Made by a program: the position numbers and the translations under genes. The notes below the pieces were generated by a model. That model ran no database searches, was not told the origin of the DNA, and saw only the letters and a program-made list of their open reading frames with translations. Shown here piece after piece: positions 1-64,000 of a DNA stretch of 64,000 nt (position 1 is the stretch's first letter; each line of letters opens with the position of its first letter). This DNA is from Sporolactobacillus vineae DSM 21990 = SL153 (GTDB lineage: Bacteria > Bacillota > Bacilli > Bacillales > Sporolactobacillaceae): positions 248,001-312,000 of the forward strand of contig NZ_KB899044.1 in the NCBI RefSeq assembly GCF_000377985.1. Direction: 5' to 3'.

Positions 1-620
1 AAGGATTGAAGCTGAAAAGATTCATTTATGTCTCCACATCTTCAGTATACGGGGAAAAGGAAGGCAGAATCACCGAGGACGCGCGGACACAGCCGCTGTC
101 TCCCTATGGCGTCAGTAAACTCGCCGGGGAACATCTCTGCCGCATTTACTGGCAGACGGAGGGGGTTCCGGCCGTCATTCTTCGCTATTTCACTGTATAC
201 GGTCCGAGGCAGCGTCCGGACATGGCTTTTCACAAATTTATTCATCAGATACTCAAAGGAGACCCGGTACCGGTTTACGGCGACGGACTGCAGTCACGTG
301 ATTTCACGTATATCAGCGATTGCGTCGAGGCAACGGCGACCGCACTCAGAGCTGATCACATCATCGGCGAAACGATTAATATCGGCGGCCATGAGCGGGC
401 ATCAATCCAGAACATACTCAAACTACTTGAAGAGCTGACCGGAAAGCCGGTAGCGATCAGCACACTTGCTCCGGCTAAGGGAGAGCCCCGCCATACATGG
501 GCGGATATCAGCAAGGCACAGGCGCTGCTGCACTATCATCCTGCTGTTTCATTAAAATCGGGATTGCAGCGGGAAATCAGCGATCTTAAGGCGTTTTACA
601 AAAAGGAACTGAACTCCTGA
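1..620 (+). CDS. ytcB: NAD-dependent sugar-nucleotide epimerase, 5' end cut (YtcB-like)
   Basis: The C-terminal about 205 residues of an extended short-chain dehydrogenase of the UDP-glucose/UDP-glucuronate epimerase type. The frame is open from the first bases, so the Rossmann GxxGxxG end lies outside the window. Visible: the STSSVYG strand, the catalytic YGVSK (Tyr-x-x-x-Lys), and the substrate-side motif VYGPRQRPDMA found in UDP-sugar 4-epimerases. It is the first member of a spore-coat cluster; in B. subtilis ytcB sits beside cotS/cotSA, so a role in making a nucleotide sugar for coat glycosylation is inferred from context. The exact sugar cannot be told. Confidence 0.75.
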   Translation, partial: GLKLKRFIYVSTSSVYGEKEGRITEDARTQPLSPYGVSKLAGEHLCRIYWQTEGVPAVILRYFTVYGPRQRPDMAFHKFIHQILKGDPVPVYGDGLQSRDFTYISDCVEATATALRADHIIGETINIGGHERASIQNILKLLEELTGKPVAISTLAPAKGEPRHTWADISKAQALLHYHPAVSLKSGLQREISDLKAFYKKELNS

Positions 621-655
621 TGTAAAAATACGCTTCTTAAAAAAACAACGTTAAA

Positions 656-684
656 GCAGGAGGCTTTCCTAATCAGCCTCCTGC
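656..684. terminator. Convergent bidirectional terminator
   Basis: A 10-bp perfect stem (GCAGGAGGCT / AGCCTCCTGC) with a 9-nt loop between two convergent genes, followed by a T-rich run on both strands. It can end the epimerase transcript and the leftward cotSA-cotS transcript. Confidence 0.75.
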
Positions 685-695
685 TCTTCTTCTGT

Positions 696-1211
696 TCATT
701 GATAGCCTCTTCCGGTCACCTGCTTTGCAAGCCAGGGACGTGCCGGAGGATTAGGGCTTTTCACATACTCCTCTATGAGCGGGTCATTTACTTCTAGCAC
801 CGCTGTCTTTTCCCGATCAGGGATTTCCTTTCCCGGAAGCTCTTCTGTGCGCTGTTCCAGTTTCTTCTCAGGACTCTGTTTAGATTTCTTCTCAGGACTC
901 CTCTGTTTAGGTCTCTTGTCAGGCGGCGTTACCGTGGCTGATGCGTCAACTGTGTCACTTGCGCGTTCATGTTCACTTGAAAATGGAAGATCACCGCCCG
1001 CCCTGTCCTTCGATACGGACAGCTCAACCCATTCTTCCTGTGGTACCTCAGGCGGTGAAAATGTTTCCGTCTGAATCGTTCGTTCCGGATCCGTGATCAG
1101 TTCTTCATATTCCGCCTCGCTCCATCCCATGGATCCCGGCGGGGAGAAACGGTAGCGGTCCAGATCGACAATGGGAATGATCAGCTTTTTGAGGTTTTCC
1201 GGCAGCGTCAC
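696..1211 (-). CDS. Uncharacterised protein in the cotS operon
   Basis: A 171-residue soluble protein that I do not recognise. It begins with GTG; the GTGA overlaps the cotS stop codon and an AAAGGAGGGG ribosome binding site precedes it, so it is translated with cotS. The middle is low-complexity and charged, with near-repeats of SPEKKSKQ; the ends look more ordered (an N-terminal LKKLIIPIVDLDRYRF stretch and a Pro-rich PNPPARPW near the C-terminus). No signal peptide or membrane segment. Last gene of a cotSA-cotS operon, so a coat or coat-assembly role is likely but inferred. It occupies a place similar to B. subtilis ytxO; no clear sequence likeness is claimed. Confidence 0.75.
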   Translation of the reverse strand: MTLPENLKKLIIPIVDLDRYRFSPPGSMGWSEAEYEELITDPERTIQTETFSPPEVPQEEWVELSVSKDRAGGDLPFSSEHERASDTVDASATVTPPDKRPKQRSPEKKSKQSPEKKLEQRTEELPGKEIPDREKTAVLEVNDPLIEEYVKSPNPPARPWLAKQVTGRGYQ

Positions 1212-2275
1212 GTCGTCCCCTCCTTTAGATGAAGGATATGCGTTTCAGACTGTTCCAGAAACGGCTGCTTGGATTCTTCCATGGCGATCACGTTCCGGAA
1301 GTTCATCAGATATTTCTCATCACCCCAGGACTGTTTCTGACCCAGATAATATTTGTGCACCATTGAGCAGAACAGATGGGGAAATTTCAGGTCCGTCCAG
1401 AGAATTCGATACTGTGCCGGCGTTAACGGATGAACCTGATCATAGGACCGGAGCATCCTGATCGCAAGTTCCGTGTCCCACACGTTCAGCTTTCTCATCA
1501 CTTTATTTAATAAAATCCGCAAGTCTCTGGCAGGCAGATCAATCGTTACGGAGTGCAGATCTTTCAGAAACATGTGCTCCTCTTTTACCGTCATCCGGGC
1601 AAGTGTAAAATCCTGCTGGCAGAACATGCCTGATCGCAGCGTTTCCAGTGTCCACTCACTGAGTTCAGGCGTATCTAATTCGTTCAGCGCTTCATACCCG
1701 CGTTCGAGCATCCGGTCTACGTGCGCCAGAAACAGTTGTGAAAATGCATCGTCCGGATCCTGCAGTGCCACTTTCTTATGGTCTTCCAGTTCCTGCAGTT
1801 TCCATCGGTACAGCTTCTGCCATTTACCTGTTCGTGTTCGTTTTTTGCTTTGTTCGCCGGGAATATACCCTTTTGAAGCCTGATGAAACTGCCCGGTAAA
1901 TGCCATGATTTCCTCGAGTTGATCCCGGTCGTAGTAAAGGACCGGCACCCCCTCACTGGCTTCATAGAGCACATAGACAAATTCGCCCCCTGCCAGACAC
2001 AGGCCCCCGTTTCTTGTCGGAATCAGACGGGCGATCGGCAATCCGTTTTGCTGAAGATGCCAGTGCGCGCCGGCGATAAACAGCATCCTGCTCGGCCGGA
2101 TCTGTTCCTGTCGCAGGAAAAAATTCCTCTGTCCGGTTTCAATCAGCCATTTCGACCGGCCGCCGCGTGAAGAGATCAGCCGGACCGATTCCGGCCGAAT
2201 TGCATAGTGACTGAGTACATGACTGACGTCACGATGATTTTGTTCAATACTTTTGCTGTATTCCTGACGATTCAT
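1208..2275 (-). CDS. cotS: CotS-family spore coat protein (degenerate kinase fold)
   Basis: A 355-residue CotS/YutH-type protein, a family built on the aminoglycoside-phosphotransferase fold and deposited in the spore coat. The ATG has GAGGGATG upstream and lies 10 bp after cotSA. The kinase-like motifs are eroded: the lysine position reads FFLRQ and the Brenner box reads CQQDFTLAR in place of HxDxxxxN, although the later D of the metal motif region (TIDLPARDL) remains. A scaffold or pseudokinase role is therefore more likely than catalysis (inference). Coupled to the downstream unknown gene by a 4-bp overlap. Confidence 0.85.
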   Translation of the reverse strand: MNRQEYSKSIEQNHRDVSHVLSHYAIRPESVRLISSRGGRSKWLIETGQRNFFLRQEQIRPSRMLFIAGAHWHLQQNGLPIARLIPTRNGGLCLAGGEFVYVLYEASEGVPVLYYDRDQLEEIMAFTGQFHQASKGYIPGEQSKKRTRTGKWQKLYRWKLQELEDHKKVALQDPDDAFSQLFLAHVDRMLERGYEALNELDTPELSEWTLETLRSGMFCQQDFTLARMTVKEEHMFLKDLHSVTIDLPARDLRILLNKVMRKLNVWDTELAIRMLRSYDQVHPLTPAQYRILWTDLKFPHLFCSMVHKYYLGQKQSWGDEKYLMNFRNVIAMEESKQPFLEQSETHILHLKEGTT

Positions 2276-2285
2276 GCCACATCCC

Positions 2286-3428
2286 TCACTTCTTCTGAGC
2301 AGCAGAGCGATAGACAGTCATCAAGTTCTCTGCGACCCGCTTCCACCCGAATTTTTCTTCAGCTGTCTGTCTGCCGCTGCGCCCCATCCGGTCTCTGAGC
2401 TCAGAGTCTCCGAGCAGCGTATTAATCCGCCGGGCATACATTTCCGGCTGGTCGAAGTCATCAATAACAAAGCCATTCTGCCCCTCCCGGATGACCTCCC
2501 CGTTGCCGCCCCGGTTCGTTGTGATCACCGGCAGCCCGGCAGCCATTGCCTCATAATGGACCCGTGCAAGCGGTTCCTGCCACTGCGAGCTGCAGACAAA
2601 AAGATCCGACATCGCATAATAAAAAGGAATATCGCTTGGCCGGACAAACTTGATAAATGTGACCTGTTCCGGAAACATTGCGCCAAGCGTATACAAGTGC
2701 CGGACATAGTTATTCACACGGTCGTCTCCGAACCATTTCGAACCGATAAAGACAAGCATCGCTTCCGGATGTTCCGCCGCAATCGCCGGAATCGCCTGAA
2801 GCAGAATATGCGGTCCTTTCACCTTGCTCAGACGGCCGACAAACAGAATAATATGCTTTCCTTCCAGACCTGCCTTCTCTCTCATGATCTTGCGGATCTG
2901 CGCGCCCTCATCCGTCCACGCCGGCCGGAAGGTGTTCAGGTCCACCCCTGAATAGACGGTCCGTACTTTTTCCGCTGCATCAGGAAATCGCTCGGTTATC
3001 GTCTTCCCGATATAGTCGCTGACCGTAATGATTTCAGCAGCCGAATCGATACATTTTTCGCCGCTTTCCCGGCTCATCTTTGTTTCTGTAAACATCTCAT
3101 TGTGCACGCTGAGCACAAACCGGCTGTCCGGTGCCGCCTTTTTCAAGTGTTCCAGCCATGCCGGCCGGTTGCACAGATGGACCACTTCGAACTGGCCGCG
3201 GCTTAACTGACCGGCAAGCTCGGTCACGTAAGATTCCCGGTTCAGCCGGATATAGTGAATGCCCCCGACCGTCTCTTCATCTTTCAGATCAGGATCCTTG
3301 ATGGAAAAGACCGTGACCTGTTCCGAAACGGCCAGAAGCTCAGCCGACGACTGAATATATATCTGAATCGCCCCGCCGCGAATGGCCGGAACCGGGAGTT
3401 TTTCCGTCCCAATCATCGCTATCTTCAT
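2286..3428 (-). CDS. cotSA: Spore coat glycosyltransferase CotSA
   Basis: A GT-B fold, GT4-family glycosyltransferase of 380 residues, the length of B. subtilis CotSA. The start is the ATG of MKIAMIGTEKLPVP, preceded at 9 nt by AAGGAGG; the reading frame stays open further upstream but without a better site. The N-terminal half carries the acceptor domain (AIRGGAIQIY loop); the C-terminal half carries the donor site, with ILFVGRLSKVKGPHILL and the EPLARVHYEAMAAGLPVITT E-x7-E motif. First gene of cotSA-cotS-unknown. It probably moves a sugar made by the neighbouring epimerase pathway onto coat material; the substrate is not known. Confidence 0.85.
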   Translation of the reverse strand: MKIAMIGTEKLPVPAIRGGAIQIYIQSSAELLAVSEQVTVFSIKDPDLKDEETVGGIHYIRLNRESYVTELAGQLSRGQFEVVHLCNRPAWLEHLKKAAPDSRFVLSVHNEMFTETKMSRESGEKCIDSAAEIITVSDYIGKTITERFPDAAEKVRTVYSGVDLNTFRPAWTDEGAQIRKIMREKAGLEGKHIILFVGRLSKVKGPHILLQAIPAIAAEHPEAMLVFIGSKWFGDDRVNNYVRHLYTLGAMFPEQVTFIKFVRPSDIPFYYAMSDLFVCSSQWQEPLARVHYEAMAAGLPVITTNRGGNGEVIREGQNGFVIDDFDQPEMYARRINTLLGDSELRDRMGRSGRQTAEEKFGWKRVAENLMTVYRSAAQKK

Positions 3429-3585
3429 AAGACGCCTCCTTCCGATACACACAACCTCTTCATTCGTTATGATACGGAAAAAGTTGTTCTGTTGTGCGCA
3501 ATACTCATTTAGGTGAAAGGTTTGGAGGCATAGCGCGCCCTGCCGCCCAATTATGCGGCGATAATCCCCAAAAAGGTGCAAAAGC

Positions 3586-3594
3586 CATAAATTA
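3586..3594 (+). promoter_or_regulatory. Candidate sigma-K -10 element for the CotI-like gene
   Basis: CATAAATTA matches the sigma-K -10 consensus CATAnnnTA and lies 34 nt before the ATG of a coat gene, the class of gene sigma-K serves. The -35 side has only a weak AC-type element, so this is tentative. Confidence 0.35.
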
Positions 3595-3612
3595 TTGGTG
3601 ATGCAGTAATGA

Positions 3613-4797
<1,185 letters not shown>

Positions 4798-4821
4798 TTT
4801 CCGGACAACGTAATGAACCAG

Positions 4822-4848
4822 AGGATCCGCAGGTACGGATCCTTTTTT
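4822..4848 (+). terminator. Rho-independent terminator after the CotI-like gene
   Basis: An 8-bp stem AGGATCCG/CGGATCCT with a 6-nt loop, followed by six T. Confidence 0.88.
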
Positions 4849-4898
4849 CATTGAGCGGATCTTGTGCGTGCTTGTTCACAACCTGAACGGTCTGCCGA

Positions 4899-4927
4899 TT
4901 GGAAAATGTTTTTCAGTGAAGTATACT
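4899..4927 (+). promoter_or_regulatory. Sigma-A promoter of the phosphoglycerate mutase gene
   Basis: TTGGAA and TATACT separated by exactly 17 bp, about 80 nt before the start codon. A direct repeat (TTGTTCA followed by ACCTGAACGGT) lies on each side of it, at 4872-4891 and 4941-4968. Confidence 0.65.
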
Positions 4928-5008
4928 TGGGATGAAATAGTTGTTCATTGCACTGAACCTGAACGGTGCATCCGGATTCCGGATAGTCACATACGGAGGA
5001 ATTGATTG

Positions 5009-5716
5009 ATGAAGCTTGTTATTGTCAGACATGGCGAAAGTGAATATAACAAAAAAAACTTATTTTCCGGATGGGAAGACATCCCGTTAACTGAAAAGGG
5101 CATCGAGGAAGCAAAAGCAGCCGGTAAAAGCATCAGGGCTACAGGCATCGAATTCGATGCCGCTTTCTGCTCTGTGCTCCGGCGTTCGATCCACTCGCTG
5201 AACTATATTCTTGATGAAATCGGTCAGGAATGGCTCCCGGTCCATAAGACGTGGCGTCTGAATGAACGGAGCTACGGCGCTCTCCAGCGTCTCAATAAAG
5301 CTGAAACGGCCAGAAAAGAAGGCATCGAAAAGGTTGCCAGATGGCGCAAAAGTTATGACGCACTGCCGCCGATGCTGTCGACAGATGATCCGCGTCATCC
5401 CCGCCACGACCGGCGTTATGCTCAGGTTGATCCGCACCTGCTCCCTGGCGGCGAAAGCCTGAAGACAACGCTTGACCGTGTGCTCCCCTGCTGGAGTGAC
5501 GACATTGTGCCACATCTTCTTAAAGGAGAAAATGTGCTCGTGGTCAGCCACCGGAATACATTACGTGCACTGCTGAAGTACCTGGAACATATTTCTGATG
5601 AGAACATCATCGCTCTGGATATTCCGACCGGCGTACCCATTGTTTTTGATTTCGACAAGGATATGAATATCCTGTCCAAAAAAGAATTGGGGATTAACGC
5701 ACCGGTCAGTCGCTGA
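5009..5716 (+). CDS. gpmA: 2,3-bisphosphoglycerate-dependent phosphoglycerate mutase, divergent
   Basis: A 235-residue histidine-phosphatase-fold mutase that interconverts 3- and 2-phosphoglycerate in glycolysis. ATG 5009 is chosen over the adjoining TTG 5006 because GGAGGA sits 8 nt before it. The phospho-acceptor RHGES (His8), the paired His181 and Glu86 are present, as are LFSGW and the long insert typical of this class. Several positions differ from the usual family text: ERSYGALQR where ERHYGALQG is normal, and SHRNTLR where HGNSLR is normal. It may be a paralogue with altered activity. Single-gene unit with its own promoter and terminator. Confidence 0.85.
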   Translation: MKLVIVRHGESEYNKKNLFSGWEDIPLTEKGIEEAKAAGKSIRATGIEFDAAFCSVLRRSIHSLNYILDEIGQEWLPVHKTWRLNERSYGALQRLNKAETARKEGIEKVARWRKSYDALPPMLSTDDPRHPRHDRRYAQVDPHLLPGGESLKTTLDRVLPCWSDDIVPHLLKGENVLVVSHRNTLRALLKYLEHISDENIIALDIPTGVPIVFDFDKDMNILSKKELGINAPVSR

Positions 5717-5742
5717 TCATTCACGATCATTGCTTAAGAAAA

Positions 5743-5785
5743 AGGCTGTCCTGCTGGCTTGTTTGCCGGCGGAGCAGCCTCTTTT
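5743..5785 (+). terminator. Terminator after gpmA
   Basis: AGGCTG and CAGCCT arms close an interrupted stem (TGC/GCG, TGGC/GCCG inside) followed by CTTTT. It lies between convergent genes. Confidence 0.6.
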
Positions 5786-5837
5786 AAAATTTGGGATCGC
5801 CGCTTCTATTGATCAGGAACGGCTCATTCATTCATAG

Positions 5838-7097
5838 TTAATAGCCCTTTCTAGCCAGAATCAGTCCGCTTAACCCGCCGATCAGAGAAAAGATGACCAG
5901 ATAACTGAAGCCGACCGTAAACGAAATGCCCAGGATGAATGTGCCAATCGCTGAAATAATGTTTTCCAGTCCGTTGAGCATCCCGGCACCGGAACCGACG
6001 CTCTTCTTTGGAAACATCCGCTGCAGCGAGCTCCATACAGTAGGCAGAATCACCCCGTTCATTGCACTGGAAATAGAAATCAGAATCATGGCAAGAACGA
6101 TGTTGCTGACGTGCGTCCCGATCAGCAGCCCGATGCCGGCGACAAACGTCCCGACAGCGGCAAAAATGGCCCGCTTCATAATCTTATCACTGAAAAATGA
6201 TGTCAGAATGATACACAGCGTCATCAGGACATAGGGCAGCATATACCAGAAGCCTGTCATCGTCACCGAAACATGGCGCACTTCGATCAGGTATGTGGGC
6301 AGCCAGAAGAGAATACCGTAAAAAATGGTTGCCATCCCTGACCAGTTGAGCAGAAGCAGCCAGAAATCCATTTTCTTGAAGACCTGCGACATTTTCATCG
6401 TTTCCGGTACATCCTCGGCCTTATCCGACTGGATATAATCCAGTTCTTTTTGAGAAACGAACCGGCTCTGAATCGGATGATCCTTAGCGACAACAACCAC
6501 GAGCGGCACCATGACAACAAGACCAAGCAGAGCAAAGAAGATGAACGGTGTTCTCCAGGATCCCGATGACAGGATCATCCAGGTCACGAGCGGGCCCGTG
6601 ATGATCGGGCCCATCGAAAGCCCGAAATTCCAGAACATATTGGCACGGGCACGTTCATGGGCCGGGAACCAGGTTTTGACCCACTTCGAATTAAGCGGCC
6701 AGTGCATGCCCTCCCCGAGCCCGAGCAGAACCCTTGAAAAAACGAGTGACAGGGAACTCCAGACGAACCCACAGAACAGTGTCATCACTGACCACCAGAT
6801 CAAGGCAAAAAGTGCGATTTTCTGGGCACCTAATTTATCACTCAGAAAACCTCCGGCAATATTGGACAAGCCGTAAGTGACCAGAAACAGGCTGTTTCCC
6901 AGTGCCAGAGCTGCTGCAGTAACGACACCGTTCTGGATCATGACCGGACCGGCAATAGAAATATTGGTACGGTCAATGTAGGAGATCAGCAATAAGAGCC
7001 AGAGAGCAACTGCGAACCACCAGCGGAAGTTTGCCGTAAATACCGACTTTTTTACCGGGGAAGCGAAAACCATTCCCCCATTCTCGATCTTGGCCAT
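5838..7097 (-). CDS. MFS transporter, anion:cation symporter (ACS) family
   Basis: A 419-residue, 12-helix major facilitator of the kind that takes up hexuronates, galactonate and related organic anions with protons. ATG 7097 is preceded by AGAAGGTG; a TTG six codons upstream lacks a site. Visible: the helix 1 signature SYIDRTNISIAGPVM, GFLSDKLGAQK between helices 2 and 3, GLGEGMHWPLNSKW in helix 4, and a second FFSDKIMKR loop. It is divergent from an L-2-hydroxyglutarate oxidase, and a cre site lies 26 nt upstream, so the substrate may be a 2-hydroxy acid or sugar acid under catabolite control (inference). Confidence 0.85.
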   Translation of the reverse strand: MAKIENGGMVFASPVKKSVFTANFRWWFAVALWLLLLISYIDRTNISIAGPVMIQNGVVTAAALALGNSLFLVTYGLSNIAGGFLSDKLGAQKIALFALIWWSVMTLFCGFVWSSLSLVFSRVLLGLGEGMHWPLNSKWVKTWFPAHERARANMFWNFGLSMGPIITGPLVTWMILSSGSWRTPFIFFALLGLVVMVPLVVVVAKDHPIQSRFVSQKELDYIQSDKAEDVPETMKMSQVFKKMDFWLLLLNWSGMATIFYGILFWLPTYLIEVRHVSVTMTGFWYMLPYVLMTLCIILTSFFSDKIMKRAIFAAVGTFVAGIGLLIGTHVSNIVLAMILISISSAMNGVILPTVWSSLQRMFPKKSVGSGAGMLNGLENIISAIGTFILGISFTVGFSYLVIFSLIGGLSGLILARKGY

Positions 7098-7122
7098 GGT
7101 ACACCTTCTTTTCAATTTTTAA

Positions 7123-7136
7123 TGTCAGCGCTTTCA
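7123..7136 (-). promoter_or_regulatory. cre site (CcpA operator)
   Basis: On the minus strand the 14-mer TGAAAGCGCTGACA matches the cre consensus TGWAANCGNTNWCA at every position. It lies between the transporter start and its upstream promoter region, a place where CcpA would block transcription; it also lies in the region shared with divergent lhgO. Confidence 0.8.
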
Positions 7137-7318
7137 TATCTCCGATAAATGTGAACATTATGTGACGTTTTTATTTTAATCACGTTTATTTTGATTTACA
7201 AGTGTTTTGATTCTTATTCCTTTATCAGTTGCTATTTAATTTTCAAAAAATTATAATCTCTTTATCAACCCTATGTATTCGCTTACATTCAATCAGACTG
7301 AAGAAGAAGGCGATGTTG

Positions 7319-8530
7319 ATGGTATTTGACTACCTGATTATCGGCGGTGGTATCGTCGGCTTGTCCACGGCCTATGCGATCAGCAATAAGTACCCCGATG
7401 CGAGAATCATTATTCTGGAGAAAGAAGACAAAGTGGCTGCGCATCAGACCGGACACAACAGCGGTGTCATTCATTCCGGCATCTATTACCGGCCTGGCAG
7501 CCTGAAAGCAAGATTTGCCAGGGAAGGCGGTCAGAAGCTGCGGACCTTCTGCCGGGAGCATGAAATCCACTTTGAGAATTGTGGTAAGGTCATTGTCGCC
7601 GTAAAACAGGAGGAGGTGCCGCTGCTGGATAACCTTTATCACCGCGGGCTGGAGAACCGGCTGCAGCTGGAATTGTTCAACCCCGCTCAGGTGCACGACA
7701 TTGAACCCCATGCCTTTTGCCTGAAAGCGATTCATGTTCCGTCAACCGGCATCGTCGATTACAAACAAGTTTCACTGGCTCTGGCCGATACTGTCCGTGA
7801 GCGCGGCGGCAGGTTGCGGCTTCATTCGCAGGTCCGCAAAATCTATGAAAAAACAGACGGGATCACCGTTGAGTGTGATGATGCTTCCTTCTCGGCACAT
7901 TTTCTGATTAACTGTGCCGGTCTGCACTGCGACCAGGTTGCACTCATGCAGGGCATCCATCCAGGTATGCGGATTATTCCATTCAGAGGGGAATATTACG
8001 AGATCAAGCCGGAGAAAAGACACTTGGTCAGAAATTTGATCTATCCTGTGCCAAATCCAAAATTCCCCTTTCTCGGCGTTCATTTTACCAGAATGGTCGA
8101 CGGCCGCGTACTGGCCGGCCCGAATGCGGTGTTAGGACTGAAACGTGAAGGTTACCGGAAACGGGATTTTAACCTGAACGACTTTATCGGTTCCGCCACT
8201 TATTTCCCGCTCTGGAAAATTGCTGCGAGTAATTTAGGCTATGGATTGGGTGAAATGATGCGTTCATTCAGTAAAAAGCGATTTGTCGCCAGCATGCGGA
8301 CAATGATCCCTGAAATCAGCGAAGCGGATGTCGTCCGCTCCCAGGCCGGTGTCCGTGCACAGGCAGTGACGGATAAGGGCGAACTGGCCGATGATTTTCT
8401 GATGATTGAACGGTCGCACGCCCTTCACATCCTGAATGCTCCGTCCCCGGCCGCTACAGCATCTTTCTCAATCGGTGAGGCGATTTGTGATAAATTGCCT
8501 GAGCCGTCCAGATTAATGACACTGTCCTGA
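7319..8530 (+). CDS. lhgO: L-2-hydroxyglutarate oxidase / dehydrogenase
   Basis: A 403-residue FAD-dependent oxidase of the DAO fold that oxidises L-2-hydroxyglutarate to 2-oxoglutarate. The N-terminus holds the dinucleotide motif GGGIVGLSTAYAIS followed by LEKE, and then HQTGHNSGVIHSGIYY, which is diagnostic for LhgO/YgaF. Further on, RIIPFRGEYYEI and a C-terminal SQAGVRAQAV are typical of the family. Start ATG 7319 is placed by AAGAAGG at 8 nt; ATG 7313 is too close to that site. The divergent transporter and the shared cre site suggest a small scavenging module. Confidence 0.9.
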   Translation: MVFDYLIIGGGIVGLSTAYAISNKYPDARIIILEKEDKVAAHQTGHNSGVIHSGIYYRPGSLKARFAREGGQKLRTFCREHEIHFENCGKVIVAVKQEEVPLLDNLYHRGLENRLQLELFNPAQVHDIEPHAFCLKAIHVPSTGIVDYKQVSLALADTVRERGGRLRLHSQVRKIYEKTDGITVECDDASFSAHFLINCAGLHCDQVALMQGIHPGMRIIPFRGEYYEIKPEKRHLVRNLIYPVPNPKFPFLGVHFTRMVDGRVLAGPNAVLGLKREGYRKRDFNLNDFIGSATYFPLWKIAASNLGYGLGEMMRSFSKKRFVASMRTMIPEISEADVVRSQAGVRAQAVTDKGELADDFLMIERSHALHILNAPSPAATASFSIGEAICDKLPEPSRLMTLS

Positions 8531-8717
8531 CACGGTGAAATTGATGGAGCAACAAGGCAGCCGCGGATAATTTTTTTTGGAAAATGCGGTGTCTTGCCAG
8601 GGACTATCGTCCTTTTCTCCGTGAGTTTCTCTGAAAAAAGGGGAACAATGCCCCTTCTTGTCCCGAAACAATCATCTATAATCAGGGGTAAAGTGATCAG
8701 AAAGGGGATGTCCGTCC

Positions 8718-9041
8718 ATGCAGCTGCCGTTAATCAGCACCGTCATTTCGACCGGTTCGGGGATGTTATCCAATACCTTCAGTCAACTGAGCGCACTTCA
8801 GCAGGAACGCCATACGCTGCTGAACCATATTCAGGCACTGCAGGGACAAACCTCTTCAAACACGCGTGCGGAGACAATGAACCGAATCCAGGAAAACATG
8901 ATTTCCATCGAGCAGCAGATCCGTAAGCTGCAGCAAGGCACTGATCAACTGCCCGTCAATAGCCGGAGCGACCGGCACAGTCCTGTGGACCGGCTGACTG
9001 TCAGCCGGGAAGCCGTCCGGCTGTTTCAGAATAATCATTAG
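8718..9041 (+). CDS. Small coiled-coil protein of unknown function
   Basis: A 107-residue hydrophilic protein with heptad-like stretches (LSALQQERHTLLNHIQALQG and MNRIQENMISIEQQIRKLQ, about residues 25-75) and no signal peptide. AAAGGGG precedes the ATG at 10 nt and a strong terminator follows, so it is a single-gene unit. I do not recognise the family; its composition recalls short FlxA-like or spore-associated coiled-coil proteins, but no function is assigned. Confidence 0.7.
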   Translation: MQLPLISTVISTGSGMLSNTFSQLSALQQERHTLLNHIQALQGQTSSNTRAETMNRIQENMISIEQQIRKLQQGTDQLPVNSRSDRHSPVDRLTVSREAVRLFQNNH

Positions 9042-9043
9042 TC

Positions 9044-9089
9044 GAACAGCTCCGGAAACAGCCATCGTATGCTGTTTCCGGAGCTGTTC
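9044..9089 (+). terminator. Strong hairpin terminator
   Basis: A perfect 19-bp stem (9044-9062 with 9071-9089) with an 8-nt loop, starting two bases after the stop codon of the coiled-coil gene, followed by a short T-rich stretch. It lies between convergent genes and could serve both. Confidence 0.8.
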
Positions 9090-9113
9090 TTTGGCAGAAT
9101 GACTCGTTTTCTT

Positions 9114-10403
9114 TTACTCAGGTGACGGAAAGAACCCGATCATTCTGTCAACAAAACGATCAAGCCAGAGATGATCCTGATCTGTTCCGTGAAAATTGGT
9201 GCTGAACGTCATCTCACCGTTAAAAGTCGTCACAGCAACCTGAAAATACGGCGCATACTTAATTGATCCGGAGATAAATGCATCGACTGCCTGGCCAGAA
9301 CCGAAACTGAGCTGAGCCGGGTCGAGTATGCCGATATTGGTCATACCGTTGATTGGAATCCGGTAGATTTTCGGGAACGCTTTAACCGCTTCTTCCAGCG
9401 GTTGTTTGTGATAAACATCCTCCAGTTCCCAATAAACTTTTAATGGAGCAAGACTTTCCTTTTCCTTGTCCATAACCTGCTTGACCTGTTTCAACGCATC
9501 GTCGAATGAAGGCTTCTCGAGCCTGGGAACCGCACAAATGTAGTTTGACGTCAGATTACAAATACCGGGCACTGCCCCCTCGGGCAGATAGGCACGTGCA
9601 TTGACCGGACAGTCCAGAACGATCGTGTCCACCGGCAGAACTTCAGAAAGCGCACAAACGTAAACCGCAAACAATGCGTCATTTATCGTTGCGCCGCGTT
9701 TTCTCGCATAATCTTTTACCCATTTGAACCGGTTCCGGTCCACTTTATGATGGATGATAAACGGCCTTTCCGCATCGCCGGTCAGCGGGAGATGATCCTT
9801 CTCAGTCTGGGCGTAGCTATGCAGATCTGCGTGCCATATCTCATCCATCTGGTTGCTGTCCAAAGCATCAAAGACCTGGTTAATCCCTCTCTTCTCCGGA
9901 TCCGGGAGGACAAACGGCAGTCGGCGGGCTGATGGATGGTTCGCAAAATAGGTGTAACTGCGGCTGAACAGATAGAGGAAATCGCGGAAACCGCCGCCGT
10001 CACAGATCATATGATTAAACACGAAGGCCAGGGTATCCTTGCCGGATTCACGAATCACCGTAATCCGTGCCTGGGGTCCTTTCAGCTCATCAGGTTTAAT
10101 GACTAAATGCGCTTGCAGTGCCTGCTCCCGATCGTCGGTTTCGACCAGGTGAATCATATCCTCGGCCGTCCATCCGGCATCGATCCACTCTGCTTTATTC
10201 CTGTCGGCTTCAAATCGACAAGTCAGCAGCGGAACGGCAGGGAATAGAGCCGTAAGTGCCTTGTTCAGCAGATCGATGTCACTTTCTCCGTTCAACTGGA
10301 CAGCAGCATGCAAAAAGTGGTCGTTCCTTTTCTGCTGCCCCGAAGTAAAGTGCTTCACATCTGCACTTTCCGCCGGATAAACTGTTGGGTTGCTCACACT
10401 CAT
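9114..10403 (-). CDS. Stand-alone condensation-fold acyltransferase
   Basis: A 429-residue protein of the chloramphenicol-acetyltransferase/condensation (C-domain) superfamily, which also includes alcohol acetyltransferases and PapA5-like enzymes. The active-site motif is NHMICDGG (His131, Asp135, Gly136), the HxxxDG of the fold; a later VYCALSE...DCPVNARAYLP stretch matches the core of the second half. There is no carrier-protein, adenylation or thioesterase domain on it and none encoded nearby. It probably joins an acyl group to an alcohol or amine; substrates are unknown. GAGAGGGGTGGG precedes the ATG. Confidence 0.75.
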   Translation of the reverse strand: MSVSNPTVYPAESADVKHFTSGQQKRNDHFLHAAVQLNGESDIDLLNKALTALFPAVPLLTCRFEADRNKAEWIDAGWTAEDMIHLVETDDREQALQAHLVIKPDELKGPQARITVIRESGKDTLAFVFNHMICDGGGFRDFLYLFSRSYTYFANHPSARRLPFVLPDPEKRGINQVFDALDSNQMDEIWHADLHSYAQTEKDHLPLTGDAERPFIIHHKVDRNRFKWVKDYARKRGATINDALFAVYVCALSEVLPVDTIVLDCPVNARAYLPEGAVPGICNLTSNYICAVPRLEKPSFDDALKQVKQVMDKEKESLAPLKVYWELEDVYHKQPLEEAVKAFPKIYRIPINGMTNIGILDPAQLSFGSGQAVDAFISGSIKYAPYFQVAVTTFNGEMTFSTNFHGTDQDHLWLDRFVDRMIGFFPSPE

Positions 10404-10492
10404 CTGCCCACCCCTCTCTTTTCCGATATATATTAAATTCCTTTCTACTCACGCTCCGTTATACCTGCCCGGAACGCAGCAATGCCTAAGTC

Positions 10493-10654
10493 TCAAAGTT
10501 TCCTGAAAGCACGACGCTCCGCATAACCGGCGCACTGCGGACAGACATGGATGACCCGTCCTGTGTCGCTTACATACTTGCGCATACCGGATGCTTTTTT
10601 ATGGCACAGTCCGCACCGTTTTCGAAATGGGAAAAGGCGTTTCAATCCGGTCAT
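10493..10654 (-). CDS. 53-residue zinc-ribbon protein
   Basis: A short gene found by reading the minus strand: ATG at 10654 with GGGAGGG at good spacing and a TGA at 10493. The product has a basic N-terminus (LKRLFPFRKR), then CGLC and CPQC separated by about 23 residues, the layout of a four-cysteine zinc ribbon, and a basic C-terminus. Codon use and the Cys pairs argue for a real gene. Function unknown; nucleic-acid or protein binding is plausible. It stands upstream of the leftward acyltransferase gene, with 89 bp between. Confidence 0.7.
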   Translation of the reverse strand: MTGLKRLFPFRKRCGLCHKKASGMRKYVSDTGRVIHVCPQCAGYAERRAFRKL

Positions 10655-10741
10655 CCGAATCCCTCCCGGATCAAAATATGATGATCTTATTATATCTTGA
10701 CGGCTGGTACCGATTCAAATGAAAACCTCTGGCGACACAAA

Positions 10742-10779
10742 CAGCGCCGCAACAGATTCATTATCCTGTTACGGCGCCG
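10742..10779 (-). terminator. Terminator of the liv operon
   Basis: A 14-bp stem (CAGCGCCGCAACAG with CTGTTACGGCGCCG, one wobble and one end mismatch) and a 10-nt loop downstream of livF, followed by GTTTGT on the minus strand. Confidence 0.6.
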
Positions 10780-10819
10780 TCATCTAAACGTCAGATGCAT
10801 TGGCATTGCTTATATTGGA

Positions 10820-11560
10820 TCAGGCAAGATAGGCACTGCGCACCTGCTGGTTGCTGAGCAGATCCTGGCAGGGCCCTTCGAGCACAATATCTCCGGTCTG
10901 GATGACATAGCCGCGGTTCGCAATCTGAAGTGCCTGGAACGCATTCTGCTCAACGAGTAAAATGGTCATCCCCTCCTGATTCATCTGCTGAATGATGTCG
11001 AAGATCTGCTCGACGATAATCGGTGCAAGCCCCATTGAAGGTTCATCGAGCATCAGCAGTTTCGGTTTCATCATCAGGGCACGGCCCATCGCCAGCATCT
11101 GCTGTTCGCCGCCGCTCATGGTTCCGCCCTGCTGATCCAGCCGCTCTTTCAGCCGTGGAAAGAAACTGAAAACGCGCTCCATCCGTTCTGTTATCACCTT
11201 TTTATTTTTTTCCAGAAACGCGCCGATCCGCAGATTTTCCCTAACCGTCAGTCTTGGGAAAATCCGGCGGCCTTCCGGAACCTGGGCAATACCGAGAGCA
11301 GCATTGATATGTGCCGGGTTTTGGGTAATCTCTTTACCCTCAAAATGAATCGATCCGGTCTTCGGCGTGACCAGCCCGCTGATCGATTTCAGCGTCGTTG
11401 ATTTTCCGGCACCATTGCTTCCGATCAGTGTCACGATCTCACCCTGATCGACAAACAGGCTGATGCCATTAAGCGCCTGAATTTTTCCATAAAAGCTCGC
11501 CACCCCGCTAAGCTCAAGGTAGTGTTTCGCCGTGGTTTCCCCCGTCTTCGTATCAGCCAC
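10820..11560 (-). CDS. livF: Branched-chain amino acid ABC importer, ATPase LivF
   Basis: One of the two ATPases of the HAAT-type importer that powers uptake of Leu/Ile/Val. It has Walker A GSNGAGKST, signature MSGGEQQMLAMGRALM and Walker B LLMLDEPSMGLAP. GTG 11560 is chosen: GGAGG lies 9 nt upstream and the length (246 residues) fits LivF; a longer frame would run 20 codons further into livG. The start overlaps the livG end by 8 bp, indicating translational coupling. Confidence 0.92.
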   Translation of the reverse strand: MADTKTGETTAKHYLELSGVASFYGKIQALNGISLFVDQGEIVTLIGSNGAGKSTTLKSISGLVTPKTGSIHFEGKEITQNPAHINAALGIAQVPEGRRIFPRLTVRENLRIGAFLEKNKKVITERMERVFSFFPRLKERLDQQGGTMSGGEQQMLAMGRALMMKPKLLMLDEPSMGLAPIIVEQIFDIIQQMNQEGMTILLVEQNAFQALQIANRGYVIQTGDIVLEGPCQDLLSNQQVRSAYLA

Positions 11561-12329
11561 GCTGTGTCGCCTCCTTCCCGAGATAAGCTTCAATAACCCG
11601 CTGATTATTACGAATCTCATCCGGTTTTCCTTCAGCGATCAGCTCGCCATGATCCAGAACATAGAGATAATCGGAGATCTTCATGACGAGTTTCATGTCA
11701 TGCTCAATAAGGATGATGGTGACATCAAGCCGATGGCGCATATCATGAATCAGATCGGTCAGCTGCCGGGTTTCCTTAGGGTTCATTCCGGCAGCCGGTT
11801 CGTCAAGAAGGAGAATCTTCGGTTTCGCTGCAATCGCCCGGCCGATTTCCAGGCGACGCTGGGCACCATAAGGAAGATTTCCCGCACTCTCATTGACAAA
11901 TTCTTCGAGTCCCACATACTGCAAGATTTTATATGCTTCGACCTTCGCTGCTTCTTCCTCCCGAGTCACCTCTGGAAAATGCAGCAGTGTACCGATCCAG
12001 TGGCCTTTCAGACGCTGGTGCATGCCGACCAGCACATTTTCAATGACCGTCTGTTCATTGAAGAGACGAATATTCTGGAAAGTCCGGCTGATCCCAAAAT
12101 GACAGACCTGGTGCGGCTTGAGACCGACCAGTGATTTTCCGTTTAACAGGATATCTCCTGAGGTCGGCCGGTAAACGGCAGTAATCATATTGAAAAAAGT
12201 CGTTTTACCTGCTCCATTTGGGCCGATCACTGCCGTGATTGAATTTTTCTCCACGTTCATTGAAACATCTCTGGTCGCCATCAGACCGCCGAACTTCTTC
12301 GTCAGGTTCTTGACTTCGAGAATATTCAT
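11553..12329 (-). CDS. livG: Branched-chain amino acid ABC importer, ATPase LivG
   Basis: The second ATPase of the importer, 258 residues. It carries Walker A GPNGAGKTT, the LivG-type long insert (residues about 90-130), signature LPYGAQRRLEIGRAIA, Walker B ILLLDEPAAGMNP and the ETRQLTDLI helix typical of LivG. Its ATG shares a base with the livM stop (TAATG) and has GGAGGG upstream. Confidence 0.93.
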   Translation of the reverse strand: MNILEVKNLTKKFGGLMATRDVSMNVEKNSITAVIGPNGAGKTTFFNMITAVYRPTSGDILLNGKSLVGLKPHQVCHFGISRTFQNIRLFNEQTVIENVLVGMHQRLKGHWIGTLLHFPEVTREEEAAKVEAYKILQYVGLEEFVNESAGNLPYGAQRRLEIGRAIAAKPKILLLDEPAAGMNPKETRQLTDLIHDMRHRLDVTIILIEHDMKLVMKISDYLYVLDHGELIAEGKPDEIRNNQRVIEAYLGKEATQRG

Positions 12330-13618
12330 TAGTGTGTTCCCTCCGCCTCAGGGTGCTCTTCGTATTGACTTGTTTTTACAGCTGCCTCAGCTTTAAGATG
12401 TGCCGCATCGACTTTTTTGTTTTTATAAGGAATTAACCCTTTCGTTCGATAGAGTGCGAAAACAACGAGCAGGATACCGAAGATAAACCGCTGCATTTTT
12501 GCAGGAGACAAAGCGTCAGGAACACTGACAACGCCGGATGCGCTGAGCTGAGTCAGCCAGGTCGACAGACTGGTCAGCACCTGGTTGTTCAGAATAATGA
12601 CCACTGCAGCGCCCAGAATGACGCCGGGAATGCTGCCCATACCGCCAAGAATAACCATGACGAGAACGATCGTTGATTCAAGGTAAGTAAAACTGGACGC
12701 ATCGATATACATTTGTTTCGCAGCAAATACCGAGCCCATCATTCCGGAAAATGAGGCACCGATGGCAAAGGCGGCCAGCTTTGTTTTGACCAGGGGAATA
12801 CCAGATGCCTGAGCCGCAATTTCGTTGTCCCGGACTGCTTTCCAGGCACGCCCGAGTTTCGAGTGTTCCAGACGTGTCGCCACATAAATCGCAAGCATAA
12901 AAATCACAAGTGCAATGTAATAGAACTGACTGGGCTGCCCGATCGGAATGCCGAAAAAGCTTGGCGGCTCGATTGACGGGATACCCATCGAACCATTCGT
13001 AATATTGATCGGGTGATCCATATTGTTAAAAACAATTCGGATGATTTCCCCGAACCCCAGAGTGACGATAGCCAGATAGTCGCCGCGGACCCGAAGAACC
13101 GGAATGCCAAGCAGAATGCCGAAGACGGCAGCGATGATTGCTCCGATAGGTATGAATAACCAGAAAGCATCACCGGGAACCGGAAAGTGGCCGAACGGCA
13201 TGAACTTATTCGCCTGGGTACTCCCGAAGATACCGTATGTATACGCACCAACGGCAAAGAAGGCAATAAACCCAAGGTCCAGCAGGCCGGCAAAACCGAC
13301 AACAATATTCAGCCCGAGTGCCATGGCGACATAGATCAGTACGAGCGTTCCGACGTCCATGAAGGACTGATAGGAGGAACCCTGGCTGGCGGCAAAGGGA
13401 ACCAGAACCGCGATGATGAGCAAGCCGAGTGCCCATTTAATTCTTACATTTAGTTTCAGATAATAAAGAATTAATATGGAAAGCAGCAGAACAAGAAAGG
13501 CGATCACTGAATCTGACAGAAGAAACAATCCAAAGGCGGTGATCAGTACATACGCGGCAAAAAAGATAATCTGTGCCTTTGTGCTGTCCGCAAATTTATG
13601 AAATGCATTTTTAATCAT
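12329..13618 (-). CDS. livM: Branched-chain amino acid ABC importer, permease LivM
   Basis: A 429-residue inner-membrane permease with about ten predicted helices. The family motif GLNIVVGFAGLLDLGFIAFFAVGAY is clear, as is the cytoplasmic RLEHSKLGRAWKAVRDNEIAAQASG coupling loop that docks the ATPases. It has an N-terminal three-helix extension like long LivM proteins and a C-terminal charged tail. It starts 7 bp after livH. Confidence 0.93.
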   Translation of the reverse strand: MIKNAFHKFADSTKAQIIFFAAYVLITAFGLFLLSDSVIAFLVLLLSILILYYLKLNVRIKWALGLLIIAVLVPFAASQGSSYQSFMDVGTLVLIYVAMALGLNIVVGFAGLLDLGFIAFFAVGAYTYGIFGSTQANKFMPFGHFPVPGDAFWLFIPIGAIIAAVFGILLGIPVLRVRGDYLAIVTLGFGEIIRIVFNNMDHPINITNGSMGIPSIEPPSFFGIPIGQPSQFYYIALVIFMLAIYVATRLEHSKLGRAWKAVRDNEIAAQASGIPLVKTKLAAFAIGASFSGMMGSVFAAKQMYIDASSFTYLESTIVLVMVILGGMGSIPGVILGAAVVIILNNQVLTSLSTWLTQLSASGVVSVPDALSPAKMQRFIFGILLVVFALYRTKGLIPYKNKKVDAAHLKAEAAVKTSQYEEHPEAEGTH

Positions 13619-13625
13619 AAGCTGA

Positions 13626-14651
13626 TCACACCTTCTCTATCGTGGCTTTTCCAAACAGGCCTTCCGGTTTAAAGATCAGCACCAGGATCAAAATGATAAA
13701 AGCGAAAACGTCTTTATATTCCGAACCCATTGCGCCATGGGTAATGGTCGACAGGTTGGCTGCGGCGAACATCTCAAGCAGGCCGAGCAGGATCCCTCCG
13801 AACATGGCCCCGCGAATGTTCCCGATACCGCCCAGAACTGCGGCCGTAAATGCCTTGATTCCCAGAATAAAACCGATGTAAGGATCAACAGTTCCATACT
13901 GAATCAGGAATAATACGCCGGTCGCGCCGCCCAATGCGGAACCGATGAAGAAGGTAACGGAAATCACGCGATTGACATTGATCGACATCAGCGACGCAGT
14001 CTCGCGATCCTGAGCAACAGCGCGCATCGCAATGCCCCACTTCGTCTTGCTGACAAACAGATCCAGGGAAATGAGCATGATTATCGTCACGATAGAAACA
14101 ACAAGAAACGAGCCCTGGAATGTAGCGTTATTGAAAAATGGAAAAACGGAATGAAAATCAATCGTAAATTTATGCTGGAACAACGGCCGTGTTGTAATGA
14201 TATAATTACCGGTTGTCCAATCTGCGATGAAACGTACCGCATCTTCAAGGATAAATGAAATTCCGATTGAAGTAATCAGTGCGATCAGCTTTGGGGCATT
14301 CCGCTTTCGCAGCGGCCTGTAGGCCACCCGCTCAATGCCGACGCCCATTACTCCGGTGATCAGAGCGGCAACAAGGATCATGATCATGAACAGGACCATC
14401 GTCGGTGCTGAAGACATGAATCCCATGCTCATTACCGTAAATAAAACACCTGCACCGACAAATGAACCGGTCATGAAAATATCGCCGTGTGCGAAGTTGA
14501 TCAGTTCGAGAATGCCATAGACCATGGTATAGCCGATAGCGACAACGGCGTAGACGAAACCAAGCGTCAGGCCGTCGACCAGGACCTGGGGCAAAAGTTG
14601 AATAATCTGCGACAAAGGAGCCACCTCTTTCTTTTTTCTGACTGGCTTCAC
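13626..14651 (-). CDS. livH: Branched-chain amino acid ABC importer, permease LivH
   Basis: The partner permease, 341 residues from GTG 14651 (AGGAG 5 nt before). An alternative TTG at 14615, with GAGGTGG before it, would give a start more like other LivH proteins (SQIIQLLPQVLVDGLTLG); the two cannot be separated by eye. Visible: GLTLGFVYAVVAIGYTMVYGILELINFAHGD, the classic LivH opening, and AMRAVAQDRETASLMSINV as the ATPase-coupling loop. Confidence 0.92.
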   Translation of the reverse strand: MKPVRKKKEVAPLSQIIQLLPQVLVDGLTLGFVYAVVAIGYTMVYGILELINFAHGDIFMTGSFVGAGVLFTVMSMGFMSSAPTMVLFMIMILVAALITGVMGVGIERVAYRPLRKRNAPKLIALITSIGISFILEDAVRFIADWTTGNYIITTRPLFQHKFTIDFHSVFPFFNNATFQGSFLVVSIVTIIMLISLDLFVSKTKWGIAMRAVAQDRETASLMSINVNRVISVTFFIGSALGGATGVLFLIQYGTVDPYIGFILGIKAFTAAVLGGIGNIRGAMFGGILLGLLEMFAAANLSTITHGAMGSEYKDVFAFIILILVLIFKPEGLFGKATIEKV

Positions 14652-14682
14652 GATTTCTCCTGAATGATGAGGCCAGATGTTC

Positions 14683-14718
14683 TAAAAGGGTATAGCCTGA
14701 TTTCTCCATACCCTTTTA
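14683..14718 (-). terminator. Intercistronic hairpin between livJ and livH
   Basis: An 11-bp perfect stem (TAAAAGGGTAT/ATACCCTTTTA) with a 14-nt loop between the binding-protein gene and the permease genes of the same operon. The T run is short, so it looks like a leaky terminator or an mRNA-stabilising 3' end rather than a full stop. Confidence 0.65.
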
Positions 14719-14812
14719 GATATTGCCCGGCTCAATGCAGCATCCAACTCGTGATACTGCCATTTTGCAGAACCGGTTGTTTAACCGGGCCTGTCAGTAC
14801 GGGCGCATGATT

Positions 14813-15997
14813 TTATTTTTTTGTGATTTCGGTCTGTTCTGTCGCAGGATAAACTGCCTTGTCAAATTTGTAGATGTAGATCTTGGCAAACTTGTTATCG
14901 CCCTTGCCGTCGAAAGCAACCTTCGTGGCGATGCCGTCATAATCCTGGATGCCGCGTACCGCAGTCGCTACTGCCTGACGTGTCGGAAGTTTGCCGCCGT
15001 TCTTGTCAATGGCTTTGCTGATACCTTCAAGGAGCACCGCTGCACTGTCGTAGCCATATGCAGAGTAACCTTCAACATTCTTTTTGAATTTTGCTTTATA
15101 TGCTGCTGCGAACTTACGGCCTTTTTCCGTTTTGGTAACATCGCCGACAACCGTCGAATAATAGACGCCCTTGATTCCACTGCCGGCGATCTGAACGCTC
15201 GTCGACGAATCCATGCCGTCACCGCCCATGACCGGAATCGTTAATCCCTGGGCACGGGCCTGTTTCACAATCAGCGCACCTTCAGCATAAACGCCGCCGA
15301 AGTAGATCAGGTCCGGTTTCGCGGCCGCCGCTTTGCTGACTACGCCGCTGAAATCTTTTTCACCGACTGTGATCCCTTCATAGCCGAGGATGGTTGCGCC
15401 GAGTTTTTTGGCTTCATCACGGAAAGCTGCGGCAAGTCCGGAACCATATGGGGTTTTATCCTGGATGATGAAGATCTTTTTAACGCCGAGCGTTTTAATC
15501 GCATAATTTGCACCGGCCGGCCCCTGGAAATCATCACGGGCACAAACCCGGTTGACTGTTGACAGTTCGCGGTCGGTCACTGCGGTTGCCGTTGCTGCCG
15601 GGGATACCATCGACAGGTTGTTTTTCTGGTATACCTGGGACGACGGAATCGCAACGCCTGAATTCAGGTGTCCGACAACTGCAAGCACTGCATTATCGGC
15701 GGAAATGGCCTGAGCGTTGGAAACACCCTTCTTTGGATCACCCATATCGTCGTATGGAGAGAGCACTAATTTATAGCCCTTCTTGTTAAATGCTTTTTGC
15801 TGATCATCAAGAGCAAGCTGTGCACCATTTTTGATCGCTTCGCCAAGTGTGGCACTGCCGCCCGAGAGCGGAGACTGAGTCGCAATTTTGATTACTTTCA
15901 GTCCGCCGGCGGACCCGCCGGATTTTCCGCAGCCGGCAATCAGGCCGACCGCCAATGCGAGTATAGCTAGCAGTGGGATCATTCTCTTTAATCTCAT
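14813..15997 (-). CDS. livJ: Branched-chain amino acid-binding lipoprotein (LivJ type)
   Basis: A periplasmic-binding-fold type I receptor of 394 residues that would be tethered to the outer face of the membrane and deliver amino acids to LivHM. ATG 15997 follows GGGGAGGG and begins a lipoprotein signal peptide: basic RLKR, a hydrophobic stretch, then LIAGC with the lipidated Cys at residue 23. The start of the mature part, KIATQSPLSGGSATLGEAIKNGAQLAL, is typical of LivJ/LivK. First gene of the operon, about 120 nt behind its promoter. Exact ligand preference cannot be told. Confidence 0.9.
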   Translation of the reverse strand: MRLKRMIPLLAILALAVGLIAGCGKSGGSAGGLKVIKIATQSPLSGGSATLGEAIKNGAQLALDDQQKAFNKKGYKLVLSPYDDMGDPKKGVSNAQAISADNAVLAVVGHLNSGVAIPSSQVYQKNNLSMVSPAATATAVTDRELSTVNRVCARDDFQGPAGANYAIKTLGVKKIFIIQDKTPYGSGLAAAFRDEAKKLGATILGYEGITVGEKDFSGVVSKAAAAKPDLIYFGGVYAEGALIVKQARAQGLTIPVMGGDGMDSSTSVQIAGSGIKGVYYSTVVGDVTKTEKGRKFAAAYKAKFKKNVEGYSAYGYDSAAVLLEGISKAIDKNGGKLPTRQAVATAVRGIQDYDGIATKVAFDGKGDNKFAKIYIYKFDKAVYPATEQTEITKK

Positions 15998-16121
15998 ATT
16001 TACCCTCCCCTTTTTGGAAAACAATACAGCAAAAAGCATAAATACCATTTTTATGTAGGCTGCATCACGCTCCCCGTAATTTCTATGAATTATCTGAGTT
16101 TATTGATAACTCTTAAAAGTT

Positions 16122-16150
16122 ATAATACTTTAAAATATAATAAGTGTCAG
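16122..16150 (-). promoter_or_regulatory. Sigma-A promoter of the liv operon
   Basis: On the minus strand CTGACA (16145-16150) and TATTAT (16122-16127) with a 17-bp spacer; each hexamer matches consensus at 5 of 6 positions. The predicted start is near 16115, leaving a leader of about 118 nt before livJ. Confidence 0.75.
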
Positions 16151-16156
16151 CAGATA

Positions 16157-16173
16157 TGTCAGAAACTCTGACA
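16157..16173 (-). promoter_or_regulatory. TnrA/GlnR-type nitrogen box
   Basis: The 17-bp dyad TGTCAGAAACTCTGACA fits TGTNA-N7-TNACA exactly. Its centre is about 50 bp upstream of the predicted liv start site, the position from which TnrA activates in Bacillus. GlnR binds the same sequence, so which protein acts is inferred from position only. Confidence 0.7.
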
Positions 16174-16190
16174 TAAAAAATATTTATCAC

Positions 16191-16229
16191 TTTCGTCTCC
16201 GTCACTGGCTTCATTTTCCGGAGACGAAA
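16191..16229 (-). terminator. Second hairpin behind the chemoreceptor gene
   Basis: An 11-bp stem TTTCGTCTCCG/CGGAGACGAAA with a 17-nt loop, one base beyond the main terminator. It gives a tandem stop and shields the liv promoter from read-through. Confidence 0.55.
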
Positions 16230-16230
16230 A

Positions 16231-16267
16231 CCCCCGGAGCTGGAATTTTATTTTCCAGCTCCGGGGG
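16231..16267 (-). terminator. Main terminator of the chemoreceptor gene
   Basis: A perfect 15-bp stem (CCCCCGGAGCTGGAA with its complement) with a 7-nt loop, then TTTT on the minus strand, 20 bp after the stop codon. Confidence 0.9.
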
Positions 16268-16286
16268 TCCGCTAATGTGGATTGGT

Positions 16287-18461
16287 TCAGACGACTTTAA
16301 ATGCGGATACCATACGTTGCAGATTCTCCGAAACATAATCCAGATTTCCGGTGATCTGCTTCAGACGGGTGATTTCTTCTGCAACATCATTGAGCAGATC
16401 CATCGATGCTTCACTGCTGCTGGCATTTTTCGCTGTTTTCTCCTTGATTACATCAGCCGCACGATTGATACGTATCACCACATCGCCAACGTCATGGCTT
16501 TCCTGTATGGTTATCTCTTTGAGCCGCTCCATTTTCTCGGTGATCTCTTTAATATTTTCAGAAATATAGTGAAATGTGTCGATCGTATTTTTAATGTTCC
16601 TGCTGGAAATCCTCACTTTCTCGTCCGTTCTCCGAATATCTTCCAGAGTCCGTTTCGTTTCATTCTGGATATTTTCAACGAGATGGCGGACAGAACCTGT
16701 GGCCTCTTCAGTCTGGTCGGCCAGTCTCGAAACCTCACTGGCAACCACGGAAAAACCTCTTCCCGCTTCCCCTGCCCGTGATGCTTCAATCGCCGCATTC
16801 AGCGACAGCATCTGTGTCTGCTCGCTGATCCCGGAGATCGTTGTGACAGCCTCGGTAATCGCTTCGGAGTGCTTGTGGAGCTGATCAATATGTGCCATAG
16901 TGCCGCCCATTGTCTTTTCCAGTTCACCAATCTGGTCCAGTGTTTCTGAAGATGTGAGATTTGCTTTTCTCGTCCGGCCGCTGGTGTCTTCCGTTTTTTC
17001 AGTGACCTGATGGATCAGCAGCCCCATCTCCTTTATCGCTTCGGAGAGATCATTAAACTGACTGCGGGTATCCTGAAAAATGGCATTCTGCTGCTTTGCG
17101 GTCGCAACCAGGCCATTTACCGTACCGGCGACTGTTTTCATGCTTTCCGAAAGGTGGCCCGTCATCCCGTTAACCGTCGTTGCCGCACTTTTCGACGCTT
17201 TCGCAGACCTTCCCACCCGTTTGACCATCGTCATTTGATTATTGATAAATTTATTGAACCAGCGGGAAAGTTCACCTATTTCGTCATAGGAATTTTTGTT
17301 CACGCGAGTGGTCAGGTCTCCCTCTCCCTCAGCAACCTGATGCAGAATATCGACCGTTCGGTTTAACGGTGTGACAACGAGCTTCCGGACCGTCAGACAC
17401 ACATACAGGGATAAGATCAGCCAGGTGGCGGCCGAACAGATCAAGCCCCAGAACATTGAGAAACGGAAACAGATCCCGTTAACGGCAACAGCTGCGGCGG
17501 CCGAAAGGGAATAGTAGAGCGGGATGCGCAGATTCAGACTCCTGAAATTGTAAATTTCCGCAATATCCCCTTCGCACATCATGCCCCAGACCTCATCCGA
17601 AAAAGGTGGATGGATCAATGTTCCTTTGCCGCCGACAAGAATGTGCCGGTAGTCCGGATAGCCCGGCCAGACATCGAGATTGCTTCCGTTGGTGATCGTC
17701 TTGTTGACACCCTGGTGAAGATCCCCGGTCTTCGGATCTGTGAACCGGATCTCAAATTCAGTATGCTTATCCACTCTGACGACGCCCCATCGGCCTGTCC
17801 TGACACCATCTTTCAAATTGTCGCCGAGCGTAAACGTATTATCTTCAAAACGGCTCCGTGAAATCGCCGTTCCGGGAAGGATATTGCGTGCCGACTGAAC
17901 CATAAACAGATAATTGTCGCCCGATTCTTTATACACGTGTGTATCCTCATCCTGAATGACATTGCTCAGCGTATCGTTCAGCACACGTCCCAGAAAAATC
18001 GTCTTTCGTCCTTCTGCGTTCTCGCCGGGAAGGGAAAACATCAGGGTCACTTCGTCATGAAAATGCAGGTTCGAACAGTCGATATCCAGTGTCCGCAGAT
18101 CCTCATAGGGTCCGTACATCAGACGCTTGTTCCGGATACCTCTCGAATAATTCGGCAAATCGGACATTTTCGCTCCGATATGTCTGATGCATGTACTATG
18201 CCGGACCGTACCCGTTTCGTCCAGCAGAATAAACTCAATGAAATCGCTGCTCTCATCCAGTTGCCGGTGCATCATTTTCTCTGTCTCGCTGCTGTCCGAG
18301 TAACTTTCGACGATACGGCTCACATTTTCAAGTTCTACCCATCGGTCACGGAACCAATTGTCCAGTGCTTTCTTTCTCCCGTTGGAGATGCCTTCAAAAA
18401 CCTGCTCGTGATGCTGTTTCAACTTTCTGTTCAGTGCATACATCATATGTACATGCTGCAT
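16287..18461 (-). CDS. Methyl-accepting chemotaxis protein with N-terminal soluble sensor
   Basis: A 724-residue chemoreceptor. ATG 18461 has GGAGGGG 8 nt upstream. Residues 1-310 hold no membrane helix or signal peptide but resemble a Cache/PAS-like sensor (FIEFILLDETGTVRHS; later LFMVQS). Two adjacent helices follow (about 312-332 and 335-357), then HAMP (TVRKLVVTPLNRTVDIL to about 410) and a signalling domain with the conserved tip SEQTQMLSLNAAIEASRAGEAGRGFSVVASEV. Standard receptors have a helix before the sensor; here the sensor appears cytoplasmic. No CheW-binding pentapeptide tether is seen. Stand-alone gene with strong terminators. Confidence 0.88.
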   Translation of the reverse strand: MQHVHMMYALNRKLKQHHEQVFEGISNGRKKALDNWFRDRWVELENVSRIVESYSDSSETEKMMHRQLDESSDFIEFILLDETGTVRHSTCIRHIGAKMSDLPNYSRGIRNKRLMYGPYEDLRTLDIDCSNLHFHDEVTLMFSLPGENAEGRKTIFLGRVLNDTLSNVIQDEDTHVYKESGDNYLFMVQSARNILPGTAISRSRFEDNTFTLGDNLKDGVRTGRWGVVRVDKHTEFEIRFTDPKTGDLHQGVNKTITNGSNLDVWPGYPDYRHILVGGKGTLIHPPFSDEVWGMMCEGDIAEIYNFRSLNLRIPLYYSLSAAAAVAVNGICFRFSMFWGLICSAATWLILSLYVCLTVRKLVVTPLNRTVDILHQVAEGEGDLTTRVNKNSYDEIGELSRWFNKFINNQMTMVKRVGRSAKASKSAATTVNGMTGHLSESMKTVAGTVNGLVATAKQQNAIFQDTRSQFNDLSEAIKEMGLLIHQVTEKTEDTSGRTRKANLTSSETLDQIGELEKTMGGTMAHIDQLHKHSEAITEAVTTISGISEQTQMLSLNAAIEASRAGEAGRGFSVVASEVSRLADQTEEATGSVRHLVENIQNETKRTLEDIRRTDEKVRISSRNIKNTIDTFHYISENIKEITEKMERLKEITIQESHDVGDVVIRINRAADVIKEKTAKNASSSEASMDLLNDVAEEITRLKQITGNLDYVSENLQRMVSAFKVV

Positions 18462-18699
18462 GGTAAAGACCCCTCCCCAGGACATGCCGAATTCTGATTT
18501 TTACGCTCTGTAAGAGACAGAATTTAGATTCATTATAATGGATCGTCAGAATAATCATTTATTTTTACAAAAATCCGGGATAAAATTTTTTCAAGGCATG
18601 ATTTGAAATTATCTTGTGACAGATTCAATACTGGTGCAAGCAAAGAAAGAAGATTATAATTAAGATAAAACCAAGTTAACCGTGGGGAGTACTGAACTT

Positions 18700-19608
18700 A
18701 TGCCAATAAAGATTCCAAAGGGTCTTCCAGTGAGGAAAATTTTAGAAAAAGAAAATATTTTTGTCATGGAGGAGAGCAGGGCGATCACCCAGGATATTCG
18801 TCCGCTTAATATACTGATCTTGAATCTGATGCCTGAGAAGCAAAAAGAAGAGGCACAGCTTCTGAGACTGCTCGGCAATACTCCGCTGCAGGTGAATGTG
18901 ACGTTCATGAGAACGGCAACGCATGAATCAAAACATACCAGCCATCTTCATCTGGAGCAGTTCTATACGACTTTTGACAAGATTCACAATCGGAAGTACG
19001 ACGGACTGATTATTACCGGGGCTCCTGTAGAGCAGCTTCCGTTTGAAGAAGTAGATTACTGGGACGAGCTTAAGGAGATTATGGCCTGGTCCAGGACCTC
19101 CGTGACTTCCACATTGAATATCTGCTGGGGTGCGCAGGCCGCACTCTACTATCATTACGGAATTGATAAAGTATTACTGCCGAGAAAACTGTCCGGAGTT
19201 TACAAGCATACCGTCCGCGTCCCTAATGTCAAACTGCTTCGCGGTTTTGATGATGTATTTACCGCGGTTCACTCCCGGTACACTGATCTCGACCGTAATG
19301 CTCTGGCGGCGCATCCTGAAGTACAGCTGCTCGCTTCTTCAGAAGAAGCAGGCCCCTTTATTCTGATTGCAGACAAGGGCAACCAGATCATGGCTACCGG
19401 CCATTTCGAGTACGACACGGATACGCTTGCCATTGAATATCAGCGGGACCTGAAGAAAAATATCCATCCGAATCTCCCGGAACACTATTTCCCTGACGAT
19501 CAGCCGGAGAACAAACCGGTCAACACCTGGCGCGGACATGCGCATCTCTTTTTTTCCAACTGGCTGAATTATTACGTCTACCAGGAGACACCCTTTCAAT
19601 GGGAATAA
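18700..19608 (+). CDS. metA: Homoserine O-acetyltransferase (MetA family)
   Basis: A 302-residue enzyme that activates homoserine for methionine synthesis. The start is ATG 18700 ([10 protein letters not shown], the family N-terminus) with GGGGAG 10 nt before. Catalytic Cys142 (LNICWGAQA), Lys47 (LMPEKQKE) and the GHFEYD His-x-Glu pair are in place. Residue 111 is Glu ([12 protein letters not shown]); in this family Glu111 marks acetyl-CoA users whereas Gly marks succinyl-CoA users, so acetyl transfer is the better call. The upstream 200 bp show no S-box; a TATAAT at 18655-18660 is a possible -10. Confidence 0.93.
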
Positions 19609-19611
19609 ATG

Positions 19612-19648
19612 ATCAAAAGAGCCGGACGAGGAGTCCGGCTCTTTTGAT
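19612..19648. terminator. Bidirectional terminator between metA and plsX
   Basis: A perfect 16-bp stem ATCAAAAGAGCCGGAC with its complement and a 5-nt loop; A-rich and T-rich flanks serve both convergent genes. Confidence 0.92.
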
Positions 19649-19674
19649 ATCTTCAATGTGTTTCATTTTGAAAA

Positions 19675-20688
19675 TCAGGCTTTATTAATCAGCCAGTCAC
19701 GATCCTTGTCATGCAAGTTTTTTTCAATCGTCCCGACAACGTCTTCCTGAACGAGCGTTTTGGCCTGCCTGACGGCGGCAAAAACCGCTTCACTCTTGGC
19801 CGCTCCGTGAACCTTGATAATCGGTGCGGCAAGCCCGAACAGCAACGCACCGCCGTATGCCGAGTAATCCATGCGTGTCTTGATTGATTTCAGTTTCCCG
19901 TACATGAGACCGGTCAGTACTTTGGTGTAAAGTGATCCGCCGAGCGTTTCTTTGAGCAGCGAAATCATCGACATGGCTGTTCCTTCGATGGCTTTCAATA
20001 CCATATTGCCGGAAAACCCGTCAGCGACAATCACATCGGCAGGTCCTTCGAGCAAGTACCGCGACTCAATGTTTCCAACGAAATTCAACGGCGCTTCACT
20101 GAGCAGCTGATAGGATCTTTTCATCAGATCGTTACCCTTGCCCGGTTCCGTTCCGATATTCAGCAAACCGACACGCGGGTTGCTGCGATGAAGCACCTTC
20201 TCGGCATAAATCGAACCCATCAATGCATACTGAAGCATGTTTTCCGGCTTTGTCTCCGCATTTGCCCCAACATCGAGAAATAAGAACCCCTTATTCTCAT
20301 GAATGGTGGGAAGTGTCGGCGCCAGAGCCGGACGGTCGATACCTTTGATCCGGCCGACGCCGAACAATCCGGAAGCCATCAAAGCACCGGTATTACCTGC
20401 TGAAATGGCTGCACTGCAGCGCCCTTCCCTGACCTCGTTGACGGCCAGAACCATCGACGCCTGTTTTTTACTGCGAACGGCCTTCACCGGAGCATCTGTG
20501 CCCTCAATTTTTTCCGTTGTATGCAGGATCTCAATATGTTGCGTATCGCCGACAAGCGGAGACAGCTGCTCACGATCACCGACAAGAACAAATTCAAGAT
20601 CAGGAAAAGCTTTTGCAGCCAGGATTGTCCCGGCTACAATTGCTGCAGGCGCATTGTCTCCGCCCATCGCGTCGATCGCGAATTTCAT
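19675..20688 (-). CDS. plsX: Phosphate acyltransferase PlsX
   Basis: Makes acyl-phosphate from acyl-ACP, the donor used by PlsY in phosphatidic acid synthesis; a peripheral membrane protein of 337 residues. N-terminal AIDAMGGDNAP and DAPVKAVRSKKQASM, ISAGNTGALMA, and LDVGANAETKPENM are hallmarks. AAGGAGAG precedes the ATG. In Bacillus plsX lies in fapR-plsX-fabD-fabG-acpP; here it stands alone, and no FapR-type palindrome was seen upstream. Confidence 0.95.
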   Translation of the reverse strand: MKFAIDAMGGDNAPAAIVAGTILAAKAFPDLEFVLVGDREQLSPLVGDTQHIEILHTTEKIEGTDAPVKAVRSKKQASMVLAVNEVREGRCSAAISAGNTGALMASGLFGVGRIKGIDRPALAPTLPTIHENKGFLFLDVGANAETKPENMLQYALMGSIYAEKVLHRSNPRVGLLNIGTEPGKGNDLMKRSYQLLSEAPLNFVGNIESRYLLEGPADVIVADGFSGNMVLKAIEGTAMSMISLLKETLGGSLYTKVLTGLMYGKLKSIKTRMDYSAYGGALLFGLAAPIIKVHGAAKSEAVFAAVRQAKTLVQEDVVGTIEKNLHDKDRDWLINKA

Positions 20689-20962
20689 TAGTTTTTCTCT
20701 CCTTTTATTTAAGCAAACACAAGACTCACGGTCTGTTCTGTTCTCAAGTCTCGCTCAATGATACTCTGTTTCTCGTAAATTCATGATTCGTTTCATTACT
20801 TTAACACTTTTTACGAATTCTGTCCAAATAAGGTTTCAAAAATTCACGAATCAATTTCTTCCGACAACGCGAACGGCTGCTGTCCCGACTGCAGTCACCA
20901 TTCTTCTGCTCCCCATATTGCGCTATAATTAGCGATATGAAAGCTTCAGGGAGGGACAAGCA

Positions 20963-21379
20963 TTGAAAAAAATTTACACGGCATCACTGATCTACCTGAT
21001 CGCCGGACTGGCAGCCGGGATCTTCTATCGCGAAATGACAAAAGCAGTCCATTTCACCGCCTATACGCAGCTTTCCGTACTGCATACGCATCTGCTCACG
21101 CTGGGAATGCTCTTCTTCCTCATTCTGATTCCGCTGGAAAAGCTGTTCTTGCTGACCTCGAGTAGATGGTTCACACCGTTCTTCTGGGTCTATAATATCG
21201 GCCTGATCTGGACTGTTTCGTTCATGGTTCTCAAAGGGACGCTAACTGTTCTCGGAACGCCTTCCGGTCCGGCAATCGACGGGCTTTCGGGCATGGGCCA
21301 CATCATTCTGACCGCCGGCCTGATTCTGTTTTTTGCAGCGCTCAAAAATCGATTATTTCCTGTTGAACCCGGAAAATGA
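20963..21379 (+). CDS. DUF2871 four-helix membrane protein
   Basis: A 138-residue integral membrane protein starting at TTG with GGGAGGGAC before it. Four predicted helices; the family text YREMTKAVHFTAYTQLSVLHTHLLTLGMLFF is clear, with His residues (HTH) inside the membrane region that could bind a metal or haem. Function is unknown in the family. Single-gene unit between a divergent plsX and a bidirectional terminator. Confidence 0.85.
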   Translation: MKKIYTASLIYLIAGLAAGIFYREMTKAVHFTAYTQLSVLHTHLLTLGMLFFLILIPLEKLFLLTSSRWFTPFFWVYNIGLIWTVSFMVLKGTLTVLGTPSGPAIDGLSGMGHIILTAGLILFFAALKNRLFPVEPGK

Positions 21380-21403
21380 TTCGGCTGGTTTTCATTCAGA
21401 AAA

Positions 21404-21446
21404 AAAGAACCGGAACCGACAGTTTCAGCTGACGTTCCGGTTCTTT
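21404..21446. terminator. Bidirectional terminator between the DUF2871 gene and ilvE
   Basis: A 13-bp stem AAAGAACCGGAAC/GTTCCGGTTCTTT with a 17-nt loop between convergent genes. Confidence 0.85.
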
Positions 21447-21488
21447 ATGTGTATCTGCTTCCTCGGCCCGGTTTATAATAATCCTGAA

Positions 21489-22424
21489 TTATTTTCCAAC
21501 TTTTGCTGTTTCATAAACTGGTGTGCAGGAGTCCGCATACTTCGGATTCTTCGCTACGGTCAGATCGAAGAACAGTTTCTTGATGTCCTTGAAGATTTTG
21601 CCCTGATGGCCGGTGCCGATGACGCGGTGATCCACTGCGACAATCGGAGTGACTTCCATCGCAGTGCCGCTGAAGAACACTTCATCAGCGGCATAGAGTT
21701 CCGATCTTGAGATGCTGCGCTCTTCCACTTCAAGGCCCAGATCTTCCTTTGCCAGCTTCATGACCAGATCACGTGTGATTCCTTCGAGGATGTTATCCGC
21801 AGGCGGCGGAGTGACAAGCTTGCCTTTCTTGAACATGAAGATGTTCTCGCCCGAACCTTCGCAAACATGATCGCCGTCCGTCAGGAACAGGGCTTCATCG
21901 AATCCGGCACGCTTTGTTTCCAGTGCGGCCAGCGCCGAATTCATATATGCGGCAGTTGCTTTCGTCCGCGGCGGCAGCTGGTTGTTGGAGATCCGTCTCC
22001 ATGATGAGAATCCGACGCTCAGTTCCGGTTTGCCTGCATATTTATTCAGCGGCTGTGTATAGATAACAACCTTAACATCTTTGACGTCCAGTGTTGGTCC
22101 GATATCCTGAGCATCATTGTAAACAATCGGACGGACATAAGTTGTCGTACGACACTTGTTCGCTTTCAGAAGATCGAGTGTTCCCTGGATCAGATCATCA
22201 ACAGTCAGGTCGAAATCCAGATTCACGGTTTTTGCGGACTGTTTCAGCCTTTCGTAGTGTTCCTTCAGCTTGAAGCCGTAAAGCTGCTGCTTCTCATCAT
22301 CCCAGTAAGCACGGATACCTTCGAAAACACCCAGCCCGTAGTTAAACGCTTTGCTGCGGACGCTGATTTTCACATCGTCCTCTTTGACAACTTTTCCATT
22401 GTAGTACACATAAGATTCTGACAT
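21489..22424 (-). CDS. ilvE: Branched-chain amino acid aminotransferase
   Basis: A fold-type IV PLP enzyme of 311 residues, IlvE proper rather than D-amino acid transaminase. It exchanges amino groups between Leu/Ile/Val and 2-oxoglutarate. Catalytic Lys155 lies in PPRTKATAAYMNSALA; GVFEGIRAY at the N-terminus and CEGSGENIF / LEGITRDLV bind cofactor phosphate and substrate. AAGGAGGAG precedes the ATG. Transcribed alone from a promoter about 115 nt upstream. It probably works with the liv importer about 5 kb away, but the two are not one operon. Confidence 0.95.
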   Translation of the reverse strand: MSESYVYYNGKVVKEDDVKISVRSKAFNYGLGVFEGIRAYWDDEKQQLYGFKLKEHYERLKQSAKTVNLDFDLTVDDLIQGTLDLLKANKCRTTTYVRPIVYNDAQDIGPTLDVKDVKVVIYTQPLNKYAGKPELSVGFSSWRRISNNQLPPRTKATAAYMNSALAALETKRAGFDEALFLTDGDHVCEGSGENIFMFKKGKLVTPPPADNILEGITRDLVMKLAKEDLGLEVEERSISRSELYAADEVFFSGTAMEVTPIVAVDHRVIGTGHQGKIFKDIKKLFFDLTVAKNPKYADSCTPVYETAKVGK

Positions 22425-22539
22425 GCAAACTCCTCCTTGGTTTACTATCCTTAATAGACAGATGCCGCCGAATCCCGGTTCTTTAATCGTATGTACCCGA
22501 AATCTGAATCAAACAGCCCCGTCGTTTTTTGTAATTCCA

Positions 22540-22570
22540 ATTCTAGCACAAAAAAGCAGGAATATTTCAA
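22540..22570 (-). promoter_or_regulatory. Candidate ilvE promoter with extended -10
   Basis: Minus strand TTGAAA (22565-22570) and TGCTAGAAT with -10 TAGAAT at 22540-22545; the 19-bp spacer is long but the extended -10 compensates. A dyad (AATATTTC-N9-GAAATATT, 22561-22585) overlaps the -35. The leader of about 110 nt has no T-box or other known riboswitch motif. Confidence 0.45.
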
Positions 22571-22761
22571 AAAAGAAGAAATATTTTTCAAAACGGACAA
22601 ATATTACCCGGAATGTGAGTGATCAGCTTCCGCCCTGGCCGTTATCCGTCTCACGAGCTGTATGTGCGTAGCTTCATCATAACGCAAAAATCAGAACAAT
22701 TTCTTCTTTTCGGAAAATTGTCGCATTTAATTCATCCATTACCTTCGACGATCCGCGCTTC
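22571..22761. other. Gene-free stretch between the amylase gene and the ilvE promoter
   Basis: Holds the dyad described with the ilvE promoter and, at 22701-22720, an AATTTTCCGAAAAGA stretch (plus-strand reading complementary) that resembles a CodY box with three mismatches. No terminator with a clear T run follows the GH13 gene. No gene seen. Confidence 0.35.
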
Positions 22762-24618
22762 TCATTCGTCAGTCACTGTCGTGATGAGAAAATCGAGCGG
22801 CTGCAGGACGACACGGTCATGAAATGTACGCAGCGCCAATTGCGCAAGCTGATGATTTCCTGTTTCATCGTCAATCAGATCGGCAGTGAACGACTGAACT
22901 TCACTGGTCGGATTGAACACAATCACCGTGAAATGATCTTGCGATAAAACTCTGAAGTAGCCAAGCAGTTTCTCAGCAAAAAAGGGCCGGTAGTCTCCGC
23001 TTTGCAGACAGGGATTGGTTCTTCGTTCCTGTATGGCTTCGTGAAAAAAGCTTTCGATGTCCTGATCGATACGGGACCAGGGAAAAAACTTCCGGTTGTC
23101 CGGGTCTTTGCCGCCGGTTAATCCGGCTTCGTCGCCATAGTAGACACAAGGCACGCCCGGCAAGGTCATCAGCATCCAGACAGCGATCCTGAGTTTCTTT
23201 TTCTCTCCCTGCAGTACGGTCAGCACACGCTCCGTATCATGCGTCCCGATATTATTAAAATTTGCCGCAAACGCCTCCGGAGGATAGTTTGATTTGAGGG
23301 TCATGCTGGCCCTGACGACTTCCTGTGCACTGATTTTCTGCTGCAGAAATTCCAGAATCAGCTGGCGGAACGGATAGTTCATGACACCGTGAAGCATACC
23401 GCCCTCCAGATAGTGCCTTCGCTTTCTGTAAGCGAGCTTGTTCGACGCATCCTCCCATACTTCGCCGATCACTACCTTGTCCCCGCCCTGTCCGGCGGTT
23501 CTGTCGACGGCTTCCCGAACACCCCGGATAAACTCATCAGAAAGCTCGTCCGCAACATCGAGCCGCCATCCGCCGATCCCCGTCCCGGTCCACTTCGAGA
23601 CGATGCTGTTCTCCGAATCGAAAATAAAACGGCGATAACTTTCGGATTCCTTGTTGATCGCGGGCAGATCGCCGATACCCCACCAGCTGTCATAGCTGTC
23701 TGGGTAGTGGTGGAAAGAGAACCAGGGATAGTAGGGCGAGTTTTTGTCATTGGCGGCACCGCCCGGACCATAGTGCCGGTACTGGTTAAAATAAATACTG
23801 TCGGCGCCGACGTGGTTAAAAACGCCGTCCAGAATCAGATGCATGCCCAGCCGTCCGGCCGTGCGAACCAGTTTCAGAAACGTCTTTAAGTCGCCGAACA
23901 TCGGATCGATCCGGGTAAAATCGGCCGTATTGTATTTGTGATTGCTGTTCGCTTCAAACACAGGGCTCAGATAGAGAATCGTCACCCCGAGCTTCTTTAA
24001 ATAATGCAGTTTCTCGATAATCCCCTTCAGATTTCCCCCATAATAGTCCCAGCGAACGATATCCCCCTTGTTATCTCTGATGTAATAGGGCGTGTCCGCT
24101 TCGGTCGCATAGATAAATGAATTTCGTTTTGGATGCTCGATCCGATGGAATCTGTTTCCGTTACAGAACCGGTCGACGAAGATATGATAAGCCACCCCGT
24201 GCCGGTACCAGTCCGGTGCCGGGTCTTCATGTGCATAAGTCGTCAGCTGATACTGCCGGATCCAGCCGGCATTTTCGGATGCCGTCCCTCTTCCTCCATA
24301 ATCGTCCTCCGCCCGGCCGTAGTACACCGTTCTCTCGTTTCCCTGCGGATCCTGAACATCTACCTTGAAATGATAAAAGTAAAGGCCCGACTGGCCGTCT
24401 GTCTCAAATCGGATTGAGAAAAACGAATCACCGTCCGCCCACATCTCCAGATCGTCGAACGGATGGCCGTCCTTCTGGATCACAAGCCAGACTCGAGGCG
24501 CCTGTTCGCTCTCTACACGCAGCGAAAAGAACACGGTCTTTCCTGCCTGCACGGCGCCGAACGGCCGTCTGTATACGTCCGACCATGAATTAAAATCAAT
24601 CTTCAGCTGACTTATCAA
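22762..24618 (-). CDS. GH13 neopullulanase / cyclomaltodextrinase-like alpha-glucosidase
   Basis: A 618-residue glycoside hydrolase family 13 enzyme that probably trims glycogen-derived maltodextrins in the cytoplasm; no signal peptide. Residues 1-120 form a CBM34-like beta domain, then the TIM barrel with DGVFNHVG, WRLDVADE (nucleophile Asp354), IGEVWED (acid Glu386) and GTHDTER (Asp461). TTG 24618 is chosen because AGGAGGGG stands before it at normal spacing; the ATG at 24636 lies upstream of that site. Last gene of the glycogen cluster, 41 bp after glgP. Confidence 0.88.
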   Translation of the reverse strand: MISQLKIDFNSWSDVYRRPFGAVQAGKTVFFSLRVESEQAPRVWLVIQKDGHPFDDLEMWADGDSFFSIRFETDGQSGLYFYHFKVDVQDPQGNERTVYYGRAEDDYGGRGTASENAGWIRQYQLTTYAHEDPAPDWYRHGVAYHIFVDRFCNGNRFHRIEHPKRNSFIYATEADTPYYIRDNKGDIVRWDYYGGNLKGIIEKLHYLKKLGVTILYLSPVFEANSNHKYNTADFTRIDPMFGDLKTFLKLVRTAGRLGMHLILDGVFNHVGADSIYFNQYRHYGPGGAANDKNSPYYPWFSFHHYPDSYDSWWGIGDLPAINKESESYRRFIFDSENSIVSKWTGTGIGGWRLDVADELSDEFIRGVREAVDRTAGQGGDKVVIGEVWEDASNKLAYRKRRHYLEGGMLHGVMNYPFRQLILEFLQQKISAQEVVRASMTLKSNYPPEAFAANFNNIGTHDTERVLTVLQGEKKKLRIAVWMLMTLPGVPCVYYGDEAGLTGGKDPDNRKFFPWSRIDQDIESFFHEAIQERRTNPCLQSGDYRPFFAEKLLGYFRVLSQDHFTVIVFNPTSEVQSFTADLIDDETGNHQLAQLALRTFHDRVVLQPLDFLITTVTDE

Positions 24619-24659
24619 ACGCGACCCCTCCTGCATCCCAAACCCGTCCGGCCGGACGA

Positions 24660-27053
24660 TTATAGATCCCAGATATCTGTGGCGTATTGCCGGACTGTAT
24701 AATCCGATGAAAACACACCCGCACCGGCAATGTTGATCAGCGCCATTCTCTGCCATTTCAGCTGATCTCTGTACAGACGGTCAATTTTATTCTGGGCTTC
24801 AACATACGCTTGAAAATCGCGCAGGACGAAAAATTCATCACCATACTTGACGAGTGAATCAAAGACATGACGCCCCTCTGTTTCCGCTCCCGGGATCGTT
24901 CCATCGATCAGCGTATTCAGAACGCGGTGAAGAACCGGATCATTATCGTAATAATTCGCTGCATGATAAGAGCCGTCCTGATAGTATTGATAAACGTCTT
25001 TTGCCGTCAGACCGAAAATGACGATATTTTCGGGTCCGACGCGTTCCCTGATCTCGACATTGGCGCCGTCCAGTGTCGCCAGCGTGACTGCCCCGTTCAG
25101 CATCAGTTTCATATTGCTCGTGCCCGACGCTTCCTTCGAGGCAAGTGAAATCTGTTCACTCACATCAGCCGCCGGGATGATCTTCTCTGCCAGTGAGACG
25201 CCATAATTTTCCACAAATACAATCTTGATTTTTCCATTAATCGCCTGATCCTGGTTAACCAGGCCGGCCACTGTATTGATCAGTTTGATGATTTCCTTGG
25301 CATAAGTATAACTGGGCGCCGCTTTGGCCCCAAAGATAAATACTCTGGGGTACAGGTCAGTCTCCGGATGGTCTTTTAAAATCAGATACATCCGGATGAT
25401 ATTCAGGAGGTTGAGAAGCTGCCGTTTGTAGGCATGCAGCCGTTTGATCTGAACATCAAAAAGCGCATCCGGGCTGATCACGATTCCCATCTTCTGCAGA
25501 ACGAATTCCGCAAAGCGCTCTTTATTGATCCGTTTAATGTCATGCAGCTGAGACAAGGTCTTTGCGTCATTACGAAATGCCTTAAGCATCTTGAGTTCTG
25601 TCGGCGTCTTCTCCCAGTCATCGCCGATCTTGTCACAGATCAGCTTGCTCAGCGGTTCATTGGACAGCATCAGCCAGCGCCGCTGCGTAATCCCGTTCGT
25701 TTTATTGTTAAACCGTGACGGGTAGATGAAGTAGAAATCGTGCAGTACTTTCTCCTTAAGAATCGCCGTATGCAGCTTTGCCACACCATTGATGCTGTGG
25801 CTGCCGATGATCGCCAGATGGGCCATTTTCACATGACCGCCTTCGATAATTCGGGTCCGTCCAACCATCTCTTTGTCGAAAAGTGTACTGGCTTTCAATA
25901 CATAACGGCGGTCAATCTCCTGGATGATCTGGTAAATTCTCGGCAAGAGATGGCTGATCATGTCGACCGGCCACTTCTCCAGCGCTTCAGACATGATCGT
26001 ATGATTGGTATAACTCATAACGTTGACGGTAATGTTCCAGGCGTGATCCCAGTCAAGCTTTTCCACATCAAGGAGCAGCCGCATCAGCTCCGGAACACAA
26101 AGTGCAGGGTGCGTGTCATTAATATGAACGGCCACTTTCTCGGCAAGATGATTCATACTCAGGCCCATTTTTCGATAGTGCCGAAGAATGCTCTGAACAC
26201 CGGCAGAGACAAAGAAATATTCCTGTTTCAGGCGGAGCAGGCGGCCGTCATAATTGGAGTCGTCAGGATACAGGACCTCAGAAATGCTTTCGATCTCTTT
26301 GCGCTGCTGCATATAAGCCCGGTAATCGGTACCTTCGCTTTGCGGCGGCACTTCCGCGGACCAGAGCCGGAGCGTGTTCACCGTATCGTTCTCATAGCCG
26401 ATAATCGGGGTGTCGTAAGGAACCGCCAGAACCCGCTGGTCATGCTCATAATGCGGAATCAGATAGCCACTTTTCGTCTTTTCCATCCAGACATGACCGT
26501 AGAAACTGACAGTCACCGCCATGTTCAGTCTCCGCCGCTCCCAGACGTTGCCGTTCTGCAGCCAGTTTTCCGGAAGTTCGACCTGATAGCCGTTCACAAA
26601 CTTCTGCTTAAACAGCCCGTACTTAAAGCGTATTCCGTTTCCGTGTCCCGCCAGCCGGCATGTAGCGATCGAATCAATAAAGCAAGCCGCGAGTCGTCCA
26701 AGACCGCCGTTGCCGAGTCCAGGATCCGGTTCCACCTGCTCAATCGCCTCAAGATTCAGGCCCAGATCTTTCAACCCCGCCCGGACGGTATTCAGAATGC
26801 CCAGATTCAGCAAGTTGCTTTTTAACATCCGTCCGAGCAGAAATTCCATGGAAAAATAGTAGGCTTGTTTCTTTTCCTTTTCGAGATATCGCTGATTCGT
26901 CTCACTCCAGTCCTTAGAGGAGTAGGAACGAACGAGGTTGCCAAGTGCGGCATATTGTTCCGCAGGGGAAGACTGCTCAATATCCATGGCGTAAAGTTCC
27001 GTAAGCATTCTCTTGAAGTCTTCTTTGAATTTTCGTTTGGATAGGTCTAACAT
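24660..27053 (-). CDS. glgP: Glycogen phosphorylase
   Basis: A GT35 phosphorylase of 797 residues that releases glucose 1-phosphate from glycogen ends. ATG 27053 (MLDLSKRKF) is preceded by GGATGGTG. Visible: YFSMEFLLGRML, the GNGGLGRLAACF substrate loop, and the PLP-lysine region KEASGTSNMKLMLNGAVTLATLDGANVEI. It lies behind a terminator-like hairpin 3' of glgD, so its level may be set separately from the synthesis genes. Confidence 0.96.
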   Translation of the reverse strand: MLDLSKRKFKEDFKRMLTELYAMDIEQSSPAEQYAALGNLVRSYSSKDWSETNQRYLEKEKKQAYYFSMEFLLGRMLKSNLLNLGILNTVRAGLKDLGLNLEAIEQVEPDPGLGNGGLGRLAACFIDSIATCRLAGHGNGIRFKYGLFKQKFVNGYQVELPENWLQNGNVWERRRLNMAVTVSFYGHVWMEKTKSGYLIPHYEHDQRVLAVPYDTPIIGYENDTVNTLRLWSAEVPPQSEGTDYRAYMQQRKEIESISEVLYPDDSNYDGRLLRLKQEYFFVSAGVQSILRHYRKMGLSMNHLAEKVAVHINDTHPALCVPELMRLLLDVEKLDWDHAWNITVNVMSYTNHTIMSEALEKWPVDMISHLLPRIYQIIQEIDRRYVLKASTLFDKEMVGRTRIIEGGHVKMAHLAIIGSHSINGVAKLHTAILKEKVLHDFYFIYPSRFNNKTNGITQRRWLMLSNEPLSKLICDKIGDDWEKTPTELKMLKAFRNDAKTLSQLHDIKRINKERFAEFVLQKMGIVISPDALFDVQIKRLHAYKRQLLNLLNIIRMYLILKDHPETDLYPRVFIFGAKAAPSYTYAKEIIKLINTVAGLVNQDQAINGKIKIVFVENYGVSLAEKIIPAADVSEQISLASKEASGTSNMKLMLNGAVTLATLDGANVEIRERVGPENIVIFGLTAKDVYQYYQDGSYHAANYYDNDPVLHRVLNTLIDGTIPGAETEGRHVFDSLVKYGDEFFVLRDFQAYVEAQNKIDRLYRDQLKWQRMALINIAGAGVFSSDYTVRQYATDIWDL

Positions 27054-27147
27054 ATTGCCACACCATCCTTGATTGAAAGGTCTCGGTTGCGCAGCCAACC
27101 GGACGGCAGCTCCAGACAGCAGGATGCTCCATGTCTCTGCCTGATAG

Positions 27148-27178
27148 GAAAAGGCCCGGCAAAGCCGAGAAGCCGGGC
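27148..27178 (-). terminator. Internal terminator between glgD and glgP
   Basis: A 7-bp GC-only stem GCCCGGC/GCCGGGC with an 11-nt loop, then CTTTTCC on the minus strand, in the 238-bp gap inside the glycogen cluster. A second small hairpin (CGGTTG/CAACCG) follows before the glgP start. No convincing promoter was seen between it and glgP, so partial read-through is likely. Confidence 0.65.
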
Positions 27179-27291
27179 GAATTTCTGTCTCATAAAATAT
27201 TGATTTTCAGCCAAACATGCGGAAAGCGAGCACCTGCAGCGGGAAACAACTGTCAGGTTTAGCAGAGTTTCCTGAATGATGCAGTCAGTGC

Positions 27292-28533
27292 CTACTTCAA
27301 CAAGGACGGACGGGCGGTCTCCAGACGGTCATTAGTTTGGGTGACCGACCGATTCTCAGGCATCTGTCTCGTCTGTTCCTCCAGAATCCGGCTGACTACA
27401 GATCCTTTTTCGATGACCACCGGCTTGTCTTCGGTGCCGATCAATTTCGTATTGGCCTCGATCCGGACCTGCTTATCGAGGATCACATGCTGAAGCTCCA
27501 CGCCTGTCCCGATATAGCTCCCTTGCATAATCACAGAATCTCTTACCAGGGCATTCTTCTCGATGGTGACATTCCGGAAAACGATCGAATGCTTTACCGT
27601 ACCCTTAACCAGACAACCGTTGGCCACCAGTGAATCAGTCGCATCGGAAGTCCGTGCATAATAAGTTGGCGCTTCGTTTTTCACTTTGGTATGGACCGGC
27701 TGGCTCCCTTTCAGCAGGGCCGTCAGATTGGCATCCTGAAGCATATCCAGATTTGCGTTGAAATAGCTTTTAATTGAACTGATATCTTTGACATATCCTG
27801 TATACTCAAATCCGTTGGTCGGCAGTTTCACGATTGCCTGATGGAGGACATCATTCAGGTTACAATGTTCATTCTCCGCCACAACATTGCGGATCAGCCG
27901 CATCAGCAATCTGCTCTTCAACAGATATATTTCCATATTGATCATGGCTTTTTTTTCAGCGTTCTGCAGGGAACATGAGCGCAGCGTCTGAACCAGCCCG
28001 TCTTTGCCGATATCCATGCAGGACAGATGCTGGTCGTCTTCAGTATCGACATGTTCGACCTTTTTATAAACAACCGTAATATCCGCGCCCTGTTCGATAT
28101 GATTGCGCATGATGGCCTGGACATCAATATTGCACAGCATCTTCGTGCCCATGACAGCTACATATTCAGCTCCGGATTTTTCGATAAATTCAAGATTCTT
28201 GAAATAATTGTAAATATCACCGTCGAGCAACCGGCGCTGCCCGCTGGCAGGATCGCTGGTGATCGAGGAAAAGAAGAAAAGGCCGCCGTGAATGCTGTCC
28301 ATACCCCACTCTTTTCCGCTGCGTACATGATCATAAATGGATCGCAGACTGTCATTCAGAAAAACGCCGATCGTTTCCACACCGGCGGAGGTCAGACTGG
28401 AAAGCGGGAAATCGATCAGCCGGTATCGGCTGCAAAAAGGCAGACTGGCAACCGGACGGTTCAAGGTCAAGGGATACAGCACATTGCGCGGCTCGGTCAG
28501 ATCCAGGATGCCGCATATTTTATTCTTCCTCAT
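27292..28533 (-). CDS. glgD: Glucose-1-phosphate adenylyltransferase, regulatory subunit GlgD
   Basis: The GlgC-like subunit that pairs with GlgC in Bacillales. It keeps the nucleotidyltransferase core outline ([23 protein letters not shown]) but the N-terminal catalytic loop GGxGxRLxxLT of GlgC is replaced by [17 protein letters not shown], so it is not expected to catalyse. A left-handed beta-helix ends the protein, and a tail to residue 413 is longer than in B. subtilis. Its ATG lies 14 bp inside glgC with GGGGGG upstream, so the two are co-translated. Confidence 0.93.
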
Positions 28534-29665
28534 CGGTCAGCCCCCCTACGACTTCGTTATAGCCGACGACTTCAATCTCCTTGTCGCCGACCACCTGCGC
28601 GTTATCGGCAAACACGGCATGCTCGCCGACAATCGCATGATCAATGGTGACATTCTTTCCAATCACTGTGTTCGACATGATAATTGAATCGGTAATCTTG
28701 CTTTCCGGGCCGATTTTCACATTCTGCGAGATGATCGAATGATCCACTTCTCCGGCAACATAGCAGCCGTCAACAACAAGCGACTCTCTGATTTTTGCGG
28801 AACCGGTCAGGTAATGCGGCGGGGCAACCGGGTTCTTCGAATAGATCCGCCATGACTTGTCACGGATGTTCAATTCGTGTTCGGGATCGATAAAGGCCAT
28901 ATTCGCGTCCCAGAGACTGCGGATCGTACCGACATCTTTCCAGTACCCATCAAACGCGTAGGCAAAAACATTTTCACCATTCGCCAGGAAAGAGGGAATC
29001 ACATTCTTGCCAAAGTCGTCCATGTTCTGCCCGGTTGCATGACTCTCAGTCAGATAACGGCGCAGCACTTCCCAGGTAAAAATATAAATGCCCATCGATG
29101 CCAGATTGCTTTTCGGAACGGCCGGCTTTTCTTCAAAATCAATAATCCGGTCGGTGTTGTCCGTGTTCATAATCCCGAACCGTGAAGCCTCTTCTTCAGG
29201 AACACGAATCACAGCCACTGTGGCTGTTGCTTTCTTCCGCTTATGAAAATCCAGCATATGCTCATAGTCCATTTTGTAGATATGATCCCCCGACAGGATC
29301 AGAATGTAGGTCGGATGGTGCCTGTCAATGAAACTGATATTCTGATAGATCGCATGTGCGGTTCCTTCAAACCATTTTTCACCGTCGAGGCTTGAATGCG
29401 GCTGTAAAATCGTGACTCCGCCAGTTTTCCCGTCAAGTCCCCAATGGGATCCGTTACCGATATGATTATTCAGTTCGAGCGGCTGATACTGCGTGATGAC
29501 ACCCACTGTTCTGATGCCTGAATTTGAGCAGTTGCTCAGTGAAAAATCAATAATCCGGTATTTGCCGCCGAACGGTACCGCCGGTTTCGCAATCGTTCGT
29601 GTGAGCTTGCCCAGTCTTGATCCTTGTCCCCCAGCCAGAATCATTGCAATGATTTCATTATTCAT
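28520..29665 (-). CDS. glgC: Glucose-1-phosphate adenylyltransferase, catalytic subunit GlgC
   Basis: Makes ADP-glucose, the committed step of bacterial glycogen synthesis; 381 residues. The catalytic loop [27 protein letters not shown], the glucose-phosphate site FEEKP and the C-terminal hexapeptide repeats ([24 protein letters not shown]) are present. The start ATG has only GAGGG very close to it; a stronger GAGGGGGTG lies 40 nt upstream beyond a hairpin. Confidence 0.96.
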
Positions 29666-29998
29666 ATCCCTCGGAAAAAGGACTGGAACCGGCCCTTTTC
29701 CTTCACCCCCTCACACGTTAACTTCTTAATCACAATCAAACATATGTTACAAAGACGCCATTCATCTTAAAAACATGAAATAATAAGATCGGAAAGCGAA
29801 AAAATCGAGTGCCTAAAATGCAGCGTTTACATGATGAATTTATTTGTCATTTTTGTGGCAGATACCAATCGGATCGGCGTTGTTGTTCTCACAGAATTCG
29901 TTGATACATCAGCCTTCAATTCTATTATATTACATTTTGCAGTAAATTCCGTTTTTTTAGATAAGTATTTCCGTCCGCTTTTATCAAGAAATATTTTT
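29666..29998. other. Gene-free stretch between glgA and glgC
   Basis: 333 bp inside the cluster. At 29673-29701 a hairpin (GGAAAAGG with CCTTTTTCC on the minus strand) lies between a strong Shine-Dalgarno-like GAGGGGGTGAAGG (29701-29714) and the glgC start. A TATAAT on the minus strand near 29930 may belong to an internal promoter, but no -35 at fitting distance was found. No convincing gene. Confidence 0.5.
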
Positions 29999-31441
29999 TC
30001 AGTCAGAATCGGGCTCAGCCAGAGACGCATAAATTCTGCGATAAATTGCTGCCGACTGCGACCAGCCGAAATCCAGTTTCATCGCCCGCTCCTGGAGTTC
30101 ATGCCACGTGTCGGGCTGTTCTCTGTAGAGGCGCAGCGCGCGGCGGATGGTGAACAGCATATCGTGCGCATTATAATTGGTAAAGCTGAATCCATAACCC
30201 TCACCGGTCGCCTCGTTATAAGGAACTACCGTATCCTTGAGGCCGCCGGTTTCGCGAACCACCGGCAGGCTTCCGTATCGGAGTGCGATCAGCTGACCGA
30301 TCCCGCACGGCTCAAATTTTGAAGGCATCAGAAACAGATCTGAACCGGCATAAATCCGCCGGGCCAGTGCGTCATTGAAACGAATCTGAGCCGAGAGTGC
30401 TGCCGGATACTGGTCGCTAAGTGCCCGGAAAGCTGCTTCATAACCGGATTCTCCGGTACCAAGCAGAACGAACTGGACATCCTCACTCAGCAGGTCGTGG
30501 ATCACGCGAAGCACAAGGTCGACCCCCTTCTGCTCCGTCAGGCGCGTCACCATGGCAATCAACGGTTTCCGCGCGTCAGCGGGAAGGCCGAGCTGATGCT
30601 GCAGCGTCTGTTTGTTCGCCGGTTTTCCGTCCGGTGTCTCATAAACGCTGCTCAGGTGCGGATCCGCTGCCGGATCGTACTGCCGGCGGTCAATTCCGTT
30701 GATGATCCCGTGAAGGTAGGCCTTTCTTTTCCGCAGAAACCCGTCCATACCCTCCCCGTAGTAGGGCATCTGTATCTCCGCGGCATACGTGGTGCTCACC
30801 GTGGTCAGACAATCGGCATAAGCCAGTCCCGCTTTCAAGTAGCTGACATCGTCCTTGTATTCAAGACCTTCCGGTGTAAAAAAAGACCAGTCAAGGCCGA
30901 GCAAGTCCCCGAGGACGGTCTTCGAGTAGTTCCCCTGATATTTCAGATTGTGGATTGTAAAAACGGTGCGGATGTCCCCGTAGACAGGCTGCCGGCGGTA
31001 TGCCTCACTTCTGAGCAGCGCGCAGACCGGCCCTGTCTGCCAGTCGTGACAGTGAATCACGTCCGGTCTGTCCGGAAGGTAAGGGACGGCTTCCAGAACC
31101 GCTCTGGAAAAGAAGGCAAACCGCTCGCCGTCATCGTAATACCCGTAGCAGCCGTGACGGTTGAAGTAATACTCATTATCGAGAAAATAATAGCGGACTT
31201 CTCCCTCGATCAGGCTGAACAAGCCGCAATACTGATTTCGCCAGCCCACCGGGACATTGAATTCACGGATAAAAGTCATCCGGTCTTTGTCTTTTTGAGC
31301 CAGATCGCTGTATTTCGGCAGAATGACACTGACATTGGTGTCCTGATCCTGCAGCGCTCCCGGCAGCGCTCCGATCACATCGCCGAGCCCGCCTGTCTTG
31401 ACAAATGGTGCGCATTCAGATGCGGCAAACAGAATATTCAT
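29999..31441 (-). CDS. glgA: Glycogen synthase
   Basis: A GT5 ADP-glucose-dependent synthase of 480 residues that extends alpha-1,4 chains. The N-terminal ADP-glucose motif KTGGLGDVIGALP and the C-terminal RYGSLPVVRETGGLKDTV are diagnostic; PSKFEPCGIGQL is the donor-side signature. GGGGGAATCACC precedes the ATG; it lies 21 bp after glgB. Confidence 0.96.
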   Translation of the reverse strand: MNILFAASECAPFVKTGGLGDVIGALPGALQDQDTNVSVILPKYSDLAQKDKDRMTFIREFNVPVGWRNQYCGLFSLIEGEVRYYFLDNEYYFNRHGCYGYYDDGERFAFFSRAVLEAVPYLPDRPDVIHCHDWQTGPVCALLRSEAYRRQPVYGDIRTVFTIHNLKYQGNYSKTVLGDLLGLDWSFFTPEGLEYKDDVSYLKAGLAYADCLTTVSTTYAAEIQMPYYGEGMDGFLRKRKAYLHGIINGIDRRQYDPAADPHLSSVYETPDGKPANKQTLQHQLGLPADARKPLIAMVTRLTEQKGVDLVLRVIHDLLSEDVQFVLLGTGESGYEAAFRALSDQYPAALSAQIRFNDALARRIYAGSDLFLMPSKFEPCGIGQLIALRYGSLPVVRETGGLKDTVVPYNEATGEGYGFSFTNYNAHDMLFTIRRALRLYREQPDTWHELQERAMKLDFGWSQSAAIYRRIYASLAEPDSD

Positions 31442-31462
31442 GGTGATTCCCCCGTCAGTTGA

Positions 31463-33409
31463 TCAGCGTTGATATTTTGCTAATGATTTGGTCCTGCTTG
31501 CGGTCTGTTTCATAAAAATCGAGATACCGAGCGGCGGCACCGTCACCGTCATGCTGTACGGACGGTTATGAAAAGGGATCTCCTCCGACGGGACGGGCTT
31601 CCGGTTCACCTGACCCGAACCGCCGAAATTTTTTGCATCGCTGTTGATCATTTCCAGGTAACTGCCTTTTGCCGGAACACCGATTCTGAAATTGTGATAC
31701 ACTTCCGGAGTGAAATTGCAGAGCACCAGGCAATAATCACCCTTTCGTTTTCCTTTACGAACGAAACTGATGATGCTCTGAGCGGAATTATCCGGATCGA
31801 TCCAGTCAAAGCCCTCCTGTTCAGAATCCAGCCGCCACAGGCATGATTCGTCTGCATAGAACTGATTCAGCGTACGTGTGAAGTGATAAAATGCGGCATG
31901 CGTGTCGAATCCGAGCAGTTTCCAGTCCAGCTGCTCAAGATCCTTCCATTCATCAAACTGACCGAACTCACTGCCCATAAAAAGGAGTTTCTTTCCCGGA
32001 TGGGTCATAAAATAGCCATATAAAGCACGAAGATTGGCAAATTTCTGCCACATATCTCCCGGCATTTTATTGAGCAGCGACCGCTTCCCATAAACGAGTT
32101 CATCATGCGAGAAAGAGAGAATAAAATTTTCAGAATAAGCGTAGAGCATGGAGAAGGTGATCAGGTTGTGATGGTATTTGCGGTCCGCCGGATCACATTT
32201 CATGTAATCGAGGATGTCGTGTACCCATCCCATATTCCACTTATAATTAAACCCCAGCCCGCCCTGATCTACAGGGGCGGTAACAAGCGGGTAATCCGTC
32301 GCCTCTTCGGCAATCATCAGGGCGGAAGGAAATTTAATAAAGACCGAAGCGTTCAACTTTTTTATGAACTCGATCGCTTCAAGATTTTCATCCCCTCCGT
32401 ACTTATTCTTTATATTAAAGGGCAGGTCCCCGTTATGATTCAGATAGATCATCGAAGAGACGGCATCGATCCGGAATCCTTCGACATGATAAACATCCAT
32501 CCAGAATCGGGCGTTCGAGATCAGGAAGCTGACGACTTCGTTCTTTGTGAAATCAAAGTTGTACGTCCCCCACTGCGGACGGTCTGCCAATTTCGGATCG
32601 TCCGGCTCATAGAGCGGGGCGCCATCAAATTTGCCCAGTCCCTGAGTATCCCGGCAGAAATGTGCCGGCGTCCAGTCCAGGATCACGCCGATCCCGCTGG
32701 CATGGCACTTATCGACAAAATACATAAAATCCTCCGGTGTGCCGAAGCGGCTGGTCGGCGCAAAGTAGCCGGTGATCTGGTAACCCCAGGAACGGTCATA
32801 GGGATGCTCCATGATCGGCATCAGTTCGATATGGGTGAAATGATTTTCGGCAACATAGCCGACCAGTTCATCAGCAATTTCCCGATAAGTGAGCAGTGAG
32901 CCGTCCTGCTTTTTCTTCCAGGAACCCAGATGGCATTCGTAAATCGTCATCGGACGATGAAAAGAATCCAGCTTCTCCCGCTGTTTCATCCATTTATGAT
33001 CGTTCCAATGATATTGGTCCAGCCTGAACGTCTTTGATGCGGTATGCGGCCGGACCTCCGCATAAAAAGCAAACGGATCCGCCTTCAGGATCGTTTCTCC
33101 TGACGCGGTCTGAATGGCGTACTTATAACGCACGTTCGCACCCGTTCCTTGAATAAATCCGGTCCAGACACCGGACCGGCTGATCTGTTCCAAGGGTGCC
33201 CTACCCGGTTCCCATTGGTTGAAATCACCGACCACAGAAACATGCCGTGCATGCGGCGCCCAGACGGTAAAGCGGAACCCGCTTTGCCCCTCCCCCGTCT
33301 CCGGATGGGCGCCGAAAACCTTGTAACCTTCGTAAAGTGTCCCTTCATGAAACAGATAGAGGTCAAAATCGGTTGGAAACATCTGAGGTTTATTTTCGAT
33401 TGTGATCAT
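31463..33409 (-). CDS. glgB: 1,4-alpha-glucan branching enzyme
   Basis: A GH13 branching enzyme of 648 residues that makes the alpha-1,6 branches of glycogen. Domains in order: CBM48-like beta module (FTVWAPHARHVSVVGDFNQW), barrel with GVILDWTPAHF, GFRIDAVSSM (nucleophile Asp), MIAEEATDYP (acid Glu) and LSFSHDELVYGK (Asp), then a C-terminal beta domain. First gene of the cluster; the order here (B-A-C-D-P) differs from B. subtilis (B-C-D-A-P). The 70-nt AT-rich leader lies directly downstream of the terminator of the preceding exonuclease gene. Confidence 0.96.
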   Translation of the reverse strand: MITIENKPQMFPTDFDLYLFHEGTLYEGYKVFGAHPETGEGQSGFRFTVWAPHARHVSVVGDFNQWEPGRAPLEQISRSGVWTGFIQGTGANVRYKYAIQTASGETILKADPFAFYAEVRPHTASKTFRLDQYHWNDHKWMKQREKLDSFHRPMTIYECHLGSWKKKQDGSLLTYREIADELVGYVAENHFTHIELMPIMEHPYDRSWGYQITGYFAPTSRFGTPEDFMYFVDKCHASGIGVILDWTPAHFCRDTQGLGKFDGAPLYEPDDPKLADRPQWGTYNFDFTKNEVVSFLISNARFWMDVYHVEGFRIDAVSSMIYLNHNGDLPFNIKNKYGGDENLEAIEFIKKLNASVFIKFPSALMIAEEATDYPLVTAPVDQGGLGFNYKWNMGWVHDILDYMKCDPADRKYHHNLITFSMLYAYSENFILSFSHDELVYGKRSLLNKMPGDMWQKFANLRALYGYFMTHPGKKLLFMGSEFGQFDEWKDLEQLDWKLLGFDTHAAFYHFTRTLNQFYADESCLWRLDSEQEGFDWIDPDNSAQSIISFVRKGKRKGDYCLVLCNFTPEVYHNFRIGVPAKGSYLEMINSDAKNFGGSGQVNRKPVPSEEIPFHNRPYSMTVTVPPLGISIFMKQTASRTKSLAKYQR

Positions 33410-33523
33410 GATTTCACGCCCTCTGATTTTATTAATAATTTATTATTTCTCGCAAAAGCGGGTATTTCCTGCTTTAAAAAGACAATGTTTTTAAAAAAGT
33501 CAAAAAATCCTTGTTAAAGTAGG

Positions 33524-33553
33524 CAAAAAAAGATCCCTGCACCGGCAGAGATC
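33524..33553 (-). terminator. Terminator after the 5'-3' exonuclease gene
   Basis: A 9-bp stem GATCTCTGC/GCAGGGATC (one wobble) with a 4-nt loop followed by seven T on the minus strand. Confidence 0.88.
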
Positions 33554-33605
33554 AGAAAAGAATAGAGAATTTCTGTTTGATTTCAAATTCTATTGCCATA
33601 CCGTT

Positions 33606-34523
33606 CTATCCCGAATGTTCACCAAATGCGTCGGGAAGTTTCGCCCACTTCATCCGAACCAGATCATACTTTACCAGTTTCATCCCGTTTTCATCAAGCT
33701 GCGACACAAAAGATGCCGGCACGCCATGATAACGGGCAAGATCCGGATCGAGAGAGATCGGAGCATTGCAGCGAATTTCCGCCAGATTGCGGGACAGACG
33801 CAGCATCTCCAGATCTGTCGAAATCTTCTTTTTCTGGCCGTTCGGGAGCAATTCAAGATGCTCCAGCAGCGTATCCATCGAACCAAATTCGTGAATCAGC
33901 TTGAAAGCTGTTTTCTCGCCAATCCCCCGGACGCCGGGATAACCGTCGCTTGCATCGCCCATCAGCGCCTTCACGTCGATGAATTGGGCAGGCGTGACCC
34001 CGAATCGTTCGGCAAAAGATCGATCTGTGTAACTCCGATAATTCCCAAACCCCTTCTGGAGAATATGGACACCGATGTGGCTGTCCAGGAGCTGGAGCAA
34101 ATCACGGTCACCGGTCACAATCGATACATCGGCATTTTTCTGTGCCGCTTTTGCCAGGGTGCCGATACAATCATCTGCTTCAAAACCAGCCAGGCCGACA
34201 TTCGGAATCGCAAAGGCGGAGGTCATTTTCTTAGCCAGATCGAACTGCGGCACCATCTCAATCGGCGGTGCGGCACGGTTCGCCTTATACCCTTCAAAGA
34301 GCCGGTGCCGGAATGTCTTTTTCCCCATATCCCAGCACACAGCGACATGTGTCGGTTTGCGCAGCTGTATCGCCAGCAGCAAATGTCTGAGAAACCCCTG
34401 AACTCCGTTCGTTGGCATTCCCTTGTCATTCATCATAAACTGACCGGTCGGTGCTGTTGCATAAAAAGCCCGGAAAAGCAGCGCCATACCGTCCACCAGA
34501 AGCAGCTTCGGTCTGTCGGACAA
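33606..34523 (-). CDS. ypcP: 5'-3' exonuclease (ExoIX/YpcP type)
   Basis: A stand-alone flap/5'-nuclease like the N-terminal domain of DNA polymerase I, removing RNA primers and flaps. TTG 34523 (MSDRPKLLLVDGMALLFRAF) is preferred since AGAGGAG stands 5 nt upstream; an ATG at 34541 has no site. Metal-binding acidic residues are visible in LLVDGM, CWDMGKKTFR, GFEADDCIGTL and VTGDRDLLQL; the helix-hairpin-helix is GDASDGYPGVRGIGEKTAFKLI. 305 residues. Confidence 0.92.
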   Translation of the reverse strand: MSDRPKLLLVDGMALLFRAFYATAPTGQFMMNDKGMPTNGVQGFLRHLLLAIQLRKPTHVAVCWDMGKKTFRHRLFEGYKANRAAPPIEMVPQFDLAKKMTSAFAIPNVGLAGFEADDCIGTLAKAAQKNADVSIVTGDRDLLQLLDSHIGVHILQKGFGNYRSYTDRSFAERFGVTPAQFIDVKALMGDASDGYPGVRGIGEKTAFKLIHEFGSMDTLLEHLELLPNGQKKKISTDLEMLRLSRNLAEIRCNAPISLDPDLARYHGVPASFVSQLDENGMKLVKYDLVRMKWAKLPDAFGEHSG

Positions 34524-34691
34524 AAAATCTCCTCTTTTCATTTGTAAATGACCCGGCTCTGATAAAAAGAATACTGCCCTTTCGTTTGGCGCAGAAAGCA
34601 ATCCCCTGCAGCAAAAAGTTACAGCCGGGCTTAATGAACTGAACTGAGTGATTAAAAAATCACGCTGTATGTCTTGAAAAGCAAGGCTTGC

Positions 34692-35459
34692 TCATCTGAC
34701 ATGCAGCGTGACACTTCCGATCCCATGATCAAAGGTTGCTTTATAATCACCCTTTTGCAATTGTTTCGGCAGACAGAATGTTCCTGTGGATACCGTTGTG
34801 CCCTTTTTGACTTTTTTACCTTCTTTTGCGAGACGGTCGACCAGCCATTTAAGCGCATGGAGCGGATTGCCAAGAACTTCTGAAGAAACGCCGGTCATCA
34901 ATTCTGTTCCATTATAAGTTACCGATGTCTTAACATTTGCCAGCTCATCAGCCGACGGTTTCGGCGCAGCATTGCCCACGACAACCCGGCCACAGACGGC
35001 GCTGTCGGAGATAACCAGTTCAAGCGGCAATTTTGGAAACCAGTTTTTGAAGCGTGAATCCGGCACTTCCATTCCTGGTGCCACATCTGTCTTCTGCAAC
35101 AAGGTATTTTCATCGTCATCTGCAGACAAATCTTCTTTCGCTACGAACTCCAGTTCGAGTTCAAGGAGCGGTTCATTCAAATCAGCCAGCTTCACTTCAG
35201 CTCCGTCATGCAACACGGATGAGGCAACAATCTGTCCGTAAAGCGGCGAATCCGAATTAAAAAGATCCTGCGTCTGCTTGCTTGTCAGGCTGATCTTATA
35301 GCCCTTGACTTCTTCCCCTTTTTTCTCGTTGAACGCGTGCTGAACCTCGTATGCCGTTTCCGGTGTCAGATCTGAATGCGCATAGTCTTCCCATTGAAGC
35401 GGACGGTTTTTTGTGTAAGCCTGATAAAGATCTCCCGACAATGTTTTTGTTTCTACCAT
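34692..35459 (-). CDS. 2-keto-4-pentenoate hydratase / FAH-fold family enzyme
   Basis: A 255-residue member of the MhpD-type hydratase/decarboxylase family (fumarylacetoacetase fold). Acidic metal-site text LLELELEFVAKEDL and the KGYKISLTSKQTQDLF loop are typical, as is VGNPLHALKWLVDRLAKEG near the end. GAGGAGGAG precedes the ATG. No meta-cleavage or other aromatic-degradation gene lies near it, so its substrate is unclear; other family members act on simple 2-oxo acids. Confidence 0.8.
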   Translation of the reverse strand: MVETKTLSGDLYQAYTKNRPLQWEDYAHSDLTPETAYEVQHAFNEKKGEEVKGYKISLTSKQTQDLFNSDSPLYGQIVASSVLHDGAEVKLADLNEPLLELELEFVAKEDLSADDDENTLLQKTDVAPGMEVPDSRFKNWFPKLPLELVISDSAVCGRVVVGNAAPKPSADELANVKTSVTYNGTELMTGVSSEVLGNPLHALKWLVDRLAKEGKKVKKGTTVSTGTFCLPKQLQKGDYKATFDHGIGSVTLHVR

Positions 35460-35645
35460 GAGTAAACTCCTCCTCTGTTTTCATCCCTTTTTTTCTATGG
35501 GGATTAGCTACCATTTTAATCGGAACTGAGCTGCTGTCAACCACCTTTGGTCTGTTCAAATATTCGGAAAAGCGATATTCTATAGTTATCTGTCGATTTT
35601 GGCCGCAATAGCGAATCAATGACGTTTGCAACGGGGGATTTGCTC

Positions 35646-36506
35646 GTGTATAAGAGAAATTTTTTATGGTTTGGCGTGATTCTGATCATCCTGCTGGTAT
35701 CCTTATATTTTGCCAACGGGATGCTGAAGGGATTAACGAAACTGCATACGACCGATGTTGTCGCCCGGCAGCAAGCCGGCTATCAGGAAAAGGCAAAGGC
35801 AGGGCAAAATCAGGCGCAGCAAAAAGTGCCGGTCGTCTTTATTCACGGCTGGAAAGGCAGCGAGAAAACATTTGGACCGATGATTCGCCGGCTGCAAAAG
35901 AAGACTTCCGGTTTGTCTGACCCACAGATCATTCGTATCGATGCAAAAAATAAGATTACAGTTTCAGGAAAGCCGACGCCGGGACGCGCACCTCTTTTCC
36001 AGATCGTCTTCAGTGACAGTGAGGGAACGATTCAGCAGCAGATCCGCTGGTTGAACGCTGCCTTTCACTATCTGAAAAAAAATGAGCACATCACCCGGAT
36101 GAATGTCGTTTCTCATTCGCTGGGCGGAGTGGCATTTACCTCCTGGCTGGAACAAAAAGGCACTTCCGGAAATGATCCGGAAACCGTCAGCTTCATTCCA
36201 ATTGCTGCCCCATTCGACGGGGCGATCGGACAAGTAAAAGAAATCCGTACGCTCTACCCGAATCGCAGCCGTATCCCGGCCGGAATGAAAGTACTGGCGA
36301 TTGCCGGAGTCGTAAAGAATAAGGAGCAAGGCGACGGACAGGTTTCGCTGCAGAGTGCGCTAGCCGGCAAAAACTTGTTTCGTGCAAAAAATTACCATGA
36401 AAAGGTGATCTATGGAACCCTGGCGTCACACAGCAAGCTGCATGAAAATGCAAAGGTGGACCAGTTTGTTGCTGATTTTCTCTGGAAGGGCAGGATCTCG
36501 AAGTGA
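35646..36506 (+). CDS. DUF915-type alpha/beta hydrolase, membrane-anchored or secreted
   Basis: A 286-residue hydrolase starting at GTG with ACGGGGG 8 nt before. An N-terminal hydrophobic segment (FLWFGVILIILLVSLYFANG) is a signal anchor, so the enzyme faces outward. VVFIHGWKGSEKTFGPM is the oxyanion side and VVSHSLGGVA holds the nucleophile Ser. Family members are esterase-like; the substrate is unknown. Its stop overlaps the start of the next gene (GTGA), so it is co-expressed with the FetAB-type exporter. Confidence 0.85.
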   Translation: MYKRNFLWFGVILIILLVSLYFANGMLKGLTKLHTTDVVARQQAGYQEKAKAGQNQAQQKVPVVFIHGWKGSEKTFGPMIRRLQKKTSGLSDPQIIRIDAKNKITVSGKPTPGRAPLFQIVFSDSEGTIQQQIRWLNAAFHYLKKNEHITRMNVVSHSLGGVAFTSWLEQKGTSGNDPETVSFIPIAAPFDGAIGQVKEIRTLYPNRSRIPAGMKVLAIAGVVKNKEQGDGQVSLQSALAGKNLFRAKNYHEKVIYGTLASHSKLHENAKVDQFVADFLWKGRISK

Positions 36507-37177
36507 CAGATATGCCGGATAAAGTAAAGTTTCATCTAAAAAATGTCACATATAAGAATGTATTGTCGATTGAACAACTGGATATCCCTGCGCAGCGACT
36601 GACGTGCATCATCGGAGAAAGCGGCAGCGGAAAAACCACTCTTCTGAGGCTGCTCAATCATCTGACCAGCCCGGATTCGGGACTGATCGAACTGGATGGA
36701 AGAAATCTCCTCGACTGGGATCCTGTCCAGATCCGCCGAAACGTCGTGATGCTTTCGCAGGCACCCGTCATGTTTCAGGGAACGGTCAGAGACAATCTCC
36801 TGATCGGCCTGCGTTTCTCTGACAAGCCTGCCGTGCCTGATGAGACATTGACGCAGCTCCTTGAGACACTTCACTTACATCTTTCGCTTAATGAAGACAG
36901 CGCTTCTCTGTCCGGCGGTGAACGTCAGCGAGTCGGTCTGGCCAGAATTCTTCTTCTCGATCCGTCTGTTTTGCTGCTGGACGAACCTTCTTCAGCGCTT
37001 GATGAGGAGACGGCCAGACGGGTCATGATCCAATTGACGGACTACTGTCATAAGAGGGCCAAAACAATCGTCATGGTGACCCACTCTTCAGATCTCGTGG
37101 AAAATTTTGCGGAAAATATTATCCGGATCGAAAAAGGCCGTCTGGCGGAGGAGGCTGAATCAGATGCACGGCAGTGA
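36503..37177 (+). CDS. fetA: ABC exporter ATPase (FetA type)
   Basis: A 224-residue ATPase with Walker A GESGSGKTT, a Q-loop VVMLSQAPVMFQGTVRDNL, signature LSGGERQRVGLARI, Walker B VLLLDEPSS and the switch His in MVTHSSD. Paired with a UPF0014 (FetB) permease; in E. coli FetAB exports iron and gives resistance to oxidative stress. GTG 36503 overlaps the upstream stop; ATG 36512 is an alternative. Confidence 0.85.
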   Translation: MTDMPDKVKFHLKNVTYKNVLSIEQLDIPAQRLTCIIGESGSGKTTLLRLLNHLTSPDSGLIELDGRNLLDWDPVQIRRNVVMLSQAPVMFQGTVRDNLLIGLRFSDKPAVPDETLTQLLETLHLHLSLNEDSASLSGGERQRVGLARILLLDPSVLLLDEPSSALDEETARRVMIQLTDYCHKRAKTIVMVTHSSDLVENFAENIIRIEKGRLAEEAESDARQ

Positions 37178-37970
37178 CCTGACTTTATGGCAGCTTGCCT
37201 CAGCATATATTTTTATTCTTATATTATTAGTGATCGTTAAAATCAAGGGCATACACCGCGAGCGCGAGATTCTTATTTCTTCAGTCCGGATGACCGTCCA
37301 GCTGATGATCGTCGGCTATATTCTGGCGTATATTTTCGGGCACGCAAACCCGCTGGCCACCGTGCTGATCCTGCTGCTTATGCTGCTCTTCGCCATTTAT
37401 AACATTTTCCAGCGTGCCAAACTGCCGCTGAACAGAGTGCTCAAGAAACGTATCGCCCTGGCCATGTGTATCGGTGTTGCAGCGACACTCAGCTATTTTG
37501 TCCTTGTGACGCTCAGCGTGTCTCCCTGGTACAATCCGAGATATGTGATCCCGATTGCCGGGATGATCATCGGAAATACAATGACCGGTGTCTCTCTGGG
37601 TGTCAATACACTGCTCGAAGGCATGCGCTCAAAGCGGAATCTGGTTGAGACAGCACTGATGCTCGGCGGAACACCGGCAGACGCATCACGGCCGATCCTC
37701 AATCAGGCTTTTGATAGTGCGATGCTGCCGACGATTAATTCGATGGTCGGTATGGGGATTGTTTTTCTTCCCGGCATGATGACCGGTCAGATTATCGGCG
37801 GTGCATCGCCGCTGCAGGCGATCCGTTATCAGATTGCCGTGATGCTGGGGATTGTCGGCGGCGCATCACTGACCGTTCTGTTGTTTGTGGAGATCGGTTA
37901 TAAGGCTTTTTTCAACAACCGGAGCCAGCTCCGGGAACCTTTTAACGAACACGAAAAAGCAAAAAGATAA
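37164..37970 (+). CDS. fetB: ABC exporter permease (FetB, UPF0014)
   Basis: A 268-residue membrane protein with about seven helices. ATG 37164 has GGAGGAGG 9 nt upstream and overlaps fetA by 14 bp. Family text: VRMTVQLMIVGYIL, IPIAGMIIGNTMTGVSLGVNTL, ALMLGGTPADASRP and SMVGMGIVFLPGMMTGQIIGGASPLQAIRYQI. Substrate assignment (iron) rests on the family alone. Confidence 0.88.
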   Translation: MHGSDLTLWQLASAYIFILILLVIVKIKGIHREREILISSVRMTVQLMIVGYILAYIFGHANPLATVLILLLMLLFAIYNIFQRAKLPLNRVLKKRIALAMCIGVAATLSYFVLVTLSVSPWYNPRYVIPIAGMIIGNTMTGVSLGVNTLLEGMRSKRNLVETALMLGGTPADASRPILNQAFDSAMLPTINSMVGMGIVFLPGMMTGQIIGGASPLQAIRYQIAVMLGIVGGASLTVLLFVEIGYKAFFNNRSQLREPFNEHEKAKR

Positions 37971-38063
37971 GAGACGGATTCTATAGATTTTAGCTCTCCA
38001 ATACTTAGCTGTTGTTTTCACCCGCAGACGCTCGCTTTCCGTGGGAAAACAGTCTGGATTTAT

Positions 38064-38101
38064 AAAAAGGCGGATCGAAAATTTTTCCGGTCCGCCTTTT
38101 T
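38064..38101. terminator. Bidirectional terminator between fetB and queT
   Basis: An 11-bp stem AAAAAGGCGGA/TCCGCCTTTTT with a 16-nt loop between convergent genes. Confidence 0.9.
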
Positions 38102-38113
38102 AATCACGATTAA

Positions 38114-38605
38114 TTAAATTAATTTTGCAAGATTAATCCGTTTGTTTACGGCGTAGAAAATCAGAGCGCCGATAACCAGCACGATAAATTCACCGGCCGC
38201 AATGGTCAGCCAGTTTACCATAAACGGCACTTTGCCGGCGATCCCTGCAAGTTGCAGTTCCAACGCGATGATCCACATCATGAACGTGAACGATGCCACG
38301 TTGATCACCATTCGCCATTTGATGCTCTTCACTAATTTTGTACAAATAATTGTGATCAGCAGCGAAAGAATGGACTGGCCGGTACCGAAGACAAGGTCAA
38401 AGGCCATCAGCGGTGAAAACAGGTTGGCAATGAAAACACCACAGACAATACCGAAAAAATATTTCTTGTTGAACACAACAAGATGATTCAGCATTTCCGA
38501 AATCCGGAACTGCAGGGCATAAAATGCGATCGGCTGCACGATCAGCGTGAGTACCACATAAATTGCAGCAACAATAGCGTTAGCCGCAATCAGTTTGAGT
38601 TTCAT
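38114..38605 (-). CDS. queT: Queuosine precursor transporter QueT
   Basis: A 163-residue integral membrane S-component-like protein for uptake of queuosine precursors (preQ0/preQ1). Five to six helices; RISEMLNHLVVF and IVCGVFIANLFSP are typical of the family. ATG 38605 follows AAGGAGGAG, which is the switching element of the preQ1-I riboswitch just upstream, so translation should fall when preQ1 is plentiful. Confidence 0.92.
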   Translation of the reverse strand: MKLKLIAANAIVAAIYVVLTLIVQPIAFYALQFRISEMLNHLVVFNKKYFFGIVCGVFIANLFSPLMAFDLVFGTGQSILSLLITIICTKLVKSIKWRMVINVASFTFMMWIIALELQLAGIAGKVPFMVNWLTIAAGEFIVLVIGALIFYAVNKRINLAKLI

Positions 38606-38613
38606 ATGAAAAC

Positions 38614-38660
38614 TCCTCCTTAGTTTTTTGATAGACGTGGGATGGTTTCGAACCACGTAA
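38614..38660 (-). promoter_or_regulatory. preQ1-I riboswitch
   Basis: Minus strand: stem ACGTGG/CCACGT around loop TTCGAAACCATC, a linker, then the A-rich tail CAAAAAACTAA that folds back as the pseudoknot and runs straight into AAGGAGGAG. The A-rich tail equals that of the B. subtilis queC aptamer. Overlap with the ribosome binding site implies translational control. Confidence 0.88.
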
Positions 38661-38705
38661 GCATCAGGTTCAAACTATTTTATTCTAAACCAGCCATCAA
38701 AAATG

Positions 38706-38756
38706 TCAACAGCAAACAGCCCGGTTCACGAATGGAACCGGGCTGTTTGCTGTTGA
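38706..38756 (-). terminator. Very long terminator hairpin of the YugP-like gene
   Basis: A perfect 22-bp stem (38706-38727 with 38735-38756), 7-nt loop, then ATTTTTG on the minus strand. Confidence 0.92.
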
Positions 38757-38786
38757 TCGAATCTTATTCCTTATTTTTCAGGCTTT

Positions 38787-39470
38787 TCAATTATCCCGGT
38801 TGTTCGACAGGAAGATCATCAGAATGAACCGGACCAATTCCATTGCCGAGACCAGTGCAGCAGCGACATACGTCATTGCTGCAGCGGACAGCACCTTTCG
38901 TGCCCCTTTTCGTTCATCTTCCTGAATAATGCCCAGGCTGACGACCTGCTTCAATGCACGCCCTGAGGCGTCAAACTCAACCGGGAGCGTCACGAGCTGG
39001 AAGAGCACCGCTGCTGCAAAGAACGCGACACCCAGTACGGCAAGATTCATCATACCCAAGAGAAATCCTGCAAGAATCAGGAAGTAGGACAGATTAGACC
39101 CAAGATTGGCGACCGGAACAAGCGCACTTCTGACACGCATAAACGTGTAATTGTTTGCATCCTGAATCGCATGACCTACCTCGTGAGCGGCAACAGCTGT
39201 CCCCGAAATCGAGGCACCATTGTAAATGTCTGTCGACAGATTTACTGATTTGTCACGGGGATCATAATGGTCAGTCAGTGTGCCCTGAACTTCCCGGACG
39301 GACACATCATACAGGCCGTTATCATCGAGAATCTTCCGTGCCGTCTGTGCACCGGTAAGGCCTGTCGAATTTCTGACTTCGGCATACTTAGCGTATGTCG
39401 ATTTCACCCGCATCTGTGCCCATAAGGGAATCAGCATCAGCACGGCCATGTAAATCAAAAACTGAAACAT
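38787..39470 (-). CDS. yugP: Membrane zinc metallopeptidase (YugP family)
   Basis: A 227-residue neutral zinc metallopeptidase, with an N-terminal helix, the catalytic HEVGH (residues 96-100), and three hydrophobic segments after it. The text VNLSTDIYNGASISGTAVAAHEVGHAIQ is the family core. GGAGG precedes the ATG. Substrates are not known. Single-gene unit with a strong terminator. Confidence 0.92.
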   Translation of the reverse strand: MFQFLIYMAVLMLIPLWAQMRVKSTYAKYAEVRNSTGLTGAQTARKILDDNGLYDVSVREVQGTLTDHYDPRDKSVNLSTDIYNGASISGTAVAAHEVGHAIQDANNYTFMRVRSALVPVANLGSNLSYFLILAGFLLGMMNLAVLGVAFFAAAVLFQLVTLPVEFDASGRALKQVVSLGIIQEDERKGARKVLSAAAMTYVAAALVSAMELVRFILMIFLSNNRDN

Positions 39471-39508
39471 GCATTCATTCCTCCATATGTGTGCGTTCTC
39501 AATTGTTC

Positions 39509-39546
39509 AGCCGAGTACCGGAAAATTTCCCGGACTCAGCTTTTTT
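39509..39546 (+). terminator. Plus-oriented terminator with no gene before it
   Basis: A 12-13-bp stem (AGCCGAGTACCGG against CCGGACTCAGCT, one bulge) followed by TTTTTT on the plus strand. The genes on both sides run leftward, so nothing annotated ends here. Confidence 0.5.
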
Positions 39547-39613
39547 CTCTAAACTAATTATACAAATTTTAAAGCAATTGTACCGTTTGTGTCAAAATAT
39601 TTTCACAAGTTAA

Positions 39614-40393
39614 TTATCGGTACGTCATTCTCGGCCAATGAGAACCGCCCCTGCTGAATCGCCTCCAGGAGACAAAAGCTAATGAAAGGATCAGAACAAC
39701 ACCGATCACAAAAGCGATGAATGGAACACGGTTCCCCTGAATGGCCATCGTCTGCAGATGAAACAACTGGCGGAATTCGGCCCGTAATTTGCTGAGGTCA
39801 GCAAGACTTTCCCGATTGGTCAGCCCATCTTTGCCGAGACCGGACACCAGCCGGTCAACCCGGTTCAGCAGATCGTCGGAACCGCTGATGACCAGCGCGG
39901 GGTAAAGAATGGCATATTGATTGAGAAATTGATTTCGCTGATCGTAAAAAGCCGCCCTGTCATGTTTTCGCATCGCGGATTCCATCGCCCCGATCGTCGA
40001 CAGAACCGGATCCCGCATCTGCGTCCACAATGGATCATGATTCCCGGCCGACAGTGCGTCAAGGCTCAGCCGCAGCGAAAGCGCCCGCGCCGGTCTTTCT
40101 CCCGCTGATGTGCTGCCGGTCAGAACGGAACCCAGCTGATCGAGCTGAATTTCTATTGTCCGCTGATCGGTTTCGGAATACATGGATTTTATGGCCGACC
40201 ACGATGCTTCCAGATTTTTCAATACAGCTTTCGCCGCCTGAATTTGATTTGCGTCGGTATATTGTACGATCTGGTCGGCCTGATCCGATAATGCAGCCGA
40301 TGTATTTTTCCCTGCGCCTTCAGCGAAGCTGCCGAACGAAAAAAAGATATAAAAAATCACCAGCATGCCGGCAATGACTTTCCCTGACTTCAT
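39614..40393 (-). CDS. ypjB: Sporulation protein YpjB
   Basis: A 259-residue protein of the SpoYpjB family. ATG 40393 has GAGGGG 7 nt upstream; a signal peptide (about residues 1-26), a helical outside domain and a C-terminal membrane helix (IAFVIGVVLILSLAFVSW) followed by a basic tail give a type I topology. A sigma-E-like promoter lies 40 nt upstream, which agrees with mother-cell expression. Molecular role unknown. Confidence 0.88.
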   Translation of the reverse strand: MKSGKVIAGMLVIFYIFFSFGSFAEGAGKNTSAALSDQADQIVQYTDANQIQAAKAVLKNLEASWSAIKSMYSETDQRTIEIQLDQLGSVLTGSTSAGERPARALSLRLSLDALSAGNHDPLWTQMRDPVLSTIGAMESAMRKHDRAAFYDQRNQFLNQYAILYPALVISGSDDLLNRVDRLVSGLGKDGLTNRESLADLSKLRAEFRQLFHLQTMAIQGNRVPFIAFVIGVVLILSLAFVSWRRFSRGGSHWPRMTYR

Positions 40394-40433
40394 GGCTTGC
40401 CCCCTCATGACCAAGATCTGCTTGTCCCCATAC

Positions 40434-40461
40434 ATGATATGCCGAAAATCCGCAAATATGA
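40434..40461 (-). promoter_or_regulatory. Sigma-E-like promoter of ypjB
   Basis: Minus strand TCATATT (40455-40461, full match to the -35 KMATATT), a 13-bp spacer, then CATATCAT (40434-40441) against CATACANT. The same arrangement stands before spoIVA. Confidence 0.55.
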
Positions 40462-40556
40462 GTCATACGAGGGCGGACTGCGAGAGTGGGTCGGCCGTCA
40501 ATACGCAGCATGATGATGATATCGTTTACATTTTCAACAGTCAACTTTCTGGAAAA

Positions 40557-41096
40557 TTATCGCTTCAACGCTTTGAGCTCCTCCGACAGCTGAATAAAAG
40601 CTGCTTTATCACCCTTGTCCAGGGCAAGATTGATTCTGTTTTTCAGTCGTTCTTCCGCATAAGCGCGCTCTGCTGCTCCGGTTGCTTCCTCAGCCGCCGC
40701 GCCAAACGTGTCGTGAATTGTTTTTTCATGGTCCGGCCGGTCTTCAAGTACGGTATAGTACTCCGCGTGTCCTTCCACACCATGAAGCTTGAGAGAAATA
40801 TAAACCGCATCCGTCTGGTCAAGACGCAAATCATGAAATGCTTTTTCCGGATCATTGGTCATCACGGAATCCTTAATGTATCTGAAACGTTCGATCCGGT
40901 CTTCTGCAGCATGAATATCGATGGCCCGTCTGCACCCTTCAACAGATTCAACAAAGTGAACAATGCCTAGAATTATATCGTCACCCATCAGATAGTTAAA
41001 CAGCCAGATGATCTCTCTGTTCCTGAGCAGTCGTTGTTCCAGAAACCATTTGATAAACGCTTTCTTCTGAACCGCCGGTACGATTTGTTCCATCAT
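40557..41096 (-). CDS. ypiB: UPF0302 family protein YpiB
   Basis: A 179-residue soluble protein. N-terminal KKAFIKWFLEQRLLRNREIIWLFNYLMGDDIILGIVHFVE is the UPF0302 signature; the last third (from about residue 135) is a helical domain with IDEAL-like text (RINLALDKGDKAAFIQLSEEL). GGGGGGG precedes an ATGATG start. Function is unknown; the ypiA-ypiB pair is conserved in Bacillales. Confidence 0.9.
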   Translation of the reverse strand: MMEQIVPAVQKKAFIKWFLEQRLLRNREIIWLFNYLMGDDIILGIVHFVESVEGCRRAIDIHAAEDRIERFRYIKDSVMTNDPEKAFHDLRLDQTDAVYISLKLHGVEGHAEYYTVLEDRPDHEKTIHDTFGAAAEEATGAAERAYAEERLKNRINLALDKGDKAAFIQLSEELKALKR

Positions 41097-41150
41097 CCGT
41101 TCCCCCCCCGGAAAAGCAAATAAATAAGGTTCTCTTAAATATATTCCATC

Positions 41151-42407
41151 TTACATTGAATCATCCTGCTTTAATCGTTCTACAAAAGCCGTCAGATCCT
41201 GATCTTCCGGATGAAGCCGGGCTGCTTTTTCCAGATTAGCCAGACCTTCCGCGCTTTTTCCTGTATCACGCAGATATTCTCCGAATTCCTGAAGAAATTC
41301 GGCATTGTTTGCGAATGCAGGGGCACAGCTTCTGTAGTACTTTTCAGCTTCTTTTAATCGGTCAGTGCGATTCAGTGCCGTCGCCTTGAACCATATCAGC
41401 ATCGGATCGGTCATTTCCTGACTGCCGGTCAGTTCAAGAATCGTGTCGTAATCTTCATCCTGTGCTTTTAATTCAACCATCCGGGTCAGTGCTTCAACGT
41501 TTTCCGGCTCAAGCGCGTGCCATTTCTGATAGTAACCGTAAGCCTTGTCCGGATGATGCAGCTTAACAGCCAGATCACCTGCCTCCTCAAACATCCGGGC
41601 GTTAAAATCATCCTGCTTCAGACCCTCCTCGACGGTCTCGAGTGCCTGTTTCGGATCGCCTTCATGCTCATAAGCATGGGCAAGTACAGGATAAAGCGTA
41701 CTGTAGCCCGGATCCATGTCCTTCAATTCATTTAATGCTTTGATGACCGTCTTGTTCTGGTCAATCCGTGACGCGGTCACCGCATAGTCAAAAAGCCCGT
41801 CGAGTGTCTTTTCCTTTTTCAGGCCCTTTCGGTAATATTTGAGCGATTGTTCAAACTCGCCCGAGAGGCTCAGAGCTTTAGCCAGCTTCAGTGCGACGTT
41901 CTGTCCTTCCAATTGGTTATTATCGACAACTTTTCTAAGAAACTTGACCGCTTTTATTTCTTCACCGGTATCCAAGTAAAATTCGCCGAGTGCCAGCTGC
42001 ACGACGGGTTCACCGGGCGCCGCTTTCAGTGCGCCGAGCAATTTATTTTCAGCAACCTCATCAAGCCCCTCGAGGCGGTAAAGATCGGCAAGCATGACCT
42101 GAGCACTGAGATAATTCTCATCAAGGTACGGGATTCGTGATAAATAGTCGATCGCCCGGTTCTCCTGTTTATTGTCAATCAGTAAATCTGAAATCTGAAG
42201 CAACAGTCCGCTGTCGCCGGGATAACGCCTCAGCAAGCTTTCATAAACGCGCTGAGCTTCGTCAAGGAATCCATATTCCTGATACAGAGACGCAGCACCG
42301 TAGAGCAGGTCGTCATCTGCGTGACCGACCAGCTCTTTGAGCATGGCCAGTCCGTCCTCTGTCTGTCCGTTTTCGAGCAGCGCATTTGCTGTTTCCAAAT
42401 CGTTCAT
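41151..42407 (-). CDS. ypiA: Tetratricopeptide-repeat protein YpiA
   Basis: A 418-residue protein made of about eleven TPR-like helical pairs with no signal peptide, so a cytosolic protein-binding scaffold. ATG 42407 (MNDLETANALLENGQ) follows GGTGGAGG. Upstream neighbour of ypiB, 54 bp apart. Partner unknown. Confidence 0.9.
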   Translation of the reverse strand: MNDLETANALLENGQTEDGLAMLKELVGHADDDLLYGAASLYQEYGFLDEAQRVYESLLRRYPGDSGLLLQISDLLIDNKQENRAIDYLSRIPYLDENYLSAQVMLADLYRLEGLDEVAENKLLGALKAAPGEPVVQLALGEFYLDTGEEIKAVKFLRKVVDNNQLEGQNVALKLAKALSLSGEFEQSLKYYRKGLKKEKTLDGLFDYAVTASRIDQNKTVIKALNELKDMDPGYSTLYPVLAHAYEHEGDPKQALETVEEGLKQDDFNARMFEEAGDLAVKLHHPDKAYGYYQKWHALEPENVEALTRMVELKAQDEDYDTILELTGSQEMTDPMLIWFKATALNRTDRLKEAEKYYRSCAPAFANNAEFLQEFGEYLRDTGKSAEGLANLEKAARLHPEDQDLTAFVERLKQDDSM

Positions 42408-42493
42408 GAAATAACCTCCACCTGTTTCCGGTCCGAATACTATCTTTATCTTAATCAACATGGGGATTAACTTCAATGAATCAAACCCAACAA

Positions 42494-42522
42494 GGCTCCG
42501 GAGGTACTGTCCCTCCGGAGCC
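42494..42522 (-). terminator. Hairpin behind the trp operon
   Basis: A perfect 11-bp GC-rich stem GGCTCCGGAGG/CCTCCGGAGCC with a 7-nt loop downstream of trpA; the following tract (TTGTTGG) is only partly T-rich. Confidence 0.7.
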
Positions 42523-42585
42523 GTGAACCTGGTCCCTTTTCCCGCATCTGCGGACCTTATGTAAGACGGAATGATGCGGCACGCT

Positions 42586-43407
42586 TCACCTGTTTCCTAC
42601 TGCCTGCCCCAGGAGCCTTTCTTCAAGAATCCGTTTGATCTGTGCCGCTGCTTCAGAACATGTCCGGCGGTCCGACAGGCGTTCCGCTCGTTCACCGATC
42701 AGCGACACGATCGCGCTGCCGACAATGAAGCCATCCGCATGGCTTCTGAGTGCGTCAACCTGCGCGCTTGTGGAAATGCCGAATCCGACAGCCGTCGGAA
42801 GATCTGTAACGGTACGGACCCGATCGAGAAAGGGGAACACGGACGGATGAAACTGCTTCCGGACTCCAGTCACGCCCAGTGAAGACACACAGTACAGGAA
42901 GCCCTGTGCCGATCCGGCGATCGCCTTGAGCCGCTTATCTGAGGTGGTCGGAGCAACAAGGGAGATCAGGCAAATGTGATGCATGCTGCACGCCTGTGCC
43001 AGCTCCCGGCTTTCTTCAAACGGAAGATCGGGAACCAGCAACCCGTCAACCTGATTTTCTTGGGCCAGCTGAAAAAAAGTCTTGCTGCCCAATTGAATCA
43101 ACGGATTGATATAGGTAAAGACGATCAAGGGAATCGTGACGCCGTGTTCCCGGATTCGGCCGCAGAGCCGGAGCGCCCCTGCCAGCGTCATTCCGTGCTT
43201 CAGCGCGCGCTGGGATGCTTTCTGGATCACCGGACCGTCTGCGAGTGGGTCAGAATAAGGAATACCCAGTTCAAGTGCACTCGCACCGGCAGACTGGAGC
43301 ATCGCTGCCAGTTCTATCGTTGCGTCTTCCGTCGGGTCGCCGGCGGTGATAAACGGGATGAACAGCATCCCTCTTTTTTTATTGACAAACTCGTCCATCC
43401 GGCTCAT
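42586..43407 (-). CDS. trpA: Tryptophan synthase alpha chain
   Basis: Cleaves indole-3-glycerol phosphate to indole and GAP; 273 residues. Catalytic Glu in [16 protein letters not shown] with the paired Asp, and [19 protein letters not shown] and the phosphate loop [10 protein letters not shown] are present. The ATGA overlap with trpB couples translation. Confidence 0.96.
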
Positions 43408-44642
43408 TTCGATGTACCTCCTTCACTTTTCTCCTTATCTGCCAGGTAACTCAGTACGGTTCGGACATCCTTATCGCCGCGGCCCGAAAGATTGACCAGG
43501 ATCGACTGCTCCGGGCGCATGGTTTTCGCTTTTTTAATAGCGAGGGCAAGACCGTGAGCACTTTCCAGCGCCGGGAGAATACCTTCAAGTTTACTCAGCC
43601 GGAGCAGCGCATCGATCGCTTCATCGTCCGTCATCGCTTCGTAGTGCGCACGCCCGGTCCGGGCTAGATGCGCATGCTCCGGCCCGATTCCGGGGTAATC
43701 AAGTCCTGCGGAAATGGAATACGGCGCAATGATCTGACCGTCCGGATCCTGAAGCAGGTAAGTCATGGCACCGTGGATCACGCCGAGGCTCCCCCTGGTC
43801 AGCGTTGCTGCATGCTGATCCGTATCCGTTCCCTTACCGCCGGCTTCCGCACCGTATAAAGCGACCGGGTCATTCAGAAATGCGGTAAACAGGCCCATCG
43901 CATTGCTGCCGCCGCCGACACAGGCACACGCAGCATCGGGAAGCTTGCCCGTCTTCTCAAGTATCTGAGCTCTCGCTTCGTCCCCGATAATCCGCTGAAA
44001 ATCGCGGACCATCAGCGGATAAGGATGGGGACCGACGACGGAACCGTCAATATATGCCGTGTCCTCAACATTCGCCGCCCAGTAGCGAAGCGCCTCATTG
44101 ATCGCATCCTTCAGTGTTCCGTTGCCGCCTTCCACAGGAACGACCTCCGCACCGAGCAGTTTCATACGGAACACATTCAGTGCCTGTCTTTTCACATCCA
44201 CGGCGCCCATGAACACCTTGCACGGCATGCCGAAGTAAGCGGCCACAGTCGCCGTGGCAACGCCGTGCTGACCGGCCCCCGTCTCGGCGATCATTCTCTT
44301 CTTGCCCATCCGCCGGGCGAGCAGGGCCTGACCGACCGCATTATTAATTTTATGCGCCCCTGTATGGTTCAGGTCCTCCCGCTTCAGGTAGATCTGTGCG
44401 CCGCCGACTTCACGGGTCAGCCGGGCACAGTACGTGACCGGCGTCGGCCGTCCTGAGTATGCCTTAAGAATGTGATGGTAGTCGGCGAGAAAATCCGGAT
44501 CATGGATTGCTTCTGTGAACCCCTTCTCCAGTTCGAGCAGGGCATGCATCAATGTTTCCGGCACGTACTGACCGCCGAATTCACCGAAACGACCCTTCCT
44601 CTGCCCTTGTTCCGCCGGTTCAATCTGCGGCTGTCTGATCAT
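43404..44642 (-). CDS. trpB: Tryptophan synthase beta chain
   Basis: PLP enzyme joining indole with serine; 412 residues from ATG 44642 (a GTG three codons earlier is possible). [15 protein letters not shown] opens the conserved part, [13 protein letters not shown] holds the PLP Lys, GAGQHG the substrate site and [10 protein letters not shown] the phosphate cup. Starts inside the trpF end. Confidence 0.97.
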
Positions 44643-45285
44643 ATACACCACACACCTTTTCTTCTATTTTTCGGATCTGCTTGCTGTCCTTGTGAAAATT
44701 GCTTTCAATTCCTGACGAAATGTCGATGCCTTCCGGACCATAACGGAGCAGGTCGCCGACATTTTCCGGGCGGATGCCCCCGGCGATCAGGCAGATTTTA
44801 CCCTGACGACGGGCCTCTTCCGTATACAGCGGGACCTGATGCCAGTCAAAGGCGATACCCGTTCCGCCAAACTGCCCCGCCACTTTCGTATCGATCACAT
44901 AACCGTCGACGTACCCTTCATAAAGACGCATCTCATTCAAGGAAGAAGCGCCGTGATGGATCGCTTTCCAAACCCGGATGCCGGTCTTTTTCCGGATTGC
45001 TGCGGCATATTGGGGACTCTCTCCGCCGTGGAGCTGGATCACGTCAATACGGACTGTACGCGCCGTCTTCAAGATCAGATCCATCGGGTCATCGGCAAAG
45101 ACGCCGACGATTTGTTTATGTCCGGCAGGACCTGCCTGATCCAGCCAGTCGGCTGCCTGTAACGGGCTGACTGCTCTCCTGCTTTTTTGTGTAAAAATGA
45201 AGCCGAGATAGTCCGCCCGGCTGTGCATCGTTTTGCGTACGTCTTCCAGTGAATGATTCCCGCAATATTTAAGCTTCAGACGCAT
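44620..45285 (-). CDS. trpF: Phosphoribosylanthranilate isomerase
   Basis: Amadori isomerase, TIM barrel, 221 residues. Catalytic Cys8 in KYCGN (more often KICGN) and the general acid Asp in YVIDTK are seen, with GGTGIAFDW and the phosphate loop [11 protein letters not shown] and GIDISSGIE. Overlaps trpC by 17 bp. Confidence 0.95.
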
Positions 45286-46063
45286 GACGGCTCACCTTCG
45301 CTCCAAACAACGTCCGGACCCGGTCCGGAATTGAATCGGCGCAAACCAGCGCTTCGCCGACCAGCAGAGCATCTGCGCCATGGTCTTTTGCAAAGGCAAC
45401 GTCGCTTGATGTATGAATGCCAGATTCCCCGACGAAGACAACCTCCTTCGGGACAACTCTGCGGATTTCCGCCGTCACCGAAAGATCCGTGGCAAATGTC
45501 CTCAGATCACGATTATTAGCTCCCATGACCCGAGGAAGGAACAGATCGAGAATGCGGTCGGCTTCACGGACACTGTGAACCTCGACGAGGGCCTCCATAC
45601 CGCGTACTTCCGCTGCCTGATACAGTTCATAGAGCCTTTCCGGATCCAGTGCCGCCGCGATCAGTAGGATGGCGTCTGCACCGACGCGGTCGGCCGCTTC
45701 AATCTGGCGCTCGTCAATAATAAAGTCTTTCCTGAGGATCGGCAGCGTCACCGTTTTCCTGATTCCGGCCAGGTCGCTCAGCGAACCATGAAAATAGGTC
45801 ATGTCCGTCAGCACACTGATCGCATCTGCCCCGGCCTCCTGATAGAGCGAAGCAGCTTCCCCGGGCGTGCGTTTGAACATGAAGGTCCCCTTTGACGGGG
45901 ATGCTTTTTTCACTTCGGCGATCAGACCGACCTGATGATTTGGCGTTTTCAGAGCTTTCGACAATGAGTGGTGTGTGAAAAAGGTTTTTCGTTCAGGCAT
46001 CTTAAATGCTTCAAGCTCCGCCTGTTTTGTGACCATAATCCGGTCGAGAATGGACTCAGGCAT
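45269..46063 (-). CDS. trpC: Indole-3-glycerol phosphate synthase
   Basis: TIM-barrel enzyme of 264 residues. IAEVKKASPSKG carries two catalytic lysines/glutamate, DAISVLTD and ILRKDFIIDE further key residues, and VGESGIHTSSD the phosphate site. ATG 46063 is chosen on family length; it overlaps trpD by 8 bp and has only a weak site. Confidence 0.95.
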   Translation of the reverse strand: MPESILDRIMVTKQAELEAFKMPERKTFFTHHSLSKALKTPNHQVGLIAEVKKASPSKGTFMFKRTPGEAASLYQEAGADAISVLTDMTYFHGSLSDLAGIRKTVTLPILRKDFIIDERQIEAADRVGADAILLIAAALDPERLYELYQAAEVRGMEALVEVHSVREADRILDLFLPRVMGANNRDLRTFATDLSVTAEIRRVVPKEVVFVGESGIHTSSDVAFAKDHGADALLVGEALVCADSIPDRVRTLFGAKVSRHASEA

Positions 46064-47084
46064 GGGCAGCAGCTTCCGTTCTCTGAGCACGCAGCAAGCT
46101 CAGCTGCCTCCGTGCCTTTCCGTCGCCGATTGCCTGATCCGCCTCATGCACACCTTCTGCGATTGTGCTGGTTCGCCCGGCGACGAATAAACCGGCTCCG
46201 GCGTTCAGCAGAACAGCGTTCCTGGCCGTCCGGTTTGCCGTCTCACCATCGAGTATTTGTTCAATCAAAGCCGCACTCTCGGCCGGGTTGCTGACCTGAA
46301 TGCCGCTCATTGTTCCGGAGGCCAGCCCGACTGATTCAGGTGTCAGCGTAAACCGGCGAATCTGTCCCCGCTCCACCAGAAGACAGCGGGTTGCTCCGGT
46401 AACGGAAATTTCATCCATCCCGTCTTCACCGGAGACGATCAGGGTCCGGTGCGTCCCCAGACTGGAAACAGCATGGGCATAGGCTTCGGCAGCTTTTTCA
46501 CTGTAAACACCGAGCAGCTGGCGCTGAGCCCCGGCCGGGTTCGTCAGCGGACCAAGCAGATTGAAGATTGTTCTGAATCCCAGGGCTTTTCTCGGTTCAA
46601 TGGCGTATTTCATCGACGCATGATAGACCGGGGCAAACAGGAAACACATATGTGTTCTCTCCAGCAGCCGCTCTGCTTCCTCCGGTGTCGTGCGGACAGG
46701 AATGCCCAGGGCTTCCAGGACATCGGCAGCGCCGCTTGTTGAAGAAACGGACCTGTTGCCGTGTTTGGCTACATCGACACCCAGTGCAGACAGGACAATC
46801 GCACTAGCTGTTGAAATATTAAATGTCGCCGTCCCATCACCGCCTGTTCCGACGATGTCCATCAGTTCTCTGTTGCTGTTCAGGTGTTTTGCATGAGCGC
46901 GCATACTGCGCACACACCCGGTCAGTTCTTCAACGGTCTCACCGCGCAGGCTCAGAATCGACAGGAAACCGGCAATCTGAGCCGGACTTGCCTGCCCGTC
47001 CATGATCTCATCCATCATGCCCTCGGCTTCTTGTTCCGACAGTGTTGTTCCGGCGACTAATTCTTTGAGTTTTTCCTGAAACAT
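46056..47084 (-). CDS. trpD: Anthranilate phosphoribosyltransferase
   Basis: Transfers ribose phosphate from PRPP to anthranilate; 342 residues. The PRPP motif DIVGTGGDGTATFNIST and KHGNRSVSS are intact. ATG 47084 follows AGAGGAG. It is the first gene after the TRAP leader: trpE, which normally opens this operon in Bacillus, is absent here. Confidence 0.96.
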   Translation of the reverse strand: MFQEKLKELVAGTTLSEQEAEGMMDEIMDGQASPAQIAGFLSILSLRGETVEELTGCVRSMRAHAKHLNSNRELMDIVGTGGDGTATFNISTASAIVLSALGVDVAKHGNRSVSSTSGAADVLEALGIPVRTTPEEAERLLERTHMCFLFAPVYHASMKYAIEPRKALGFRTIFNLLGPLTNPAGAQRQLLGVYSEKAAEAYAHAVSSLGTHRTLIVSGEDGMDEISVTGATRCLLVERGQIRRFTLTPESVGLASGTMSGIQVSNPAESAALIEQILDGETANRTARNAVLLNAGAGLFVAGRTSTIAEGVHEADQAIGDGKARRQLSLLRAQRTEAAAHA

Positions 47085-47170
47085 GATTCCCACTCCTCTT
47101 TTTTTGAGGAATGAGCAGTTTGACTTTGAGAGGGGGATCTTTCAAAGGAGGAATCCTGATCGAAATGCAG

Positions 47171-47199
47171 AAAACCCGCAGAGAAAATCCCTGCGGGTT
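47171..47199 (-). terminator. TRAP-controlled attenuator of the trp operon
   Basis: A 9-bp stem AACCCGCAG/CTGCGGGTT with a 9-nt loop and TTTTC after it on the minus strand, about 25 nt downstream of the TRAP site and 85 nt before trpD. Upstream leader sequence can pair in an alternative way, as needed for attenuation. Confidence 0.8.
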
Positions 47200-47224
47200 C
47201 AGGTTCGTAGTCAGTTGAAGTACC

Positions 47225-47260
47225 CTCAGCTCTTCTCAACTCAGCTCATTCTCTTGTCTC
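47225..47260 (-). promoter_or_regulatory. TRAP binding site in the trp leader
   Basis: Seven GAG triplets on the minus strand (CTC at 47225, 47230, 47235, 47240, 47245, 47251, 47258), spaced by 2, 2, 2, 2, 3 and 4 nt, plus an AAG 3 nt further 5'. This is the pattern bound by the 11-mer ring of TRAP, encoded by mtrB 4 kb away. Confidence 0.88.
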
Positions 47261-47319
47261 ATTCTTGAATCTGGCCGACAATGTCCTGTGACACTGTCCG
47301 ACCTGTTTAGCGTACTCTT

Positions 47320-47348
47320 ATCATAGCGATTGGAAGCAGAACTGTCAA
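47320..47348 (-). promoter_or_regulatory. Sigma-A promoter of the trp operon
   Basis: Perfect TTGACA (47343-47348), 17-bp spacer, TATGAT (47320-47325). The start is near 47313, leaving about 230 nt of leader. Confidence 0.85.
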
Positions 47349-47382
47349 TTACCCGAAATCGTGAACGGGGAAAAATGTCCGG

Positions 47383-48183
47383 TCATTCCGACTGTTTTTT
47401 ATCCTGCTTCCGGTAAAAAAAGGATTCCGCGGAAGCCAGTCCAAAAATATCCGGCCGGAAGATCTGCTCGGTGCTGCCGACAAACAGAATGCCGCCCTGA
47501 TTCAGGGCATGGCCGAATTTTTGATAGATAAGCGACTTGCCTTCTTCAGTAAAATAGATCAGCACATTGCGGCAGACAATCACATCAAATCGTCCCGGTG
47601 CAGGATCACGCAGCAAGTCGTGGCGGAGAAACCGAACGCTCCTTTTCAGTTCCGGACGAATCCGGTAAAATGGCCCTTTTATTGTAAAGAACTGCTGCTG
47701 CTCTTCAGCAGAAAAGCCGGATACTGCCTGCTGCTGATAAATCCCGGCCTCGGCCTGACGCAGGACTTCCCTGTCTATATCAGTCGCCACGATTCGGTAA
47801 TGATTCCCGGAAAAGTATTTTCCAATCAGCATCGACAGAGAATAGGGTTCCTCACCGGTTGAGCAGGCTGCGCTCCAGACCGTCAGATTTTCCTTGCGGG
47901 CCGCTATCCCTTTTATCTTGTCCTCAAGAATCTGCCATCGGGATGCATTTCTGAAAAATTCGGTGACATTTATCGTCATCCGGCTTAACACCTGATCAAG
48001 CAGCTCGCCCGACTGTTCCATGCCATCGGCCAACGCAACCAGATCAGGAAACTGTTTTCTCGCCCGAAACGAATTCAGACGACGCTTCATCTGTTCTTCT
48101 TTATAGAGGGAAAGATTGATCCCGGTCAACCGAAAAAAGCGCTCTTTAAATTGCTCATAATCCTGATTCCTGTCGCTTTCCAT
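47383..48183 (-). CDS. cheR: Chemotaxis protein methyltransferase CheR
   Basis: SAM-dependent methylase of chemoreceptor glutamates; 266 residues. An N-terminal helical domain binds the receptor; VWSAACSTGEEPYSLSMLI is the SAM site, and FDVIVCRNVLIYF and TEFFRN are conserved. ATG 48183 has GGTGG 6 nt upstream. It would act on receptors such as the one at 16-18 kb. Confidence 0.95.
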   Translation of the reverse strand: MESDRNQDYEQFKERFFRLTGINLSLYKEEQMKRRLNSFRARKQFPDLVALADGMEQSGELLDQVLSRMTINVTEFFRNASRWQILEDKIKGIAARKENLTVWSAACSTGEEPYSLSMLIGKYFSGNHYRIVATDIDREVLRQAEAGIYQQQAVSGFSAEEQQQFFTIKGPFYRIRPELKRSVRFLRHDLLRDPAPGRFDVIVCRNVLIYFTEEGKSLIYQKFGHALNQGGILFVGSTEQIFRPDIFGLASAESFFYRKQDKKQSE

Positions 48184-48233
48184 CACTATCCACCTGTTTC
48201 GTCCTGCCTGTTACTTTTTTCGGATAGAATGGA

Positions 48234-48653
48234 TTAATCGTTGACCAGTTCCTCATCTTTGAAAAAAAGGTGGATCTCCCGTTCTGCATTTTCAAGCGAA
48301 TCGGACCCATGAATCACGTTCCGGTTCATCCGCGTCGCATAATCTCCGCGGATCGTTCCCGGCAGTGCTTTCTCCGGATCTGTGGAACCCATCATCCAGC
48401 GGGAGAGTTTGACCACATCTTCGCCTTCCCAGACCATGGCAAACACGGGACCGGAAGTCATGAAACCGATCAGATCCTCGTAGTACGGCCTTCCAATATG
48501 TTCATGATAGTGTCTTGCTGCAAGTTCCGGCGAGATTTTCATAAACTTTCCGGCAACCATGCGAAAACCCTTGGCCTCAAAACGGGCGATAATCTTTCCA
48601 ATCAACCCTCTCCGGACAGCATCCGGTTTAATCATAAGAAATGTTTGTTCCAT
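48234..48653 (-). CDS. ndk: Nucleoside diphosphate kinase
   Basis: 139-residue housekeeping kinase balancing NTP pools. ATG 48653 ([13 protein letters not shown]); Lys9 and the phospho-accepting His115 in NVIHGSDS are present. GAAGGGAC precedes the start. Confidence 0.95.
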
Positions 48654-48775
48654 GTCAGTCAGTCCCTTCAGATAAATCGTTTTCATTATATTTGAACACC
48701 TAGTGATCGCTGCTCAGTGATCAGGATGTATCATCCATCTATTACCATTCTTTCAACAGACAAACCTTCCCGGGG

Positions 48776-49744
48776 TCAATAATTTCTCGTCCCCACATAC
48801 CCGGCAATTTCTTCAAGAGCTTTCGTGGCCGGTATCTGTGGTAATTGTTTTAATACTTTTCGTGCTTTGTCAAGATATCGGTCGCTCAGCTGTTCTGACC
48901 GGGCAATCGCATCGGACGCACAGATCGCCTGAATCAGCGCCTGCCACTCCTCATCAGATGCCTGGTCCGACTGTAACAATGCCGCCACAGCGTCATGAAG
49001 CTGCCTATCCTGCAGCGCATAAAATGCCGGGAGCGTAATATTTCCGCTGCGCAGATCGCTTCCGGCCGGTTTCCCCAGCTGTTTCTCAGTCCCGACAAAA
49101 TCAAGTATGTCGTCGGTGATCTGATAGCTCATACCAAGACAATAGCCAAAGTAGTATAGCTTTCCGGACAGGCTGAGGCTGCACCCGGACGCATAACCGC
49201 CAAGCTGGCAGCTCAATGCCATCAGGATCGCCGTCTTCCGCTTGATGCGCAACAAATAGGCCCGAAGATTCTGGTTCAGATTATAAAGGTCGCGAATCTG
49301 GTCAATCTCTCCGAGGCTCAGATCACGGATGACCTTCGAAATCATTCGGTGCGCCTGTACATGGTCGAACCGGGAGATCAGTTCAATCGCCCTGGCGAAG
49401 ATATAATCCCCGGTAAACATGGCGACCCGGTTATCCCATTTCGCCTTTACCGTAGGCTTGCCGCGTCTTAAGCCTGAATCATCGACAACGTCGTCGTGTA
49501 CCAGTGAGGCCATATGTATCAGTTCAAGGGTCACTGCTGAATCAAGTACTTCTTTCCGGTCCGGGTCCCCATACTGCGAGGCAAGCAGAACCAGAATCGG
49601 CCGGATTCTCTTTCCGCCGGCGTGCAACAGATCCAGTGATGCTTCTCGCAGAAGCGGATAAGGCGCCTGCAAATAGGACTCCAGTTTCCGTTCGATGATA
49701 TTCAGATTCTTTTTCTCTTTAAGATAGATCTGTGCCAGACTCAA
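48776..49744 (-). CDS. hepT: Heptaprenyl diphosphate synthase component II
   Basis: The catalytic trans-prenyltransferase subunit giving the C35 tail of menaquinone-7; 322 residues. First Asp-rich motif in LVHDDVVDD, second in QITDDILDF, and GGKRIRP for the diphosphate. TTG start with AAGGGTGA before it. Needs HepS for activity. Confidence 0.94.
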   Translation of the reverse strand: MSLAQIYLKEKKNLNIIERKLESYLQAPYPLLREASLDLLHAGGKRIRPILVLLASQYGDPDRKEVLDSAVTLELIHMASLVHDDVVDDSGLRRGKPTVKAKWDNRVAMFTGDYIFARAIELISRFDHVQAHRMISKVIRDLSLGEIDQIRDLYNLNQNLRAYLLRIKRKTAILMALSCQLGGYASGCSLSLSGKLYYFGYCLGMSYQITDDILDFVGTEKQLGKPAGSDLRSGNITLPAFYALQDRQLHDAVAALLQSDQASDEEWQALIQAICASDAIARSEQLSDRYLDKARKVLKQLPQIPATKALEEIAGYVGTRNY

Positions 49745-49822
49745 TTCATTTCACCCTTCAGATTGCCGCCGCATCGCCTAGCCATGAGAACAGCCATTGT
49801 TCCTTTTGTACTTGTCAGCAAA

Positions 49823-50545
49823 TCATTTCTCCGGTTTGACCGCTTTATGAATCGCAGCAATACCGCCCATCAGCGGTTTCACGGTGACCACTTCAAACCC
49901 CGCCTGCCGGAACAGGGCGGACAATTGGTCCCGGTCCGGAAATTTATGTGCCGATTCGTTGAGCCAGGCATATTCCTTGTAGCTTCCCGCAAAAAGTTTC
50001 CCGAGAAACGGCATGATGAAGCGGAAATAAAAGAAATAGAGCTGCCGGTATACCGGTACATACGTCTGTGACGTCTCCAGGCAGACAAATGTGCCGCCAG
50101 GTTTCAGAACCCGGTAGATTTCCTGCAGGACTTTCAGATAATCCGGCACGTTCCGCAGCCCAAAACCAATTGTCGCCCCGTCAAAAGTCGCTCCATCATA
50201 AGGAATCGCCATCGCATCACCATTGACCAGTCTGACATTTTCCAAATCTGTATTGTCCAGTTTCATTTTTGCGATTTTAAGCATGTGATCACTGAAATCC
50301 AGTCCGACAACCTGTCCCTCAGGTCCGACATCGTTACCGAGCGTCAGTGTCCAGTCGCCCGTTCCGCAGCAAATATCGATGTAGCTGCTGCCCGGAGCGG
50401 CTGCTGCCAGCTCATCAGCAAGACGCCGCCAGGTTTTATGCCGGTTAAAACTGATTAATGAATTCATCGCGTCGTACTTTTTATAAATCGTCTGGAAAAC
50501 TTGATGTACTCTCTTATGTTTCGCTTCCGGATCCATTGCCGTCAT
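49823..50545 (-). CDS. menG: Demethylmenaquinone methyltransferase
   Basis: Last step of menaquinone synthesis; 240 residues, SAM motif DICCGTGDWTLTL and the UbiE/MenG signatures YDAMNSLISFNRHKTWR and GFGLRNVPDYLKVLQEIYRVLKPGG. Six bases after hepS, with AAGAAGG before the ATG. Implies that quinone is still made in an organism that seems to lack the bc complex genes at their usual place. Confidence 0.95.
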   Translation of the reverse strand: MTAMDPEAKHKRVHQVFQTIYKKYDAMNSLISFNRHKTWRRLADELAAAAPGSSYIDICCGTGDWTLTLGNDVGPEGQVVGLDFSDHMLKIAKMKLDNTDLENVRLVNGDAMAIPYDGATFDGATIGFGLRNVPDYLKVLQEIYRVLKPGGTFVCLETSQTYVPVYRQLYFFYFRFIMPFLGKLFAGSYKEYAWLNESAHKFPDRDQLSALFRQAGFEVVTVKPLMGGIAAIHKAVKPEK

Positions 50546-50551
50546 TAACGA

Positions 50552-51343
50552 TTAACCTTCTTCCAGCGCATAGCTGCAATACATCCGCATCTGTTTCCTG
50601 AGATAGTCAAGGAGTTTACCGGGCATCGTGCAGCTTTCTGCTGTCTGCCCGGCACTTTTCTCAAATTCGGCAGCTGCATCAAGTATGACATGGTCCATTC
50701 TCCTGCCAAGCTGTTCGGATTTCAGTTTAAAATGTGTTTCAAAGAACTTGCAGATGTTTGTCAGCGCTTTTTTCTGCATGCATCCCAGACGTTCCTGAAC
50801 GATTCTTTTCACAAGAAAATAATGATGAATCACAGGAATCCAGTGATCCTGTTCCAGTCCAGCAGCAATACGTACAATCAAAGCGCTTTCCGAAGCACTC
50901 AAAGCCTGAACGGCCTGATCCCAGTCCGGTTCCGGGCCGCCATTGTAATAAAGCCGGCATTTCTCAATATTAAATTGCTGAATCGCCTGCGCCACCCAGC
51001 GGACAATATCGATTTGTCCGCATCTGGCCAGAGAATAATAGTACATGGCACTATAAAAGTCGCCGGACAGCGCTGTCAGCTGCCGTCGGCGAATAGCCGA
51101 ATTGTCCGTCAGTGTGTCGTTCGTCATCCATTCATGGGTTGTCAGTCCGACCTCTGCGATCATGACACTTTTGGCACATATACCTGCATCGCGGTCACCG
51201 ACTTTTGTCCGGAATAGCAGGTAATATATCAGCAATTTATCTTTATCGACAGCAGGATGGGGCAGAACGCGTCTGATATAAGGATGATTCAGCTCATCCT
51301 GAAGCTGTTCATATAACCGGTCTACTTCCTGCTCAATAGGCAT
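50552..51343 (-). CDS. hepS: Heptaprenyl diphosphate synthase component I
   Basis: The small, non-catalytic HepS/HEPPP1 subunit that sets chain length; 263 residues, all-helical. The text ILVHEWMTNDTLTDNSAIRRRQLTALSGDFYSAMYYYSLA region (about residues 70-110) is the family core. GGGGGAGG precedes the ATG. The 165 bp between it and mtrB hold no gene or clear terminator. Confidence 0.9.
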   Translation of the reverse strand: MPIEQEVDRLYEQLQDELNHPYIRRVLPHPAVDKDKLLIYYLLFRTKVGDRDAGICAKSVMIAEVGLTTHEWMTNDTLTDNSAIRRRQLTALSGDFYSAMYYYSLARCGQIDIVRWVAQAIQQFNIEKCRLYYNGGPEPDWDQAVQALSASESALIVRIAAGLEQDHWIPVIHHYFLVKRIVQERLGCMQKKALTNICKFFETHFKLKSEQLGRRMDHVILDAAAEFEKSAGQTAESCTMPGKLLDYLRKQMRMYCSYALEEG

Positions 51344-51508
51344 GGGTAGCCTCCCCCGCCCAGCTTAAGCATCACAAGCCCCTTGCTGGAAATATTATTG
51401 ATCAAGGCATTTGCGTCGATCTGTCTTTTGTTTCCCGCTCCATTTTCTGAAGCAGCAAAATCGGTACGCTACCTGAATCAAAGTTTTACTTATAAAAAAT
51501 GTGTCCTG

Positions 51509-51739
51509 TCAGCCTGAGATCATCGTACCGTGCTTTGTCTGAATCGTCGCCCGGCCGTGCACCTTGATGGCTGACGTATGTTCGGTAAACTGGGCAATCA
51601 TGACTTCACCGCGGTCCAGTTTTTCCGTATGGAAGAACCGGGTTTCAGCACCGCGTGTCAGACCGATCACATTCACGCCGTCTTCCTCAGCCTTGATGAC
51701 AAAATATTCACCTAAAACTTCTTCTCTGTTCACATCCAT
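51509..51739 (-). CDS. mtrB: trp RNA-binding attenuation protein (TRAP)
   Basis: A 76-residue subunit of the 11-mer ring that binds tryptophan and then GAG repeats. The core [15 protein letters not shown]...[16 protein letters not shown] is almost that of B. subtilis. Of the three RNA-contacting residues (Lys37, Lys56, Arg58 in B. subtilis), Lys40 and Lys59 are kept here but the arginine is His61 (IKVHGR), with an Arg two residues on. Directly follows folE, 28 bp apart. Confidence 0.95.
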
Positions 51740-51767
51740 CGTTCAATCCTGCTTTCCCTGCTAAATT

Positions 51768-52331
51768 TCAGTGGCTGATCAATGAGAGCGCCTCGGCACG
51801 GGCGGTCGGATCCTTCTGAAAAACCCCTCTGACCGCCGACGTAATGGTCTTGGATCCTGGTTTTTTAATCCCCCGCATGGTCATGCACATATGCTCCGCC
51901 TCAATGACCACAATCACGCCATAAGGCTTCAGTGTTTCCATAATGCTGTTCGCGACAGTGGTGGTCAGCCGTTCCTGAAGCTGGGGCCTGCGTGCCACAG
52001 CTTCCACTGCTCTGGCCAGTTTGCTCAGCCCGGTCACGCGGGCGCCTCTGGGAATATAACCGACGTGGGCCTTGCCAAAGAAGGGGAGAAGATGGTGCTC
52101 ACACATCGAGTAAAACGGAATATCCTTAACGAGAACAAGCTCTTCGTGATCCTCATCAAAGGTCTTGGCCAGGTATTGCTTCGGATCCTGATCCATTCCC
52201 TGGAAGATCTCATCACACATTCTGGCATATCGCTTCGGCGTTTCCCTGATTCCCCTTCGGTCAGGATCCTCGCCAATCGCCTCAAGGATCATTCTTACCG
52301 CTTTCTCTATCTTTTCATGGTCTATGCTCAC
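51768..52331 (-). CDS. folE: GTP cyclohydrolase I
   Basis: Opens GTP to dihydroneopterin triphosphate for folate; 187 residues (mtrA of Bacillus). Zinc ligands in [11 protein letters not shown] and [11 protein letters not shown] start with AGGAGGCAGGG. First gene of folE-mtrB-hepS-menG-hepT-ndk-cheR, all leftward with short gaps. Confidence 0.96.
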
Positions 52332-52452
52332 AGCCCTGCCTCCTGTTTTTCCGGAGCTTCCAGCACGCTCCGCCTTGCCTTAATTCATGAGCGGGCCCGC
52401 CTGTCACTGTTTCAAGGTGAAAGCAAGTCATCAAAAAAATATGTCCAGAAAA

Positions 52453-52482
52453 ATTCTAGCATAATAAAACTTAAAATGTAAA
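52453..52482 (-). promoter_or_regulatory. Promoter of the folE-mtrB-hep operon
   Basis: Minus strand TTTACA (52477-52482), 18-bp spacer, extended -10 TGCTAGAAT with TAGAAT at 52453-52458. The leader to folE is about 115 nt. The rest of the gap to the hbs terminator shows nothing else. Confidence 0.7.
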
Positions 52483-52590
52483 GAAAGTCCGCCGAATGAC
52501 CGCTTATGTATTCTGAAATCTTCTTCTGATGTTCAGATCGTCATCTTTTGCACCTGCAGAAAACCGCTCGTTTTTAACATGCAGGATATC

Positions 52591-52625
52591 AAAGAGAGAG
52601 CCATCATCGCGATGGCTCTCTCTTT
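52591..52625 (-). terminator. Terminator of hbs
   Basis: A perfect 15-bp stem AAAGAGAGAGCCATC with its complement and 5-nt loop, 26 bp after the stop codon; T-rich exit on the minus strand. Confidence 0.88.
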
Positions 52626-52650
52626 CTCACGTCCTATGTATCGTTTCAGA

Positions 52651-52923
52651 TCATTGGACGGCTTCTTTTAAAGCCTTGCCAGGCTTGAAAGCAGGAACTT
52701 TGCTTGCCTTAATTTCAATTTCTTCGCCTGTTTGCGGATTGCGTCCCTTGCGGGCACTCCTTTCGCGTACTTCAAAGTTGCCGAATCCGATTAATTGAAC
52801 TTTGTTTCCACTCTTAAGTGCAGTCTCAATCGTTGACAGGACAGAATCAACTGCTTTAGTCGCGTCTTTCTTCGACAGCGCAGCTTCTTCGGCAACGGCA
52901 GTAATTAATTCAGTCTTATTCAA
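52651..52923 (-). CDS. hbs: DNA-binding protein HU
   Basis: Nucleoid protein of 90 residues. The start is TTG 52923 ([10 protein letters not shown]), since AAGGAGGTG lies 6 nt before; a GTG three codons upstream is part of that site. The DNA arm [22 protein letters not shown] is intact and nearly identical to HBsu. Confidence 0.96.
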
Positions 52924-52983
52924 CTCTTTCACCTCCTTACAAGGGATTGCTCCCTATGTGCTGAAAGAACACCAACAACGCTT

Positions 52984-53012
52984 ATAATATACGATGTGAT
53001 GGAAGAATTCAA
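52984..53012 (-). promoter_or_regulatory. Promoter of hbs
   Basis: Minus strand TTGAAT (53007-53012), 17-bp spacer, TATTAT (52984-52989), about 60 nt before the start codon. Confidence 0.65.
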
Positions 53013-53167
53013 CAACTTTAATTAAAATATTACCAATTCAGGACTTTTTAAACCTCCCGGCCGGAAATATTTAAATACTGCCGTCCGCGCCTGTCAAACC
53101 GGGCATTTTTCAAGATAATTACCGCCTGTTTTCATAAATCGGCATGCCTCGTTTCTGAACGAATAGA

Positions 53168-53194
53168 ACAAAAAAGGCTCCTCTCCGGAACCTT
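53168..53194 (-). terminator. Terminator of spoIVA
   Basis: An 8-bp stem AAGGTTCC/GGAGCCTT (one wobble), 5-nt loop, then TTTT on the minus strand, 27 bp after the stop. Confidence 0.75.
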
Positions 53195-53221
53195 GTCAAG
53201 TGATGCCTATTGTGATTTCTT

Positions 53222-54709
53222 TTAGAGAATAATAGCGATCAGTCCGCCCGACCCTTCGTTGATGATCCGCTCCAGTGTTTCTTTCAGCTTGTAACGTGCA
53301 TTTTCCGGCATCAGCGCAAGTTTCGCCGAAATGCCTTCACGCACGATCGAATTCAGGGAGCGGCCGAAAATATCCGAATTCCAGATCGACAGCGGATCGT
53401 CTTCGAAATCCTGCATCAGGTAGTGAACGAGTTCCTCACTTTGCTTCTCCGTACCGATGATCGGGGCAAATTCGGATTCGACATCCACCTTGATCATATG
53501 AATGGATGGCGCGACCGCTCTGAGCCGTACACCGAATCGCGATCCCTGACGGATGATTTCCGGTTCGTCAAGGCTCATATCGTTGATCGACGGGGCGGCG
53601 ATTCCGTAGCCCGTCTGTTTAACCATCTTCAAAGCCTCGGCCACCTGATCATATTCGCGCTTGGCATGGGCAAAGTCCTGCATCAGCTGAAGCAGATGGT
53701 CTTTACCGCGGATCTCTACGCCGACGATCTCTTTAAGCACCCGATCATAGAGATTATCCGGCGCGAACAGATCAATCTCCGCTGTTCCCTTGCCCATTTC
53801 AATTCCGGATAACTGGGCATTTTCGATAAAGTCATAATCCCCGAACAGATCAACGACGTGGTCGACATCCCGGAGCCGCTTGATGTCTTTGACGGTTTCC
53901 TTTACCGCATCTTCATAACTCTTACGCAGCCAGTGGCCCTCTTTAAGCACCATCACCCAGCTGGGAAGATTTACGTTGACCTCAAGGACCGGAAATTCAA
54001 ATAATGTTTCGCGAAGTACGTTGTTGATATCATGTTCCGTCATATTCTCGACGCTTTGCGCAAGAACCGGTATGTCATATTTTTCAGAGAGTTCTTTGCG
54101 GAGCGCTTCTGTATCCGGATGATAGGGGTGCGTTGAATTGACAATCAGAATGAACGGCTTTCCGACTTCCTTGAGTTCATCCACGATCCGCTCTTCCGCC
54201 TCCAGATAGTCGTCGCGGCCAATATCTCCGATGGATCCGTCCGTTGTGATCACAACACCCAGTGTCGAATGTTCCTGAATTACTTTCCGTGTGCCGATTT
54301 CCGCAGCTTCCTGGAAAGGAATCGGTTCATCATACCATGGGGTGTGAACCATCCGGGGACCATTCTCATCCTCAAACCCTTTAGCACCCTTCACAGCGTA
54401 TCCGACGCAGTCGACCACGCGGATGTTGACCTCAAGGCCTTCTTCGACTTTAACAGATACGGCATGGTTCGGAACAAATTTCGGCTCGGTCGTCATAATC
54501 TGCCGTCCCGCCGCGCTTTGCGGCAATTCATCCTGTGCCCGTACCCGGTCGGCTTCATTTTCAATGTTCGGCAGCACGACCAGTTCCATAAATTTTTTAA
54601 TAAAGGTCGACTTTCCTGTCCGGACTGCTCCGACAACGCCAAGATAAATATCTCCGCCAGTTCGTTCCGCAATGTCCTTAAAAATATCCACCCGCTCTAA
54701 CTTTTCCAA
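53222..54709 (-). CDS. spoIVA: Stage IV sporulation protein A, coat morphogenetic ATPase
   Basis: The ATPase that polymerises on the forespore surface as the base of the coat; 495 residues, very close to the 492 of B. subtilis. TTG 54709 has GGGAGGGTGC before it; longer frames upstream are out-of-gene. Walker A GAVRTGKST (residues 27-35) and the C-terminal EGSGGLIAIIL, needed for localisation, are intact. It has a sigma-E-like promoter and its own terminator. Confidence 0.96.
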   Translation of the reverse strand: MEKLERVDIFKDIAERTGGDIYLGVVGAVRTGKSTFIKKFMELVVLPNIENEADRVRAQDELPQSAAGRQIMTTEPKFVPNHAVSVKVEEGLEVNIRVVDCVGYAVKGAKGFEDENGPRMVHTPWYDEPIPFQEAAEIGTRKVIQEHSTLGVVITTDGSIGDIGRDDYLEAEERIVDELKEVGKPFILIVNSTHPYHPDTEALRKELSEKYDIPVLAQSVENMTEHDINNVLRETLFEFPVLEVNVNLPSWVMVLKEGHWLRKSYEDAVKETVKDIKRLRDVDHVVDLFGDYDFIENAQLSGIEMGKGTAEIDLFAPDNLYDRVLKEIVGVEIRGKDHLLQLMQDFAHAKREYDQVAEALKMVKQTGYGIAAPSINDMSLDEPEIIRQGSRFGVRLRAVAPSIHMIKVDVESEFAPIIGTEKQSEELVHYLMQDFEDDPLSIWNSDIFGRSLNSIVREGISAKLALMPENARYKLKETLERIINEGSGGLIAIIL

Positions 54710-54762
54710 AGTTTGCACCCTCCCGCTCCTCCTCCTGTAGACGAAACCCGGTGATTGTTCTA

Positions 54763-54790
54763 TCCATATGACTTTGTCCACCAAATATGA
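54763..54790 (-). promoter_or_regulatory. Sigma-E-like promoter of spoIVA
   Basis: Minus strand TCATATT (54784-54790), 13-bp spacer, CATATGGA (54763-54770). spoIVA is a sigma-E gene in B. subtilis; the layout equals that before ypjB. The rest of the gap up to 54934 shows no gene. Confidence 0.55.
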
Positions 54791-54934
54791 TAAAAATCTG
54801 GCCGGACCGGGTTGGCCAGTCTGATCAGGTTGCTGTTTGCCTGTCTCAGGCTGCCGCTCCCTATAAGTTATTGTCTCAGGGTGAAAATATGACACTTTCA
54901 CGCCGGAAAAAGGGATCGGGATGGAAATCAGGCG

Positions 54935-54979
54935 AAAAAAAAGGCGGGAGGAAACGAATGAACCGTTTCCTCCCGCTTT
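54935..54979 (-). terminator. Terminator of the spoVIF-like gene
   Basis: A 16-bp stem (AAAGCGGGAGGAAACG against CGTTTCCTCCCGCCTT, one mismatch) with a 7-nt loop and eight T on the minus strand. Confidence 0.92.
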
Positions 54980-55076
54980 GACTAAGCCTTCAACGCCACA
55001 CAGCTCTCTTGGATGGTTGACGCATATTATAAAGTATGCGGACTTCAGAACAGTTGCCGATGGCGGCAGCCTATCC

Positions 55077-55340
55077 TCAAGGCTTCTGGCCGAACATTTT
55101 TGACAAAGAAGATAAATTGCCGGGAACATTACCAGATGTAATCGCTTTAACCAGCGCTTCTTCTTTCTCTTTAGATACCGGCACGCCTGCGGTACGGCCG
55201 ATACGCGCAATTAACTGCCGGACGACTTCAGGATTGCTGAAATCAGCGTTTGAGACAGAATCAGCGATCGAATAAATATCTTCTTTTTTCATCTGTGTCT
55301 TTTTTTCGATATTATCGAAAAAAGGATTACTGGCATTCAT
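55077..55340 (-). CDS. spoVIF: Stage VI sporulation protein F-like
   Basis: An 87-residue protein of the SpoVIF (YjcC) family, needed for late coat assembly in B. subtilis. ATG 55340 follows AAAGGAGGG. The text FFDNIEKKTQMKKEDIYSIADSV, VVRQLIARIGRTAGVPVSKEKEEALVKAI and a C-terminal LSSLSKMF match the family outline. In B. subtilis the gene lies elsewhere; here it sits between gpsA and spoIVA. Confidence 0.85.
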   Translation of the reverse strand: MNASNPFFDNIEKKTQMKKEDIYSIADSVSNADFSNPEVVRQLIARIGRTAGVPVSKEKEEALVKAITSGNVPGNLSSLSKMFGQKP

Positions 55341-55407
55341 GGGCGCCCTCCTTTGTGACTGCATTCTTTACAGTGTATGCAGGCACAAGAAAGCGGTGCT
55401 CAGGGAA

Positions 55408-56457
55408 TCAGGAATCTGCGTGGTTCATCCGGTCTGTCAGGCTTTCGGTCAGTGCCGCGATTTCATCCTTCTTGTCACGGCCCATGAGCTCATCTACGGC
55501 GTCTTTCGGATGTTTTCCGTCAAACAGAACATGATAGATGGCTTCTGTAATCGGCATCTCAACGTGTTCCTTTTTCGCCAGTGCATAAGCCGCTTCAGCA
55601 GTCCGGACACCTTCGACAATCATGCCCATATGTTCCAGAACATCGTCAAGCTTTTTCCCTTTGCCGAGCATATTGCCGGCGCGCCAGTTTCTGCTATGGA
55701 CACTTGTACAGGTCACGATCAGGTCGCCCATTCCGGTCAGACCGATAAACGTCAGCGGATGAGCACCCAGCTTCGCGCCGAGGCGAGAAATTTCAGCCAG
55801 ACCGCGGGTGATCAGTGCTGCCTTTGCATTGTCGCCATAGCCAAGGCCGTCGGAAATGCCGGCACCCAAAGCGATGATATTTTTCAAAGCACCGCCGATT
55901 TCTACACCGACGACATCTTCATTTGTATAAACACGAAAATAATGATTAAAGAACAGATCCTGGACCTTTTTTGCCGCTTCCTGATCATCCGAGGCGACGG
56001 CAACGGTTGTCGGGTGGCGCAGGGATACCTCTTCGGCATGGCTCGGCCCGGACAGAACAACTACCGCGGTGCGCAGGGACTCCGGTATTTCTTCCTGAAT
56101 CACTTCAGACATCCGCTTGAACGTTCTCGGCTCAATACCTTTGATACCATGAACAAACAGCACCGGCTTCGTCAGATAGTCGCGTATATGTCCCAGAACT
56201 TCGCGCAATGCTTTGGCCGGTACAACCAGCATAATTGCATCAGTTCCCTTCAGTGCTTCTTCAAGGCTGGATGTTCCAATGACGCTTTCCGGAAGCAGCA
56301 CACCCGGGAGATAGCGCGTATTCGTATGAGCTGTGCGAATCTCCTCCGCCTGATCCTCCCGGTGACTCCAGAGACTCACCGTATTGCCGTTATCCGCCAG
56401 CACCATTGACAGTGCTGTACCCCAGCTTCCGGCGCCGATGACAGTAATCTTTTTCAA
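55408..56457 (-). CDS. gpsA: Glycerol-3-phosphate dehydrogenase [NAD(P)+]
   Basis: Makes sn-glycerol 3-phosphate, the backbone for phospholipids; 349 residues. GAGSWGTAL binds [13 protein letters not shown] and [28 protein letters not shown] are catalytic regions. TTG start with GGGAGG upstream. Supplies PlsY, encoded just before it. Confidence 0.96.
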
Positions 56458-56486
56458 TTTATTGCCTCCCTTCTATTTTCTTCCGT

Positions 56487-57089
56487 TCAGATTGCTTTCT
56501 TTGATTTTCCGAGTTTGTTTTCATTGCCATGTACGAGCCGGACAATGTTTGTCCGGTGCTGATAAAAGGCCAGTGCAGTTATCAGAAATGCGGGAACCAG
56601 AACCGGCCACGATCCTTTGCTGATCAGCCAGGCAAATACCGGCGAGAAGAGCAGAAAGATCAAAGAACCAAGCGACACATACCGGGTCATGACGATCAAA
56701 AGAATGGCGATCACTCCGGCAAGTAATGCGTCAAGAGGGAAAATCATCAGGAACACGCCGATCGTCGTCGCGACCCCCTTGCCCCCCTTGAAGCCAAAAT
56801 AAACAGGGAAATCATGGCCGATAATCGCACATAACCCTGAAGTTACAACAGCCCAGTCCGCCAGGCCGACTGTCCGGGCGAGCAGAATGCAGACAACGCC
56901 CTTTAATACATCGAGCAGCAGGACACCGACGGCCCAGCCGGTTCCCAGCACACGCTGCGTATTTGTCGCCCCGGCATTTCCGCTTCCCGTTTTCCGGATA
57001 TCAATTTTTTTAATCTTTTTGGTGATCAGATAACTGAAACTGATCGAGCCAATCAAATAGGATAAAACAAAAACAACGAACGCCAACAC
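56487..57089 (-). CDS. plsY: Acyl-phosphate:glycerol-3-phosphate acyltransferase PlsY
   Basis: Integral membrane enzyme of 200 residues with five helices; the three conserved loops GSISFSYLI / GSGNAGATN, GHDFPVYFGFKGGKGVAT and HRTNIVRL are present. GTG start, GAGGGTG 8 nt before, 15 bp after der. Uses the acyl-phosphate from PlsX (19.7 kb). Confidence 0.95.
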   Translation of the reverse strand: MLAFVVFVLSYLIGSISFSYLITKKIKKIDIRKTGSGNAGATNTQRVLGTGWAVGVLLLDVLKGVVCILLARTVGLADWAVVTSGLCAIIGHDFPVYFGFKGGKGVATTIGVFLMIFPLDALLAGVIAILLIVMTRYVSLGSLIFLLFSPVFAWLISKGSWPVLVPAFLITALAFYQHRTNIVRLVHGNENKLGKSKKAI

Positions 57090-57104
57090 CTGTACGGCAC
57101 CCTC

Positions 57105-58421
57105 TTATTTTTCATTTTTTTTCCGTGATAAAATGCGAATCGGCGTACCGACAAATCCGAAAGTTTCACGAAACCGATTTTCAAGATGCCGGACATAGGA
57201 AAAATGGAGCAAGTCCGGATCATTGACAAACAGTACAAATACAGGAGGCCGGACGGCAACCTGTGCCGTGTAATAAATCTTCAGCCTTTTCCCCTTATCG
57301 GACGGCGGCGGTGTCATCGCCACGGTATCCATGACGCAATCGTTCAATATGCTCGTCTGAATCCGCAGGCTGTGGTTTTCAGCAACCTGACGGATCACCG
57401 GGAGCAGCTGCGGAACTCGCTTCCCGGTCAGGGCCGACAAAAAGATGATCGGAGCATAGCTGAGGAACTGGAATTCATCACGGATCTTCTTCCGGAACCG
57501 GTCCTGTGTTTTATCATCCTTGGCGACGGCGTCCCATTTATTCACCGCAATGATCATGCCTCGTCCGGCATCGTGCGCATAACCGGCTATTTTTTTATCC
57601 TGCTCGATGATCCCTTCCTCACCATCGATCACAAGGACGACAACATCTGATTCTTCGATGGCATGCTGGGCCCGCAGAACGCTGTATTTCTCTGTTTTTT
57701 CATAGACTCTGCCGCGTCGGCGAATGCCGGCCGTGTCGACAATAATGAAATCCTGACCGTCTCTTGAGAATTCCGAGTCAATCGCGTCCCTGGTCGTTCC
57801 GGCAATATCGCTGACAATGACCCGCTCTTTACCGAGAATGGCATTCGTCAGTGAAGACTTGCCGACATTTGGCCGGCCGATCAGGGCAAAACGGATGGCA
57901 TCGCTCTGCTCCGACCTTTCGGCTGCTTCCGGGAACCGCTCAATCACCGCATCGAGAAGATCCCCCAAACCCATCCCGTGTGCGCCCGACAACGGCAGCG
58001 GGTCGCCCAGACCCAGTGTATAGAACTCATAAACCAAATTCCTCTGGGCGTAATTATCCAGCTTATTCACGCCGACGACAACCGGTTTCCCTGAGCGGCG
58101 CAGAATCTGTGCCACCTGTTCGTCAGCATCGGTCATTCCCGTTCTGCCATCCACAAGAAATACAATAACGTCTGATTCATCGACCGCGATTTCTGCCTGA
58201 GCACGCATCTGGCCGAGCAGCGGTTCATCGCCGATTTCAATACCGCCTGTATCAATCACATGAAATTCATGATTCAGCCATTCTCCGTTCCCATAGAGCC
58301 GGTCACGGGTCACTCCTGGCTTGTCCTCAACAATTGCCGTACGGCCCCCGACGATTCTGTTGAACACCGTCGACTTGCCTACATTCGGCCTGCCAACGAT
58401 GGCCACTGTTGGTTTTGACAT
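57105..58421 (-). CDS. der: Ribosome-assembly GTPase Der (EngA)
   Basis: Tandem G domains (GRPNVGKST at residue 9 on, GRPNVGKSS near 183) and a C-terminal KH-like domain; 438 residues. Needed for 50S assembly. GGAGG precedes the ATG. Confidence 0.97.
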
Positions 58422-58565
58422 ATTATTCCTCCATAATGTTTCAAAAAAGAAACCTTTCCATCAGGAAAAGTTCGTATCAGGATGTATTATTTTCTGCGTC
58501 CCGCCTGTTTATCTTATCAGAAAGGCAAATGATCCTCAAACCGTCCAGAACATTTACGCGAAAAA

Positions 58566-58609
58566 AGCAGAAAAAGCGGGAACCGGAAACAATGCGTTCC
58601 CGATTCCCG
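58566..58609 (-). terminator. Terminator of the S1-domain gene
   Basis: A 10-bp interrupted stem (CGGGAATCGG with CCGGTTCCCG) and loop, followed by CTTTTTCTGCTTTTTT on the minus strand. Confidence 0.82.
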
Positions 58610-58625
58610 TTCTTCTCATGTTTCC

Positions 58626-59789
58626 TTACTTTAATTTTTTCAGCTGATCACCGATCATATCACCAAGAGAGAAACCGGAAGCGTCATCATCTGAAGTGGC
58701 TTTGGCAATATCCCTTGCCGAGGCCGACTTCGACTGAGACGGCTGCTCGTTTTCCAGCGCCTTAATACTGAGCGAAACACGCTGATCCTGGAAATTAACA
58801 TCAAGCACTTTGACCTTAATAACTTGACCTTCAGACAATACTTCTTCAGGTGTACCGATATGTTCGTGAGAAATCTCGGAGATGTGAACCAGTCCTTCAA
58901 CACCAGGAAGAAGTTCAACAAATGCGCCGAACGGTACGAGCCGTTTCACTGTTCCCTGAAGCGCATCGCCCTGATGGATCTTATCCTTCGCCGTCTCCCA
59001 TGGTCCCGGCTGTGTTGCTTTAATTGAAAGCGAAATACGCTCACTTTCCGGATCAACGGACAAGACTTTGACCTTGACCTTGTCGCCTTCTGAAACAACT
59101 TCCGAAGGCGTCTCGACGTGATAGTGTGCGAGCTGTGAAATATGAACCAGTCCGTCCACGCCGCCAATATCAACGAATGCGCCGAAGTCGGTCAGGCGCT
59201 GTACGGTGCCTTCGATCACGTCGCCTTCCTTAATTGATGCGAGCGTTTCTGCTTTCTTCTTGTCTGCCTCTTCATCAAGCACAGCACGATGCGAAAGAAT
59301 CACCTTGCGTTTCTCACGGTCCAGTTCAACGATCTTGACATCCAGCGGCTTGCCCTTATAATCGCTGAAATCCTCAACAAAATGCCGTTCGACCAGCGAA
59401 GCCGGAATAAATCCGCGCACCCCGAGATCTACAACCAGTCCGCCTTTGACAACATCGGCAATCTCCACGGAGAACGTCTCTTTGTTCTTGTATTTCTCTT
59501 CCAGATCATCCCATGCTTTATCTGCGTCGACTTCACGCTTGGACAATACGAGTTCGTCATCTTCCATTTTTGTGATCTTTACCGTGATATCGTCGCCTTC
59601 ATGCAGCAGGTCCGAAACCTTTTCAACATGCAGACTGGAAAGTTCACTGATCGGAAGAATACCATCAACTTTATATCCAACATCGACTAATGCATGTTTT
59701 TCTTCTACTTTCGTAACTTTGCCGTTGACCACATCGCCAACGTTTAACGCTTTAATAGATGCCATTTCTTTTTTAAAATCTTCAACCAT
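58626..59789 (-). CDS. rpsA: S1-domain RNA-binding protein (RpsA/YpfD)
   Basis: 387 residues with four S1 domains (starting near residues 16, 102, 187 and 272), the shorter Bacillus-type version of ribosomal protein S1. ATG 59789 has AAGGAGG 9 nt upstream. A hairpin with a long loop (59817-59859) lies before its ribosome binding site. Confidence 0.94.
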   Translation of the reverse strand: MVEDFKKEMASIKALNVGDVVNGKVTKVEEKHALVDVGYKVDGILPISELSSLHVEKVSDLLHEGDDITVKITKMEDDELVLSKREVDADKAWDDLEEKYKNKETFSVEIADVVKGGLVVDLGVRGFIPASLVERHFVEDFSDYKGKPLDVKIVELDREKRKVILSHRAVLDEEADKKKAETLASIKEGDVIEGTVQRLTDFGAFVDIGGVDGLVHISQLAHYHVETPSEVVSEGDKVKVKVLSVDPESERISLSIKATQPGPWETAKDKIHQGDALQGTVKRLVPFGAFVELLPGVEGLVHISEISHEHIGTPEEVLSEGQVIKVKVLDVNFQDQRVSLSIKALENEQPSQSKSASARDIAKATSDDDASGFSLGDMIGDQLKKLK

Positions 59790-59876
59790 TCTCCGGGACC
59801 TCCTTAAGATAAACCCAACACGCAATCTCCTATCACTAACTTCTTACAATTGGCGTGTTTTGTCAAGCAGATGGAC

Positions 59877-60473
59877 TTACGGACGCTTGAGTGACGCATG
59901 CGCATCCAGAAGCATCTGAATATGTGACATAATCACTGCACTGACCTCAATCGGCCTGAGCGATTGTTCCTTCAACACTCTGATATTCACCGGAGTACCG
60001 AAAACCACGGTCATCCGTCTTCTGAATTTATAGCGGCCGATGATGGCGCAGGGGATGATGACCGCATTCGTATGAAGTGCGAAAAATCCCGCTCCGGCCA
60101 GACCTTTGCGGAGTTTCGAACCAGAATTCCGGTGTCCTTCGGGAAAGATCAGAAGCGCGTGCCCGTCGTTCAGCAAATGCATGGCCAGACGGATGGCTCC
60201 TCTGTCACCGGTACCCCTCTTGATCGGAAAAGCATTCAGATGGCGGAGCAGCGTCTTCAGCAAGGGAACACGGAATAATTCTTCTTTGGCGATAAAACTC
60301 AGCTTACGGCGCATCGAGATGCCCACAAATGGCGGATCAAAATTCGAAAGATGATTACAGCAGATCAGTACCCCGCCTGATTCAGGTATATTTTCTGCGC
60401 CTTCCACAGTGATCGGGAACAGAATCCGATAAAACCATTTTACGATCGGCTTGCCGAATGCATAGAGATTCAA
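59877..60473 (-). CDS. plsC: 1-acyl-sn-glycerol-3-phosphate acyltransferase
   Basis: Completes phosphatidic acid; 198 residues. NHLSNFD (HxxxxD) and FPEGHRN motifs, one N-terminal hydrophobic segment. TTG start overlaps the cmk stop (TTGA), so the two are co-translated as in Bacillus ypfC/cmk neighbourhoods. Confidence 0.93.
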   Translation of the reverse strand: MNLYAFGKPIVKWFYRILFPITVEGAENIPESGGVLICCNHLSNFDPPFVGISMRRKLSFIAKEELFRVPLLKTLLRHLNAFPIKRGTGDRGAIRLAMHLLNDGHALLIFPEGHRNSGSKLRKGLAGAGFFALHTNAVIIPCAIIGRYKFRRRMTVVFGTPVNIRVLKEQSLRPIEVSAVIMSHIQMLLDAHASLKRP

Positions 60474-61153
60474 CGGAAACGCCTCTTAGTGACAATGTCC
60501 AGAATCTTGTCCACAACCTCATCAATCGTCAGTGACGTCGTATCCACTTCGATGGCGTCTTCCGCTTTGACAAGCGGCGAAACGGCGCGTTCCATGTCTT
60601 TTCGGTCACGCAGAGCGATCGCGTTCCGCAGCGATTCCATTGACGGATGCCTGCCCTTCTGCTCTTCCTCTCTGAACCGCCGGACGGCACGCTCGTCAAC
60701 TGATGCCCTGAGAAAGATCTTCACCTGTGCGGACGGCAGAACATGTGTCCCGATGTCCCGACCGTCCATGACGACGTCACAGCTTTCAGCCAATACCCGC
60801 TGACGCCTGACCATCTCTTTCCGGACCTCGCCGAATGAAGAAACAAGGGAGACGTGCGCCGATACCTCAGGATAACGAATCGGTTCCGTGACGTCCTCCC
60901 CGTCGACAAAAACTTTCTGACCGTTTTCGCCATACTCAAGACGAATGTCGGTCTTTTCAAGGAGCGACGCCAGACCGGCGCCGTCGTTCAAATCCTTATT
61001 CTCTTTTTGCGCTTTATAAGTCAGCGAACGGTACATTGCCCCCGTATCGATATAAACGAAGCCCAGCTTCTTAGAAAGAATCTTAGCGACGGTGCTTTTC
61101 CCTGCAGCCGCCGGTCCGTCGATCGCAATCTGAAAAAAACGTTCCATGTACAT
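60470..61153 (-). CDS. cmk: Cytidylate kinase
   Basis: Phosphorylates CMP/dCMP; 227 residues. P-loop GPAAAGKST, YIDTGAMYR, DGRDIGTHVLP and the lid EEEQKGRHPSMESL are present. ATG 61153 has GGAG 5 nt before; a second ATG two codons on is possible. Confidence 0.95.
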   Translation of the reverse strand: MYMERFFQIAIDGPAAAGKSTVAKILSKKLGFVYIDTGAMYRSLTYKAQKENKDLNDGAGLASLLEKTDIRLEYGENGQKVFVDGEDVTEPIRYPEVSAHVSLVSSFGEVRKEMVRRQRVLAESCDVVMDGRDIGTHVLPSAQVKIFLRASVDERAVRRFREEEQKGRHPSMESLRNAIALRDRKDMERAVSPLVKAEDAIEVDTTSLTIDEVVDKILDIVTKRRFR

Positions 61154-61194
61154 CGTCTCTCCAATCCCTGCATGATCATCGAATCCACGCTGCG

Positions 61195-61881
61195 TCAGCG
61201 GCGGCGGTGATCCATCTCCCATTGTAAAATTCTTCTCCGGCTTGCCAACTGCTTATCAAAGCAGAAACGGATAATCGGCTGGCGTGCCGACTCGTTCTCC
61301 AGTTTGAATGCAATCGATGCCTTGTTCTTGTGTGTGAACTTGTCCGCAAATACACGGACGATCTTTCCGTTAAGCGACAGATAATGGTATGTTCCTGTGC
61401 TCAGATGAATACACAGCCAGATCACGACCGGTGTTTCCGGCGGCAGGGACACGTTGTCCGGAAGGTTAACCAGCACGCCCCCGCCGCTGATATCCGTTGT
61501 AAGCGTGACAAAGGGGCTGAAGCGCTCATCCGCCGGGTGCACCGCGATATCGAGGTTCGCATCAACGCGCACATAATTTCTGCGCTGAACCTGTTCCAGA
61601 CTCTCTTCCCCGTCATAGCGCAGCAGCATCATCGGTATCCGGCCCGGGACACGCCGCACGAACTGTACTCTGAAATGAAAGACATGATTTTCTGCAATAT
61701 AGTTGGCCATGAACAGCGTATCGTTCAGAAGCAGCGCTGTTTTCCCCGTTCGTTCATCGATCGGGTAGTCAATCAGTATCTGATTTTCTTTCAGATCGGC
61801 AATCCGGCAGCGAAACCGTTCGGTCATCCCGCTCTCTCCGCTTCTCTCCAGGATCAGATTCTCCCCTGCCCTTAAGATCAT
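61195..61881 (-). CDS. ypfA: c-di-GMP-binding PilZ protein (YpfA/MotI type)
   Basis: A 228-residue protein with an N-terminal YcgR-like domain and a C-terminal PilZ domain. The c-di-GMP motif is intact: QRRNYVR (residues 99-105) and DISGGG (130-135). In B. subtilis the same-position protein (DgrA/MotI) binds c-di-GMP and slows flagella. GGAGG precedes the ATG. Confidence 0.9.
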   Translation of the reverse strand: MILRAGENLILERSGESGMTERFRCRIADLKENQILIDYPIDERTGKTALLLNDTLFMANYIAENHVFHFRVQFVRRVPGRIPMMLLRYDGEESLEQVQRRNYVRVDANLDIAVHPADERFSPFVTLTTDISGGGVLVNLPDNVSLPPETPVVIWLCIHLSTGTYHYLSLNGKIVRVFADKFTHKNKASIAFKLENESARQPIIRFCFDKQLASRRRILQWEMDHRRR

Positions 61882-61956
61882 GCCTCAGCCTCCGGTCATA
61901 TTCTGATTGCACCGCACACGTCCGGCGCAATCCATTACATCAAAAATATTATACAT

Positions 61957-61987
61957 GAAAACGGGGCGAGAAAACATGCTCCCCCGT
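61957..61987 (-). terminator. Terminator of sleB-ypeB
   Basis: ACGGGG-GAG pairs with CTC-CCCCGT (one internal G/G mismatch), loop CATGTTTT, then TTTT on the minus strand, directly after the ypeB stop codon. The 75 bp that follow hold a TATAAT that may serve the PilZ gene. Confidence 0.7.
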
Positions 61988-63316
61988 CTAATTTCCCACC
62001 AGCTCCATTTTTTCCTGATCGCCATTCGCTGCATTGAGCAGCATCCGGTAGGTTTTCTCACCCTTTGTAACAAACAGCTCGTAGCAAAGAATATTATCCA
62101 GCGATCCATTTTGAATCACAGCCAGATTGACCTCCCTGACTTTCAGATCTTTATTGATCTGTGACCGGACAGATTTTTCCGACACTTTAGGGACAAGCGG
62201 AATCTTTTCACATTTATGGAACAGATAATTCATTTGATCAAATGCGATGATCTGTCCATTATCCATAGCAACCTTTAATTTAATTGAAGCCGGATAAATC
62301 CGGACATTTTTAATCTGCCGGACATACGTCAGAACGGCCACATTCTGATATTGATTCCGTTTGGTGAGGGTCAGGTTATGAAAACCTCTTTCCCGCAGAA
62401 ACCGGTCCGCCTTTTCCGTTGCCTGGCCCAGGCTGATCTCTTCCTTGTGAACCGGCCGGTTGATCATGTACCAGAGCACGTGACCGCCCTTTTTCGACAC
62501 GGAGCCTGCGGTCACAGGCCCTCCGTCCGCTTTGACCGACAGTTCATAACTCTGTTCATGCGAACCCCTGCCGCTCTCTTTAATCTGCCGCAGGGCAGCG
62601 TTCCTGACACCGATCATGGCTTTCAGTTTGCCGGCCGCCTGCTCCTTGCTGATCTGCGCACCGGTCAGTTTATTCAGCTTGTTCTTTTGCAGCGCCATAT
62701 TGCGTGGATTTTCCGGGCTGAAATCCTGAGTATAATCGGTTGCCTGAATGTTAATCTGTTTCATCCCGTCGATAACCTGATTGTCCTGATTCTGTTTTTG
62801 CCCGTTCAGTGCGGTTTCGACATCCATCCACTTCAGATGGCGCGTCATGATCGTCCCCTGAACCTCTCTCAGCCCGTCGCTGATTTTCTCTGACTCACGA
62901 TATAATGTCTGCAGCGTATGGTACTCGTGATCGGTCAGCGGCCGTGATGAAGCCGGCTTGACTGCCGACTGATAGGTGAATTCACCGACATGTGCCAGGA
63001 ATTCATTCGCGCGGTTAAACGGAAGCAGCGTCAGGGGGAGTTCATTCGCCGCCGCATGGGCCAGCGTGCTCAGCCGCCATGATTCCGCCAGCTGGGGCCG
63101 CATCCCATTTCTCGACTGCATGGCCAGGGAAACACCCAGCGCATTCTGAAGGGCGTCAACATAATAGGTCAGTTCGTGATACGCCTGCTGATAATGATTT
63201 TCCGCATGAATCGTCACGGCATTGCGCATCCGGTGTTCCTGCCAGCCCCAGGCAGCGAGAATCACCAGTGCGGCAGCAGCAGTAATCATCAGCGCGTATG
63301 TTCTCCATCTTTTCAT
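61988..63316 (-). CDS. ypeB: Germination protein YpeB
   Basis: Partner that stabilises and localises SleB in the spore; 442 residues. N-terminal signal anchor (residues 5-24), a helical domain to about 230, then PepSY-type domains. GAGGCAGGAGC precedes the ATG, 11 bp after sleB. Confidence 0.93.
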   Translation of the reverse strand: MKRWRTYALMITAAAALVILAAWGWQEHRMRNAVTIHAENHYQQAYHELTYYVDALQNALGVSLAMQSRNGMRPQLAESWRLSTLAHAAANELPLTLLPFNRANEFLAHVGEFTYQSAVKPASSRPLTDHEYHTLQTLYRESEKISDGLREVQGTIMTRHLKWMDVETALNGQKQNQDNQVIDGMKQINIQATDYTQDFSPENPRNMALQKNKLNKLTGAQISKEQAAGKLKAMIGVRNAALRQIKESGRGSHEQSYELSVKADGGPVTAGSVSKKGGHVLWYMINRPVHKEEISLGQATEKADRFLRERGFHNLTLTKRNQYQNVAVLTYVRQIKNVRIYPASIKLKVAMDNGQIIAFDQMNYLFHKCEKIPLVPKVSEKSVRSQINKDLKVREVNLAVIQNGSLDNILCYELFVTKGEKTYRMLLNAANGDQEKMELVGN

Positions 63317-63327
63317 GCTCCTGCCTC

Positions 63328-64000
63328 CTATTTACAGAAAATGTGTTTGCCAATCTTCTGGATTTGCGGCCGTGACCAGATCCATGCAGACGTCGCCGTA
63401 TCCGGATTAAAATAATATAAAGCACCTTGAGACGGATCCCATCCGTTGATGGCATCCATCACCGCCCTTCTCGCCGTTTCATTCGGTGTCAGCCAGATCT
63501 GTCCGTCTGAGACGGCCGTAAATGCACCCGGCTGGAAGATGACATCCGAGATGGTATTCGGAAAGCGCGGATCGGCAACCCGGTTAATGATGACCGACGA
63601 TACGGCGACCTGGCCGATATACGGCTCTCCTCTTGATTCGCCGTAAACGGCGTTGGCCATGAGATTGATATCCGCTTTCGAATAGCCCTGTGGCAGATTA
63701 TCAATCGTATACTTGCTTTTTGCCGGCTTGCCCTGCGACTGTGCCGCAGGGGCCTTGCCCTTTGGAATACCGGAGTCCGTCTTTTGATCTGAAGAAGTCC
63801 TGCCTGCGTGTCCGTAGTAAGTGAACGGTTTTCCTTCCTGCAATTTCTGATAAACGTAATTCCTGTCAAATTGCGAAGCGCGGATCAGCTTTTGCCGGGT
63901 TGCAGAACCCGCCTGGCCGTCCACCTTAAGCCCGAACTTCTCCTGAAAATCACGAAGCGCCCAATAGGTTCCGTATCCGAAAATCCCGTCTATTCTTCCT
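63328..64000 (-). CDS. sleB: Spore cortex-lytic enzyme SleB, N-terminus cut by window end
   Basis: Lytic transglycosylase that breaks the cortex during germination. The frame stays open to the window edge, showing the end of a peptidoglycan-binding domain (GYGTYWALRDFQEKFGLKVDGQAG), a basic linker, and the full hydrolase_2 domain with the catalytic Glu in ANAVYGESRGEP and VSSVIINRVADPRFP. An internal GTG at 63924 is not the start. Operon with ypeB. Confidence 0.95.
   Translation of the reverse strand, partial: GRIDGIFGYGTYWALRDFQEKFGLKVDGQAGSATRQKLIRASQFDRNYVYQKLQEGKPFTYYGHAGRTSSDQKTDSGIPKGKAPAAQSQGKPAKSKYTIDNLPQGYSKADINLMANAVYGESRGEPYIGQVAVSSVIINRVADPRFPNTISDVIFQPGAFTAVSDGQIWLTPNETARRAVMDAINGWDPSQGALYYFNPDTATSAWIWSRPQIQKIGKHIFCK

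Follow-up and report, generated by a model that had tools for sequence, protein, structure and literature searches.

A predicted TnrA/GlnR operator at the promoter of the branched-chain amino acid importer operon livJHMGF in Sporolactobacillus vineae

Sporolactobacillus is used for lactic acid production, where the nitrogen feed matters. In the stretch of S. vineae DNA analysed here (the window, 64,000 nucleotides), a dyad resembling the operator of the nitrogen regulators TnrA and GlnR stands before an operon for branched-chain amino acid import. A sequence-only reading had proposed that it places this uptake under nitrogen control, different from the CodY-based control usually stressed for such genes. 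Is the dyad a working operator, and which regulator would use it?

The liv operon and its promoter

Downstream of the promoter, on the minus strand, the genes follow in the order livJ (ATG at 15997), livH, livM, livG and livF. The substrate-binding lipoprotein LivJ (14813–15997) has a Peripla_BP_6 domain; its best NCBIfam match is a branched-chain binding protein (214.2 bits, cut-off 477), and it is 81% identical to LivJ of Sporolactobacillus shoreae. The permeases match best to LivH (13626–14651; 239.7 bits, cut-off 379) and LivM (12329–13618; 273.6 bits, cut-off 366), the ATPases to LivG (11553–12329; 324.4 bits, cut-off 362) and LivF (10820–11620; 296.9 bits, cut-off 441). The LivF match begins at residue 32, and the true start of livF is probably internal to the called reading frame. 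Branched-chain amino acid models are thus the best for each of the five subunits, all scores lying under the curated cut-offs. The nitrogen-controlled urea transporter UrtABCDE resembles liv importers; we rejected this identity, as every subunit scores higher on branched-chain models. Between livJ and livH lies a gap of 161 bp (14652–14812) with hairpin-forming sequence by reading, which may tune how much binding protein is made relative to permease; a terminator scan of the gap gave a terminator-like site on the opposite strand only.

The livJ promoter is of the sigma-A type, with 10 of 12 hexamer matches: a −35 element CTGACA (16150–16145, minus strand), a 17-bp spacer and a −10 element TATTAT (16127–16122, minus strand). 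These elements predict a transcription start at 16115 on the minus strand, 7 bp after the −10, and hence a leader of about 118 nt. The predicted TnrA/GlnR box, TGTCAGAAACTCTGACA (16157–16173, no strand assigned), ends 6 bp before the −35 element and consists of two 7-bp arms flanking 3 bp. TnrA-activated promoters carry their box upstream of the −35, with its centre near −50. The livJ promoter has this layout, the box centre (16165) falling at about −50 from the predicted start. The dyad, its place directly 5′ of a good promoter and the activation spacing are all as the earlier reading had described them. By reading, the box deviates once, at a central W, from the longer TnrA consensus TGTNANAWWWTNTNACA (excerpts of PMC4475385).

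The box is the sole match to TGTNA-N7-TNACA in the whole window. By itself it is not significant, because 0.63 matches are expected by chance in the window and 48 of 100 shuffles contain at least one. Further upstream, between the promoter and a gene that is chemotaxis-receptor-like by reading only (16287–18485), two inverted repeats can be read at 16194–16267. They are perhaps the terminator of that gene; a terminator scan of the window reported none at this place.

Conservation of the box and of its distance to the −10 element

We found 135 livJ relatives, kept 80 and scanned 300 bp upstream of each. The Sporolactobacillus/Terrilactibacillus set counts 16 loci, the window included, and the other relatives 63; the loci are not independent, several close relatives being among them, and two second livJ copies (L039 and L040) were left out of the box and CodY counts. 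An exact box precedes livJ in 13 of the 16 loci (reversed pattern, 0; shuffle mean, 0.12). The remaining three have a degenerate box at the corresponding position, with one mismatch in S. shoreae, the nearest named relative found, one in S. terrae and two in S. inulinus. Among the other relatives 14 of 63 have an exact box (reversed pattern, 2; shuffles, 0.3) and 49 have none. As for the second copies, L040 has no box, and L039 shows one with a single mismatch that stands as far from a TATTAT as in the first copies.

Across the 16 loci the start of the box varies from −171 to −195 relative to the start codon, while a −10 element (at least 4/6) stands 29 nt after the box in every one. With the 13 exact boxes, offset 29 yields 12 loci with a −10 of at least 5/6, and the next best offset, 19, yields 6. 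The distant loci supply 18 boxes, and in two of these the start codon comes too soon for a score at that offset. Eight of the 16 usable ones have a −10 (at least 5/6) exactly 29 nt downstream, and every other offset from 10 to 54 has at most one case. These eight belong to Bacillus sp. 03113, Niallia circulans, Peribacillus (four loci, two from one species), Priestia koreensis and Rummeliibacillus suwonensis. In Paenibacillus none of four scorable boxes lies at the 29-nt distance; the two boxes too near the start codon are from this genus as well.

The hexamer at the −35 place has 2 to 5 matches to TTGACA over the 16 loci (partly manual counts), 4 to 5 in the 13 exact-box loci and 2 to 5 in the eight distant loci; S. 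terrae has GTGTTT (2/6) and S. inulinus GTGATT (3/6) at the fixed place (manual count). A constant spacing from site to promoter, combined with weak −35 hexamers, is the arrangement that an activator in contact with RNA polymerase would require. Conservation in related liv promoters, on which the earlier proposal hung, extends to both the box and its promoter distance.

The alignment of liv leaders contains one more conserved element, a G-run followed by TACATAA (16050–16075, minus strand). By alignment reading it occurs in all 16 first-copy leaders of the Sporolactobacillus/Terrilactibacillus set (15 of 16 in the strict GGGG form) and is missing from L039 and L040; genome-wide it has 3 matches, against 6 for the reversed control. 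RNAalifold predicted no pair on the 16 leaders, and Rfam gave matches below gathering scores only on the promoter and leader. A short upstream reading frame ending ACA-TAA at this element was tried and rejected: the frame is not preserved in all species, and in most, by alignment reading, the G-run abuts the start codon.

Regulators and further boxes in the genome

The genome (2.86 Mb) encodes tnrA, glnR (by reading) and codY. TnrA is a 110-residue protein scoring 163.7 bits on the NCBIfam TnrA model (cut-off 140), and it exceeds this cut-off in 23 of 26 genomes of the family, among them every one of the 15 from the genus. Another MerR-type protein, with 128 residues when counted from an internal ATG, reaches 84.9 bits on the same model; its gene follows one that is ynbB-like by reading, and no GlnR-specific model is among its NCBIfam scan matches. 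We read it as GlnR. The regulator genes on which the earlier proposal depended are present, tnrA over its family cut-off and glnR by reading.

Genome-wide, TGTNA-N7-TNACA occurs 48 times against 35 for the reversed pattern, only modestly above control. Outside the window there are 47 boxes, 32 intergenic and 15 within called reading frames; with liv, 33 are intergenic. Twenty of these 33 border nitrogen-related genes by a reading of Pfam and NCBIfam names, a label that is an unblinded judgement without a background rate. The sequence-only reading had suggested a scan for further boxes, as at glnA and amtB; boxes stand beside tnrA (three boxes), glnR and amtB. Other neighbours are pucR/ald, three purine/cytosine permeases, an amidohydrolase, two C-N hydrolases, three peptide transporter parts, an amino acid binding protein, an aspartase with an AsnC-type regulator, two BcaP-like permeases and liv itself.

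Among 49 box-gene pairs of this genome, liv excluded, the −10 shows no peak at offset 29, where there are 3 cases, the same as at offsets 32 and 41. At amtB the exact box (L148:2001-2031) does not take the −50 position of the liv box; TATAAT follows it after 8 bp, and it covers the −35 region. Upstream of a 5′-deoxyadenosine deaminase-like gene (L158:1671-2017), at 330 bp, a box, TTGACA and TATTAT recur at exactly the liv spacing; this box falls inside a called 129-codon reading frame.

Two of the three cases at offset 29 are the BcaP-like permeases, encoded in tandem outside the window (L139:474-3713), with NCBIfam BcaP scores of 673.5 and 688.3 that fall narrowly short of the cut-off of 690. 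Both carry a box matching at 13 of 13 positions, and in both TATAAT follows at precisely 29 nt, the liv spacing. Their relatives in the genus at 67% identity or more comprise 17 loci, of which 16 starts were parsed (those of L182 and L192 look wrong). An exact box precedes 11 of the 16; just 5, which come from three genomes, retain the −50 spacing. No close CodY site was seen at the two permeases, the best having 4 mismatches at each. We found no BrnQ (PF05525) here; across the genus, 6 of 15 genomes contain a match.

Proposed control, alternatives and known systems

We propose that the dyad at 16157–16173 serves as an operator for TnrA and GlnR. When nitrogen is limiting, feedback-inhibited glutamine synthetase would release TnrA, which would bind at about −50, just 5′ of the livJ −35 element, and activate livJHMGF; branched-chain amino acids would then be taken up as a nitrogen source. 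GlnR is probably able to use the same operator, which would add some repression under nitrogen excess. We give this reading, with activation by TnrA and probable repression by GlnR, a probability of roughly 0.78. As a prediction from sequence, control of branched-chain amino acid uptake by nitrogen has good support in the conservation of the box, its fixed promoter distance and the tnrA and glnR genes, and the earlier proposal is to that extent upheld. We infer TnrA binding and the direction of its effect, the preference for activation over GlnR repression coming from the position of the site only. The signal is presumed by analogy with B. subtilis, and a role of the importer in supplying nitrogen is a presumption too.

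A chance dyad is hardly credible: half of the window shuffles or nearly so hold a match and the genome total is modest, but a functionless sequence would not be expected to keep its box and its promoter distance across species, and the comparison had already made this explanation improbable. Alternatively, GlnR, bound just 5′ of the −35, could repress liv under nitrogen excess without any activation by TnrA. The two proteins share the motif, a glnR-like gene is present, and in B. subtilis a GlnR site directly precedes the −35 of the glnRA promoter (excerpts of PMC6191146). A single exact box, the fixed distance and the weak −35 hexamers of the relatives suit an activator better in our positional judgement, and we hold repression by GlnR alone to be unlikely.

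Slightly less probable still, in our estimate, is that CodY is the main regulator of liv and that TnrA binds with little effect. CodY, whose gene is present, recognises the motif AATTTTCWGAAAATT and can also bind sites that match it less well. At a limit of 2 mismatches, CodY-like sites precede livJ in 16 of the 63 other loci (0.97 expected) and in 2 of the 16 Sporolactobacillus group loci (0.23 expected). With at most 4 mismatches, a site between −75 and −18 is found in 8 of these 16 (0.9 expected), always at −51 to −57. In that interval there is none in the window, S. shoreae or Sporolactobacillus sp. THM7-7, where the best has 6 mismatches. Within 300 bp upstream, the best site at this liv promoter differs from the CodY motif at 5 positions and lies partly over the TnrA box. 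The genome holds 24 CodY-like sites with at most 2 mismatches (control, 6), none of them at liv. As CodY tolerates poor matches, an unrecognised site is weak evidence of absence. A CodY-like site with 1 mismatch, among the top two of the genome, lies elsewhere in the window, at 7238–7252, near the starts of transporter-like and FAD oxidoreductase-like genes (names by reading).

CodY has been assigned to liv elsewhere: five Streptococcus species have livKHMGF among the predicted CcpA and CodY targets (PMC3616900), and for pneumococcal liv negative regulation by CodY has been described (PMC10503754). A precedent for binding with little effect is the B. subtilis branched-chain permease gene braB, where TnrA and GlnR bind in vivo and expression is unchanged in either mutant under the conditions tested (excerpts of PMC4475385 and PMC5569456). 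A bound box therefore need not mean regulation, and this precedent shifts a little weight from the preferred reading, activation by TnrA, to CodY. Since CodY-like sites are frequent at liv in the relatives and none is recognisable here, dual control by TnrA and CodY looks common among the relatives, with the TnrA site alone recognisable in S. vineae. The contrast with CodY control drawn by the earlier reading consequently stands for this promoter and goes too far for its relatives.

Taking the liv and BcaP-like loci together, we advance tentatively, at rather less than even odds, that branched-chain amino acid import as a whole may have moved from CodY to TnrA in this lineage, serving as a nitrogen source and not paced by CodY. 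TnrA boxes at liv and at both BcaP-like genes, the lack of a close CodY site and the absence of BrnQ would fit import that is out of step with the CodY signal.

In the open-access literature searched, nothing we read places liv or bcaP of Bacilli under TnrA or GlnR. In the predicted GlnR regulon of Bacilli (PMC3412718) the motif is alike, and its members pucR, pucI, opp/dpp, amtB and aspA resemble the box-adjacent genes here; no word beginning with 'liv' occurs in the main text of that comparison. The Streptococcus livKHMGF operons share the type of transporter, and the predicted regulators there are CcpA and CodY, not GlnR or TnrA (excerpts of PMC3616900).

For B. subtilis, the branched-chain transporters tabulated in a review are bcaP, braB and brnQ alone (PMC6123439). 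TnrA does act on or bind at branched-chain amino acid genes there, repressing ilv-leu and binding at braB without a measured effect on expression (excerpts of PMC4475385 and PMC5569456), whereas activation is proposed here. The TnrA-activated promoters of amtB-glnK, gabP and glnQHMP have in common with liv the 17-bp consensus, the regulator family and the uptake of a nitrogen source (excerpts of PMC4475385); the difference lies in the target, here a LIV-I type ABC importer. If the proposal is true, such an importer joins the TnrA targets, and its spacing between box and promoter is found again in several Bacillaceae genera. The proposal also suggests that control of branched-chain uptake switches between nitrogen (TnrA) and amino acids (CodY) from lineage to lineage. 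Compared with these systems, livJHMGF would be an addition to the targets of a known regulator and not a new kind of system.
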